The translations under genes were made by a program, and so were the position numbers. The notes below the pieces were generated by a model. The model did not search any database, had not been told where the DNA came from, and saw only the letters and a program-made list of their open reading frames with translations. From positions 1-41,426 of the IMG/VR virus record IMGVR_UViG_3300032805_000067: 41,426 nt of DNA; one strand, written 5' to 3'. Origin of the DNA: a virus. How positions within the stretch are numbered: position 1 is the first letter of the stretch; the number at the start of each line of letters is the position of its first letter. Shown piece by piece: positions 1 to 41,426 of this stretch.

Positions 1-26
1 GCTCCCATGTAGCGCCCTTCGCTCAC
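1..26 (-). CDS. Partial CDS running off the left end
   Basis: A GTG at 26-24 follows a strong purine-rich ribosome binding site (AAGGGAGGGAGG, five bases before the GTG). It opens a frame starting MSEGRYMG that leaves the window at base 1. It lies just downstream of the 78-aa gene and on the same strand, so it would be the next gene of the early operon. Only eight codons are visible and nothing can be said about function. If the molecule is circular and the ends join directly, the frame closes after about 22 codons, so it is either very short or truncated by missing sequence. Confidence 0.4.
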
Positions 27-54
27 TTTTTCCTCCCTCCCTTGCCCCACTTAG

Positions 55-291
55 CTATACATGCTCCGTCATGCTGTGAATCGTCGCAATAAACTCTCGC
101 AAGCGCTTGATTTCCTTCAAGAGTAGCTCGTTGCGCCCTTTTTCGAGTTGATAGTTTTTCGCTAGAAGCTCAGTCGCATCGAGCCGCAGGACATCGCCGT
201 TAGGTTGTACCTCAACTTCGCCATCAGCGGCTTCGTTCAGAAGCGCTTCGAGTTGCGCGATATTCGGTCTAGGTTTTACTTGCTCGCTCAC
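55..291 (-). CDS. Small coiled-coil protein, unknown function
   Basis: A 78-residue protein with a GTG start at 291, chosen because GGGAGG lies nine bases upstream. The first half is acidic (residues 15-45). The second half (about 45-75) is a charged amphipathic helix rich in Leu, Lys and Glu that looks like a short coiled coil. No family is recognised. It follows the replication gene in the leftward early operon, so a role in replication or recombination is possible, but that rests on position alone. Confidence 0.75.
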   Translation of the reverse strand: MSEQVKPRPNIAQLEALLNEAADGEVEVQPNGDVLRLDATELLAKNYQLEKGRNELLLKEIKRLREFIATIHSMTEHV

Positions 292-297
292 TTGCGC

Positions 298-411
298 TTA
301 CCTCCCTTGCCCACGATTCTTGGCGTTTGTCGTTGTACAGATTGCTCCAACTGCTCGCAATGCTTCTGTTTCGCGTGCTCCCCCTCCCCTTAGTGCGGTG
401 TGTGGTCTCAT
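298..411 (-). CDS. Possible 37-aa peptide
   Basis: An ATG at 411 opens a 37-codon frame that ends in TAA at 298-300, inside the ribosome binding site of the next gene. It fills the gap between the replication protein and the 78-aa gene. The product is basic and Gly/Arg-rich with one cysteine. There is no convincing ribosome binding site and no recognised family, so it could be chance. Confidence 0.3.
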   Translation of the reverse strand: MRPHTALRGGGARETEALRAVGAICTTTNAKNRGQGR

Positions 412-432
412 TCTAAAATCGCCTAAAGTAGA

Positions 433-1158
433 TCAGAGCGGCCTTTTCCTGAAACGCGCGTCGATCTCCATCTTTTCGACCTGGCGCTTGAGCGTGAAGA
501 ACTGCGCCGGGACTTTGACCTTCTCGTGCTGACAGCGTTGTGCGGTTCGCTCCATGGCGTCGGTGAACTCGCCGGTTTTCTCGACTCCGGCGAACTCTTC
601 GGTCCAGATCGCTCGGAAGCGTTTCGGTCCGAAAGGTGCGAAATTTAGTGATGAAAAAGCAGCAGCAGAAGCAGCAGCGCCGTACTGCTTCTTCTCTCCT
701 TCTGTATCTCCTTCTCCCTCTCCTTCTCCCTCTGTCTTGTTACCTTGTGTGTAACTTTGCCGGTCACTTCGCTGTAACCCTTTGCGGTATTTCTTTTGGC
801 GTTGGTACTCGGACTGGTACTTATCCCAGTTGATCAGGGTTAACTTATAGAGCCGAATAGGGATCTCTTGTGTGATCTCGATCTGGATCTTTCCGGTGCG
901 CTCGAAAAGACAGAAGGTTGCTTCGACATCCATCGGTTCAGATAGCAGCGATTGAAACTTCGTGATCGGATAGCCGACAAAGGATCCGTTAACCTGGCCG
1001 GCACAGATGATGCCTGGCGTCCTGGATCGGCCTGCCATCGCGAGCAGGTCAATCCAGAAAGCCCGTTGACTGTCTGTCATCTCGAAACGTGTAGTTCCAT
1101 CGAGCCATTCGTTCACCCATAATTTGACCCATGTCCTTTTTCCGAAGCGGGGATTCAA
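433..1158 (-). CDS. Replisome organiser-like replication protein
   Basis: A 241-residue protein. The N-terminal half (about 8-120) contains the pattern of phage replisome organisers and DnaT/O-like proteins: a VKLWVNEWLDG stretch, aromatic-rich helices, an ITKFQSLL helix and a LINWDKYQ motif followed by a basic helix (residues 118-128). A low-complexity GEGEGEG linker joins this to a C-terminal domain (about 170-241). Known proteins of this type bind origin iterons and load the host DnaB-type helicase. The start is TTG, with AGGAG seven bases upstream. DnaA-box-like repeats lie just 5' of the gene at 1219-1247. No phage polymerase or helicase gene is visible, which fits host-dependent replication. 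The family assignment rests on pattern and position. Confidence 0.65.
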   Translation of the reverse strand: MNPRFGKRTWVKLWVNEWLDGTTRFEMTDSQRAFWIDLLAMAGRSRTPGIICAGQVNGSFVGYPITKFQSLLSEPMDVEATFCLFERTGKIQIEITQEIPIRLYKLTLINWDKYQSEYQRQKKYRKGLQRSDRQSYTQGNKTEGEGEGEGDTEGEKKQYGAAASAAAFSSLNFAPFGPKRFRAIWTEEFAGVEKTGEFTDAMERTAQRCQHEKVKVPAQFFTLKRQVEKMEIDARFRKRPL

Positions 1159-1179
1159 GGTGTGTCTCCTCTGTGCGAC

Positions 1180-1208
1180 AAGTTACGCTGCGCGATGTAA
1201 CACGTCAA
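1180..1208 (-). promoter_or_regulatory. Weak possible promoter before the replication gene
   Basis: On the minus strand TTGACG (1208-1203) is followed, after 17 bases, by TAACTT (1185-1180). The -35 is good and the -10 poor. It would give transcripts starting just before the ribosome binding site of the replication gene. The octamer TTGACGTG is identical to one after the capsid gene (24993-24986). Confidence 0.3.
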
Positions 1209-1218
1209 GTAATCCCCC

Positions 1219-1247
1219 TATGGAAAACGTGTGGGAAGTGTGGAAAA
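1219..1247 (-). repeat. Three DnaA-box-like iterons, candidate origin
   Basis: Reading the minus strand, three nine-base units follow each other in the same direction: TTTTCCACA (1247-1239), CTTCCCACA (1238-1230) and, after two bases, TTTTCCATA (1227-1219). The first matches the relaxed DnaA box TTWTNCACA exactly, the third differs at one base and the second at two. They occupy the gap directly upstream of the replisome-organiser gene, the usual place for phage origin iterons. Their role as an origin or as host DnaA sites is inferred. Confidence 0.5.
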
Positions 1248-1248
1248 G

Positions 1249-1485
1249 TTAACGCTTTTTCTGCGGACGCTCGACTCCGACGATCTGCGCGCCGATGGCC
1301 ACGCGACACTCTTGTTTCGCACAGAAAAGTGTCTCGACGATCACACCGTCTTCGAAGTCGTACCGAAGGCGTTTTAGCTCGAGCGGATCGGCGCCGCATC
1401 CCGGGCAGGTCGGATAGATCACCTCCGGGCCTGGCTGAACGTCAGGGGAGCTCGCTACGGGGCTTTCTTGGGTTTCTTCGATCAC
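1249..1485 (-). CDS. Small zinc-ribbon protein
   Basis: A 78-residue protein. Its middle has CPGCG (about 28-32) and, some 25 residues later, CAKQEC, a four-cysteine arrangement expected to bind one zinc ion. The C-terminus is basic. GTG at 1485 is preferred because it overlaps the HNH gene stop as GTGA and has GGAG seven bases upstream; an ATG two codons earlier (1491) is also possible. It lies in the early operon between the HNH gene and the replication gene. Function is unknown; zinc ribbons of this size often bind nucleic acid or protein. Confidence 0.7.
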   Translation of the reverse strand: MIEETQESPVASSPDVQPGPEVIYPTCPGCGADPLELKRLRYDFEDGVIVETLFCAKQECRVAIGAQIVGVERPQKKR

Positions 1486-1742
1486 TTCCATTCTCCTCGC
1501 GCGATCAGTGTGTCGCGCACAAACTGCCGTTTTTCGTCGAGATCCTTGAAAAGCTTATCGCTGAGCATTGCGTTGCACCTTTTGCAACTAGGGTAGAGGT
1601 TCGCCGGATCTCTTAGCGAGCCCCCTTGGACGACCGGCCGGATGTGATCCCACACGGTCGCCCACTCCTGGAAGCAATAGCCGCAAGGCGTGAATGCGGG
1701 GATTCTGCGCTTCGTTCTCCCCCGCCTGGGGTTACGCATCAT
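1482..1742 (-). CDS. HNH endonuclease
   Basis: An 86-residue HNH nuclease. A CGYC knuckle (about 20-23), the DHIRPV core with the catalytic His (about 32-37), a GG turn, NLYPSC and the second knuckle CKRC give the complete beta-beta-alpha metal fold with two CxxC zinc knuckles. It is a single compact domain, as in small phage HNH proteins. Its start overlaps the end of the upstream gene by about 11 bases, so it is translated as part of the early operon. It could be a nicking enzyme acting in recombination or an adopted homing nuclease; position in the replication cassette favours a DNA-processing job. Confidence 0.85.
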   Translation of the reverse strand: MMRNPRRGRTKRRIPAFTPCGYCFQEWATVWDHIRPVVQGGSLRDPANLYPSCKRCNAMLSDKLFKDLDEKRQFVRDTLIARGEWK

Positions 1743-2241
1743 TTTCCGACCGATCGCTTGTCTGGCTGCCTGGCGTCGCCGGCGTACCAGGGATAAAGCG
1801 GCGTTCTACACGCGCGCCGCAATGTTGGAGGATCACGGTCGCGAACTCGACCGCTTGCGGTTTCGGGAGCGCGATCCAGGTGACGCGCTTCCCGAAGTCG
1901 AGTCGGATGAATTGCTCGTTCGAGCTCACAAGAAGCTGTAGTTCTCCTTCGTCGTGCTCGTTGAGCTTGCCGTCAGAGAATTCGCCGGTCGCTCCTAGCA
2001 TGCCGGCGACCGTCATTCGACCGACTATGTCCGCGAGTTTCTTGTCGTCTGAGGGATAACCACAGTTGCAGACTTGCCTTTGTTCGAGATCGTATTCGGC
2101 CTGCGCGAGCGCCGCGCGATCGTCGAGTGTGGCTCGAGCTTCCGGCGGAGTGTTCGTTAAGGCGTCACGGGCTTCCTGGTACGCGCGAAGCCCGTTCTCG
2201 CCGAGTGGGCAATTCTCTCCGTGATGTACGGTGATCTTCAA
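1732..2241 (-). CDS. Unknown early protein
   Basis: A 169-residue protein beginning MKITVHHGE. The frame is open further upstream, but TTG at 2241 is chosen because it overlaps the preceding stop as TTGA and has GAGGGAG eight bases before it. Residues 25-60 form an Ala-rich helix. A CNCGYP motif near residue 58 is the only cysteine cluster, and the second half looks alpha/beta. The last 20 residues are Pro/Thr/Ser-rich and disordered. No family is recognised. It belongs to the translationally coupled early run between the recombination and replication genes. Confidence 0.75.
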   Translation of the reverse strand: MKITVHHGENCPLGENGLRAYQEARDALTNTPPEARATLDDRAALAQAEYDLEQRQVCNCGYPSDDKKLADIVGRMTVAGMLGATGEFSDGKLNEHDEGELQLLVSSNEQFIRLDFGKRVTWIALPKPQAVEFATVILQHCGARVERRFIPGTPATPGSQTSDRSENDA

Positions 2242-2891
2242 ATCGGTAGCTCCCTCTGAAGCGGCTCGATCTTGAGCCAGAATTCCGCTCCGTCGTTCCA
2301 GGCTCCCCACTCAATTACTTTTTTTGAGCGCTCCATAAGCAAGCGAAACTTGAATCGCGTTACGAGCTTCGACTTCCCCTTGCCGGTTTCCTCGACGACC
2401 TGGATCACGGCCTTCGAGAAGTCCGCGTCGACCGATAGGAGCGAGTTCTTCTCTTTCGGATCCACGAAGACGCGAAGCTGGACGCCAGGGATCCCGCCGA
2501 CTTGCACTAGGGGATTCCCTGAGAGTTTCAGCCATTCCCAAGCTTCTTTGACGCGCTTCGGAATGAAGCCGTCGTGCTCCTTCTCGAGCGGAAACGAGAA
2601 GTCGAGATGCACGTACGCATCTCCGTCTTTATTGCGCTCAAGTCCGAGTCCGACGTAGCTTGCGAGGAGCCGGCCGTTTTGAACCGCGACGGGCTTCTTC
2701 GCTTCTTCCGGAGCGGCGAGCAGTTCTTTTTGCTTCGGCTCGACTACGTGCTCGGGCCCGAGAACTGCCGCGGCTTCTGCGATCGGATGAATCTTCTTCG
2801 GCGCCGGCGGCGGAGGATCTTCCGGATCCGCCGGCCGGTTCGAGAGAAGACGCTGCGAGGTCAATTTTCCTGAGTTTACTTTTCGAGCCAT
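2238..2891 (-). CDS. Unknown early protein with Pro-rich linker
   Basis: A 217-residue protein. The N-terminus is basic (MARKVNSGK), followed by a proline-rich stretch around residue 25-30 and a flexible region to about 75. The remainder (about 80-217) looks like a compact beta-rich domain with LDFSFP, GVQLRVFVD and KFRLLMERS strands. The ATG at 2891 has AGGAG upstream. No family is recognised. Position between the recombination genes and the replication genes would suit a single-strand-binding or recombination accessory protein, but nothing in the sequence proves that. Confidence 0.75.
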   Translation of the reverse strand: MARKVNSGKLTSQRLLSNRPADPEDPPPPAPKKIHPIAEAAAVLGPEHVVEPKQKELLAAPEEAKKPVAVQNGRLLASYVGLGLERNKDGDAYVHLDFSFPLEKEHDGFIPKRVKEAWEWLKLSGNPLVQVGGIPGVQLRVFVDPKEKNSLLSVDADFSKAVIQVVEETGKGKSKLVTRFKFRLLMERSKKVIEWGAWNDGAEFWLKIEPLQRELPI

Positions 2892-2991
2892 AAGGTGCGA
2901 ATTCTCCTATCAGCGCTTTCGCGCGTTGTCTTTGCTCCCTGAGTACAGACGAGAGATCGTGATCCCTGTGCCGTTCATCCATGGGCGGGGC

Positions 2992-3006
2992 CTTAATTTA
3001 ATTAAG
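2992..3006. repeat. AT-rich palindrome in a GC-rich gap
   Basis: CTTAATT and AATTAAG flank a single T, giving a perfect seven-base inverted repeat in the otherwise gene-free stretch 2892-3001. It includes the stop codon of the small zinc gene. The arms are too AT-rich for a terminator and there is no T tract. The gap also holds a 22-codon frame (2910-2978) without a convincing ribosome binding site. Confidence 0.3.
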
Positions 3007-3142
3007 CCGCTTTTATGCGCGGCTCGCTGTAGTTCTTGCACTTGCATCCGACGAGATGGCACGGCCACTTCATTTTGCCGGGGCGCTTCGGATGCAACGA
3101 GAAAGAGTGTCCGCACTTCGAGCATGCGGTCGGCGGCTTCAT
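3002..3142 (-). CDS. 46-aa Cys/His zinc protein
   Basis: A 46-residue protein starting at ATG 3142, which overlaps the preceding stop as ATGA and has GGAAGG ten bases upstream. It contains CSKC near residue 8, a His-rich segment, and CHLVGCKC near residue 31, giving a likely zinc-binding site made of Cys and His ligands. The C-terminus is basic. It is probably a small nucleic-acid- or protein-binding adaptor; the exact role is unknown. It is one of many very small zinc-type proteins in this genome. Confidence 0.7.
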   Translation of the reverse strand: MKPPTACSKCGHSFSLHPKRPGKMKWPCHLVGCKCKNYSEPRIKAA

Positions 3143-3837
3143 TGTGCGCCAACCTTCCGAGAGATCTCGCTCTCTTCCTGCCAGATCTCGATGCCCTTGA
3201 TCGGCGCCTTGTCGCCGAGCGCCGTGACGACCTTCGTGATCTTCGAAGGAGTCGGATCGCAGTATTCGCGCTGAACTTCGTCGGGGTTTACGATCCGCCA
3301 CTTCCAGCGCTTCGTGATGACGGAGCCCGATTGTTTCGGAGTTGCCGGCGCCGAAGGTGCGATCGCCGGGAGTGGAACACTCTTCGCCTGGTCGAAGAGC
3401 ACGCCGGCGGCTTCAGTGTCGCCGCGCTTCTCGAGCTTCTTCGCTTCCCGGGTGAGCTCCTTCGCGGCTTCTTTCTGCAGGAGCTCGGCAGCCTTTTTGC
3501 GCGTCTCCGCCGCGATCCGTTCCTGCTCTCGGCGATAGACCGAACGTTTCGCGAGGAGCTCTTGTTTCGAGATCACGATCGGTTTAAGAAACTGATCGCG
3601 GAGCCCGACGGCCATCTTGTGAAGATTGTGAAGTCCGGAAACGAACGGGTCGAAGATCTCGCCGACCCGTTTGATAGCATGGTCGTGGCGCTCTATGAGC
3701 GCCCATGACGCGACGAAGTGATCCTCCGTCGTGATCACAAGCGACTTCGATTGATCGACGAGCGGAGCGATCTGGCTCGAGAGTTTCTTCTGATCTGGAA
3801 TTTTCGGAAGCTTGAATTCCGCTAAAGCTGTAGTCAT
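3139..3837 (-). CDS. RecT-associated coiled-coil phage protein
   Basis: A 232-residue protein beginning MTTALAEF. ATG 3837 is chosen over an upstream ATG because it overlaps the nuclease stop as ATGA and has GGGAG upstream. Residues about 40-90 are helical, then a long highly charged coiled coil rich in Glu, Lys and Arg (about 95-155). A proline-rich hinge with repeated Ala-Pro follows, and a compact C-terminal domain contains KRWKWRIVNPDEVQREY. The same architecture (coiled coil, Pro hinge, then a RKxWKxxIxDP-type domain) is common beside RecT or Red genes in many phages, where its function is still unknown. It may structure the recombinase-nuclease complex. Confidence 0.7.
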   Translation of the reverse strand: MTTALAEFKLPKIPDQKKLSSQIAPLVDQSKSLVITTEDHFVASWALIERHDHAIKRVGEIFDPFVSGLHNLHKMAVGLRDQFLKPIVISKQELLAKRSVYRREQERIAAETRKKAAELLQKEAAKELTREAKKLEKRGDTEAAGVLFDQAKSVPLPAIAPSAPATPKQSGSVITKRWKWRIVNPDEVQREYCDPTPSKITKVVTALGDKAPIKGIEIWQEESEISRKVGAQ

Positions 3838-4478
3838 ATCGCATTCTCCCTGTAGACTGAATTGAACTGCATCTTCCACGTCGACGCGTGCAACAAAGAC
3901 GCGAAAACGTCGAAGTCGGACCGCTGACCGAACACTGTCACCTTCGGGAACCCGTCCGCACCAAGTTGTACGACCATTCTTTTCCTGACCATGAAGCGCG
4001 CGAGTGCGGTCGCGAGCCTATCATGCGCCAGACCGGCCGCATAGCCGGCGAGTTGTACCCCGTGATGCGGATAGACTTTCCCGATCTTCAACTCGGCGAG
4101 TGTCTCGTCCTTCTTGAGAAAACCGAAATTGTCGATCTGCATTCCGAAGGTCATCGCGTTCAGGTGCCCGATCTGCTGGAACTCAGACAGGATCGGTTTA
4201 TAGCCGGTTTGTTCCTTGAAGCGGATCCACGCGTCGAGGTACGGACGGACGCGATCGTCACAACCGCCAAACTTCGAAATGTTGTGAAGATGGCAAGCTT
4301 TGTGCACCTCACGGCCGAGCTCGGAGCGCTTTTCGAGCACGTCTTCCGCGATGTACGGGGAAAGAAATTGAAGTGCGGAAGAGATCACCCCGCTACAGCT
4401 TGGGATGATCCGTCCGTTCAGGGAGTATTCGTGTTTATCAGGATCGAACGCGAAAGCGTCGAGCTCGTAGCGGTTCAC
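3834..4478 (-). CDS. PD-(D/E)XK nuclease, RecB/Cas4-like, RecT partner
   Basis: A 214-residue nuclease of the PD-(D/E)XK fold as found in RecB, Cas4 and lambda-type exonucleases. The signature is visible in order: an early conserved His in a GREVHKACH helix (about 55-63), the catalytic Asp in MQIDNFGF, then AELKIGK (the ExK pair) and the QLAGYAAG helix with its Gln/Tyr. It would resect double-stranded ends to give the single strand that RecT coats. The GTG start overlaps the RecT stop as GTGA, so the two are translated together. Confidence 0.85.
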   Translation of the reverse strand: MNRYELDAFAFDPDKHEYSLNGRIIPSCSGVISSALQFLSPYIAEDVLEKRSELGREVHKACHLHNISKFGGCDDRVRPYLDAWIRFKEQTGYKPILSEFQQIGHLNAMTFGMQIDNFGFLKKDETLAELKIGKVYPHHGVQLAGYAAGLAHDRLATALARFMVRKRMVVQLGADGFPKVTVFGQRSDFDVFASLLHASTWKMQFNSVYRENAI

Positions 4479-5635
4479 GTTCCCTCTTTCATGACCTTGA
4501 GCACAGCGGAAAACTGCGATTTCCGGACCTGACGAATGCTAGTGATCCGGTACGTTTTGTGCAAGTACGCGTTCACCTCATCGGGAACTTTCCAGCCCGA
4601 GGAAACCGCGGCGGAGAAGATCTCGGTTTGCTGTTTTGTGTCGATCACCGGATCTTCACTTGCCGGCGGGATCACCGCTTTCGGAACGCCGGAGTTCGCC
4701 GGCTTCACGTCGATCGGTTTCTTGGTCGGCGGATTTTTGGGTTTCGCCGATTTTTCTACGGGTGCGGCTTTTTCCTGTTTTTCCTCTGCTTTTGAGGTGA
4801 CTTCGATCGTCGGCTCGAGCGGTTCGTCCGATTCAGGCTCCGGCGGATTCTCGACCACTTCGAAGCCGTGAAGCGTCGGAACGAGCAGGCCCTTGCGCTC
4901 GCCGTACTCGTCGATCATCACCGCGCGGAGGAGCTCGGCGCGCTTGTCCGTCGTCGACATCGGGAGCCGCTTCGCAAGCCGGCGGACCGGAGTCTTCCTC
5001 CACATCTCCGCTTCGTCGGTCACCCATGGCGTCGACTTTTTGAACTTGATCCACGAGCGCCAGGAGTTCGAACGATTGCGCGCCGCTTCGATCTGAACCT
5101 TCTCCATGTATTCGAAGTCCGTTCGGCCGGAGAGGAACTCGACGACGGCGTACGCGCCGAGCCAGTTGTCGCTTTTATCGTCCTTCGGGATCGGTCCCGG
5201 TGCGTGCTGCAGTTCGCGCCTGGTTCCGAGTACGCGCTTGAACTTGTCACCGCGGCGAACGATCTCCGCCGAGATGGAACTCGTCGCTCCGGACTGGTAG
5301 GCGAGGTGCATGAAGCCGCGGTAACCGACGATCAGCGTGCATTCGCCGGAGAAGGGTACGAGATAAGCGTGTCCCATGACTTTCTCGAGCTCGAGCCCGA
5401 GTTGTGCGGATTCGATCACGCAAGCGGTGATCGAGAGCGGTGAACACTTCAGGAGCGCATCGCTCGCCATGATCATTGTGCGCGCCAGGCGTACGATGTG
5501 ATCCGGCGTGATGATGCCGCTCTGAATCGCGCGGTTCGGAAGCGCTCGAGCGAGTTCGTCTTTGAAGCTTTTGCTCTCGATGAGTGTCAGGACATCTTTG
5601 TTCGGTTTCGTGAGTGCGGTGTTCTCGGCGGTCAA
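4475..5635 (-). CDS. recT: RecT family single-strand annealing protein
   Basis: A 386-residue RecT-type recombinase. The core (about 30-260) shows the family pattern: the LxxCSPLSITACVIESAQLGLELEKVMGHAYLVPF-type region seen as LSITACVIESAQLGLE, then LIVGYRGFMHLAYQSG, EIVRRGDKF and the WRKTPVRRLAKRLPMS region. These proteins anneal complementary strands and promote strand invasion. The C-terminal 120 residues are a Pro/Lys/Glu-rich linker and a short helical domain that may dock a partner. The start is TTG with AGGGAG six bases upstream. It precedes the RecB-like nuclease, completing a RecET/Red-type pair. Confidence 0.95.
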   Translation of the reverse strand: MTAENTALTKPNKDVLTLIESKSFKDELARALPNRAIQSGIITPDHIVRLARTMIMASDALLKCSPLSITACVIESAQLGLELEKVMGHAYLVPFSGECTLIVGYRGFMHLAYQSGATSSISAEIVRRGDKFKRVLGTRRELQHAPGPIPKDDKSDNWLGAYAVVEFLSGRTDFEYMEKVQIEAARNRSNSWRSWIKFKKSTPWVTDEAEMWRKTPVRRLAKRLPMSTTDKRAELLRAVMIDEYGERKGLLVPTLHGFEVVENPPEPESDEPLEPTIEVTSKAEEKQEKAAPVEKSAKPKNPPTKKPIDVKPANSGVPKAVIPPASEDPVIDTKQQTEIFSAAVSSGWKVPDEVNAYLHKTYRITSIRQVRKSQFSAVLKVMKEGT

Positions 5636-5645
5636 AGTATTCTCC

Positions 5646-5936
5646 CTATTTTGTCGCGAGGTAAATCCCGAGCGCCACGATCGCGAGCGCGGCGAGCCAA
5701 GGCAGCATTTTCCAGACCGTTCGCTGTGCGAACGTGAGTGTTAAACGCGGCTTTGATGGGACGAAAAGTGCACCGGAACCGATGCACATCGGACAGATGG
5801 TATGCGTCGGAAGGTATCGCCGGCCGCGACAGTTCGGACAAACTCTCGCGTACCCTTCGACGACACCTTCCCGGCCGGCTTCGATGAGATCATCAAGAGA
5901 CAGACATTGAATCGGCTGCAACGGGCGGGTTTGCAT
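5646..5936 (-). CDS. Zinc-knuckle protein with one membrane helix
   Basis: A 96-residue protein starting at ATG 5936 with AAGGAG ten bases upstream. The centre carries CPNCRGRRY (about 40-48) and CPMCIGSG (about 55-62), a DnaJ-like pair of CxxC knuckles that should bind zinc. The C-terminus has one hydrophobic helix (WLAALAIVALGIYLA, about 80-94) that would anchor it in the inner membrane with the zinc domain in the cytoplasm. It overlaps the end of the ribbon-helix-helix gene. It is an early gene, so an interaction with a host membrane process is plausible but unproven. Confidence 0.75.
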   Translation of the reverse strand: MQTRPLQPIQCLSLDDLIEAGREGVVEGYARVCPNCRGRRYLPTHTICPMCIGSGALFVPSKPRLTLTFAQRTVWKMLPWLAALAIVALGIYLATK

Positions 5937-6105
5937 TGCCGGGTTTCTCCTTTTTCGCCTTGAAGTACTCGAACAGGATCTCGACGATCGTCGGACCAAG
6001 CTTGCGCCGGCGATCGCGCGCTTCCTGCTCAAGTTCGCCGATCAGCTCCGGCGTCAGATACGCCGCGACATGCCGATAGGGCGGCTTCTGCGATTTCTTC
6101 GCCAT
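5893..6105 (-). CDS. Ribbon-helix-helix DNA-binding protein
   Basis: A 70-residue protein. After a basic tail (MAKKSQKPPYR) comes HVAAYLTPELIGELEQ, a short beta strand followed by a helix, and then a second helix TIVEILFEYF; this is the ribbon-helix-helix (MetJ/Arc/CopG) arrangement in which two strands insert into the major groove. The last 20 residues are disordered. ATG 6105 is chosen for its GGAGG at five bases; ATG 6108 is an alternative. It is the first gene of the leftward operon, next to a palindromic divergent promoter, so it most likely binds there and controls both directions. Confidence 0.8.
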   Translation of the reverse strand: MAKKSQKPPYRHVAAYLTPELIGELEQEARDRRRKLGPTIVEILFEYFKAKKEKPGNANPPVAADSMSVS

Positions 6106-6122
6106 CATCACCTCCAAGGTAG

Positions 6123-6152
6123 ATTATAGCTTATTATTTTTCTTGACGTCAA
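6123..6152 (-). promoter_or_regulatory. Leftward early promoter
   Basis: On the minus strand TTGACG (6152-6147), 18 bases, then a perfect TATAAT (6128-6123). The predicted start near 6116 gives a very short leader with GGAGG before the ribbon-helix-helix gene. This is the strongest promoter-like sequence in the window. Its -35 is part of the palindrome TTGACGTCAA shared with the rightward promoter. Confidence 0.8.
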
Positions 6153-6172
6153 CTAAGAATTTCTGGGATAAT
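6143..6172 (+). promoter_or_regulatory. Rightward early promoter, mirror of the leftward one
   Basis: On the plus strand TTGACG (6143-6148), 18 bases, then GATAAT (6167-6172). The -35 hexamers of the two promoters overlap in TTGACGTCAA (6143-6152), so polymerase probably cannot occupy both at once. The leader (about 6179-6224) can fold a GGGGAA/TTCCCC hairpin (6183-6188 with 6205-6210) just before the GAAGGGAG ribosome binding site. Confidence 0.75.
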
Positions 6173-6224
6173 GGGTTCAATAGGGGAACGGTCCGAAGCC
6201 AGGTTTCCCCGAAGGGAGAATCGC

Positions 6225-6410
6225 ATGGATCAAACTTTTACAGGTGGGATGGCCAGGCTCGCGGCGATCTTCGATCGCTTGCTGAAGCCGCGGCCAGTTG
6301 TCGAGGTTTGTGATCGTTGCGGCTATGACTCGTGTGTGTGTGGCGATCCAGACTTCGAGCTCTTCGTGTCTCAGGAGCTCGACGCCGCGGAAGATCGCGA
6401 GGTGCGCTAG
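6225..6410 (+). CDS. 61-aa cysteine-cluster protein, first rightward gene
   Basis: A 61-residue protein starting at ATG 6225 with AAGGGAG eight bases upstream; an upstream in-frame ATG at 6171 overlaps the -10 box and is rejected. Residues 1-20 form a hydrophobic/basic helix. CDRCGYDSCVCG (about 28-39) is a tight four-cysteine cluster likely to hold zinc. The tail is acidic. It opens the only plus-strand operon. Function unknown; it could be a host-takeover factor acting through protein contacts. Confidence 0.75.
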   Translation: MDQTFTGGMARLAAIFDRLLKPRPVVEVCDRCGYDSCVCGDPDFELFVSQELDAAEDREVR

Positions 6411-6670
6411 TGAGCGCGACCGCCACACTCGCGCCAGTCCGCAAAGCCAAGAAAAACGCCGTCCCTGGCGTCACTACCTACTATGTCCCGAGCGAAGCCG
6501 ATCCGAAGCAGGAGTACATCGTCGTCGCCGTCGATCGCGATGGGATCACGATCCGGTTCTGCCAATGTCCGGACTTCTTCACGCGCCGGCTTCCGACCTT
6601 CGGGACTGGACACTTCGAAGGTTGCAAGCATTGTCTTCGCACCGTTGATTTTGAGGAGCAGCAAGCATGA
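6410..6670 (+). CDS. SWIM-type zinc finger protein
   Basis: An 86-residue protein from GTG 6410, which shares one base with the previous stop (TAGTG). After a short basic tail it has strands YIVVAVD and ITIRF, then CQCPDFFTRR and, 16 residues later, CKHC. The C-x-C ... C-x-H pattern preceded by beta strands is that of SWIM zinc fingers, known to bind DNA or proteins in diverse chromatin and recombination factors. Such a minimal SWIM domain as a whole protein is unusual. Its job in the phage is unknown. Confidence 0.7.
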   Translation: MSATATLAPVRKAKKNAVPGVTTYYVPSEADPKQEYIVVAVDRDGITIRFCQCPDFFTRRLPTFGTGHFEGCKHCLRTVDFEEQQA

Positions 6671-6897
6671 AACACCTCGACTCTGACAAAATGCTCGAAC
6701 CGTGCGATCTCCCGCAACTGATCCAGGTTCGCAGGGCGCCGGGACACTGGCGGAGGTACGAAGTCACGATCGTCGACGAGCGCGGCGACTTCAAGACCGT
6801 CGTCGCGGGATGCGTGAACCAGGACGACGCGTACGATGCCGTCGTCCCGTACGTCAACACGAACTACCTGAAGAAAGTGAGGATCAAGACGCTATGA
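6667..6897 (+). CDS. Unknown small protein, rightward operon
   Basis: A 76-residue protein starting in an ATGA overlap with the SWIM gene. The central part (about 20-60) looks like a small alpha/beta domain: RRYEVTIVDE, a turn, FKTVVAGCV, then a helix DDAYDAVVPYV; the C-terminus is basic. No family is recognised. Overlapping starts imply it is made together with its neighbours. Confidence 0.75.
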   Translation: MKHLDSDKMLEPCDLPQLIQVRRAPGHWRRYEVTIVDERGDFKTVVAGCVNQDDAYDAVVPYVNTNYLKKVRIKTL

Positions 6898-7082
6898 AGA
6901 TGACGAACGAAGCGCTCGAGCGCTTGCGGGAAGCCGAGTCGTTCATCGGCGCCCCGATCAACTCTCTTTTTATGGATAACCTAACCGGGGATCCGAGGAG
7001 AGAATGGCTCCGATCCGTCCGCGAGATCCTGAAGGTGAACGGAATCGAGCCCGAGAATCTGTCTGGAAGGTGGCACACATGA
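6894..7082 (+). CDS. Unknown 62-aa helical protein, rightward operon
   Basis: A 62-residue protein whose ATG overlaps the previous stop (ATGA). It is mainly helical: a charged helix at about 4-20, a loop with a hydrophobic patch, then a second helix REWLRSVREILKVNG. No cysteines, no signal. No family is recognised. Confidence 0.7.
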   Translation: MKMTNEALERLREAESFIGAPINSLFMDNLTGDPRREWLRSVREILKVNGIEPENLSGRWHT

Positions 7083-7183
7083 GCTTTGTACACATACTGA
7101 TCGCCGCTGTGATCGGTTCGATCCTGATCGGGAAGATCGTCGAGCTCTTCGCACGAGCGCGCTTCTGGTGGCGGATCCGATGA
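7079..7183 (+). CDS. 34-aa single-pass membrane peptide
   Basis: A 34-codon gene from ATG 7079, overlapping the preceding stop as ATGA and ending at TGA 7181-7183, itself overlapping the next ATG. The product is one hydrophobic helix (about residues 3-24, with IAAVIGSILIG) followed by a basic Arg/Trp tail, so it should sit in the inner membrane with the tail in the cytoplasm. Coupling on both sides makes it very likely real despite its size. A role in membrane takeover or superinfection exclusion is possible. Confidence 0.65.
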   Translation: MSFVHILIAAVIGSILIGKIVELFARARFWWRIR

Positions 7184-7437
7184 GGTGCCGACTCGCCGAA
7201 TACTGGACGAAGTTCGCCGACAACTGCCTGAAGGACGCTTCTGCGGTTCAGCGGAGCGAGATGCGGAAAGGCTTCTTCATGGGAGCGATCGCCGTGCTCG
7301 AGATCTTCGCGCTGAACTCTTCACTAGGCGATCAGATCACGCCATACGAGGAGAGCGTCTTCCAAGATATGCACGCCGAGCTCGAGCGCTTCAAAGACGA
7401 GATGCGCCGACGCGCGGCGGAAGAAACTCAGCATTAA
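7180..7437 (+). CDS. Unknown helical protein, last rightward gene
   Basis: An 85-residue protein. ATG 7180 is chosen because it forms an ATGA overlap with the membrane peptide; a GTG at 7168 is the alternative. It is predicted all-helical with a moderately hydrophobic helix FFMGAIAVLEIFAL near residue 30 and a charged C-terminal helix. No family is recognised. It ends 10 bases before the shared terminator. Confidence 0.75.
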   Translation: MRCRLAEYWTKFADNCLKDASAVQRSEMRKGFFMGAIAVLEIFALNSSLGDQITPYEESVFQDMHAELERFKDEMRRRAAEETQH

Positions 7438-7447
7438 AACAAAAACC

Positions 7448-7485
7448 ACGGCCGGGCTCCCGAGACAGCATAGGAGTCCGGCCGT
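7448..7485. terminator. Terminator between convergent operons
   Basis: A 13-base stem (7448-7460 with 7473-7485, one G-U pair on the plus strand) closes a 12-base loop. On the minus strand it is followed by GGTTTTTGTTTT, a good U tract for ending the leftward late transcript. On the plus strand the following TGTGTTT is weaker but could end the rightward operon. Both operons converge here. Confidence 0.85.
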
Positions 7486-7516
7486 TGTGTTTCTGCTCGT
7501 ACTGCTTTGTAGTAGA

Positions 7517-8038
7517 TCAAGCCGCCGGCGTTGGCGTGGGGTCCACAGGCGCCGGCGAAGGAGGTGACGCAGGCGTCGCGGCGTCGACCGCCGGCGGATT
7601 CGGAGCAGGAGCCGCGGCGGCGATCGCTTCTTGTTCCTTGGCGACGGCGTCAAGATCCGCGGCCGAAGGCAAGCCAGCATCGTCCTTTGCTTCGGGGGAT
7701 CCCGGGATCGCGGATCCGGCGGTCTCTCCTCCGAGATCTCGGAGAATAGCGGCGGGACCGTTCTTCTCGACGATCTCCGTCGCGGTCGGTTCGGAGTACC
7801 CACCCTTCGACATAAGAGTCTTGACGGCAAGCGCAAAGTTCGGATCGCCGTTCGTGATCGAAGCGACCTTCGCCGGCGCCGGCGCCGCTTCTGGCACGGC
7901 CGGCGTTTCCGGAGATCCTCCGGTGAGATGCTTGATGTCAAACCAGTGTTCGCGGCCGCCGGCATGTTGAACGAGAACGGAGTTCTCTACCACGTCGCGA
8001 ACGGTTCCAAGAAAGTGCACAGTATCGCCGATCTTCAT
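7517..8038 (-). CDS. Unknown protein with SH3-like start and Ala/Pro-rich tail
   Basis: A 173-residue protein. Residues 1-40 alternate short strands (IGDTVHFLGTVRDVV, SVLVQHA, REHWFDI) and resemble a small SH3-like barrel. Residues about 60-105 are helical, and the last 45 are Pro/Ala-rich and disordered. It is the last gene of the leftward transcript but sits downstream of a hairpin terminator after the lysozyme gene, so it may be expressed at a lower level or from its own promoter. No family is recognised. Confidence 0.7.
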   Translation of the reverse strand: MKIGDTVHFLGTVRDVVENSVLVQHAGGREHWFDIKHLTGGSPETPAVPEAAPAPAKVASITNGDPNFALAVKTLMSKGGYSEPTATEIVEKNGPAAILRDLGGETAGSAIPGSPEAKDDAGLPSAADLDAVAKEQEAIAAAAPAPNPPAVDAATPASPPSPAPVDPTPTPAA

Positions 8039-8049
8039 GTTTCACCTCG

Positions 8050-8086
8050 AAAGAAGAAAAAGGAGCGGAGGTCCGAATTCCGCTCC
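8050..8086 (-). terminator. Intrinsic terminator after the lysozyme gene
   Basis: On the minus strand an eight-base-pair stem GGAGCGGA/TCCGCTCC (8086-8079 with 8069-8062) encloses a nine-base loop and is followed by TTTTTCTTCTTT. It has the form of a rho-independent terminator and lies between the lysozyme stop and the 173-aa gene. The ribosome binding site GAGGTG of the next gene starts right after the T-rich stretch. Confidence 0.75.
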
Positions 8087-8129
8087 CCTCTCGTGAAAGA
8101 CATTCTAGGGAGAATGCGTCTAGAGAGTA

Positions 8130-8537
8130 CTATTGCCACTCGCCAGAACGCAACTGTTCTGCTAAGCGACGCGCACGATCGCCGACCTGGTTTGCCCATT
8201 TCGACTCGATCATCGCGGCCGCGGCGGCATCCCACGCGCCGCGCTCCATCTGTCCAAGCGTGTCGTGGAACGCGAGAAGACCATGCACGCCGAGATTGAA
8301 GCTCATATTCTGCAACACGCCGCGACGCGCATCGTTGAGCCCGAGGATCCAGGGGAGAACGTGCAAGCCGCCGTCGACTTCCGCGACATCGGACTTCAGG
8401 AGCGCATCGATGATGGGATCCGGAAGTCCTTTGTCGGTGAGATTGTGCCCGACGCCGATCGTCAGTTTCCCTACCGTGTCAGTGTAAGGGAAGCGCTTTC
8501 GACCTTCGTCGCGCTCAAGCTGTGCGTAGATGTCCAT
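8130..8537 (-). CDS. T4-type lysozyme (endolysin, GH24)
   Basis: A 135-residue glycoside hydrolase family 24 lysozyme that cleaves the glycan strands of peptidoglycan to release progeny. The catalytic triad is at the same numbering as in T4 lysozyme: E11 in LERDEGRKRFPY, D20 in TDT, and T26 in KLTIGVGH. It is about 30 residues shorter than the T4 enzyme. There is no signal sequence or SAR helix, so it needs a holin to reach the wall. It abuts the signal-peptide gene upstream with no spacer (TAG then ATG). Confidence 0.93.
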   Translation of the reverse strand: MDIYAQLERDEGRKRFPYTDTVGKLTIGVGHNLTDKGLPDPIIDALLKSDVAEVDGGLHVLPWILGLNDARRGVLQNMSFNLGVHGLLAFHDTLGQMERGAWDAAAAAMIESKWANQVGDRARRLAEQLRSGEWQ

Positions 8538-8990
8538 CTATTGTTTCGTTCCGGCCAGCCCCGATGGTGCCGCCGGCGTTCCGGGAAAGCTCGCCGAGAA
8601 TTCGTTCGAAGGACCGCTCGACGCGGTGATCCCCGACGAAGTCTCGACCGCCTCGACAACGTAATAGTAAGTCACCGGAGAGCTCCCGAGTGTGATCGGA
8701 TCGGTGTACGTCGTTCCCGTGATCGGCGTCGCGTTGAGCGGAGTTCCGGAAGTTTCTGTCCCGCTCGAGGTGCTGCGATAGACGTTATAGCCGAAGGTGC
8801 ACGGCGATGTGCACGTCGCGGCCGAGGTCGACGCCGTCCAGGTCAAAACCGTACAGTGTGCGGCCGCTCCGCAAGCGCTTCCAGATTGCGCCGAAGCTTT
8901 GAGCGGAACAGACTTCTCCGCCGGCCTGGCCGCGGCCACGAATGCGGTAAAGAAAAGTGCAACTGCTAAAAGGCTGAGTCTTCGAGTCAA
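8538..8990 (-). CDS. Exported fibronectin III-like protein
   Basis: A 150-residue protein with a clear signal peptide: RR, a hydrophobic core LLAVALFFTAFVAAA and a small-residue cleavage region near residue 22. The rest is one beta-sandwich of fibronectin type III style (TVLTWTAST, YNVYRSTSSG, TYTDP, VTYYYVVEAV). Two cysteine pairs suggest disulphides in the periplasm. The start is TTG with GGAGG five bases upstream. It lies between the 3TM protein and the lysozyme, so it could be an outer-membrane or periplasmic lysis helper, but no lipobox is visible and its role is unknown. Confidence 0.75.
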   Translation of the reverse strand: MTRRLSLLAVALFFTAFVAAARPAEKSVPLKASAQSGSACGAAAHCTVLTWTASTSAATCTSPCTFGYNVYRSTSSGTETSGTPLNATPITGTTYTDPITLGSSPVTYYYVVEAVETSSGITASSGPSNEFSASFPGTPAAPSGLAGTKQ

Positions 8991-8991
8991 G

Positions 8992-9534
8992 TTATCCTCC
9001 GTTTGCTGTCGAGAGATTCGCGGTGAGCGTGTCGTGCGCGGCGCTCGAGCCGAAGTAATAGTTCACAATCGAGATCCACGCCGTTCCGAGAGCGCCAGTC
9101 ATGACGTCGAGGATCTTTTCGCTTCCGGCCGGCGCGACGTGGAACATCGTCAGGACGAGCAAGCCGAAAAACCCTACGGTGATCAGCGTCGCGAGCGCCG
9201 GCGTGATCCAGGATTTCGTTTGTATCTGCATCGTCCTGGCCGACGCACGATCGTCTGCGGCGATCTTTGCGAGATCGGTTTCGTGATCGAAACCCATCTT
9301 TTGCATTTGCTGTTTATAGGCGAGTTCGGCTTCCTGCAGTTGCGCGGAGAGTTCCGGTGTCATCTCTGCGTTTTCGAGTGCGGTCATGACGCCGTCGATC
9401 GTCGGGCTCGCAACCTTCAGAGCCGGGATCTTCGAGAGCAGGCTCGCCGCCAGGTTGCCGGCCGGACCGGCGAGCGAAAGTCCGGTCGTGATAAACGGCA
9501 TAGCCTTCTGGAAGAAGCCGAGTACGTTGGCCAT
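8992..9534 (-). CDS. 3TM holin-like membrane protein
   Basis: A 180-residue protein. The N-terminus is a moderately hydrophobic helical region (about 1-45), the middle a charged helix (about 60-105), and the C-terminal third has two hydrophobic segments (about 112-130 and 145-160) ending in IVNYYFGSSAAHD. This last motif and layout are those of the three-helix holin-like family also found in gene transfer agents. Its position two genes from the lysozyme supports a role in membrane permeabilisation at lysis. Confidence 0.75.
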   Translation of the reverse strand: MANVLGFFQKAMPFITTGLSLAGPAGNLAASLLSKIPALKVASPTIDGVMTALENAEMTPELSAQLQEAELAYKQQMQKMGFDHETDLAKIAADDRASARTMQIQTKSWITPALATLITVGFFGLLVLTMFHVAPAGSEKILDVMTGALGTAWISIVNYYFGSSAAHDTLTANLSTANGG

Positions 9535-9535
9535 G

Positions 9536-9730
9536 TTAGAGCTTTTGGGCGGAAGCCTTGATCCGCGCGGCGAGGTTCACGCCGGCGCCGGCCGCACCCG
9601 TCGCGACATCGGTCGCGATCGTTGAGAGTTCCGCCTTCACCGCGGCGGTTGCTTTCGCGCCGAACCGATAGCCGCCGAACGCTCCGACGGCGAGACCTGC
9701 GAGTACTGAGATGACGATTGCACTGATCAT
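9536..9730 (-). CDS. Small membrane protein in lysis region
   Basis: A 64-residue protein. Residues 3-20 form a hydrophobic helix (AIVISVLAGLAVGAFGG), followed by an Ala-rich helix. The ATG overlaps the preceding stop as ATGA. It may be a small lysis accessory or virion membrane protein; it lacks a periplasmic coiled coil long enough for a spanin. Confidence 0.7.
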   Translation of the reverse strand: MISAIVISVLAGLAVGAFGGYRFGAKATAAVKAELSTIATDVATGAAGAGVNLAARIKASAQKL

Positions 9731-10992
9731 TCGAGCTTCTCCTTAGGCTTAGCAAGTTCCGGAATCTGCTCCGGTTTGTAGCCTTTTCTCAATATCTGTG
9801 TCAACAACTCTTGACGTCCGACCTGTTCCGGACCGAGCGCGGCCTTCGATCCAACGTGCTTCGTGCCGACATCGATCCCCGCGTTAATTGCCGCTTCGCG
9901 AACGTCGAGGTTCTTCAGATCATGGATTTTTTGTAAGAGTTCGCGATTGTTGCCGACGGCGTCGACGAGCTCCGGACCATTCGCACGCACGAATCGGCGA
10001 ATCTCCGGATCCGGATACTTGATTTTAATCGGATCCGTCTCTTCGGCGGCCTGGCCTGGTGCGATAGGTTGGAGTTGATCTTTCAACGGTACGTTTCGCT
10101 CGAGCGGCTTAACGCCTGTCGCCTGGTTCACGACGCTTTCGATCGTGGGCTTCGGCGCCGCGATCGGCTTCAGTCCTTCCGGTGATCCGGTTTCCCATTC
10201 GTTGAGATCTCGAGCTTCCTGGTGCTCTTTCCCGAAGAGTTCGTGAAACTTCTGTTCCTCAGGAGGAGCGCCGGCCGGTAACGGTCGGACTTCAGTGTCG
10301 GCGAGTGTAACACGACTCGGGGAAAGTTTGGGACGCAAGGGAGAGGGAGCCCCGATCGGCTCGATCGGCGTCGGCCGGCGGACCGGACCGAGCTCGCCGA
10401 GATCCACACGTCCGGAAGACTCTGCGATCGGAACGAGCTTCGGCGGCGCCGCGGCTTCGGTAATCCGCGGTAGCACGGCGGGAATCTGAGGAGAAACCAC
10501 GGGTTTCGCGGCGGCGCCTTCGGTAATTGACGGTAGCGCCGCACGGCCGGCGAGCGCTTCTTCACCTTCCGGACCGGCCAGGAGCAATCCAGTCGTGCCG
10601 GCGATGTTTGCCCATTCGCCGGCCTTCTTCGTGACGTCCCCGATCTTCGAGAGGATCGGATGCTCCGCACGGCCGCCCGGCGTGTAGTTCTGAATATCCT
10701 CGAGCGGTCCAGGGACATTCCTGGTGATGTTCGAACTCGGAACTTGTTCCGTTTTTTGCGCGGCCAGGGGATTGCTGTGCGTGACCGTCTTCGTGCCTGG
10801 CGCGCTCGAGACTTGCGGTCCCATCGTCGCCGTCGTGTCCGGAGCTTCCGCGGTTGTGCCGCGGATCTTCGCGACGCGCGCGACGACTTCGTCCTGCGAA
10901 AGATTCGCTCCCTTCAGATCGTAGATCGTTCCATCCTTCGCCGTGAATCGGGTGTAGCCGGCGGGGATCTGATCTTGAGCGTCGTCGGCCAT
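9727..10992 (-). CDS. Putative internal virion (ejection) protein A
   Basis: A 421-residue protein. The N-terminus (about 10-45) is a small folded segment (GYTRFTAKDGTIYDLKG). Then come low-complexity Pro/Ala-rich regions, a hydrophobic stretch around residue 105-120 (GTTGLLLAGPEG), and a C-terminal helical domain (about 325-421) containing YPDPEIRRFVRANG. It starts MADD like the next gene upstream, and both carry a Pro-rich region and one hydrophobic segment, so they may be distant paralogues. Its place between tail and lysis genes is where podoviruses keep proteins injected with the DNA. The role is inferred. Confidence 0.6.
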   Translation of the reverse strand: MADDAQDQIPAGYTRFTAKDGTIYDLKGANLSQDEVVARVAKIRGTTAEAPDTTATMGPQVSSAPGTKTVTHSNPLAAQKTEQVPSSNITRNVPGPLEDIQNYTPGGRAEHPILSKIGDVTKKAGEWANIAGTTGLLLAGPEGEEALAGRAALPSITEGAAAKPVVSPQIPAVLPRITEAAAPPKLVPIAESSGRVDLGELGPVRRPTPIEPIGAPSPLRPKLSPSRVTLADTEVRPLPAGAPPEEQKFHELFGKEHQEARDLNEWETGSPEGLKPIAAPKPTIESVVNQATGVKPLERNVPLKDQLQPIAPGQAAEETDPIKIKYPDPEIRRFVRANGPELVDAVGNNRELLQKIHDLKNLDVREAAINAGIDVGTKHVGSKAALGPEQVGRQELLTQILRKGYKPEQIPELAKPKEKLE

Positions 10993-10993
10993 T

Positions 10994-12742
10994 TTATTGT
11001 TCCACGTAGTGACCGGGAGCGACTTGCTTCACTGTGCCAGTCGGCGCACCTTCGGTCTGCTCTTGTACCTTTTGCGGAGTCTTCATCCCGGGAAGGTTTG
11101 TCGGGAATCCCCCGTTGACCTGATCGAGATTTTCTTGCATCGCTTTCATTTGAGGATTCGCGACACTCGAGCCGACATAAGGCAGCGGGAGATTGTTCCA
11201 TTCGACTTCGAGCGCTTCCTTGTTCGTTCTGGCGGACCCGGACACGACGCGGTTGTACGCGATCATCGCTCCTTTCGCGCGTAGATAGCCGATGAGCGCG
11301 TCGCGTGATTGCGGAGTGAGATCGTTCCAGGCTTTCCCGACCTCGCCGTGCTCCATCATATCCATCGCGGCGCCCATGGTGAGATAGCCCATCTTCTCAA
11401 CGTCCGAAGTATTGACGCCGGCGAGGATCCGCCGCATCGCCGCGGTCTGATCGCCGGGAATCGCTTCGGTGAAGGCGTTCAGAGACTTGTTGTAGGCAGA
11501 AATATTTTTCTGGATATCGTTCAACTGACGAAGCGCCTGGCGGTCTTTGTTCACCGCGTCGGGCTTCATCTCCTCGAACGTTGCGCCTCGTGCGTCGGCT
11601 TCGGCCTTGTTGGTGTAGATGAGTTGACCGCTCGGATCGACGGCGTAGCCCATCGTATGCGCGTCTTTGCGTTGCTGAGTTCGATCGGGAGCATTCGCCG
11701 TACGATATTCATTGGCGGCTTTTTGCGCGGCCGCGAGAGCTTCCGCGGCTTCGGACTTCGTCGACTTCTCGGTGATCTTGTAGCCGCCGGCGTCGATGCC
11801 GGTTCCCTTCAAGACGTTCGCGACTTGTTGCGAAAGCTGTGACGCACGGTCCGCGCCGATCGGTCCGCCGGCTGCATAAGCGTCGAGAGCCTTCGAACGG
11901 TTCTCTGCAGTGTCAGAGAGCGCATTGTCCTTCAGATACTTCTGAACGAAGGTTTCCTTGTCGTCCGTCTTAGCCGGCTTCCCTACAGTTGATCCGGCCG
12001 GCAGTGCACCAGGAGCCGCGGAGGGTTGTACCGGCAGTGGCGTTGCTCCTGGCGCCGGAGCGCCGATCGGAGCCAAAGCGCCGCCAGGTGTAGCGGCTGG
12101 CGCGCTTCGCGGTCCGATTGTTGGAACAGTTCCTTCGGGAACCCATGTCGTCGATTGATCGGGGAGCTCATAACGCTGATAGCGGTTTCCTTGTGCATCG
12201 GTCGCGACATTCTCGTCGCCAGGAAGGAGTTTCGGCTTCGGGTTTTTGCGCGCTTCCGCTTCGCTCGTCAGGTTTTCTTCTTGCGCCTTGCGGAGCCCTT
12301 CTATGCTCTGCTCTTTTTGTTGCTCCCCGAGCCTGGTTTCGAGAGCTTTTTCGGTCGCGTCGCGGTTAAGCTGAGTCCCGGGGATCCGTTGCATAACGCC
12401 AGGCGCGAGCACATCTCCGGCGATGTTGCCGATCGTGCCGGCGACGTGGCCGATCTTCCCGAGCACGCCGGGATGATTCGCAGGTGTACCCCAAGGGTTT
12501 TCCTTTTCCCACTGGATCTCGGAGAGCCGGTTCTTCGTCTCTTCGATCGAGCCTGGCTCGGCCGTCGGCTTCGCAGGTTTCGCGATCGGAGTGAGAGATC
12601 CCCCGAGGCCGGCGTTTCCGATCGGTGCGAGATCCGGAGCGGTCGGAGCGGCGGCAGCCGCGGTCATCAAGATGCGCTGACGCGCAAGCCGTTCTTCGTC
12701 GGTCAATTCATCGGGATCGCGTACGAGTGTGTCGTCGGCCAT
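10994..12742 (-). CDS. Putative internal virion (ejection) protein B
   Basis: A 582-residue protein with no recognised family. Residues 1-75 are Ala/Pro-rich; a hydrophobic Gly-rich segment (about 95-120, VAGTIGNIAGDVLAPG) could insert in membrane; 125-180 is a charged helix; 200-260 is Pro/Ala/Gly linker; 265-345 and 395-530 are helical domains. The C-terminal tail contains a run around YVGSSVANPQMKAMQ. Size, helical content and position match ejection proteins of other podoviruses (for example P22 gp16/gp20), but no direct homology is visible. Confidence 0.6.
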   Translation of the reverse strand: MADDTLVRDPDELTDEERLARQRILMTAAAAAPTAPDLAPIGNAGLGGSLTPIAKPAKPTAEPGSIEETKNRLSEIQWEKENPWGTPANHPGVLGKIGHVAGTIGNIAGDVLAPGVMQRIPGTQLNRDATEKALETRLGEQQKEQSIEGLRKAQEENLTSEAEARKNPKPKLLPGDENVATDAQGNRYQRYELPDQSTTWVPEGTVPTIGPRSAPAATPGGALAPIGAPAPGATPLPVQPSAAPGALPAGSTVGKPAKTDDKETFVQKYLKDNALSDTAENRSKALDAYAAGGPIGADRASQLSQQVANVLKGTGIDAGGYKITEKSTKSEAAEALAAAQKAANEYRTANAPDRTQQRKDAHTMGYAVDPSGQLIYTNKAEADARGATFEEMKPDAVNKDRQALRQLNDIQKNISAYNKSLNAFTEAIPGDQTAAMRRILAGVNTSDVEKMGYLTMGAAMDMMEHGEVGKAWNDLTPQSRDALIGYLRAKGAMIAYNRVVSGSARTNKEALEVEWNNLPLPYVGSSVANPQMKAMQENLDQVNGGFPTNLPGMKTPQKVQEQTEGAPTGTVKQVAPGHYVEQ

Positions 12743-12748
12743 AGGTGA

Positions 12749-13369
12749 TTATCCGAAAATGCTACTCGCGAGAAGTTTTCCACTCGCACCACCGAAAGTT
12801 TGCGCCGCGGTATTGAGCGGATTTTGTGCCTGAGCCTTTGCCCATGCGTCGATGTCTTCCGGAACGAGCCCTTCGTTTTGTGTCTGAGCGCTAACGTCCG
12901 TCCCGTACAAACCTTGCAGTTGTTTAAGCGCGCTTGCCCGTTGCTGTTGTTTCAGCATGGCGTTCTGGTTTGCGACATCGAGCCCGACGCCGGCATTCGT
13001 GCGCGACTTGATGCGTGCGGCTTCATCGAGCACGCCGGCGGTAGATCCTACATTTCGCGACCTGGCGGCCTTTAACCCGGCCTCTCCGGCGATCGCCGCA
13101 TTCGTTCCGCCGGCGCCTTCCTCTCCGGCGACGAGTTGATTATTCACATCTTCCGGCGAGAAGCCTGGCGCATTGTTTACGTCGCCTTTCAATGTCGGAA
13201 CAAGAAGGTCGCCGATACCGGCGGCCGTCGTGCCGTAACCGCCGGCATTGCTCGAAGCCGTGCCGGCTGCGTTGCTTGCTTGCTTCGCTGGCTTAATGCC
13301 GGCTATCGGTTCAGTTCCGAAAAGAGGATCGCTGTTCACTCTGCGAGTTGTGCGTTTATATGATGTCAT
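12749..13369 (-). CDS. Putative internal virion protein C
   Basis: A 206-residue protein from MTSYKRTTRR (ATG 13369); the reading frame also has an upstream in-frame start at 13405 inside the acetyltransferase gene. The N-terminus is basic; residues 30-130 are Ala/Gly/Asn-rich; a Gln-rich helix (MLKQQQRASALKQLQGLYG) lies near residue 145-160. It overlaps the acetyltransferase-like gene by 14 bases. Third member of the putative ejection-protein group; function inferred from position. Confidence 0.6.
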   Translation of the reverse strand: MTSYKRTTRRVNSDPLFGTEPIAGIKPAKQASNAAGTASSNAGGYGTTAAGIGDLLVPTLKGDVNNAPGFSPEDVNNQLVAGEEGAGGTNAAIAGEAGLKAARSRNVGSTAGVLDEAARIKSRTNAGVGLDVANQNAMLKQQQRASALKQLQGLYGTDVSAQTQNEGLVPEDIDAWAKAQAQNPLNTAAQTFGGASGKLLASSIFG

Positions 13370-13727
13370 GGTAGTAGAGTTCACCCGGCCCACGAGTCCA
13401 TCCAAGATCTTTCAGTCGATCTGCGAAGCGTCCTTCGGCCTGCGCGATAACGATGTCGACTCCTTTCGTTCCCGCTTCTTCAAACATGGCATTGTGCAAC
13501 CGCTTCAAGGCTTCGAGTCGTTCCTCCGGCGTGCGCCAGGAATGGTCGACGAAGAGCGTCGCGTCGAGATGTAGCCGGCCGATCGCTGCCATCCGAGGAA
13601 TATCGTTCTCGTCGACCAGGCATTTTTTCAAGATCACAAGAGGGTGCTCGAAGTCCGGAATCGGGTACTCTCCCGAGTGCATCCGTTTGATAGCTTCGAG
13701 ATCCTCCGGTTTGTACTGTCTGATCAC
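13356..13727 (-). CDS. GNAT-like acetyltransferase in the virion module
   Basis: A 123-residue protein resembling a small GNAT N-acetyltransferase: it begins MIRQYKPEDLEAIKRMH, the usual first strand and helix, continues with strands AAIGRLHLDATLFVD, then a long helix RLEALKRLHNAMFEEAG, a strand DIVIAQAEG and a terminal LGWTRGPGELYYH in the place of the final strand pair. The acetyl-CoA-binding Q/RxxGxG/A loop is not obvious, so activity is uncertain. It is coupled to the upstream gene by a GTGA overlap. GNAT-like genes occur in structural modules of several podoviruses, with unknown targets. Confidence 0.65.
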   Translation of the reverse strand: MIRQYKPEDLEAIKRMHSGEYPIPDFEHPLVILKKCLVDENDIPRMAAIGRLHLDATLFVDHSWRTPEERLEALKRLHNAMFEEAGTKGVDIVIAQAEGRFADRLKDLGWTRGPGELYYHDII

Positions 13728-14323
13728 AAGAGTTTAGGCGGCGGCGGACGCTTCGGAGCATTCGCCGGCGGTCGTTCGATCACGAAGCCGAGTCCCGCTC
13801 CGCCTTGTGATCCGTCGGCTCGAGCGGTTCCGGATCCCTGCGAAGGCAAGTAGTTGATCGAGCTCGATCCCGTCAGCGTCACCGCGGTCGGAGCTCCTTT
13901 CGTGCCGAAGTAGGCGATCTTTTTTTGCGGATCCGAGCCGAGGTATTGAGAGTAGGCGCGAAAATAATATTGGTGCTGCGCGCCGGATCCGTTTTTCGCA
14001 GCGAGCGCTAGGACCTTTCCTCGAGACGCGCCAAGGTGCTCGACGTGCGGATTCGCGAAGCTTGGATCGTTGTCACTCCACTCGAGCATGTATTGAACGT
14101 TTTTCTTCACCTGAGAATTGTCGCTCAAGGTGACATGGACGTGATCCGATCCCGCGACGACGTTGATCCCTGCGATCGGCGGCGGCGGCGATGACTTGCC
14201 TTCCGTGTTCATCCCGAGATGATTCAGCGAAACGTTGACCTGGTCGACGAACTGCTCGAGCAGCATCCCGAGGTGCGGATTCCAGTTCTTAATCTCTTTC
14301 AGGAATTGCGCCGATACGCTCAT
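13724..14323 (-). CDS. Fibronectin III-like virion protein
   Basis: A 199-residue protein. Residues 1-40 are helical (FLKEIKNWNPHLGMLLEQF); about 50-135 form a beta domain with VHVTLSDNSQ, VQYMLEWSDND and HQYYFRAYSQ strands typical of fibronectin type III modules; the tail is Gly/Pro-rich and ends in a run of prolines. It overlaps the giant upstream gene by ATGA, so it is probably a tail-associated structural protein. The receptor- or partner-binding role is inferred. Confidence 0.65.
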   Translation of the reverse strand: MSVSAQFLKEIKNWNPHLGMLLEQFVDQVNVSLNHLGMNTEGKSSPPPPIAGINVVAGSDHVHVTLSDNSQVKKNVQYMLEWSDNDPSFANPHVEHLGASRGKVLALAAKNGSGAQHQYYFRAYSQYLGSDPQKKIAYFGTKGAPTAVTLTGSSSINYLPSQGSGTARADGSQGGAGLGFVIERPPANAPKRPPPPKLL

Positions 14324-17300
14324 ACACTGCCTGACATTGTTCCGCGGATCGGCGACCAGGTGTCAGCGAGCAGCGGAAGCACGACTTTGCTGACGCGCCA
14401 GGCGGAGCCGACCGAGTTCGTTCCCCACCGAATAAAGAACCGCTGCCCTTTTACGTTGACGCCGACTTCGAGATCCCCCTGACTGATCGCCGAGAGTGTC
14501 AGCGGATCAAGCGTAAACGGTAGATTCTGCGGTGACTCCGGATAGACGAAGGAGCTCAACGTTCCAGAGCCGACCGCGAGGATCGTCATGTACGGGACTT
14601 CCATGCGGAAGAGTCCGAGCCCCTTGGCGTCCGCGGTCTCCGGCTTCACGAAACCGTACGTGATGTAGAACGAGTTGATCGCGTTTCCATCGTCTGAGAG
14701 CGCCGAAGCAAGCAACGAGAACACTTTCGAATCGCCGTAGCCTGAGGCGAAAAATTGCGGCCAGTTGTTATCGGCGCGATCGATGAAGTCCGAGTACGGG
14801 CTCGCGATATTCCAGAATGACCATTTGCGCGCCGGCTCGGGAGCCATGATCCGGCCGGTGTATGTGGCCTTGATCGGCGGCGTCGAAGCCATCATTGCGC
14901 CGGTGTTCAGTTCCCGATAGTTGCACATCAAGACGACGTTCGGTTGCGTCGGATTCGCATTGACGGGAAACTCCGGCATGTACGCGTTAGGCGTCGCGAT
15001 CGGAACTCCGACGGTGAAGCGTTTTTGCTCTGGATCGTTGCGGAGCCAGATGGTATGACCGTACTTCCAGTTGATCAGATCCCACAGCGGTTGAATCTCC
15101 TGTGAAACCTTGATCGGCTCGCCGCCTTCGAAAAAGTGCACGCCTTGACGGTCCGCGGTGAGCAGCCATCCCTCGCCGTAGTCATAGGAATGAATCCCGA
15201 TCGTTCCGGTTTTTTCTGAAACCGTCTTCCACGGTCCCCATTGATTCGGCTCGGTGACTCCGTTATCAGAAACCGAGAACGCCGAACGCTCCTTCAGCAC
15301 GTAGAGCAGATCGAAGAGATCGCCGGCGACTCCGTTGATCGGTTGCTGATTCTGATCCGGTCCGCATGCTCCGGTGACCAGGTCGAAAGCTTCCTGATTC
15401 CCGGCGTAGCTGGCCTTCAGTTGCGTCGTAAGTACCGGCGTGAGCGTCGGGAACGGTTCACAGCGATCGAGTTGAACGACGACGCCGGTCGGAATATTTT
15501 GCGCCCATATCCGGATCACCAGGTCCGAGGGAACCGGCGCGATCGCGGGAACGAGTAGCGTCCCGGTGAAGATTTGCATGTTCGAGGTCATGCTCGAGAG
15601 CGGAATCGAGAAAAAACCGGGGTACGCCGCTCCGAACTTCGGACTGAACAGATCGACGATCAGGTTCCCGCCTGCGGCGCCAGTCGGACAGCTTGCCGTG
15701 ACGCGCACGCTATAGAGCACGGCCGGATTGACGATCGGAACGAGAAACTCGTCCTGATACGCCGGCTGCGTGATCATGCCGTACTGCGTTTGCGTGATTC
15801 CGCTCGAGTTCGAGATCTGGTACGCGAAGCCGAAGACTGGCGAAGCCACGACAGATGCGCCGGCACCGAGATTCGGATCCACGGTCCAGCCGGCGGGATA
15901 CGTTGTCGTCACGCCTTGCACGGTCGCGCCGAGGATCCCGCCATCGAAACTGATATTTCGGAGGTTCGTGATCTTGTTCTGCTCGCTCCATGCGATCATG
16001 CGCGAAGCGTAGGTCAAGAGACCGCGACAGCTCCCGAGCTCGATGTCCGAGAAAAGATTGTTCCCCGGGATGTCGATCGCGGTCGCACTCAAGAGCACGC
16101 CGTCCGCGAACGAAAGCAAGATGCTTGTCGTCGTGTTGTCGTTCACCCATGTCGAGGTGTTCACGACAGAGACGCCGTTCGAGATCACTGTCACAGGTTG
16201 CGGGATGTTGAAGAAGTTTCCGCCGTTTGCGCCGGTCAGATGCACGATCCGCGCGATGACGTTCGGCGGACCTGGCAATAAGCCGGTCACAAGGATCTGC
16301 GCGGAGCCAGCAAGCACGTCGAACGTGAAGATCGGCGAAGGTTGTGTCACGAAGCCGGAGCGCGTCAGGTAGGAATAACAAACCTTTCGCACGCCGATCC
16401 CGATCTGCCCTTGCGCGACGATCGTTCCGCCGGTTTTATTCCCGACGAGCACAAGCGGGTCAAAAGTGAATTGCGTCCCGAAAATGATTCCCTGGCCGGT
16501 TTCAGCCGCTACCGAAACATCGGGCTTCGGGATGGCCACGGAGAACGAGCCAGGCGACGCCGCGGTGATCTGCACTTGACTGACGTTGAAGATCCCGTTC
16601 CCGTTGAGCGTCCCGGTTACGGTGACCAGCTGGCCGGCGACGGGCGCCGTGCCGCTCACAAGCGTATAGGCGAAGCTCGCGATCCCGCTCGTGAGTTGCG
16701 TCGAGTTGATCTGAAGCTGTGCGCCGTTCAGTTCTCCGACAACGGTCCAGGTGCCATCGTAACCGGCCGTCGGAGCTCCTCCCGTGCCGGCGATCTGGAA
16801 TTGATTGCCGACCCCGAGGTTCGGAACCGGCGTCGATGTGGTCATCGTCGCGAGCGTCGCTTGATAGAACCATCCGGAAGTCGGCGTCCCGCCAGATCCG
16901 AAGTCGCTCGAATAGCCGTAAGCCGTCGCCGGCGCCTGCACCACGAACACCGGACAAACTTCGTTTCCGCCGACGATCGCGGTCGTGACCTGCAGAACGG
17001 TATACGTGCCGTTCAGATTGTAGGGCAGCGATCCGCCGCCTTTGAGCGGGAAGGTCGCCGGCAATCCGGAAAGCACGATCGTTCCGCCGACAACCGCATT
17101 CGGCAAGCTCGCGTAGGTGTTCGAGCCTGTGCGACCTTCGCCGAAGATCACAAGCTGATTACCAGGTGTCGAGTCGTTGATCGCGTTCGAGCTTGCTCCC
17201 CAAGCGATGCGGCGGATCTGGGTCGAAGCCGCTTGCGTGATCGAGACGATCGTATTCCCGGCCGCTTGTGCGGTTGCCGAACATGGCGCACCAGGTCCGA

Positions 17301-18897
17301 CCATGGAGATCCGATCGAGGTTCGTTCCGTTCCACTGCCGCGGGATGTCCGTCCCGTTGAGCAAGTTCGAGAAGGCGATATATTCGATATCGTCGAAGGT
17401 GACGCTTTTCGCGAAAGTGTTCGGAAGGATCCCGGTAAAGATGCCGGTTAGCACGCCAGGATTCGCGCTCGCGTTTTCATCCCACAGCACGCCGTTTGCA
17501 TCGAGCACGAGCGTGTCGACTTCCGCGTCAGTCTGCTCATACGATTTTAGCCAGTTTATATTAGCCGGATTCGACGCAAACCATACTTTGAGCTTCACGC
17601 CGTAGATCAGGAAGCTCGCATTCACGGCCGACTGTGCGACGACGTTCACCTTGAGCGTCGGAGAGTTCACGAGCGCCGGCGTCAACGGCAATCCCCAATT
17701 CGTCGTAGGTGTCCCTACCAGAACGGCGCCGTCGGACGCCGGAAGCTGTGTCTTGAACGTCGGCGTCGCCGGCGAAGTCGGATTGCCGATCGTGACGTTC
17801 AGGAAAGCGCTTGGATCCTGGCTCGTCTGGTGTCCATCGATCTCGATCTGCATTCCGAGAACAGACTGATTCGCCGGGATCGAGAAGCCGAAAGAACTTG
17901 CTTGTAGAACCTGCGAAAATGACTGGCTCGGCGCAAGCGTCGTCAGGTTCGAGGTTTTCATCACGATCAGCGTCGTATCGACAGCGTTCGTGACGTTGCA
18001 GCTATAGGTGATGTTCGTGCCACCGATGACGGCGATCGGCGCGACACACATCCACAAGGCAATAAAAACCGTGTCCGAGACGTTCTGCTGCTGCGTGAGC
18101 AGGATCCAGTTGTTTCCCTCAGTGTCCGTCACCGGGCCAAACGTGTTGCTGACGAAGACGCTTCCACTCGAGACCACCGCGAAGAGAACGTCGGTCGCGG
18201 CGATCGCTGCATTTGATGTGCATTGCATCAAACCGCCGCCACTCGAGGTCGAAGCGATCTCCGTCAAAGACGTCGATCCGAGTTCAGGGATCGCGACCAT
18301 GATCCCGGCGACCGCTACGGGAAGTGTGGTTCCCGGGGTGATGTTGATATTCGTGCCGGCGGGAAAATTGCCGTAGGCGATCTGATTCGGCGTGCCGACG
18401 CCGGAATCGGTAAAGCCGGCCGGCGGCGCGGTGAAGGACGGATTCGAGAAACCCACCAGGAAGTACGCGACGAAGTCTTGCTCGCTGGTCGTGAGCGTCA
18501 GCGGTAGGCCGGTCGGATCGGAGTTCAATGCGTTCTGATTCAATGCATCGATGTACGGTCCGAGAGCTCCGCCGATGCTTCCGGAATGAGCGAGTGTCGT
18601 CGACGCATACGTTCCTGGCGTTCCGAGTTCGATGTTTGTCGGACTCGACCACACGATCTCGTTCGGAGCGTGCGTTCCCGGGATGGATTGAGCGAAAGCA
18701 GGAAGTTTCGAGACGAACAGGTTCGAGAGTACAAACTGATTTTGCCGGCCGCCGCGTGTGAACACACTCCCCGGGGAATAGTCGACATCTTGATTCCAGG
18801 GAGAGGCGCCTTCGGGAAGATCCTCCGGCGCCATCTCTGGAACGGCGCCGCCGAACACGGTCAGCGGGACGCCATTCGTCTCGAGTACGTTATTCAC
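14320..18897 (-). CDS. Giant tail protein, putative nozzle/tail-tubular B analogue
   Basis: A 1525-residue protein, the largest in the window, rich in Gly, Thr, Ser, Ala and Val and almost entirely beta. The N-terminus (MNNVLETNGVPLTVFGGAVPE, then SPWNQDVDYSPGSVF) and the C-terminal third (blocks such as LYVLKERSAFSVSD, GVHFFEGGEPIKVS, TIWLRNDPEQKRFTVGVPI) follow the beta-propeller pattern of podovirus nozzle proteins (T7 gp12-like), which are usually half this size. The middle 700 residues contain repeated Ig-like or jelly-roll segments inserted into that plan. The start is GTG without its own ribosome binding site; it appears coupled to a 10-codon frame upstream. Confidence 0.6.
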   Translation of the reverse strand: MNNVLETNGVPLTVFGGAVPEMAPEDLPEGASPWNQDVDYSPGSVFTRGGRQNQFVLSNLFVSKLPAFAQSIPGTHAPNEIVWSSPTNIELGTPGTYASTTLAHSGSIGGALGPYIDALNQNALNSDPTGLPLTLTTSEQDFVAYFLVGFSNPSFTAPPAGFTDSGVGTPNQIAYGNFPAGTNINITPGTTLPVAVAGIMVAIPELGSTSLTEIASTSSGGGLMQCTSNAAIAATDVLFAVVSSGSVFVSNTFGPVTDTEGNNWILLTQQQNVSDTVFIALWMCVAPIAVIGGTNITYSCNVTNAVDTTLIVMKTSNLTTLAPSQSFSQVLQASSFGFSIPANQSVLGMQIEIDGHQTSQDPSAFLNVTIGNPTSPATPTFKTQLPASDGAVLVGTPTTNWGLPLTPALVNSPTLKVNVVAQSAVNASFLIYGVKLKVWFASNPANINWLKSYEQTDAEVDTLVLDANGVLWDENASANPGVLTGIFTGILPNTFAKSVTFDDIEYIAFSNLLNGTDIPRQWNGTNLDRISMVGPGAPCSATAQAAGNTIVSITQAASTQIRRIAWGASSNAINDSTPGNQLVIFGEGRTGSNTYASLPNAVVGGTIVLSGLPATFPLKGGGSLPYNLNGTYTVLQVTTAIVGGNEVCPVFVVQAPATAYGYSSDFGSGGTPTSGWFYQATLATMTTSTPVPNLGVGNQFQIAGTGGAPTAGYDGTWTVVGELNGAQLQINSTQLTSGIASFAYTLVSGTAPVAGQLVTVTGTLNGNGIFNVSQVQITAASPGSFSVAIPKPDVSVAAETGQGIIFGTQFTFDPLVLVGNKTGGTIVAQGQIGIGVRKVCYSYLTRSGFVTQPSPIFTFDVLAGSAQILVTGLLPGPPNVIARIVHLTGANGGNFFNIPQPVTVISNGVSVVNTSTWVNDNTTTSILLSFADGVLLSATAIDIPGNNLFSDIELGSCRGLLTYASRMIAWSEQNKITNLRNISFDGGILGATVQGVTTTYPAGWTVDPNLGAGASVVASPVFGFAYQISNSSGITQTQYGMITQPAYQDEFLVPIVNPAVLYSVRVTASCPTGAAGGNLIVDLFSPKFGAAYPGFFSIPLSSMTSNMQIFTGTLLVPAIAPVPSDLVIRIWAQNIPTGVVVQLDRCEPFPTLTPVLTTQLKASYAGNQEAFDLVTGACGPDQNQQPINGVAGDLFDLLYVLKERSAFSVSDNGVTEPNQWGPWKTVSEKTGTIGIHSYDYGEGWLLTADRQGVHFFEGGEPIKVSQEIQPLWDLINWKYGHTIWLRNDPEQKRFTVGVPIATPNAYMPEFPVNANPTQPNVVLMCNYRELNTGAMMASTPPIKATYTGRIMAPEPARKWSFWNIASPYSDFIDRADNNWPQFFASGYGDSKVFSLLASALSDDGNAINSFYITYGFVKPETADAKGLGLFRMEVPYMTILAVGSGTLSSFVYPESPQNLPFTLDPLTLSAISQGDLEVGVNVKGQRFFIRWGTNSVGSAWRVSKVVLPLLADTWSPIRGTMSGSV

Positions 18898-18929
18898 TAG
18901 ACGCCCGTGTATCCGATTTGCAAAGACAT
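18897..18929 (-). CDS. 10-codon leader frame coupled to the giant gene
   Basis: ATG at 18929 with AAGGAG six bases upstream opens the frame MSLQIGYTGV, whose TAG shares its last base with the GTG of the 1525-aa gene (TAGTG). The giant gene has no ribosome binding site of its own, and its frame upstream contains no ATG, GTG or TTG after the AAGGAG. The short frame may therefore deliver ribosomes by termination-reinitiation. Confidence 0.45.
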   Translation of the reverse strand: MSLQIGYTGV

Positions 18930-18943
18930 TGGATTCTCCTTTT

Positions 18944-19339
18944 TTAGCGTCTCAAGAAAATCGCCTCAAAATTGACGACATCTGTAGAAATAGGGGGAGT
19001 GGTCCCACTCAGCGGCGTGGTGTTCGTGATCTCCGTTAGGCCGGCCGTACCGGAGCCGCCGCCGCCGAAAATTTGCAACTTCCCAGTGTTGGCATTGTAA
19101 TAGTACGAAAGACCACTGGCGATCTGGGATTCGATGTACACAGCGACGGGAGTCCGGTCGGCGTAAGGTCCCAGATTTTTCAGAGCGAAGTTCGTGAGCG
19201 GGAGCAATCCGCCGGTGGCATAGGTGTCGCCAGCCGCGCTGAACGTGATCGTTCCATAGTATCGTGCGGTTTCTCCGGTCGTGTCGCTCCCGAGTGTCGG
19301 CGGCGTGCCGGGATTGAACTTCATCGTCGCTGTAGCCAT
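18944..19339 (-). CDS. Small virion structural protein
   Basis: A 131-residue protein with AAGGAG eight bases before ATG. The sequence is beta-rich, with Thr/Gly strands in the first 60 residues, SYYYNANTGKLQIF in the middle, and a Gly-rich hinge. It carries no signal peptide or membrane helix. It lies between the fibre gene and the giant tail gene; it may be a head-tail accessory or fibre base protein. No family is recognised. Confidence 0.65.
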   Translation of the reverse strand: MATATMKFNPGTPPTLGSDTTGETARYYGTITFSAAGDTYATGGLLPLTNFALKNLGPYADRTPVAVYIESQIASGLSYYYNANTGKLQIFGGGGSGTAGLTEITNTTPLSGTTPPISTDVVNFEAIFLRR

Positions 19340-19351
19340 TCGTTTTTCTCC

Positions 19352-20710
19352 TTATGTGGTCGGAACCACGTAATACCAGACTAGGACTGTCGCGGTTCCG
19401 TTGCCGGCCGCGAAATTGTTGGTCGCCTTGCTGATCGTCAAAGGCGCATTGTCATCCGTCGGCGGATTCCCCGCGGTGTCGGTTGCGCCTGGCCAGGGAA
19501 ACGACTGGATCCGGCGATTCGGTGAGACCGTCACCAGGAAGATCGCATTGCTCCCGAGTGGCGCCGAAGCGGATCCGGCCGAGAAGCTCACCGCTCCGCC
19601 GGCGTCCGTATAGGCGTTGGATCCGCCGAAGAACTTGATCACGATCAGGATCGGAACGATCGCGAAGCCGACGCCAGGCGCCGCGACGAGCGTGATCGGG
19701 GTCGTTTGCAGGGCCAGAATATTAGCGCTCGTAAGCGCTACGGAAACGAAGGGAAGATCTTGCGCCACAAGCGAGCGGAAGCCAGGCTGACCGGCGGCTC
19801 CGGAGCTCGGACCGGCGAAGACGGTATTTGCGTTCTGGTTCGGAAGCGTGATCGTCAGCGCGAGCGTGCCGTTCGTCGTGATTGGAGATCCGCCGACGCT
19901 TGCCGAAAGTAGAGCGGCGGGAACGGCTAGCGTCAGCGCGACCGACGTGACGGTTCCGGTTCCCGCCGGCATGTCCGCGGTGACGAGAGTCCGGAAGCCA
20001 GGGGTCGCGGCGCCGCCGGACGTCGGGCCAGCGAAGACAGTGTTTGCGTTCTCAGTTGCTTTCGAGACCGCAAGCGTGCCGGCGCCAGAGATCGGAGATC
20101 CCGTTACCGTGAATTCCGCCGGCATCGTCAAACCGACCGAGGTGACCGATCCCGATCCGCCGCCGGCGACGACGTTTTGATCGGCGAGGATCAGCGGAGT
20201 CGCGATGCGGCCGAGCGTGTCATAGATCTGGACGGTGTAGATCCCGGCCGCGGCGTAGAAGTAGAAGTTCCCCAGTTGATCGGTGAGGAACGGATTCGGA
20301 AGCGCGGAAGTCGCGACAGTCCCGCCAGAAACATACGTGCCGGGATTCGTGATCGCGGCGAGCGTGTACGGCGTGGTCACGACGACGTTATTTCCGCTGA
20401 CGCTGACGATCTGCCATATCCCGTTATAGCCGGCGGGGTTCACGCCAGAGATCGCGAGATAAGCGCCGGCGACGACATCGGCCGGCGGAGTCGCCGAGAA
20501 AACGAAAGTGATCTGCGCGGTCGTTGGAGACCAGGACGCGGACGAGAGCGCCGCGGCGTTCGACGTTGCGGCGTTGAAGATCGAAGCAAGCGGCGAGCCG
20601 GGTTGCGTGCTCGTGTTTGCGGGTTGCGTGAGTACGGCGACAGATGCGCCGGTGATTGCTTCTCCGGTTACAGCTTGAACGCGGCCGTCGAATCTGAACT
20701 GACTAGACAT
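19352..20710 (-). CDS. Putative tail fibre protein with repeated module
   Basis: A 452-residue fibre-like protein. The N-terminus (1-40) includes AVTGEAITGASVAVLTQPA, a carboxypeptidase-regulatory-like strand pattern. A domain with YNGIWQIVSVSGNNVVVTT follows (about 75-125), then ADQN. Residues about 185-315 hold two copies of a 70-residue fibre repeat (GTVTSV ... ANTVFAGP.SG ... PGFR.LV..D.P). The C-terminal 130 residues are closely related to the separate protein at 38812-39342 (shared AYTDAGGAVSF, IFLVTVSPNRRIQ, KATNNFAAGNGT). The design suits a trimeric receptor-binding fibre. Confidence 0.75.
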   Translation of the reverse strand: MSSQFRFDGRVQAVTGEAITGASVAVLTQPANTSTQPGSPLASIFNAATSNAAALSSASWSPTTAQITFVFSATPPADVVAGAYLAISGVNPAGYNGIWQIVSVSGNNVVVTTPYTLAAITNPGTYVSGGTVATSALPNPFLTDQLGNFYFYAAAGIYTVQIYDTLGRIATPLILADQNVVAGGGSGSVTSVGLTMPAEFTVTGSPISGAGTLAVSKATENANTVFAGPTSGGAATPGFRTLVTADMPAGTGTVTSVALTLAVPAALLSASVGGSPITTNGTLALTITLPNQNANTVFAGPSSGAAGQPGFRSLVAQDLPFVSVALTSANILALQTTPITLVAAPGVGFAIVPILIVIKFFGGSNAYTDAGGAVSFSAGSASAPLGSNAIFLVTVSPNRRIQSFPWPGATDTAGNPPTDDNAPLTISKATNNFAAGNGTATVLVWYYVVPTT

Positions 20711-20718
20711 GGTATAAT
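20710..20718 (+). promoter_or_regulatory. Extended -10 promoter for the antisense HNH gene
   Basis: TGGTATAAT on the plus strand is a perfect extended -10 element (TGNTATAAT). It ends six bases before the ATG at 20725, so transcription would begin at or beside the start codon and give a leaderless message. No -35 at 16-18 bases is evident, as expected for an extended -10. The same bases on the other strand form the translation start region of the fibre gene. Confidence 0.55.
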
Positions 20719-20724
20719 CCCTTC

Positions 20725-21153
20725 ATGCCGGGTCGAGGCAGACCGTTCACATCCGAGCAAGTTACAGCGCTCAATTTTCGACATGGACATTCAGTCCGCG
20801 GCAAGAAAACCTCCGAGTACGAAGCCTACAAAACCGCAAAGAAGCGTTGCACGAATTCGAAGCAAAAGAGTTTCGTAGACTACGGTGGTAGAGGGATCAA
20901 GTTCCTCTTCGGATCGTTCCAAGAATTTCTTGATCACATCGGCCGGAAGCCCTCGCCGAAGCATGTGCTCGATCGCATCGATAACGACGGCCATTATGAG
21001 ATCGGAAACGTTCGATGGGCTACAGCTTCCGAATCGTCGAAGAATCGACGAATGACCAGGCGTTTCCGCGATGCAGTGTGTCAAACTTTGATCTATGCAC
21101 GATCTCGGAGCATTCGAGATCCCCACACCGGTCGATTTACTCATCAGCGATAA
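20725..21153 (+). CDS. HNH homing-type endonuclease, antisense to the late operon
   Basis: A 142-residue protein of the phage HNH/AP2-associated homing nuclease type. The signature is complete: YEAYKTAKKRCTN (about 32-44), YGGRGIKF (53-60), FQEFLDHIG, then LDRIDNDGHYEIGNVRWATASE (82-103, given here only as key points: D83, D86, D88, H90, N95, W98), and a basic tail. The final residues are basic and end FTHQR. It is the only plus-strand gene inside the 32-kb late operon and overlaps the end of the adaptor gene by 10 bases. A late insertion by a selfish element is the likely explanation. Confidence 0.85.
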   Translation: MPGRGRPFTSEQVTALNFRHGHSVRGKKTSEYEAYKTAKKRCTNSKQKSFVDYGGRGIKFLFGSFQEFLDHIGRKPSPKHVLDRIDNDGHYEIGNVRWATASESSKNRRMTRRFRDAVCQTLIYARSRSIRDPHTGRFTHQR

Positions 21154-21935
21154 TCACCCGACAAAGCAGAATCTATCGTCCCGCCGCCGGCCTGAAATCC
21201 TTGCGGCCGGACCGCGATGCGCTGATCCTTGCGAACGTAACGCGTGACCAGGTCGTCGCACTCTTCTTCCCACAAAGCTTTTGCTTCGTTGCGTTGCGCG
21301 GCGCCGCGACTGAAGGCGTAGGCGCGCACGATCCCGGCGGCGATGGCGTCTTCGCCGTCGATGATCCCGATCGTCACTTGCGAGTAGTTGACGCCGGATC
21401 CGATCCGTGGAAGGCTTTGTTCATAGCGAAGACGGAGATCCATGGTGTTCGTGCATCCGACCAGGTTGATCTGGTTGTTTCTCCACTCCCAGTCTCCGAA
21501 GTACGCGCCAGGAATCCTCGAGATGAGCGGCTGTTTCGACGGCTTCATCGGCGTATATTGCGCGCCGGATCCGGTCTGCCGTTGCATCAAGTTGAGCGGA
21601 AGGATCAGATCCGGCGGAAGGATCGGCGAGGAAAGGATCGCGGCGCCGTTGTAGTAGCCGTTGAAGCCGATATAGACCTGCGTTGCAGGATCGGAATTCG
21701 CCACGGGCAGAACCGAATTCAGAATGAAGTTATCGACGACGTTCGACAGGAGCCCGTTATTCGCGATGCGTCGCTGTGTTTTTCGGATCGCATTGTTCAG
21801 GAAGATAGAAGTGAAGGGGGAGGTGTCGGTCAGGATCGAGCCGGCCGTCGTTCGCAGCATGTCGTTGATCATAGCTCGAGCGAGCTGTAGACAGTTCTCC
21901 GCGATTGGGTAACTTCCGGTTTGTACTTGTGACAT
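21144..21935 (-). CDS. Putative head-tail adaptor protein
   Basis: A 263-residue protein. A helical N-terminus (about 10-85, with CLQLARAMINDML and FLNNAIRKTQRRIANNG) is followed by a beta-rich centre (VYIGFNGYYNGAAIL, LILPLNLMQRQTG) and a C-terminal helix (EDAIAAGIVRAYAFSRG). Two-part helical/beta proteins with these YIGFNGY and DLILPL elements occupy the connector position in related podoviruses. It lies between portal/capsid and tail genes and has no good ribosome binding site; a base-paired element lies just upstream. The adaptor role is inferred. Confidence 0.6.
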   Translation of the reverse strand: MSQVQTGSYPIAENCLQLARAMINDMLRTTAGSILTDTSPFTSIFLNNAIRKTQRRIANNGLLSNVVDNFILNSVLPVANSDPATQVYIGFNGYYNGAAILSSPILPPDLILPLNLMQRQTGSGAQYTPMKPSKQPLISRIPGAYFGDWEWRNNQINLVGCTNTMDLRLRYEQSLPRIGSGVNYSQVTIGIIDGEDAIAAGIVRAYAFSRGAAQRNEAKALWEEECDDLVTRYVRKDQRIAVRPQGFQAGGGTIDSALSGDYR

Positions 21936-21953
21936 AAGTGTTCAGAAAAGGCA

Positions 21954-22043
21954 TCAGGGAGCGAAGAAGTGAGGAGCTCGAATCCACACCTCACGGTCTC
22001 TCTCAAGTCAGGTTTCTCGAGAGTATCGACCGCCGCTCCCTGA
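21954..22043. other. Three-way-junction structured element
   Basis: A ten-base-pair closing stem TCAGGGAGCG (21954-21963) with CGCTCCCTGA (22034-22043) encloses two hairpins: GTGAGG/CCTCAC (21969-21974 with 21989-21994) and a two-part stem GGTC plus CTCTC with GAGAG plus GACC (21995-22004 with 22019-22031). The remaining gap (21936-22163) has no supported gene; the only candidate frame (15 codons from an ATG on the minus strand near 22097) lacks a proper ribosome binding site. It may be a noncoding RNA, a processing site or a translation control of the adaptor gene. Confidence 0.5.
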
Positions 22044-22163
22044 AGATGTTTTATCCCGGCTTGACCGACCAGGTGCCGGTCTCGAGTTGGTGAGCCATAA
22101 AGAGATCCGAAGCTCCTTGGATGCAGTGCAGAGTGATCGCTCGGCGCGTTTCGGTTTTCTCTC

Positions 22164-22961
22164 CTAACGCGATTTTTTAGGAGCTTCGGAACTCTTCGGT
22201 CGCGGCGTGCGCGCTAGGCCGGCTTCGGCGCCGCGTACTTGCATCATCTGTTTGTGCACCTCGACGGTGATCATGCCGGAGAGCAGAGCTCGATCCGGAT
22301 CGAAAATGTATCCGCAGGGGTGTTTGATGATCCCGGGCTTCGCCGGCTCGCCGCATCCCGGACACTCGAGCGTCTTTTTATAAATGCGATTCCAGGGACG
22401 ATCTTCGCCGAAGTACGCCGCGGCGATTCGCATCAAAGGCGTAATGTCATCGATCTTGCCGGAAGCTTCGATCGAGTTCGCCATGCTCAAAAGCTTGCGA
22501 TACGTCTCTTCCATCTTTTGACGCGCCGCGGCGATCTCTTTCTCGGTCGGAGGATTGTTGCGCGTCCAGAAAACTCCGAGATCATCGAGATTCGCTCCGA
22601 AAGACCACCAGGTTTTTCCGGCGCCGACGGTCGCGGTGATCGGATGAACGATGTCCGTCGCCATGAACTCCCCGGAGACGCTGTGCGTCTTCATCTCCTG
22701 CTCGATGAAGTAGGAATCGCGAACGACCGAGGGCAGAACAAGCGGCTCGGAGTACGGTTCGTCCGGCTCGCATGCCGCGATGTGGAAGGTCCCGGCGGAA
22801 CCCTTCTCGACGATGTGCTTCACGGGTCCAAGATTGTAGATGTAGACGTGATAGGCGGGATCCGCCTGCATCACCTGGTCCGGTGTGTAATTCAATGCGC
22901 CGTTGTCGGCTTCTTCGCGCTCTCTCGCCGCGCGAACCGCGGCCGGTGTGTCATGTGGCAT
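22164..22961 (-). CDS. Unknown late protein with zinc-ribbon half
   Basis: A 265-residue protein. Residues 25-130 look like a mixed alpha/beta domain (YHVYIYNLGPVKHIV, TFHIAACEPDEPYSEPLVLPSVV). Residues 135-180 are a helical segment. ECPGCGEPAK (about 208-217) and a later HPCGY give a partial zinc ribbon. The tail is basic. ATG has GGAG upstream, preceded by two ATCAGG repeats. It lies between two base-paired intergenic elements. A structural or connector-assembly role is possible; no family is recognised. Confidence 0.7.
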   Translation of the reverse strand: MPHDTPAAVRAAREREEADNGALNYTPDQVMQADPAYHVYIYNLGPVKHIVEKGSAGTFHIAACEPDEPYSEPLVLPSVVRDSYFIEQEMKTHSVSGEFMATDIVHPITATVGAGKTWWSFGANLDDLGVFWTRNNPPTEKEIAAARQKMEETYRKLLSMANSIEASGKIDDITPLMRIAAAYFGEDRPWNRIYKKTLECPGCGEPAKPGIIKHPCGYIFDPDRALLSGMITVEVHKQMMQVRGAEAGLARTPRPKSSEAPKKSR

Positions 22962-22971
22962 CTGCTCTTCT

Positions 22972-22987
22972 CCTGATTACCTGATCA
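22972..22987 (-). repeat. Tandem ATCAGG motif before a late gene
   Basis: Read on the minus strand this is TGATCAGGTAATCAGG just upstream of a start codon. The 14 bases CCTGATTACCTGAT (plus strand, 22972-22985) recur exactly at 27840-27853 before the scaffold gene. Looser tandem versions precede the genes starting at 24864 (24874-24886) and 34433 (34436-34466). Confidence 0.5.
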
Positions 22988-22988
22988 C

Positions 22989-23147
22989 GGATCGGAGACG
23001 GCCATCTCGAGGTGCCGCACTTTCCCTTCACCGATCCCTAGCGATGTTGCCGGAGCGTCACCGCTTAGAACTTGCGGCGCTAGCTCGGGGGTCCCGCATC
23101 GGACTACAATCGGTTACTGCGTTTCTCGAGAATTGCCGGCCGTCTCC
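22989..23147. other. Large base-paired intergenic element
   Basis: GGAGACGGCC (22994-23003) is perfectly complementary to GGCCGTCTCC (23138-23147). Inside this, TCTCGAG (23005-23011) pairs with CTCGAGA (23125-23131), CTAGCG (23038-23043) with CGCTAG (23078-23083) and CCGC (23061-23064) with GCGG (23074-23077). GGATCGG (22989-22995) can alternatively pair with CCGATCC (23031-23037), which would compete with the closing stem. The gap 22962-23181 otherwise has no supported gene and no tRNA fold could be fitted. A structured RNA or RNA-processing element is inferred. Confidence 0.5.
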
Positions 23148-23181
23148 TTTCCGCTTCGTGCTTTCGTGTGTGTGTGGGATC

Positions 23182-23934
23182 TCACTTGATCACCCGCCGA
23201 GTCTGTCGATGACCCGATCCGAGCTTGCGGACGATCTGATCTCTCGAAACTTTCATGCCGGCTTGTTTCTCGGCGATGCGTTGAAGCCAAGCTTCGCGAT
23301 TCGATGCGCCGGTGAAGTCGTTCCCGTGGAACGCCGGCGCCGCGTCTAGGTATGCATCCATGGCTTGTTTATTGGCCGCTGCGCGTTCCGTGATCATGCG
23401 ATTCTGGATCGCGATTCGTTTCTGCTCGAAGGTTTCTTCTTGCGCCTTCATCAAGTTCGGGATGAGCAGATCGAGAATGTGATAGTTCAGCGGCATCGCA
23501 TCGATCTCGAGCTTCGCCGGCTCCTCGACGACTTCGCCGTTCTTCAGGAAGCGATGTCCGCCGCCGGTCATCTTTTTGACGTACAGATTGAACGGCGCCG
23601 GCATGTACAAACCACGCCAGGGATACTCGCCGAGCGTCGGCTCCTCGTTCTCCCAGTCCCACGAGATCGCGTACCAGAACTCCGGCGTTCCGAAACATTC
23701 TGGCGGCTTCCAGACAGCGACAAACCATGCCGCGATCCCGCCATGCTTCAAGATGGTGTGCGCGCCGTTTCGGCCGAACGCATCGGTCCCGCGGACGACT
23801 TCGAGCGCGGTTTGTCCCCACTCGAGAATAAAGTTCGGATCGCCGAAACGGTTTCGGCCGCCGATCGCGGTCAGGTATTCCTGATACTCCGGAGGAGCCG
23901 TAAGCCGTTCGTGGCCGTGTATGTACCAGTTCAC
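23182..23934 (-). CDS. Unknown late protein
   Basis: A 250-residue protein with many aromatic residues. The N-terminal two thirds look like a compact alpha/beta domain (FILEWGQTALEVVRG, AAWFVAVWKPPECFG, WYAISWDWENEEP); residues 160-200 form a charged helix; the C-terminus is basic. The GTG start overlaps the preceding stop as GTGA. It lies downstream of GroES in the connector region. No family is recognised; similar aromatic-rich proteins are common among structural-module hypotheticals of environmental phages. Confidence 0.7.
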   Translation of the reverse strand: MNWYIHGHERLTAPPEYQEYLTAIGGRNRFGDPNFILEWGQTALEVVRGTDAFGRNGAHTILKHGGIAAWFVAVWKPPECFGTPEFWYAISWDWENEEPTLGEYPWRGLYMPAPFNLYVKKMTGGGHRFLKNGEVVEEPAKLEIDAMPLNYHILDLLIPNLMKAQEETFEQKRIAIQNRMITERAAANKQAMDAYLDAAPAFHGNDFTGASNREAWLQRIAEKQAGMKVSRDQIVRKLGSGHRQTRRVIK

Positions 23935-24272
23935 GCCGTGAGTTCCATTAATTTCGCTTCGGCTGCGATGATCTTCGCCATCTGCTCATCGACCGACCAG
24001 AAACTCGGGAGCTCGATCGCCATGGCCTTCCAGCCGGCGCCGATGTCGAAGACTTCGAGATCGTTCGCCGGGAAAGATCCTTCATACTTCGGAGCCCGTT
24101 CGCCTTTTCCGCGCCGGATCGAAAAGACGTAAGCCGAAGTACAAAGCGATCCACTCATCGCGTACTTCGCGAAGAGCGTCTGTCCGTGGACAGAATACAG
24201 TTGAGGATCGCGACCTTCGGCGGCGTGATCGGCGAGGAAAGTATGGAATCTGGCTTGGTCGAGATGGTTCAT
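23931..24272 (-). CDS. Unknown protein downstream of GroES
   Basis: A 113-residue protein beginning MNHLDQARF. ATG 24272 is chosen because it overlaps the GroES stop as ATGA; the open frame upstream of it lies inside the GroES gene. It appears alpha/beta with strands YVFSIRRG, LEVFDIGAG, WKAMAIELP and a C-terminal helix. No family is recognised. Tight coupling to GroES suggests a linked role in head assembly. Confidence 0.7.
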   Translation of the reverse strand: MNHLDQARFHTFLADHAAEGRDPQLYSVHGQTLFAKYAMSGSLCTSAYVFSIRRGKGERAPKYEGSFPANDLEVFDIGAGWKAMAIELPSFWSVDEQMAKIIAAEAKLMELTA

Positions 24273-24586
24273 TGCAGCGTATTGACGAGCGCGACGAGCT
24301 TTTCTTTCAGCTTGCACTCGTCGTATCGGCAAAGAAGGAACTCTTCGCCGTCGAGCTCGATCTCCTCGACGCCGTACTTCGAGAACAGAACGATGTCGCC
24401 TTCCTTGAGCGGGATCGGAACGATCTTGTCGCCGACAATGCGGCCTTCGCCAACGCCGACGACGCGGCCTTTGTTCGATTTCTGCTGGCCGATCTGCGGG
24501 ATGTGAAGTCCGCGCTTGATGTCCTGATTCTCTTCGAGCCGCTTGATCAGGACGAAGTTTGCGAGTGGTTCGACGTTAATTGCCAT
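24269..24586 (-). CDS. GroES-type co-chaperonin
   Basis: A 105-residue Cpn10/GroES homologue. Recognisable in order: the first barrel strand NFVLIKRLEE, the mobile loop around RGLHIPQIG (the hydrophobic tripeptide that contacts GroEL), GRVVGVGEG, VPIPLKEGDIVLFSKYGVEEIELDGEEFLL region with GDIVLFSKYG, and a final acidic/basic helix. It matches the usual GroES length. No GroEL gene is visible, so it should work with host GroEL, as T4 gp31 does for its capsid protein. It is encoded two genes after the capsid gene, which supports a role in capsid folding. Confidence 0.93.
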   Translation of the reverse strand: MAINVEPLANFVLIKRLEENQDIKRGLHIPQIGQQKSNKGRVVGVGEGRIVGDKIVPIPLKEGDIVLFSKYGVEEIELDGEEFLLCRYDECKLKEKLVALVNTLQ

Positions 24587-24588
24587 GG

Positions 24589-24864
24589 CTAGAAAAGGCT
24601 TCCGCGCTCGGCGTCCCTCAGGATCTCGAGCGAATACTCGAGACTCGGATCGGCATCGAGAAGCGCGATCGCTCGATCGAGTTGCGAAACTTTGATCTGT
24701 AGAGCCTGGCGTCGCTGACGGAGTGTGTATCTCAGAGAAGCTCTGATTCCAAGCTTCTCGACGAGATCTCGCGGCGAGCGCGCGTTCGTTGGCTCGGCCT
24801 GTTCGGCTTCACCTGCGAAGGGTTTCCGATTATCGGCTTCGTTCTCTGGTGATGGTTTCAACAT
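24589..24864 (-). CDS. Small coiled-coil protein between capsid and GroES
   Basis: A 91-residue protein. The first 30 residues are polar and disordered; residues 32-90 form a long helix (SLRYTLRQRRQALQIKVSQL) with a heptad-like pattern, probably a coiled coil. Its ATG follows CAGGGAG and tandem ATCAGG motifs. No family is recognised. Possible head-completion or capsid accessory role from position. Confidence 0.7.
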   Translation of the reverse strand: MLKPSPENEADNRKPFAGEAEQAEPTNARSPRDLVEKLGIRASLRYTLRQRRQALQIKVSQLDRAIALLDADPSLEYSLEILRDAERGSLF

Positions 24865-24894
24865 TTCGAGCTCCCTGATCCTGATTTTCCGAAA

Positions 24895-24978
24895 CTCGCT
24901 CCGCGTAGGTTCCGGACGGAATACGCAGAGCGAGCCTCGGTCCCGTTTCCTCTACCGCGAGCGAGGATACTCTCGCTC
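24895..24978. other. Two hairpins with interchangeable arms after the capsid gene
   Basis: First hairpin: CTCGCTC (24895-24901), GCGTA (24903-24907) and TTCC (24910-24913) pair with GGAA (24918-24921), TACGC (24922-24926) and GAGCGAG (24928-24934) around a four-base loop. Second hairpin: GAGCGAG (24959-24965) with CTCGCTC (24972-24978) around six bases. Because both use the same seven-base arms, alternative pairings between the hairpins are possible. No T tract follows, so a simple terminator is unlikely; it could modulate or process the message after the highly expressed capsid gene. Confidence 0.55.
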
Positions 24979-24993
24979 ATGGCATCACGTCAA
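24964..24993 (-). promoter_or_regulatory. Possible internal promoter after the capsid gene
   Basis: On the minus strand TTGACG (24993-24988) directly follows the capsid stop codon, then 18 bases, then TATCCT (24969-24964). The -10 lies within the second hairpin. It could raise transcription of the coiled-coil gene, GroES and connector genes. The -10 matches at four of six positions only. Confidence 0.35.
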
Positions 24994-26322
24994 TTAGGAG
25001 TAGTAGCCGGTCGGAATCTGCGCGTTCTGGACATACGCACCCGCACGGACGTTACTGTTAAACACATTGATGGAAGTTACAAAATAAAATACTGTACTCG
25101 CGTTAATTCCACCAGATGCGCCGATCGTCGGGAAGACTGTCTGCCCGTTCACGTCGTACAGATCCGCGGCTTTCAACTCGCCGATACCCCAATATTTCAG
25201 GCACAGCGCGTCGATGCGGCCAGGCGTGGCGTGAACCGACTTGATGATGTCGTACCCGACGAAGGTGTTCGGGGTGTACTTCTTCAGCATGTCCTGAGAA
25301 GAGTCACCCTTGATTTCTTGCTGGTTGGTGATCGCGACTTGAATCGCGAGGTTTTCGATCGCGGCGGCCTGGTCGACGTTCATGTACCAGACGAGATCCG
25401 CGAGCGCCGGGGATTCATTCCCCAATGCGAGAGCAATCTTCGAAACGATCAGGCGGCCGATCTGCGGGGTGATCGCGGCGCCGCCGAGGTTCACGGTAGG
25501 CGTCGAGAGACGGCCGGGGAAGTTCGAACGAGCGAGCCCGTTCAAAGTCCCGGCGTTACCGTTGACCTGGTACGCCTTGATTCCCTGGATCGAAGTGCCT
25601 GCGCCGCCGGAAGCGCCGTTCACGATCAATAAATCGTTGGCCGTTGTGCCGGCCGGAAGCGCTTGCGCGCTGTAGATCGTGTTGACGACGCCGTCGACGT
25701 ACGAGATCTGGAACGAGCCTCGCGATACGCCGCCGACCGACGGGAAGACTTGCACGACTTGGTTGTCGAAGAACTGGTTCGCGTTCGATACGACGATATT
25801 CGAGAACGACGGGCCAGCCGGACCGGAAGCCGAGTTCGGAGTCGTCACCGTCGCGAGTGTTCCAGAGCCGTCGCCTTGGAGATCCGCGTCCAGATTCGAT
25901 TTGAACTGTTCAAGAGTATGCGTGAATTCCGACGCCTTCACCTGGACGCGGGACTTCTTTCCGTTCTCCGTCGACCAGAGAGCTTGCGCCGTAATCTCGC
26001 ATGCTTCCGAGAAGCTGACCGGCGTCAGGAATTGCGCCGCGTAGAACGATCCCGTTCCGCGACCCATGTCCCCGCCATCTGCCGAGAATTGCTGGTGCGT
26101 CGAGCCGGCGGCGATTCGCATCGGAATACGAAGCGACGGTCGACCCGTTGCGTCAAAGCTGGATCCCGAGCTTCCGCCTGTCGAAGTCGACATCGGAAGA
26201 ACGCGTCCAGCTTTCTTTAGCCGCGCGTAAAAGGTGTCTTCGGTGAGCATCAAGTCCGGAATTTCTTCCCGAACTGTCTCAAGCTCGACAGCTTGAACGG
26301 CGGCTTCATTTAGAGCGGCCAT
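24994..26322 (-). CDS. Major capsid protein
   Basis: A 442-residue protein at the position and size of a major capsid protein, directly after the scaffold gene. The N-terminal 75 residues have a helical stretch followed by FDATGRPSLRIPMRIAAGS; then comes FYAAQFLTPVSFSEACEITAQALW, a helix with KASEFTHTLEQFKSNLDADLQ, and a long beta domain with IGRLIVSKIALALGNESP and a terminal FYFVTSINVFN. The order of N-arm, long spine-type helix and beta domains is compatible with the HK97 fold, though this cannot be proven by eye. AAGGGAG lies eight bases before ATG, a strong start as expected for an abundant protein. Confidence 0.85.
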   Translation of the reverse strand: MAALNEAAVQAVELETVREEIPDLMLTEDTFYARLKKAGRVLPMSTSTGGSSGSSFDATGRPSLRIPMRIAAGSTHQQFSADGGDMGRGTGSFYAAQFLTPVSFSEACEITAQALWSTENGKKSRVQVKASEFTHTLEQFKSNLDADLQGDGSGTLATVTTPNSASGPAGPSFSNIVVSNANQFFDNQVVQVFPSVGGVSRGSFQISYVDGVVNTIYSAQALPAGTTANDLLIVNGASGGAGTSIQGIKAYQVNGNAGTLNGLARSNFPGRLSTPTVNLGGAAITPQIGRLIVSKIALALGNESPALADLVWYMNVDQAAAIENLAIQVAITNQQEIKGDSSQDMLKKYTPNTFVGYDIIKSVHATPGRIDALCLKYWGIGELKAADLYDVNGQTVFPTIGASGGINASTVFYFVTSINVFNSNVRAGAYVQNAQIPTGYYS

Positions 26323-26398
26323 ATAGGCTGCTCCCTTGTTTTAGACTTACCTGCTGCGATTTCTTCGAGCGCGGCTTCGCCCCTGCCGTGTGAGTTTG

Positions 26399-26518
26399 CT
26401 AGGTAGTGACACGCCGTAGCGTGTTTGTTGCATCGCTCTGCTCGAGCTCGAGTTTCCGGTTTAACGTGACTCCGACACGATCGAGTAGTCGAGAGAACGA
26501 ATCTTGTGTAGTTACCAC
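26399..26518 (-). CDS. Possible 39-aa protein between scaffold and capsid
   Basis: GTG 26518 overlaps the scaffold stop by seven bases and opens a 39-codon frame ending in TAG at 26401-26399. The product is a charged amphipathic helix (DSFSRLLDRVG, then NRKLELEQSD). There is no strong ribosome binding site, but translational coupling to the scaffold is possible. It fills most of the gap before the capsid gene. The gap also contains an ACACGC/GCGTGT hairpin. Confidence 0.4.
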   Translation of the reverse strand: MVTTQDSFSRLLDRVGVTLNRKLELEQSDATNTLRRVTT

Positions 26519-27834
26519 TTGGCGAGCTTGCCGTTTAAGAGCCAGGCTTCGCCATGGCCGGCGGCCTTCATTCCAAGGAAGCGCGCCTTATCCGTCTTCC
26601 GGAAGTCGACATCGAGCGTCTTCGGCACGCCTGGCACGTAGTTGCTCCCGCCGCCAGATCCGCCGGCGGGACGCCGTGCGCCTGGCCGGTTCCCCGCGGC
26701 CTTGCCGGCCGGCTTCAGGTTAAACTCGCGGATGAGTTGCTTCACGACCGCCGGCATCTTCGCCTTGGCGTTCTGGACGATGAACCGCACGGCGCGATCT
26801 TTGTCTCCGCCCTTCATGATCGCCTTGTAGCGTGTCTGATATTCCTTATTCGTGTTGACCGTTCGCGACAGTTCCGCATTGATCTCTTTGCGAAGCCGGT
26901 TCGCGGTCTCGAGCCGAAGCTTCAGACCGCCGAGCTCCGCGCGGATCAGTCGGTTCATGTGCGCGGTGACCTGGCCGTTCACGTCCTGGCGTACCGAACC
27001 ATAGAACATCTTGGTTCGTTCGGTCTCGATCTCCTGCTCGCGTGCATCGAGAGCTTCGCGATCGCCTTTGAGCGGATCCGGAGATTTCGATTTTGTCGCA
27101 AGGTCGCGCAGATTCGACAGAAACCCTTTGATCTTGGTGAGCTCGCCAAGCGCTACTTTCCCGGGATCGCCGATGCCAGCGAGCGCGGTCTCGAGTTGAT
27201 TGAAGACGCTGATCACTCCGTATGAATCGAGGAAGCGCCACACGGGATCGGAGATCTCTCGCGCGTAGCCTTGCGGATCCATCTGCTCGAGCTTGGCGAT
27301 CGCCGGCCGGATCAGCGATTTGAATCCCGCCGGATAATCCTGAGCCCATCCATCGATCACCGCAGGATCGCCGCGCCGGAAGCCATCTTCGAGTTGCCGG
27401 CCGGCTTCGAGTTCTTCCATCGCGGACGCGAGACCTTCTTCGCCGCCGTGCGTTTCGATGAGTTCGGCGAGTTGCTGAAACTTCTGGACGCCGCCGAGTT
27501 GATTGACCTGGTTAACTTTGAAAAGTGCGCTCGAGATGTCCTTCTCGAGTCGTGGGAATTGTTTCGCGAAGTTCGGATCGGCTTGTGAGAGGGAACGAAG
27601 CGCTTTGCGAATCTGGACCGGGAGCGCCTTGGCGTCGATACGTCGACCGCCGCGGTCTCCCTCGCTTAACTCTTCTTCTTCTCCGCCTTCGCCTTCACCT
27701 TCTTCGGCGCCTTCTCCTTCATCGCCGGCGCCGGCTCCTTCGTCTCCGCCTTCGGGCTCGTTGTCGAGTGTCTCGTCGCCCGTTCCGCTTTCGTCTTCAA
27801 TCAAACCTAGATCTTCACCGTCCAGCATAGCCAC
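26512..27834 (-). CDS. Scaffolding protein
   Basis: A 440-residue protein with the classic scaffold layout: a very acidic Glu/Gly/Asp-rich N-terminus (about 1-60), a long mainly helical middle (about 65-370, with helices such as VQKFQQLAELIETHGG and REALDAREQEIETERTK), and a basic Gly/Arg/Pro-rich C-terminus that would bind the inner capsid surface. It sits between portal and capsid, as in many podoviruses. The acidic repeats produce a purine-rich tract in the gene. GAGAGG precedes ATG by about six bases, downstream of two ATCAGG units. Confidence 0.85.
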   Translation of the reverse strand: MAMLDGEDLGLIEDESGTGDETLDNEPEGGDEGAGAGDEGEGAEEGEGEGGEEEELSEGDRGGRRIDAKALPVQIRKALRSLSQADPNFAKQFPRLEKDISSALFKVNQVNQLGGVQKFQQLAELIETHGGEEGLASAMEELEAGRQLEDGFRRGDPAVIDGWAQDYPAGFKSLIRPAIAKLEQMDPQGYAREISDPVWRFLDSYGVISVFNQLETALAGIGDPGKVALGELTKIKGFLSNLRDLATKSKSPDPLKGDREALDAREQEIETERTKMFYGSVRQDVNGQVTAHMNRLIRAELGGLKLRLETANRLRKEINAELSRTVNTNKEYQTRYKAIMKGGDKDRAVRFIVQNAKAKMPAVVKQLIREFNLKPAGKAAGNRPGARRPAGGSGGGSNYVPGVPKTLDVDFRKTDKARFLGMKAAGHGEAWLLNGKLAKW

Positions 27835-27839
27835 CTCTC

Positions 27840-27853
27840 CCTGATTACCTGAT
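27840..27853 (-). repeat. Second copy of the tandem ATCAGG motif
   Basis: An exact copy of the 14 bases at 22972-22985, located between the portal stop and the scaffold start, upstream of the ribosome binding site. Read on the minus strand: ATCAGGTAATCAGG. Possible RNA-binding or translation-control motif. Confidence 0.5.
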
Positions 27854-27855
27854 TT

Positions 27856-30342
27856 TTACTGAATCGCGCCGACGGTTGCCGGCGGAGCTTTTTTCGCGGC
27901 CGCAGTTGCGAGCTCGGCCGCTTTATCCTGATTCTCTTCCGCTTGCATTTTTGCGGGGTTTAGCTGGATCCCGACCTTGGCCGCGGCCTGAACCTGGCCA
28001 TCGATCGGGAGATCCTTGAAATTGATGCTCAAACTCTCAGAGACGGGCTTCTCCGGAGGTCCTTGCTTGCCGGCCTGCTGCGAAGCGAGCGCGTTTTTGT
28101 GCTCGTCATAGTGGAGACGAAGATTCGCGAAGCCTTCGGGATTGTCGACTCGAGCGCGGATCCCTTCGGCTTTATTCGCGAACGTCTTGATCTCTCCCAT
28201 CTCGTTCAAGTGATCGTCGAGTTCTTCATCGATCGGGACCGAGGAAACTTCCGGCGGGATACTCTTCATCGCTTGCGTGAGCGTTGCGATCGCTACTGGA
28301 TCGGCGCCGCCGGCGACGAGTTTCGCGAGTTGCTCTTGTGCGGCGAGTAGCTTCGGATTCGGCTGAACCGTTCCCTCGAGCAAGAGAACGATCTCGCCGG
28401 CTTGCTTGGCGGCCGCTTCGGCCTGTGGAACGACAAGCTCGGGGAGTCCGGCCTTATCCTTCGCGATCATCAAGTTTCGAGGAACCGTCAGAATCGCGCC
28501 GAGCACAGGATTCTTTTCGGCCGCGGCCATGAGTTGTTGCCACACGGCGCGCTGCGCTACCCAAGACTCGGGGAAGTTCTCGTCCGTGTCCGGATAGCAT
28601 CGAATATTGCCCTTGAGATCTTCGGAGTTGATCCGCAGATGCTCTTTGACGCCGCCGGCGGCCGGAACTTCGCCGGACATCGTGCCGTTCCGGAACTTCG
28701 CCGCGCACTGTACGGCCTGGCGAATGATCTGTGCGTAGCCGGCCTTGATGTTGCGCCAGGTCAGGCCGATGCGGCCGAGCGCTTGGTCCCGTTGCGAAGC
28801 GATGCCGCTCGCGGTGTCGTTCGAGCCGGTATTCCCGCCGAATAGAGCCGGGAAGGCGCCGCAAAGGAATTGCGCGAACTCGCCGAAAAGTTTCTCGATG
28901 TACACGAGTAAGCCTTCGGCAATCTGGATCTGTGGCTCGACGTAGATGTTCCCGGCGAGATCCTTGTCGGGCTTGCGCTTCATCTTGAGATAAGTGTTCG
29001 GCTTCCCCTGGATCTCTTGGAGCGCTTCGGTGTCGACGGCTTCAGAATCGACCCATTTGATCGGGATCAGGTGCATGAAGGCGTCGTGCACATAATCCAT
29101 GCAATCGTTGAGTTTCTCCTGAAGCGGAATAATCGGGGAACCGAGCGCCGGCCGATGCGTTCCGTCACCTGGCCGCGCGTGGATCAGCGTAAGGTGATCG
29201 TTCATCGATTCCTTGACCGCCTGGCAAACTACTGTGCCGACCATGGCAACGCGAGCGCCGTTCGGGAAGTTCTGATAAAGCCAGTTGCGCTTTTTCTGGT
29301 CTTTGATCTCGCGGAAGAAGGACGGCCGGAACCAGGATATCGTTTCCGTCGTGTTGTAGGTCATCGCGTCGTTGGTCATATTCGACGGACGCATTCCGGT
29401 CATGATCGAAGTCCGTGCGAGCCGCGCGTATTCGGTTTCCGCGCTCGGAGATTGCATCGCCTGGATGTCGTCGGCCTTTTCCGGATACTTCGTCTTCATG
29501 CGCGTGATATCGAACTCGCCGGCGATCTGCGCGTAATCACATCCGTTGAGATCTTTCGCTTGCATCGGGACTTTCGACTCGAGCGCGCCGAAGGCTTCGA
29601 TGATCTCCTGTCCACGGGGGCGACCTCGATCGACGGTCCCATCTGTCGCGGCTTCCTCTGCGCCGGCCTTCTCGCCGAGTTCAGGAAGATACGACAACTC
29701 GTCATCGAGATCGCTCTCGTGTTCGTAACCGAAGCGTTGCCCGTCGATCTGGTAGCGCGTCCACACTAGAGTGCGTGAATCGGTCCAAAGGAAGCGGGAG
29801 ATCTCTTCCTGGAGCACGATCATATTGTTCGCGCGTTCGATCAGCCGGCGAGCACCGTCGGAATTCTCGGCCGCGGTCATATCCGCGGGATTCGTCGGAT
29901 CGTCAGGCTCGAAACGTACGCTCGGCGTGCCGGCCGTCAATGCCGCGGTGACGGTATCCGCGAAGGCCAGGTAGATGTTGGTCTCTTGATTGTGGTCATC
30001 GTACGACTGGCCGCCGACAAGGATCAGTTGCGGCAGAACCCATGCGCCATTTTTTCCAGGCAGCAAATACTGATTCCCGCGGTAGAAGTAGCGCGCTTTC
30101 CACGCATCGCGCACTTCGAGCCGATAAGAAGAGAGATCGCGCTGCGCGGCTTTCATGCAAAGATCTTTGAGGAGTCCCTCTTTCTCCTCGCGAGTCATGT
30201 CCTCGTCGTTTTCGAGATCGACGACATCTTCCTCGAGCACGGCATCGACTGGACACAATTCGCCGGGAAGAAAGTCGTCTAGATCGCCGTTTTGCTCGTC
30301 CGGATTTTCTTGTTCGTCCTGCTCGAGAAGTTCTTCGGCCAT
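27856..30342 (-). CDS. Portal protein
   Basis: An 828-residue portal protein forming the dodecameric DNA channel at one capsid vertex. The acidic N-terminus (about 1-60) is followed by helices and the clip/stem region; recognisable portal-type blocks include WKARYFYRGNQYLLP, ETNIYLAFADTVTAALTAG, EEISRFLWTDSRTLVWTRY, ETISWFRPSFFREI, and a later segment with GNTGSNDTASGIASQRDQALGRIG followed by a long helix. The C-terminal 150 residues are helical and Gln/Ala/Lys-rich (barrel-like). The length is at the large end, similar to P22-type and podovirus portals. It lies two or more small genes after terminase. Confidence 0.88.
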   Translation of the reverse strand: MAEELLEQDEQENPDEQNGDLDDFLPGELCPVDAVLEEDVVDLENDEDMTREEKEGLLKDLCMKAAQRDLSSYRLEVRDAWKARYFYRGNQYLLPGKNGAWVLPQLILVGGQSYDDHNQETNIYLAFADTVTAALTAGTPSVRFEPDDPTNPADMTAAENSDGARRLIERANNMIVLQEEISRFLWTDSRTLVWTRYQIDGQRFGYEHESDLDDELSYLPELGEKAGAEEAATDGTVDRGRPRGQEIIEAFGALESKVPMQAKDLNGCDYAQIAGEFDITRMKTKYPEKADDIQAMQSPSAETEYARLARTSIMTGMRPSNMTNDAMTYNTTETISWFRPSFFREIKDQKKRNWLYQNFPNGARVAMVGTVVCQAVKESMNDHLTLIHARPGDGTHRPALGSPIIPLQEKLNDCMDYVHDAFMHLIPIKWVDSEAVDTEALQEIQGKPNTYLKMKRKPDKDLAGNIYVEPQIQIAEGLLVYIEKLFGEFAQFLCGAFPALFGGNTGSNDTASGIASQRDQALGRIGLTWRNIKAGYAQIIRQAVQCAAKFRNGTMSGEVPAAGGVKEHLRINSEDLKGNIRCYPDTDENFPESWVAQRAVWQQLMAAAEKNPVLGAILTVPRNLMIAKDKAGLPELVVPQAEAAAKQAGEIVLLLEGTVQPNPKLLAAQEQLAKLVAGGADPVAIATLTQAMKSIPPEVSSVPIDEELDDHLNEMGEIKTFANKAEGIRARVDNPEGFANLRLHYDEHKNALASQQAGKQGPPEKPVSESLSINFKDLPIDGQVQAAAKVGIQLNPAKMQAEENQDKAAELATAAAKKAPPATVGAIQ

Positions 30343-30539
30343 TAGTGGCGTGCGGACGCGTAGGCGAGAGCCAGGCGTGCGCGGTTCCCTGTCTTTCCTG
30401 AGTCGTGTTTGTGTTTTTCAGCGAATGCGTGCGTAGACATGCCGGCGCGCTCGGCCGCGGCTTTGAAAACCCCGCGAGTTCCGCGGCGTTCGATGCCTTC
30501 GGAGACTTTTTGCATCCATTTCCCCGACTTACGAGCCAT
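30342..30539 (-). CDS. Small basic phage protein
   Basis: A 65-residue, strongly basic, helical protein (MARKSGKWMQKVSEGIERRG, AAAERAGMSTHAFAEKH). Small basic proteins of this look are common next to portal or terminase genes in phages from environmental samples; function unknown, possibly DNA- or head-associated. It overlaps both neighbours. Confidence 0.75.
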   Translation of the reverse strand: MARKSGKWMQKVSEGIERRGTRGVFKAAAERAGMSTHAFAEKHKHDSGKTGNRARLALAYASARH

Positions 30540-30714
30540 GACCTTTCCCCCTTTTCATCCACTTCAGACTTTTTCGCGGAATGTCGTGACCTTCCTTCCG
30601 AGCGAGGGAGATCTGTATCGCGGTGGCCTGACTTTTCTTTTTGACGATCGGTCCGCCAGGTCCGGAGTGCAATTTTCCCTGACGGAAAAGCGACATTACT
30701 TCACGCGCTGGCAT
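30529..30714 (-). CDS. Small basic protein, DUF6496-like
   Basis: A 61-residue protein from MPAREVMSLF. The order REVMSLFRQGKLHSG, then KKSQATAIQISLARKEG, resembles small phage proteins (DUF6496-type) in which a Gly/Ser-rich segment precedes a KQAxAIxLSxAR helix. The C-terminus is very basic. It overlaps the neighbouring gene by 11 bases. Function unknown; a small head- or DNA-binding protein is plausible. Confidence 0.7.
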   Translation of the reverse strand: MPAREVMSLFRQGKLHSGPGGPIVKKKSQATAIQISLARKEGHDIPRKSLKWMKRGKGHGS

Positions 30715-31075
30715 GGTTTCGCGGCTTCGCGACACTGACGATCCGCACGAGCGGAATTCCGTCCTTGTCGCAGAGATGGATCTCGTCTTCGCGCATCAAA
30801 GGATCTTGGACGAGCTTCAGACCACAGAAAGTATGATCGAGAAGCTTTTCGGTGAAGGCTTCCGAACCTTCCGGCGCGCTTGTGATCACTTCCGCTTCGA
30901 CGTAGATCCCTGAACTCAGTAGCGCGGCGAGTTGTATCGGATGCATGCGCCAGCAAGCCGCGCGATTCTGCAGATCCGGCCGATCGCTAAGCAAATTGAA
31001 CCGCGCGAAGCGCCCACAGTTCGGAGTCATCCTCGAGCCAGCGAGATGAAGTTCAATCGGCGTGTTCGTGCTCAT
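30701..31075 (-). CDS. Unknown late protein
   Basis: A 124-residue protein from MSTNTPIELHLAG; AAGGGA lies seven bases before ATG 31075. The first half has scattered cysteines (CGRF, CWRM); a helix MHPIQLAALLSSG and strands YVEAEVITSA and EIHLCDKDGIPLVRIVSV follow. No family is recognised. It overlaps the cysteine-rich gene upstream by 23 bases. Confidence 0.7.
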   Translation of the reverse strand: MSTNTPIELHLAGSRMTPNCGRFARFNLLSDRPDLQNRAACWRMHPIQLAALLSSGIYVEAEVITSAPEGSEAFTEKLLDHTFCGLKLVQDPLMREDEIHLCDKDGIPLVRIVSVAKPRNHASA

Positions 31076-31430
31076 TGCAGCATCCCTTTGGCTCGACCAG
31101 TCCTTCGACTTCTTCGCATTCGCTCTCCGCGAGCTTCGGATCAGCGATGTATTCGCAGTTTGCACAGTGCGTGTCGCCGCGGCCGTAACCGGCTTCCGCC
31201 TTCGACACCTGGCGCACCTGGCGGAAGCCGGGATCCTCGACAAACGGCGTGCCATGCACGTACAAGCCGCAAACTTCTTCGTCGACGATGCGGCCGATCA
31301 CCTCGACGCATGCACCAGGTCGGCGAATGAACTTCCAGCACCCGCCACACCTGGCGCCTTCTGGCCGACCGATCGATGCCGGCGAGAAGTACAGGACCGC
31401 GGACTTCGCGTCTTTTACTTTTTCTGCCAT
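31053..31430 (-). CDS. Cysteine-rich protein, possible metal cluster
   Basis: A 125-residue protein with about nine cysteines. CGGCWKFI, then CVEVIGRIVDEEVCGLYVHG, then CANCEYI and a terminal GCCNEHEH cluster suggest one or two zinc sites or an iron-sulphur centre; the CGxCxxF...C...VxG...CxLY order recalls high-potential iron-sulphur-like phage proteins. Function is unknown. It belongs to a run of small proteins between portal and terminase. Confidence 0.7.
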   Translation of the reverse strand: MAEKVKDAKSAVLYFSPASIGRPEGARCGGCWKFIRRPGACVEVIGRIVDEEVCGLYVHGTPFVEDPGFRQVRQVSKAEAGYGRGDTHCANCEYIADPKLAESECEEVEGLVEPKGCCNEHEHAD

Positions 31431-31675
31431 GAAGAGCCGCTTCCTAGCCGGCCAGGATAGGGAGTCCGTTCGAGACCTGCCCAGGTTGGAAAAGGCGTTC
31501 GCTGTTCGAAGAAGTAGCTGATCCCGCCGGGATGCATGAAAAATATCAAGTCATCAATTTCCGTCGGCCGAGAAATTCTCGCCGGGAAGCTGTAAACGCG
31601 GAACGGCCAGGTCCGGACGGCGGTCGCTACCGCGACGCCGTCGACCAGGCTCCGGAGAAAGTTTCGACGATCCAT
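31415..31675 (-). CDS. Small protein with twin-arginine (Tat)-like signal
   Basis: An 86-residue protein beginning MDRRNFLRSLVDGVAVATAV. RRNFLR followed by a weakly hydrophobic stretch is the twin-arginine export pattern, although the hydrophobic core is short. The remainder is aromatic and Pro/Gly-rich with no recognised domain. It lies among packaging and portal genes, where export is unexpected. It may instead be a virion protein in which the motif is fortuitous. Confidence 0.65.
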   Translation of the reverse strand: MDRRNFLRSLVDGVAVATAVRTWPFRVYSFPARISRPTEIDDLIFFMHPGGISYFFEQRTPFPTWAGLERTPYPGRLGSGSSWQKK

Positions 31676-32149
31676 CTAGGCCATAAAGCCGACGTGCTCG
31701 CCGGCGTCTCCGCCTTCTTCTTCGAGACCGTGCTTTTCGCCAGCGACTTCGGCATCGTCCCGCGACATATCGTTGAGATGATCGGCGTCGTCCATGGCGT
31801 GCGCGCCGTGCTCGTGCGCTTCTTCGATCGTGGCGTGATGCACGGGTCCGTGCTTGTGGCCGTCTTCGTGATGCGTGATAGACGAATAGGCGTGATCCGA
31901 TTCGCCTTCGGCGCTTTTCTTGATGATGTGCGTATGCGCTGGACCGTGCTCCATCACGACTTGCTTGATCTCGTCGTGACCGCTTGCTTCGTGTTCGCCG
32001 CCGGATTCTCCGCCGATCGGCTTCGGTGCGCGCTTGTTCATCGAGCCGCGGCCGGAATTCGATCCCTCGCCGTGCCGCGTCGAGTCATAGCGCTCGACCA
32101 TTTGACGGTTGCCGGACATCTTGCCATCTCGAGACGTGAGTCCCTTCAT
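31676..32149 (-). CDS. Histidine-rich protein
   Basis: A 157-residue protein from MKGLTSRDGK (ATG 32149, overlapping the preceding stop as ATGA). The N-terminus is basic; residues 45-150 hold many His, Glu and Asp residues in pairs (HEDGHKHGPVHHATIEEAHEHG), with an acidic tail. This composition suggests metal binding or a charged spacer. No family is recognised. Similar His-rich proteins occur between terminase and portal in environmental phages. Confidence 0.7.
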   Translation of the reverse strand: MKGLTSRDGKMSGNRQMVERYDSTRHGEGSNSGRGSMNKRAPKPIGGESGGEHEASGHDEIKQVVMEHGPAHTHIIKKSAEGESDHAYSSITHHEDGHKHGPVHHATIEEAHEHGAHAMDDADHLNDMSRDDAEVAGEKHGLEEEGGDAGEHVGFMA

Positions 32150-32514
32150 GGTAGGACCTCGCTTTCCTTTTCTTCGACTGGAACTTGCCAAGAGCCGGAC
32201 GCGACGGCTTTTTCCTGCTCTTCAGCGGTCATGGCTGCCCACTTCTTGCGGAGCTCCGAAAACATTGGCCGCATGGATTCGCCAAGCTTGACGGATCCGA
32301 TCGACGGCTTCCGTGGTTCGGTTCGGCGAACGTAATCGCCGCCGGCCGGCGAGCCGGTTTGATTGTTCATAATCGCGAGCTCGAGCCGTTCGCACTTCCC
32401 GCGGTAGAACTCAAGATCTCGCCGCGCGTCATCGAGTCTTTTCCGCTCGAGCTTCAAATCCTGCTCGAGTTGCGCGATGTACTTCGCGGCGAGAACATCG
32501 GGCTTCAGTTTCAT
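32146..32514 (-). CDS. Coiled-coil protein downstream of terminase
   Basis: A 122-residue protein. ATG 32514 is chosen because it overlaps the preceding stop as ATGA; ATG 32523 is the alternative. Residues 10-50 are a strong coiled coil (YIAQLEQDLKLERKRLDDA), followed by a linker and a second helix (FSELRKKWAAMTAEEQEKAVA). No family is recognised. Confidence 0.7.
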   Translation of the reverse strand: MKLKPDVLAAKYIAQLEQDLKLERKRLDDARRDLEFYRGKCERLELAIMNNQTGSPAGGDYVRRTEPRKPSIGSVKLGESMRPMFSELRKKWAAMTAEEQEKAVASGSWQVPVEEKESEVLP

Positions 32515-32618
32515 CGGTGCCATGGTAGCTGTTTGACTTTGACGCCGAGTGCGACAAGGGCGCCGATGACGAATGTCGCCAGGAACAAAGCTCCGACAAT
32601 TTCGAGTACTGTCTTCAC
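32511..32618 (-). CDS. 35-aa single-pass membrane protein
   Basis: A GTG at 32618 with GGAGG seven bases upstream opens a 35-codon frame ending at 32511. The product is almost entirely one hydrophobic helix (IVGALFLATFVIGALVALG) with a basic C-terminal tail. The ribosome binding site and the overlap with the next gene make it likely real. It could be an additional holin-like or virion membrane protein. Confidence 0.65.
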   Translation of the reverse strand: MKTVLEIVGALFLATFVIGALVALGVKVKQLPWHR

Positions 32619-32622
32619 CTGA

Positions 32623-34155
32623 TCACCTCCGCCGGCCGCGGGGAATCTGGAAAGCTATGTCCGCGCTTGCCGGCTTCGAGCTTAGCCGCAAATACTCCAT
32701 GTACTTCGCGGTCGGATCCTTGATCTTCTCGACCGCTCGCTGAAGCCGAACTTCCCGCGGCGTGTTCTTCTCTGTCGCGTAGCTCATCACGCCGTAACGG
32801 AACGATTCGCAAACGTCGAGGAAGAGCTCGTCGCCTTCAGCTTCGGCGTCTTCCGGGACTTTCGTGCTTCGCTGAAGTTTCGGAATCGACTCGATCACGT
32901 CCGGACAGCTATCGAGCACGGCGACGTCTTCGGTATCGATCAGAGTGTAGCAGAGCCGCCAACCATCCACGCGCCGGTTGTTTGCTCGAGCCGGCCGCGG
33001 TAGATCGTACTGAACGAAGACGTCTCCCATCTTGTCGGCGATCGAATGATGCTGATCGACCTTCGAGAAGCGGTCCGGCGAGAGGTAAATATACGAGATC
33101 TTGTCGAACTTGTCGCCGGTGTGATTCGCCGCGACGATCTTCTCGGCGAGGAGCTCTTCGTTCGTCTGCCTGGCAATCAGTTGACGGTAGCAGAGCAGGA
33201 TCGTGCGCTCTTTGTCCGGATCGTATTCCGTTTTGATCCGGACTCGAGACCACCAGAGAACCACGGTCGCATGCTGGAAGCCCCAATCGATCGAGATCCA
33301 GCGATCTTGCCAGTCCTCGAAGACGACATCCGAGAGCTTCTTGACGTGCCGGCCTTCGTACTTGCTCGTGCGCGGGTTCCAGATTGCGTCGAAATTCTGG
33401 AAGAACGTGCCGGCGAGAATGTCCCACGAGCCCGGAATCCATGCGGCGCGAAGCACCGGATCGACGATGCCATTCAGCGCGGCGACATAGTTGCAATCGT
33501 TCGCATAGACGAAGTTATCTTCGTACGTCGAGTGGAAGGACTCGTAGTCCTTCGGATCGTAATTCAACGCGAGCTCGCCGACGGGCTTCTTCGTGATCCA
33601 CAGCGCTTTCACCCATCCGGAGCCGATGCCGTTCGGATTCGTGACGCCGGCCATGCGCGGTTTCACTTTGTACTCGACGCCGTCGAGCCAGTACGTTTTG
33701 ATCGGGCAGCGATTCGAGCCCTTCAGGAAGTCCCATTGCCGATAGGTGAACTGTGTGAGCTCTTCCCATCCGATAAACAGGTACTCGCCGCCCTGATACT
33801 GCATCAAGTCCTTGTCGGTCTTGATGTGTCCGAAGAAGAGCTTGGATCCGTTGTGGAACGTGACGATATGCTTCGAAGCGTTGTACGAACGGTAAAGCTT
33901 CTTCGGAACTTGCTTCGTGAACGCGTCTTCGATTCCGCCTTTTTCCATGGCGGTGAGCGTGCGCCGGAGCAGAAGACAGTTGCAGCCAGCGACGAGAAGA
34001 CATTCCGAGATTGCTTCCCACAAAAGCGCGGTCGTTTTCCCGCCGCCGCGGCCGCCTTCAGAAAGCGGATAGGTAGCGAGTGACGCGTGGAAGGCTTCTT
34101 GCTTCGGCTGTGGTCTGTAGTAATCGCCGATGCAAATGTCGCCGGCTTCGTTCAC
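32623..34155 (-). CDS. terL: Terminase large subunit
   Basis: A 510-residue packaging motor. The ATPase domain carries Walker A GGRGGGKTT (34-42), Walker B EYLFIGWEEL (124-133) and the coupling motif VTNPNG (171-176). The nuclease domain begins at ISIDWGFQHATV with its catalytic Asp at 290 and continues through the DPDKERTILLCYRQLIA region. Length is typical of phage TerL. The GTG start overlaps the small subunit stop as GTGA. It cuts concatemeric DNA and pumps it through the portal. Confidence 0.95.
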   Translation of the reverse strand: MNEAGDICIGDYYRPQPKQEAFHASLATYPLSEGGRGGGKTTALLWEAISECLLVAGCNCLLLRRTLTAMEKGGIEDAFTKQVPKKLYRSYNASKHIVTFHNGSKLFFGHIKTDKDLMQYQGGEYLFIGWEELTQFTYRQWDFLKGSNRCPIKTYWLDGVEYKVKPRMAGVTNPNGIGSGWVKALWITKKPVGELALNYDPKDYESFHSTYEDNFVYANDCNYVAALNGIVDPVLRAAWIPGSWDILAGTFFQNFDAIWNPRTSKYEGRHVKKLSDVVFEDWQDRWISIDWGFQHATVVLWWSRVRIKTEYDPDKERTILLCYRQLIARQTNEELLAEKIVAANHTGDKFDKISYIYLSPDRFSKVDQHHSIADKMGDVFVQYDLPRPARANNRRVDGWRLCYTLIDTEDVAVLDSCPDVIESIPKLQRSTKVPEDAEAEGDELFLDVCESFRYGVMSYATEKNTPREVRLQRAVEKIKDPTAKYMEYLRLSSKPASADIAFQIPRGRRR

Positions 34156-34433
34156 GCGCGCTCGCGGTTTCGAGGTATCGCCGAGATGTCAATGTGAACC
34201 GGCGGAAGCTCTTCCGATCCGGCGACGATTTGAACTGGCTTCCCGAAGAGATAGTGATTCGCAAGTTTGAACGACTCGAAGCGGATCTGCACATCTTCGT
34301 GGGCAAGAAAATATTCCCACTGCGTTTTCAGTTCCGCTTCGGGGAGAACCGAGTTCAACAAGCTTTTAATTGAATCTGTGACTTTGTTCGGCGTGCCTTT
34401 TTTGCGGCCGCCGGTCTTTTTTCCTTTTGCCAT
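34152..34433 (-). CDS. Terminase small subunit (putative)
   Basis: A 93-residue protein. It begins MAKGKKTGGRKKGTPNKVT, a basic start common to phage small terminase and related DNA-binding proteins, continues with two helices (SIKSLLNSVLPEAELK, RFESFKLANHYLFG) and ends in a beta/Pro-rich tail. It lies directly before TerL with a GTGA junction. It would recognise the packaging site and stimulate the motor. The assignment rests on position and basic N-terminus. Confidence 0.7.
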   Translation of the reverse strand: MAKGKKTGGRKKGTPNKVTDSIKSLLNSVLPEAELKTQWEYFLAHEDVQIRFESFKLANHYLFGKPVQIVAGSEELPPVHIDISAIPRNRERA

Positions 34434-34435
34434 CG

Positions 34436-34466
34436 CCTGATCCCTGATACTCGAGTGACCTGATCA
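34436..34466 (-). repeat. ATCAGG motif cluster and hairpin before terS
   Basis: Three ATCAGG units lie in the leader of the small terminase gene (minus strand). The first is in the loop of a GAGTGA/TCACTC hairpin. This is the third place where tandem ATCAGG units precede a late gene. Confidence 0.4.
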
Positions 34467-34471
34467 CTCGT

Positions 34472-34732
34472 TTAATGCTTCGGTCGGATGTCATCCTGAT
34501 CGAGTTTGTTTTCGATCCGTTGCAGCCGATCGCGAATATCGACCTTCATCTCGTCAAACTGCTCCTTCTTCACGGTGTCCTGGTCGAGTTGCCGGAGGTG
34601 ATCTTCGTGTTCCGTCATGCGCGCCGCGAATGTCCCGTACATTGCGCCGGCCAGGATCAGTGTGCTCGCGATGCCAACGAAGATTTGCCACCAGCTTACA
34701 ATGAACCCGGTGATCTTTTTTTCTTCAGGCAT
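34472..34732 (-). CDS. Membrane protein with coiled-coil tail
   Basis: An 86-residue protein. Residues 8-32 are a transmembrane helix (FIVSWWQIFVGIASTLILAG), followed by a charged coiled coil (about 40-80). The form is that of XhlA-type or holin-associated phage membrane proteins. It lies upstream of terminase, away from the lysozyme. Its role in lysis is therefore uncertain. Its ATG shares a base with the previous TGA. Confidence 0.7.
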   Translation of the reverse strand: MPEEKKITGFIVSWWQIFVGIASTLILAGAMYGTFAARMTEHEDHLRQLDQDTVKKEQFDEMKVDIRDRLQRIENKLDQDDIRPKH

Positions 34733-34908
34733 CAGAGATCCCTCACGAATGAACGCGCACCAAGATACGCCACGATCAAAAGATGCGAGATCCGATCGAT
34801 CTCGGGGATCCGCTCTCCTAGCAATTCTGACACAAAGAAAATTGTTGCGACTGTCGCGAGCGCGAAGATCTTCAGCCGGCGCGTTTCCGCGCGACGTTCC
34901 TCTCGCAT
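34732..34908 (-). CDS. 59-aa membrane protein
   Basis: A 59-residue protein from ATG 34908, with GGAGGAG four bases upstream. A basic N-terminus (MREERRAETRRLK) is followed by one clear hydrophobic helix (IFALATVATIFFVSELLG) and a weaker second one (LLIVAYLGA). It may form a small holin or membrane anchor pair with the next gene. Confidence 0.65.
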   Translation of the reverse strand: MREERRAETRRLKIFALATVATIFFVSELLGERIPEIDRISHLLIVAYLGARSFVRDL

Positions 34909-34922
34909 GGATCTCCTCCGCT

Positions 34923-35138
34923 CTACCAGATTGGAACGTCGTTTCGATGCGCGTGAATTCGGTGAATGTTTCCGGGGACCAGGATCACGCCGGCGCTCAT
35001 CGGCGGAAGCCACGTTCCGAGAAACCGCCAAAAGCGGGTGTCGTGTTTCGTCAGGTGCCGGCCGAGGAGCGTCAAGCCGAGATTTGCGGTCGTTCCTAAG
35101 CCAGCCATCGAATAGTTCCAGCCGGCGCCGTACGGCAA
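34923..35138 (-). CDS. Small membrane-type protein with broken N-terminus
   Basis: The frame from TTG 35138 encodes 71 residues with a Gly/Leu-rich helix and a second hydrophobic patch (MSAGVILVPG). Codon bias and sensible residues (for example AEYFWTAKVATDNEPG) continue upstream in the same frame to about 35240, but no start codon exists there. An ATG at 35239 with a good AAAAGGAG site lies one base out of frame. So the gene is either shifted by an indel or starts in an unusual way. It resembles short phage membrane proteins with scattered His/Arg. Confidence 0.55.
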   Translation of the reverse strand: MPYGAGWNYSMAGLGTTANLGLTLLGRHLTKHDTRFWRFLGTWLPPMSAGVILVPGNIHRIHAHRNDVPIW

Positions 35139-35250
35139 TCCGCGCGAATCGTGTGTGTAGCGGCCGGGCTCGTTGTCAGTCGCGACTTTTGCCGTCCAGA
35201 AATATTCGGCCGCGGATCCGGCGATCGAGCGGTCCGCATCGAGTCTCCTT

Positions 35251-37848
35251 TTACTGGACCTGATGCCATGTATAAACAGGACTCAAATTTGTGCCCGGTG
35301 TGCCGGTATAACTGTACGTCGAGCGCAGTTTCACGGTCACGCCGCTCGCGACGGTCAAGCTCGCTACGCTGGTGCCCGTGAGAGTAATGATGGGCTGCTG
35401 TACGCCGGTTTGGTAAGGCGTTGGTGCTTGGAGCGTCAAGGTATTCGATCCGCTCGTGGTCGCGTTTTTAATCGTGCAGGTTTGTCCACCGAGCCAGGTC
35501 GCGTCCCACAAAACCTCGTTCAGGCTTCCACTTGTCGTGTTGGCTTCGGAATATCCGCAATCCACGTCTTGAAGCTGAATAGTGGGCGTGGCAGTGGCGG
35601 CCTTGAAAGCGACCAGTCCGTTTGCCCAAGGATTCCATGCGGTGTAATAAGCAGGCTGAGAAACCGTGACGCTCGTCGCTCCAGCCGTCGATTGAATTCC
35701 ACCGAAAAGCCCGATCGAGCCGGAGTTGTTCTGCAGCGGAAACGATCCAGTCGTTCCCCACCACGTAGCGATTTGGGCGATAGGACTGTAGAGCCATTGT
35801 CCGGTGTACGGAACGACGAAATCTCCCGCAACGGTTGTCGTCGCACTCGTCGTGCTCCCCGAGCCGGTCGTTCCGGCAACGGCGGTCAACGTACTTGCGA
35901 CATCCAAACAGGAAGCCGCAAGCCCCTGCACCTCTATTCCACTCAAATATGCCTGGCTGATCGTCCCGGTAAAGGTTTGCGTAAAGGTTTCTGCGGCGGC
36001 GGTTGCGGAGTTGCAGTTATAGTACGCGCGGAGATACCCATTCGTTCCGTAGTTGAAGGCTGCCGCGACCGCGGTCCATGTCAAGCTCTGCGAATCGCTC
36101 GGAGCGTTTACCGAGCACGAAGCGCAAACGACGTTCATCACCCATATAATCCCGCTCCCCGCCGTCGTGTTGAAGGGCATCTGGCACGTAACCGTGGTGC
36201 CACTTCCGAGAGCGCAGTTCGTATTGTTTACATTCGTGTCGACAAACTGCAACACATGCGGCTGGGCGATCGTGCCGCCTGAGTAGGTATTGAAATTGCC
36301 GGACGCTAAACTGTTACCAAAAAGATAATTGAAGCCGTGGATGAAGTACGGCCCGATAAAGTTCGTGTCGGAAAAATAGTTCAGGTGAATCGCGTCAACG
36401 TTGTAGTACTGCGTATTGCTGTTCGCGCCGTCCGCTCCGAAATGCACGTTTCCCGCGAGATCGATGTACAGATCCGCGAAGGTTGGCGCGATCTGGCGGA
36501 GGATCGGGTTCATCGCGTCTTTAAAGGCATCCGCGGTGGTGCGGGAAATCTCCGTGGAGACCATGCACTTCGCTCCGGCCGCGTGCGCCTGCTTGCAGAA
36601 TTGCGCCATCTCGTTCGCCGTCTGAACGGCGGTGGCGTCTTGGTTTGTGCCGCACCAGAGCGAGACAGCATTGCGCCCAGCGGCGGGATGGATCAGCGGA
36701 AGAATATCCATCGGGAAACGGTAATTAAGAGTGCTGCACGTCGTGGAGTTTTGCGCGACGTTCGCTTGATACACGGGGTTCGTGCCGGAGAAAGCGTGGA
36801 TCGGAAAGTTAATCGCTTGCGAGAGAGAATCGCCCGCATGGATCAAAACGTCGGTCGGGTCGTTCAGCGTCGGCTGCACACAGCAAGCCTGCTGGGGGAT
36901 GTTGTTCGTCCCTCCGAGCGCCATCGTGACGCCTCGCTGGCCTGTCATCCATGAATTCAGAGCTTGCGCGAGTTGCGCTTGCTGCGGTTGCGTGAGCTGG
37001 CCGCTGTAGCCGCCAGCGGCATAGATCCTTCCGGTGAAGCAGCTATAGGGATTCCCTTGCGGGCTGCAGCCGAGCTGGTACACACCGCTCGATTGCGTCG
37101 GCGTGTTGCCGCTGTTCTGCGTGATAATAGAGGAAATGAGTCGCTGGCCGTTCAGATACCAGGCATCCGGCGTCGTGCCCGTGGTAACGCTAAGGACAAA
37201 AGTTCCCTCAAGGCCGCCAGCCATGATGTTGTAAAAATCGGTGCTCTGATTTTCGAGGACACTAGCTGGATGGTAGGCAAGTTGCGAACTCGGGACGTAA
37301 TTAGCGATGTGGCCGGACCCCGCCCCTGGGAGCCAGGCAGCCGCCAATACGAAATCATTTGCCGTGCTCGTCACGGTCCCGCAGAGTAAGCAAAGAAGCT
37401 CATACCCCTGACCGCCTGCTGTGACTCCCGAAGATGAATAGCCAGGAGGCCTCGGAAGAGTGTTGGAGATCACTGTCGGCTGAAAGCTCACAACCCAAAA
37501 AAAGGTTTTCGACGAATTGACCGAGGCCGGATACGAACATCCCTGCAGTGAAGAGCCGACGAGATTGATCCCGCCGCCGTTCGCGACCGGATTCCACGTC
37601 GGGGCCTGGCCGCCAGCGAGAAACGTGCACACGTTGCCGTTGCCGCTGGCATCGCTTCCGGCTGTTCCCGTGCCATCTAGAAATTGATTGAAAAATGTGA
37701 GTGTGGATGTGGAAGGTAGCGCGGGACTGCCGAGGCCGCCGCCGCCGCTGCTACTTGTCCCTGGCCCGTACCCGCCGGCGGGGTTTTGCGCGAACACACT
37801 GAACGCGGCGAGCAAACAAACCGCGGCGAGTGTGAGGATCCGTTTCAT
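35251..37848 (-). CDS. Exported SGNH/GDSL hydrolase virion protein
   Basis: An 865-residue protein from MKRILTLAAV. A signal peptide (residues 1-20, cleavage after Phe-Ala) is followed by a Gly/Ser linker and a LamG/concanavalin-like domain (about 45-300). Residues 330-500 carry the SGNH hydrolase signature: GDSLS with nucleophile Ser341, GTN at 400-402 for the oxyanion Asn, and DAIH at 485-488 supplying Asp485 and His488. The rest is beta-rich fibre-like modules. Such esterases in phage tails deacetylate host polysaccharide. A cleavable signal peptide on a virion enzyme is odd and may mean it is exported instead. Confidence 0.75.
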   Translation of the reverse strand: MKRILTLAAVCLLAAFSVFAQNPAGGYGPGTSSSGGGGLGSPALPSTSTLTFFNQFLDGTGTAGSDASGNGNVCTFLAGGQAPTWNPVANGGGINLVGSSLQGCSYPASVNSSKTFFWVVSFQPTVISNTLPRPPGYSSSGVTAGGQGYELLCLLCGTVTSTANDFVLAAAWLPGAGSGHIANYVPSSQLAYHPASVLENQSTDFYNIMAGGLEGTFVLSVTTGTTPDAWYLNGQRLISSIITQNSGNTPTQSSGVYQLGCSPQGNPYSCFTGRIYAAGGYSGQLTQPQQAQLAQALNSWMTGQRGVTMALGGTNNIPQQACCVQPTLNDPTDVLIHAGDSLSQAINFPIHAFSGTNPVYQANVAQNSTTCSTLNYRFPMDILPLIHPAAGRNAVSLWCGTNQDATAVQTANEMAQFCKQAHAAGAKCMVSTEISRTTADAFKDAMNPILRQIAPTFADLYIDLAGNVHFGADGANSNTQYYNVDAIHLNYFSDTNFIGPYFIHGFNYLFGNSLASGNFNTYSGGTIAQPHVLQFVDTNVNNTNCALGSGTTVTCQMPFNTTAGSGIIWVMNVVCASCSVNAPSDSQSLTWTAVAAAFNYGTNGYLRAYYNCNSATAAAETFTQTFTGTISQAYLSGIEVQGLAASCLDVASTLTAVAGTTGSGSTTSATTTVAGDFVVPYTGQWLYSPIAQIATWWGTTGSFPLQNNSGSIGLFGGIQSTAGATSVTVSQPAYYTAWNPWANGLVAFKAATATPTIQLQDVDCGYSEANTTSGSLNEVLWDATWLGGQTCTIKNATTSGSNTLTLQAPTPYQTGVQQPIITLTGTSVASLTVASGVTVKLRSTYSYTGTPGTNLSPVYTWHQVQ

Positions 37849-37853
37849 GTTTC

Positions 37854-38540
37854 TTATGCTCCGATGGTGATGATCCAGCCGACGGAGTTTCCGTTCGACA
37901 CTAACTTCGCGCGAGCGAATTTCGCTTCGGTCCATGTCGCGTCTAAGTGGAAAGAATTGTTCGTGCCGACAGTCGTGACGTTCCCGCTCGCGATCGTCGT
38001 GTATCGCGCGTCGGCATCCACATCGGCGACTTGGACGTCGACTTCGAAAGCCCCTGGCGCGCCGTTCGCGACGCCGTTCACGTAAAAACCGATTCCGCCT
38101 GATGCGCCGGCGCCTTGCATCGGAAGCGCGAAAGCCTTGCCGGCTTGCGGCGGCGTCGGCGCTTCGTACTGGATCGAGTTCGCCTGTCCGCCGGTAGCGG
38201 TGTCCGCCGGCTGATGCAAGATGACATCGTCGAGCGGAAGAAGCACGACAGTCGTCGCGTTCGTGACCGACTGGATCAGGTAATTCCCGCCGAAGCGAGT
38301 TCCGCCGACAGAAACGATCTTGCCGACCGCGGCGACGGAGATCTGATCGGTGAGCGTACAGATCTCGCCGGCGGCGAAGTTATGGTTTCCGGTTGTGACA
38401 AGTGTGACGATCCCGCTCGCTGCTCGAGTCAGTGAAGAGATGGCCACGCCAGCAAGCGCGCCGAAAGAATATCCGACGATCCCGCCGCGCTCGATTCCGC
38501 GCATCGGATTCGTCGGGCTTTGAACGGCATAGTTCGGCAT
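37854..38540 (-). CDS. Virion structural protein, beta-rich
   Basis: A 228-residue protein. The first 45 residues include GGIVGYSFGALAGVAIS, a mildly hydrophobic segment. The remainder is beta-rich: AAGEICTLTDQISV, VGGTRFGGNYLIQSVTNATTVVLL, and a C-terminal segment with SFHLDATWTEAKFARAKLVSNG. It lies between two fibre-related genes. No family is recognised. Confidence 0.65.
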   Translation of the reverse strand: MPNYAVQSPTNPMRGIERGGIVGYSFGALAGVAISSLTRAASGIVTLVTTGNHNFAAGEICTLTDQISVAAVGKIVSVGGTRFGGNYLIQSVTNATTVVLLPLDDVILHQPADTATGGQANSIQYEAPTPPQAGKAFALPMQGAGASGGIGFYVNGVANGAPGAFEVDVQVADVDADARYTTIASGNVTTVGTNNSFHLDATWTEAKFARAKLVSNGNSVGWIITIGA

Positions 38541-38541
38541 C

Positions 38542-38751
38542 TCAATCCCTTCCCTTCAAGCGAACGAGTACCGCGGTGAAGAGCGACGTAAACGCGTTCG
38601 TCAAAAGCGTTCGGCCGGTTTCCGCGGGATCGTGTTTTGTCATGTGCATGACGAAGGCGATCGTCCCGATCCAGACGAGTAGGCCGATGAGCACGGCCAG
38701 GTGTCCGCCTGGTGAATCGAGGAGATCGAAAAAGTCTTTGAGTTTTTGCAT
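38542..38751 (-). CDS. Small membrane protein
   Basis: A 69-residue protein with a transmembrane helix (HLAVLIGLLVWIGTIAFVMH, about 17-36) and a helical C-terminus (LTNAFTSLFTAVLVRLKG) that may be a second membrane segment. It has no ribosome binding site; its start lies just after a GC-rich hairpin (38760-38807 region). Function unknown; holin-like by size. Confidence 0.65.
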   Translation of the reverse strand: MQKLKDFFDLLDSPGGHLAVLIGLLVWIGTIAFVMHMTKHDPAETGRTLLTNAFTSLFTAVLVRLKGRD

Positions 38752-38759
38752 GTAGGAAG

Positions 38760-38807
38760 AGCGCCGCCGGACGGGTTGTCAGGGGTACGACGGCGCTCCT
38801 GGACGGA
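38760..38807. other. GC-rich hairpin in the short gap before the small membrane gene
   Basis: GAGCGCCG and CGGCGCTC form an eight-base-pair stem around about 24 bases, with the 3' arm on the minus strand ending a few bases before the ATG of the gene at 38751. No T tract follows. It could limit translation or process the message. Confidence 0.4.
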
Positions 38808-38811
38808 AGCT

Positions 38812-39342
38812 TTAGAGCGACGGTTCGATCGTGTAATAAACCGTGATGTGCATCGTCCCGTTGCCGGCGGCGAAGTTATTCGTCGCCTTCGCGATCGTCA
38901 ACGCGGCGTTGTCTTCAGTCGGCGGGTTGCCGGCCGTGCCGAGCACGCCGACGCCGACCGCGGCCGCGAAGAAGTCGACGACCTGAATACGCCGGTTCGG
39001 CGAAACGGTCACGAGGAAGATCGAGTTCGCAGAAAGCGCGCACGCAAGCGAACCCACGGCAAACGACACGGCGCCGCCGGCGTCGGTATACGCCGCGGAG
39101 CCGGCGAGCAAGCGCATCACGATCTTTTCGGGCTTGATGAACCATCCGGCGAGACCCGGCGCCGGGACGAGAGTCACAGGCGTCGTCTGAAGCGCAAGGA
39201 TCTGCGCGGACGTCAGCGTCACGTCGGCGACTTGCAAACCGACGCAACCTTGCGGACCTTCAGCGAAGCTAGGACCGCCTTGTCCGCCGACGAGCGTGTT
39301 CCACGTCGCGGGATTGACCGCGGGAGCAAACGGAGGTGCCAT
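38812..39342 (-). CDS. Virion protein sharing the fibre C-terminal module
   Basis: A 176-residue protein. Residues 1-35 are a short variable leader (MAPPFAPAVNPATWNTLVGG). Residues about 40-176 closely match the last 130 residues of the fibre at 19352-20710: ILALQTTPVTLV, AYTDAGGAVSF, IFLVTVSPNRRIQ, TAGNPPTEDNAALTI, KATNNFAAGNGT. The module probably folds as a beta sandwich or trimeric tip. It may be a second, stand-alone receptor-binding or decoration protein. It is among the first genes of the late operon. Confidence 0.75.
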   Translation of the reverse strand: MAPPFAPAVNPATWNTLVGGQGGPSFAEGPQGCVGLQVADVTLTSAQILALQTTPVTLVPAPGLAGWFIKPEKIVMRLLAGSAAYTDAGGAVSFAVGSLACALSANSIFLVTVSPNRRIQVVDFFAAAVGVGVLGTAGNPPTEDNAALTIAKATNNFAAGNGTMHITVYYTIEPSL

Positions 39343-39356
39343 AAAATTTTATTCTC

Positions 39357-39596
39357 CTATTCGGTGATTAGTTGCAGGACCGTAAAGCCGCCAGAATTGC
39401 AGGGGAGCCACACTTGAGAAACTCGAGCGTACAGCTTCGCGGAGGTAAACCGTCGACGCTTGCCTGTGCCTTTTGCTCGAAGCTCGAGATCTTTTCCATG
39501 AAGTCTCAGCGCGTCAGCGACAGAGATCGAGCCGGCTCGCATGCCGTACGCGTTGTAGAGCGGAATTTTCGGATCGATCGACACCAGGAGCGTCAA
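39357..39596 (-). CDS. Small protein, first late gene
   Basis: A 79-residue protein from TTG 39596 (GAGGA four bases upstream). A helix/turn GSISVADALRLHGKDLELRAKG and a basic KRRRFTSAKLY segment are followed by a strand ending GGFTVLQLITE. No family is recognised. It is the first gene downstream of the probable late promoter. Confidence 0.65.
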   Translation of the reverse strand: MTLLVSIDPKIPLYNAYGMRAGSISVADALRLHGKDLELRAKGTGKRRRFTSAKLYARVSQVWLPCNSGGFTVLQLITE

Positions 39597-39677
39597 AAGT
39601 TCCTCGATTCACGCATCGAGTTCTCCGTAGAGTTGCGACCTGACAGGGAACGGCGTCGAGCGACGCCAACGAGCAAG

Positions 39678-39707
39678 AAAATACAGGACTTGATCGCAGC
39701 GTGTCAA
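39678..39707 (-). promoter_or_regulatory. Probable late promoter
   Basis: On the minus strand a consensus TTGACA (39707-39702), 18 bases, then TATTTT (39683-39678). A second TTGACG lies 13 bases upstream of the first (39720-39715). The gap 39597-39797 contains no supported gene. It precedes the whole 32-kb leftward late region, so it is the natural start of the late transcript. Confidence 0.6.
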
Positions 39708-39797
39708 GTGCACGCGTCAAAGCTCAATGTTTTAGGGGATCGGTGACGATCTTCCAGATCTCGAAACCGCTGAGAAGCGTGGCGCGAGTCTCGTGCA

Positions 39798-40073
39798 CTA
39801 CTTCATCTCCTGGTAACCGTCATGCGAGAAGCTTCGATTCATGCGGCGCCGATCGTCTTCTGCGATCAGCACGGGACAGCTTGCCTTACGATCGGCGGTT
39901 AGTCCCATGTGATCAGCGCACGGTTGCCGTCGAACAAACTTGTAGAGGCAATGCGGACACTGCCACCTCGAGCGAGCTCGACCGAACTCATCGGTTCGCG
40001 AGATGTGAATCGGCTCGAACTGTGAGCGCTTCCCGGGCTCGCCGAACGGCAAAGTTAGGCCGAGATCAGGCAT
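39798..40073 (-). CDS. C2H2-like zinc-finger protein
   Basis: A 91-residue protein. Residues about 38-66 read CPHCLYKFVRRQPCADHMG with a following CPVL, i.e. Cys-x2-Cys, then Cys and His ligands in a C2H2-like finger. The rest is polar and basic. It overlaps the gene upstream by eight bases. It may be a DNA-binding regulator sitting next to the late promoter; that is inference. Confidence 0.7.
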   Translation of the reverse strand: MPDLGLTLPFGEPGKRSQFEPIHISRTDEFGRARSRWQCPHCLYKFVRRQPCADHMGLTADRKASCPVLIAEDDRRRMNRSFSHDGYQEMK

Positions 40074-40320
40074 CGATCAGAAACCCTCTAGCGCGGAGAC
40101 AACTCGCGCAAATGATCCTGAAGTTCTCTGTCCCATAATCGACGTTATTCCTGTTTTCATGGCACAGCGAGCAGCACACGACGCCGAGATCTTTCGGACT
40201 GGCGCGCTCGAAGTGATCGATGTCGAGCGCTGTTTTGATGTGCTGGCAAAGCATATAGCCAGGCGCGCGCTCGCCGGGATGATCGGCGCATTCGACAATG
40301 GGATACCCAAACTTACCCAC
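40066..40320 (-). CDS. HNH-like zinc protein
   Basis: An 84-residue protein; GTG 40320 is chosen for its GAGG six bases upstream, rather than a longer frame that runs into the previous gene. It contains ECADHPG, MLCQHI, DIDHFERASPKDLG, CCSLCHENRNN and CASCLRARG. The DIDHF and CxxCH...N order resembles a divergent HNH or recombination endonuclease VII-type zinc fold, though a clear second CxxC-HNH core cannot be confirmed. Function unknown, probably nucleic-acid binding or cutting. Confidence 0.6.
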   Translation of the reverse strand: MGKFGYPIVECADHPGERAPGYMLCQHIKTALDIDHFERASPKDLGVVCCSLCHENRNNVDYGTENFRIICASCLRARGFLIDA

Positions 40321-40630
40321 CTGATACCTCGAGCCGGACGTGATGTCGAGCGATGCCGCCGGCATTCTTGAACCTGGTCGAGCCGCGGCCGATCTCCTGA
40401 ACAAGCCGGAAGTGTTTGTGATCATCGCACAGATTCCCGCCGGCCTTGCGGTTTCTGTGCCGGCCGCACATCGGCTTCCGGCAGTAGTCGCATGGGTGCG
40501 GACCTGGCATCGAGCAGCGATAGCAGGTGCCAGGCTCGGGGATCCCACCGATCGGCCGGAAGCGACTCTCAGTCTTGTGTTGGCGCGTATAGCGGATCTT
40601 GTTTTTATGCCGCGGTCGGTTCAGTCCCAT
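40313..40630 (-). CDS. Multi-zinc Cys/His protein (B-box-like)
   Basis: A 105-residue protein. A basic N-terminus is followed by CYRC, then CDYCRKPMCGRHRNRK and LCDDHKHF, an eight-ligand Cys/His arrangement like B-box or AN1-type fingers that hold two zinc ions. The tail is basic. It overlaps its neighbours on both sides. Likely nucleic-acid- or protein-binding; role unknown. Confidence 0.7.
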   Translation of the reverse strand: MGLNRPRHKNKIRYTRQHKTESRFRPIGGIPEPGTCYRCSMPGPHPCDYCRKPMCGRHRNRKAGGNLCDDHKHFRLVQEIGRGSTRFKNAGGIARHHVRLEVSGG

Positions 40631-40718
40631 TAGAGCTTTCCCTTCCAGGAGAACCGCGGAGGAACGGCGTACGCTTTACGCACCGATACTTCCCGGCGCG
40701 TTTCTTTTCGCATCTCAT
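40605..40718 (-). CDS. Possible 37-aa basic protein
   Basis: ATG 40718 (or 40721) after GGGGGA opens a 37-codon frame ending within the next gene. The product is basic with two cysteines 11 residues apart (MRCEKKRAGKYRCVKR). The ribosome binding site is good, but the 26-base overlap with the next gene is unusually long. It fills the gap between RusA and the B-box-like gene. Confidence 0.4.
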   Translation of the reverse strand: MRCEKKRAGKYRCVKRTPFLRGSPGRESSNGTEPTAA

Positions 40719-40726
40719 CATTCCCC

Positions 40727-41098
40727 CTATTCGATCACGTAGACAACCAAGTGAATCCCGAGCTCGCAGTGTCCGGAGATCAAGCGAGCTTTCTTCCCCT
40801 GCCATTCGTCGATTTGTTCGTCGTCGTTCCAGATCACCCCTTTCAGCGCGTCGAAGACAAGCTTCTCGAGGTTGTCGCCGTCGACACGTTTAGCAAATGG
40901 AATCTTGAAAACCATCTGGACGCCGAAGCGCTCGTCGGTCGGTTTCAAGGTCGGCACAATCATCTTGAGTTGCCGGCGGAGTTTCTTCTTCGCGTTCTCC
41001 ATGAACTTCGGATTGAAGCGGTGCCGGCCATGTCCGCCAGCACGCTTCCACGAGATCGGCTCGCCAGGGAAAAACGCGTTGAGGATCAGCCGATTCAC
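40727..41098 (-). CDS. rusA: RusA Holliday junction resolvase
   Basis: A 123-residue RusA-family resolvase that cuts four-way junctions made during recombination and replication so that concatemers can be packaged. The family signature is intact: PISWKRAG near the N-terminus, KRVDGDNLEKLVFDALKG with Asp73, Asp75 and Asp83, and NDDEQI with Asp92/93 completing the metal site. The GTG start overlaps the upstream stop as GTGA. Length is that of E. coli RusA. It complements RecT and the RecB-like nuclease. Confidence 0.93.
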   Translation of the reverse strand: MNRLILNAFFPGEPISWKRAGGHGRHRFNPKFMENAKKKLRRQLKMIVPTLKPTDERFGVQMVFKIPFAKRVDGDNLEKLVFDALKGVIWNDDEQIDEWQGKKARLISGHCELGIHLVVYVIE

Positions 41099-41295
41099 TT
41101 TGGCTCGCTCTCCGGCTTGGCCCGCCGCTCCGTATTTGCTTCCTTAGCGCGGTTCCGCTCCAGCATGTCTGCCCACACCAGCAGTTCGCTCGTGCCCACG
41201 GTTCCCTGATTCGCTGCGACTTCGCGCATCTGCTGAGCTACGATGTGTGAAGGCGTTTCCGCACTCGCCCCGGCCACGCCCCACTGCTGGGCCAT
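41095..41295 (-). CDS. Small helical protein upstream of RusA
   Basis: A 66-residue protein from MAQQWGVAG (ATG 41295). Residues 15-60 form two helices (THIVAQQM-like SHIVAQQMREVAANQ and SELLVWADMLERNRAKEAN) and the tail is basic. The frame is open upstream to about 41418 but without a good start. No family is recognised. Cotranslated with rusA. Confidence 0.6.
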   Translation of the reverse strand: MAQQWGVAGASAETPSHIVAQQMREVAANQGTVGTSELLVWADMLERNRAKEANTERRAKPESEPK

Positions 41296-41426
41296 CGCTC
41301 TCGCTGGCCCTGGATACGTCCTTGCCCTGTCAATGTGCCGCGTTGGGGATGGTCCCAGTTTGTTTTGGCCACTAGGTGTCTGGTTAGCTCGCCTTGCTGC
41401 TCGCCCACCCGGTAACACGTTCGTCG

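Follow-up and report, generated by a model that had tools for sequence, protein, structure and literature searches.

A candidate Sec-exported, disulfide-bonded fibre with an SGNH esterase-like domain in a phage related to those of Acidobacteria

Tailed-phage assembly is cytoplasmic, and a cleavable signal peptide on a fibre-like phage protein therefore raises the question of where that protein folds and whether it reaches the virion at all. The question arises here from a soil-phage gene in the viral record IMGVR_UViG_3300032805_000067, whose 41,426 nucleotides (positions 1 to 41,426) we refer to as the window, and which the initial annotation had described, from the letters alone, as an SGNH hydrolase with a signal peptide among fibre genes. 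The open reading frame lies on the minus strand, from ATG 37848 to the stop codon at 35251–35253. Its frame stays open upstream to 37935, but a start in that segment was rejected because it would overlap the preceding gene, which ends at 37854, and because the GGAG and the position of ATG 37848, 5 bases after that gene's stop, favour the latter.

Table 1. Coordinates of the fibre-like gene, its parts and its neighbours in the window.
Feature	Position	Strand	Remarks
Whole gene: signal peptide, Gly-rich linker, LamG-like, SGNH and C-terminal domains	35251..37848	-	865 aa; 20 Cys in mature protein
GGAG ribosome-binding site	37859..37862	-	~10 bases upstream of ATG 37848; overlaps end of preceding gene
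Sec/SPase I-type signal peptide (predicted), residues 1–20	37789..37848	-	MKRILTLAAVCLLAAFSVFA, then Q
Mature N-terminal module QNPAGGYGPG and Gly/Ser-rich linker, residues 21–40	37729..37788	-	motif common to fibres L011, L012, L020 and L023
LamG/concanavalin A-like domain, ~residues 50–305	36934..37701	-	homologues score with PF13385; Foldseek to ConA-like lectins; A3 alignment
SGNH hydrolase domain, ~residues 332–515	36304..36855	-	motifs, alignment, profile, Foldseek
Ser341 codon	36826-36828	-	SGNH domain
Asn402 codon	36643-36645	-	SGNH domain
Asp485 codon	36394-36396	-	SGNH domain
His488 codon	36385-36387	-	SGNH domain
C-terminal region, residues 516–865	35254..36303	-	ends ...YTWHQVQ; without family match
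Conserved 228-aa gene directly upstream, one edge of variable slot	37854..38540	-	47–61% identical in several relatives
Small conserved gene at terminase small-subunit position, other edge of slot	34152-34433	-	
Large terminase, other edge of slot	32623-34155	-	terminase pair spans 32623..34433
Second signal-peptide protein of the window	8538..8990	-	late region; TTG start, MTRRLSLLAVALFFTAFVAA; FN3-like by eye; 4 Cys

The N-terminus combines a positive n-region, a hydrophobic core and an A-x-A-type site, with no lipobox as judged by eye. Signal-peptide calls were made with a heuristic score that recovered 9/9 well-known E. coli signal peptides at 6.9–10.4; the window protein, with predicted cleavage between MKRILTLAAVCLLAAFSVFA and Q, reaches 10.9, and the proposed classical cleavable signal peptide was thus borne out. 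Two other readings of this segment were discarded: a transmembrane anchor, because an A-type cleavage site is followed by Gln with soluble domains behind, and a lipoprotein, because no lipobox was seen. Elsewhere in the window, the late region encodes a second signal-peptide protein (Table 1), and the relatives G010, G014 and G015 also have signal-peptide proteins in this region.

The description of the gene as lying among fibre genes proved loose, since it sits in a slot that is flanked by the conserved 228-aa gene on one side and the terminase genes on the other and whose gene content differs from phage to phage, the relatives compared being 52–72% identical in terminase and 75–91% in major capsid protein. 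Features of a tail fibre gene are present in its placement in the late structural operon, the phage-to-phage variability of the slot and domain swapping; receptor-binding proteins typically occupy such variable slots and exchange their N-termini. In the same window, a small gene upstream of the fibre gene (38812-39342) and a 452-aa structural gene (19352-20710, in the C-terminal part of its product) seemingly have a domain in common (LQVADVTLTSAQILALQTTPVTLVPAPG...), and relatives carry both genes.

On its own, the window protein gave no match in Pfam, PHROGs or PDB sequence searches. Its homologues L050, L052, L054 and gp342 of phage Tunturi_5 exceed the Pfam GDSL cut-off (SGNH/GDSL, PF13472, PF00657), some homologues touch Laminin_G_3 (PF13385), and a profile of eleven family sequences retrieved solved SGNH/GDSL hydrolases, with the best match (E=4.6e-13) to entry 9kr0, titled polyvinyl alcohol esterase. 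An AlphaFold model of residues 40–518 had a mean pLDDT of 61.6, with most of the SGNH part at 54–90 and its C-terminal half at ~67–90. With Foldseek, this model matched PDB structures of SGNH esterases and of acetyl-xylan esterases; the SGNH fold matches had E ~1e-5 to 1e-8, with TM scores (target length) of 0.66–0.72 to TesA. Its matches among viral proteins included ConA-like lectin proteins and the SGNH-esterase proteins encoded by Pseudomonas phages LIT1 and KPP21.

The motifs GDSLS (residues 339–343), GTN (400–402) and DAIH (485–488) had been noted as spaced like those of SGNH esterases, and the alignment, the profile and the predicted fold agree with this. The GDS, G.N and ..H columns align in ten IMG/VR homologues and in both halves of gp342. 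Block I GDS (339–341), with the catalytic Ser, is invariant in 11 sequences; block III G400/N402 and block V D485/H488 are present, with G, N and H invariant in the A3 alignment and the block V Asp not kept in L049 and L052. The block II oxyanion-hole Gly is absent and Ser368 stands in its place, as Ser also does in L050, L052 and gp342, which pass the Pfam GDSL cut-off despite it. The window protein is therefore predicted to be SGNH esterase-like in fold and triad, the model supporting the expected catalytic geometry at the level of the fold only, and given Ser368 its esterase activity is not certain. Towards the other end, several homologues likewise finish in a Trp-containing segment.

Among annotated phages, tblastn identified a single relative, gp342, a 'tail fiber protein' of Tunturi_5 (PP885688), which infects the acidobacterium Tunturiibacter. 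Like the window protein, gp342 combines LamG-like and SGNH domains with an N-terminal signal peptide and an even Cys count, and it adjoins other signal-peptide fibres; it differs in being only 27% identical, in carrying two tandem LamG+SGNH copies and in belonging to a myovirus. An IMG/VR scan with the single window protein as query found no match, while nine homologues came from an alignment-based scan (query A2) and a tenth (L023) from a motif scan. Outside the window, 10/11 LamG+SGNH homologues start with a Sec-type N-terminus, two of these calls being non-standard (the score of L053 is a low 4.9, and L023 was given its GTG start by hand). The exception, L050, has a fibre-anchor-like N-terminus (TPNVGLEVPDLNSSQWGTKLNFNWNLLD) and no signal peptide.

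The module that would begin the mature window protein recurs on other bodies. Fibres whose mature form would start with QNPxGGYGPG are L012 (a short body, 202 aa) and L011 (a beta-helix-like body), both in the variable slot, as well as L023 (LamG+SGNH, at another position in a related phage) and L020 (a different body, in a more distant phage). In all four, a hydrophobic signal sequence directly precedes the motif, beginning in L011 and L023 at a GTG with AAAGG upstream; some of the gene starts in the contigs (L011, L023, L053) were picked by eye. The L011 body recurs in L013 behind a different, signal-less N-terminus, and it is Cys-rich there too. A QNPxGGYGPG scan of 84,980 bacterial and archaeal genomes returned one match, an unrelated-looking ORF without a signal peptide that looks like chance. 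Upstream of the fibre GTG start, L011 (2023-2400) and L023 (912-1500) share a similar in-frame stretch (VNDxNFxFGE...NLAS...), which is probably not translated as part of either fibre. A further contig, G022, encodes a 1564-aa signal-peptide protein with 18 Cys (29587-34281) on the strand opposite to its LamG+SGNH fibre.

Signal peptides are a common feature of fibre genes in several unrelated Acidobacteria phages. Among ORFs of at least 250 aa, the heuristic flagged 34/447 in Tunturi 1–5, 13 IMG/VR contigs and the window, most of them in fibre modules, versus 4/397 in a small control set of ten phages (T7, lambda, P22, N4, Mu, Mx8, T4, crAss001, phiCbK and phiKZ; Fisher p=1.3e-6). The initial view that a signal peptide is unexpected on a tailed-phage fibre was supported. 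Fibre-module signal peptides were found in 4/5 cultured Acidobacteria phages, namely Tunturi 1, 2, 4 and 5; the Tunturi phages span podo-, sipho- and myovirus morphologies (PMC11924767), and the text of the paper describing them makes no mention of mass spectrometry. In Tunturi_1 (PP887698, L057; 10371-23028), 5/6 genes of the module gp12–gp17 have a signal peptide (gp12, gp13, gp14, the annotated tail spike, gp16 and gp17), as does every large fibre candidate of this phage, and Tunturi_2 has the same block. Tunturi_4 has two such fibre genes, gp113 and gp114, and an ordinary fibre without a signal peptide, gp111. In Tunturi_5 (L047; 34115-48449), six consecutive signal-peptide genes, gp337–gp342, are annotated as tail fibres, virion protein or hypothetical, and the structural-region genes checked upstream (gp319–336) and gp343 showed no signal peptide. 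Contig G021 has four consecutive signal-peptide genes. No signal peptide was found in the structural genes of Tunturi_3, no signal-peptide fibre was seen in some close relatives of the window phage (G002), and a scan with Tunturi_1 gp12 gave no match.

Several of these proteins carry anchor-like sequence next to the predicted cleavage site. An anchor-like segment, [ST]PNLxLxxPxxxxxWGxxxxxxxxxLD, lies at or very near the processed start of Tunturi_5 gp337 and gp341, Tunturi_1 gp13 and a G021 protein, and the same segment begins L050 and Tunturi_4 gp112 without a signal peptide. It is not in the window protein, which has QNPAGGYGPG, and is present behind the signal peptide in relatives. In the genomes examined, the anchor profile matched its own training members and the Tunturi_2 copy only, which leaves the anchor argument dependent on few sequences; among annotated phages, tblastn with the anchor-like N-terminus of L050 found no match, and with that of Tunturi_1 gp13 only Tunturi_1 and 2. 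Tunturi_5 gp337 also contains a common tail-fibre repeat, LPADPTSNMQASTKQYVD; among 42 further IMG/VR fibres retrieved with it, none has a signal peptide. Tunturi_1 gp17 and Tunturi_4 gp114 share a body (46% over 757 aa) that is preceded by ~390 residues in one and by almost none in the other, yet a signal peptide stands at the very start of both; it is kept in a podovirus (Tunturi_1) and a siphovirus (Tunturi_4), and three further family members also have one. Tunturi_4 gp112 (L169 5201-5641) is a 146-aa protein annotated 'tail assembly' that begins TPNYGLTKPDVGTDDWGPQVNTNFDVID and adjoins signal-peptide fibre genes.

The cysteines of the signal-peptide proteins are distinctive in both abundance and parity. 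Mature forms are Cys-rich (median 1.66% vs 0.82%, p=3e-7) and, with near duplicates removed, 31 have an even and one an odd number, versus 29 even and 48 odd among the remaining annotated proteins of these phages (Fisher p=1.8e-9); restricted to proteins with at least 2 Cys, the even:odd ratios are 31:0 vs 29:25 (p=9e-7), and long ORFs with at least 2 Cys in the control phages number 80 even and 86 odd. Parity was tested on the very set in which it had first been noticed, with no more than three proteins added since; these later members, with 24, 16 and 34 Cys, are all even. The Tunturi_1 module reaches 32 Cys and is even throughout except for a single-Cys 149-aa protein, and the signal-less relatives L050 (3 Cys) and L013 (19 Cys) are odd. 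In the SGNH alignment, cysteines are gained or lost in pairs (e.g. columns 28/43, 384/430 and 422/434), as exemplified by FC..KC / YC..KC in the window protein, L048 and L049. Oxidative folding outside the cytoplasm would be expected to give even mature counts, and their simplest cause would be that all cysteines pair as disulfides once the protein has been exported.

The presence of signal peptides on fibre genes of most cultured Acidobacteria phages suggests that the fibres leave the cytoplasm to fold with disulfides. For the window protein, we lean towards a receptor-binding fibre, equipped with a glycan-deacetylase-like domain, that is exported through Sec, acquires disulfide bonds and joins the virion at or after lysis; of these steps, export is well supported. 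From the signal peptide, its recurrence in related fibres and the even cysteine counts we infer Sec export, cleavage before Gln21 and oxidative folding, and we infer virion attachment of the signal-peptide fibres from the anchors, the fibre repeat, the gene position and the fact that Tunturi_1 and 2 offer no further large fibre candidate. The product would be a tail fibre (or spike) that binds the receptor; synthesized as a precursor for Sec, it would reach the periplasm and be cut after Ala20 to leave an N-terminal Gln, and its 20 cysteines would pair as disulfides during periplasmic folding. The LamG-like domain would bind surface polysaccharide, from which the SGNH domain would probably remove acetyl groups. 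Because most of the virion is put together in the cytoplasm, the fibre would attach through its N-terminal module as the last assembly step, when lysis opens the inner membrane. An acidobacterium is the probable host of the window phage, judging only by its relation to Tunturi_5 and the fibre style that they have in common. That Acidobacteria phages of podo-, sipho- and myovirus type generally Sec-export their receptor-binding fibres, fold them with disulfides outside the cytoplasm and complete their virions at or after lysis is, in our estimate, an evenly balanced proposition.

The main competing explanation, unlikely in our judgement but deserving serious consideration, accepts export and disulfides and holds that the protein never enters the virion, acting as a secreted or periplasmic enzyme or adhesin whose role would be to strip or mask glycans at the surface, to curb superinfection or re-adsorption to debris, or to loosen the biofilm matrix. 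Signal peptide and even Cys counts speak for export only, some variants in the fibre slot are short, like L012, and T4 Spackle gp61.3 provides a precedent (PMC7650644): a tailed-phage product with a disulfide, exported to the periplasm through a cleaved signal peptide, that limits superinfection, although it differs from the window protein in being a small lysozyme inhibitor and no fibre. Yet fibre anchors and the fibre repeat lie directly behind the signal peptide in several members, whole fibre modules consist of signal-peptide genes with no other large fibre candidate in Tunturi_1 and 2, the slot varies between phages as a receptor-binding gene would, and the homologue L050 has an anchor-like N-terminus without a signal peptide. 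Neither release to the envelope nor a block to superinfection, both suggested initially, gained specific support.

An ordinary fibre that stays in the cytoplasm, its hydrophobic N-terminus unprocessed and serving as a tail-binding or trimerization element, would fit the cytoplasmic assembly of tailed phages. We consider this improbable given the A-X-A site with Gln at +1 in 19/34 flagged ORFs (the score gives no +1 bonus), the cysteine parity and richness that point to an oxidizing compartment, and the lack of such a segment in fibres of other phages. Least probable in our view is that genes for secreted proteins were captured from a host, with the signal peptide as a passive relic of bacterial origin. 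SGNH and LamG domains are common in bacteria, and the nearest relatives by sequence in the PDB are SGNH enzymes that do not come from phages; but signal peptides persist from one unrelated fibre body to the next and across N-terminal modules and three types of virion, and QNPxGGYGPG occurs in four IMG/VR fibres and just once, without a signal peptide, in the bacterial and archaeal genomes scanned. This origin, too, had been raised by the initial annotation and found no specific support, the relatives identified in annotated phages and IMG/VR being phage fibre genes.

Virion proteins with cleaved signal peptides are familiar from filamentous phages, whose coat proteins pIII and pVIII are assembled and extruded at the membrane and are unrelated to tailed phages. 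We came across no account of tailed-phage fibres with signal peptides in the searchable literature, a scope outside which subscription papers and preprints fell. Polysaccharide-deacetylating tail fibres or spikes are known from Pectobacterium phages Possum (PMC9569702) and PP99 (PMC6989608) and Acinetobacter phage Aristophanes (PMC8471582); compared by description, they resemble the window protein in deacetylating host surface polysaccharide, an activity only predicted for the latter, and differ from it in that the accessible parts of these reports mention no export signal.

The accepted view is that tailed-phage virions are assembled entirely in the cytoplasm, and a two-compartment route has not been described for them. 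If a group of cultured phages does export its fibres and join them by disulfides beforehand, fibre attachment would have to be separable from the remaining assembly, exported fibres could affect the producing cell or nearby cells ahead of release, and such fibres would be mistaken in standard annotation for secreted host-like proteins. The cultured phage–host pairs of Tunturi 1, 2, 4 and 5 make the export idea directly testable.
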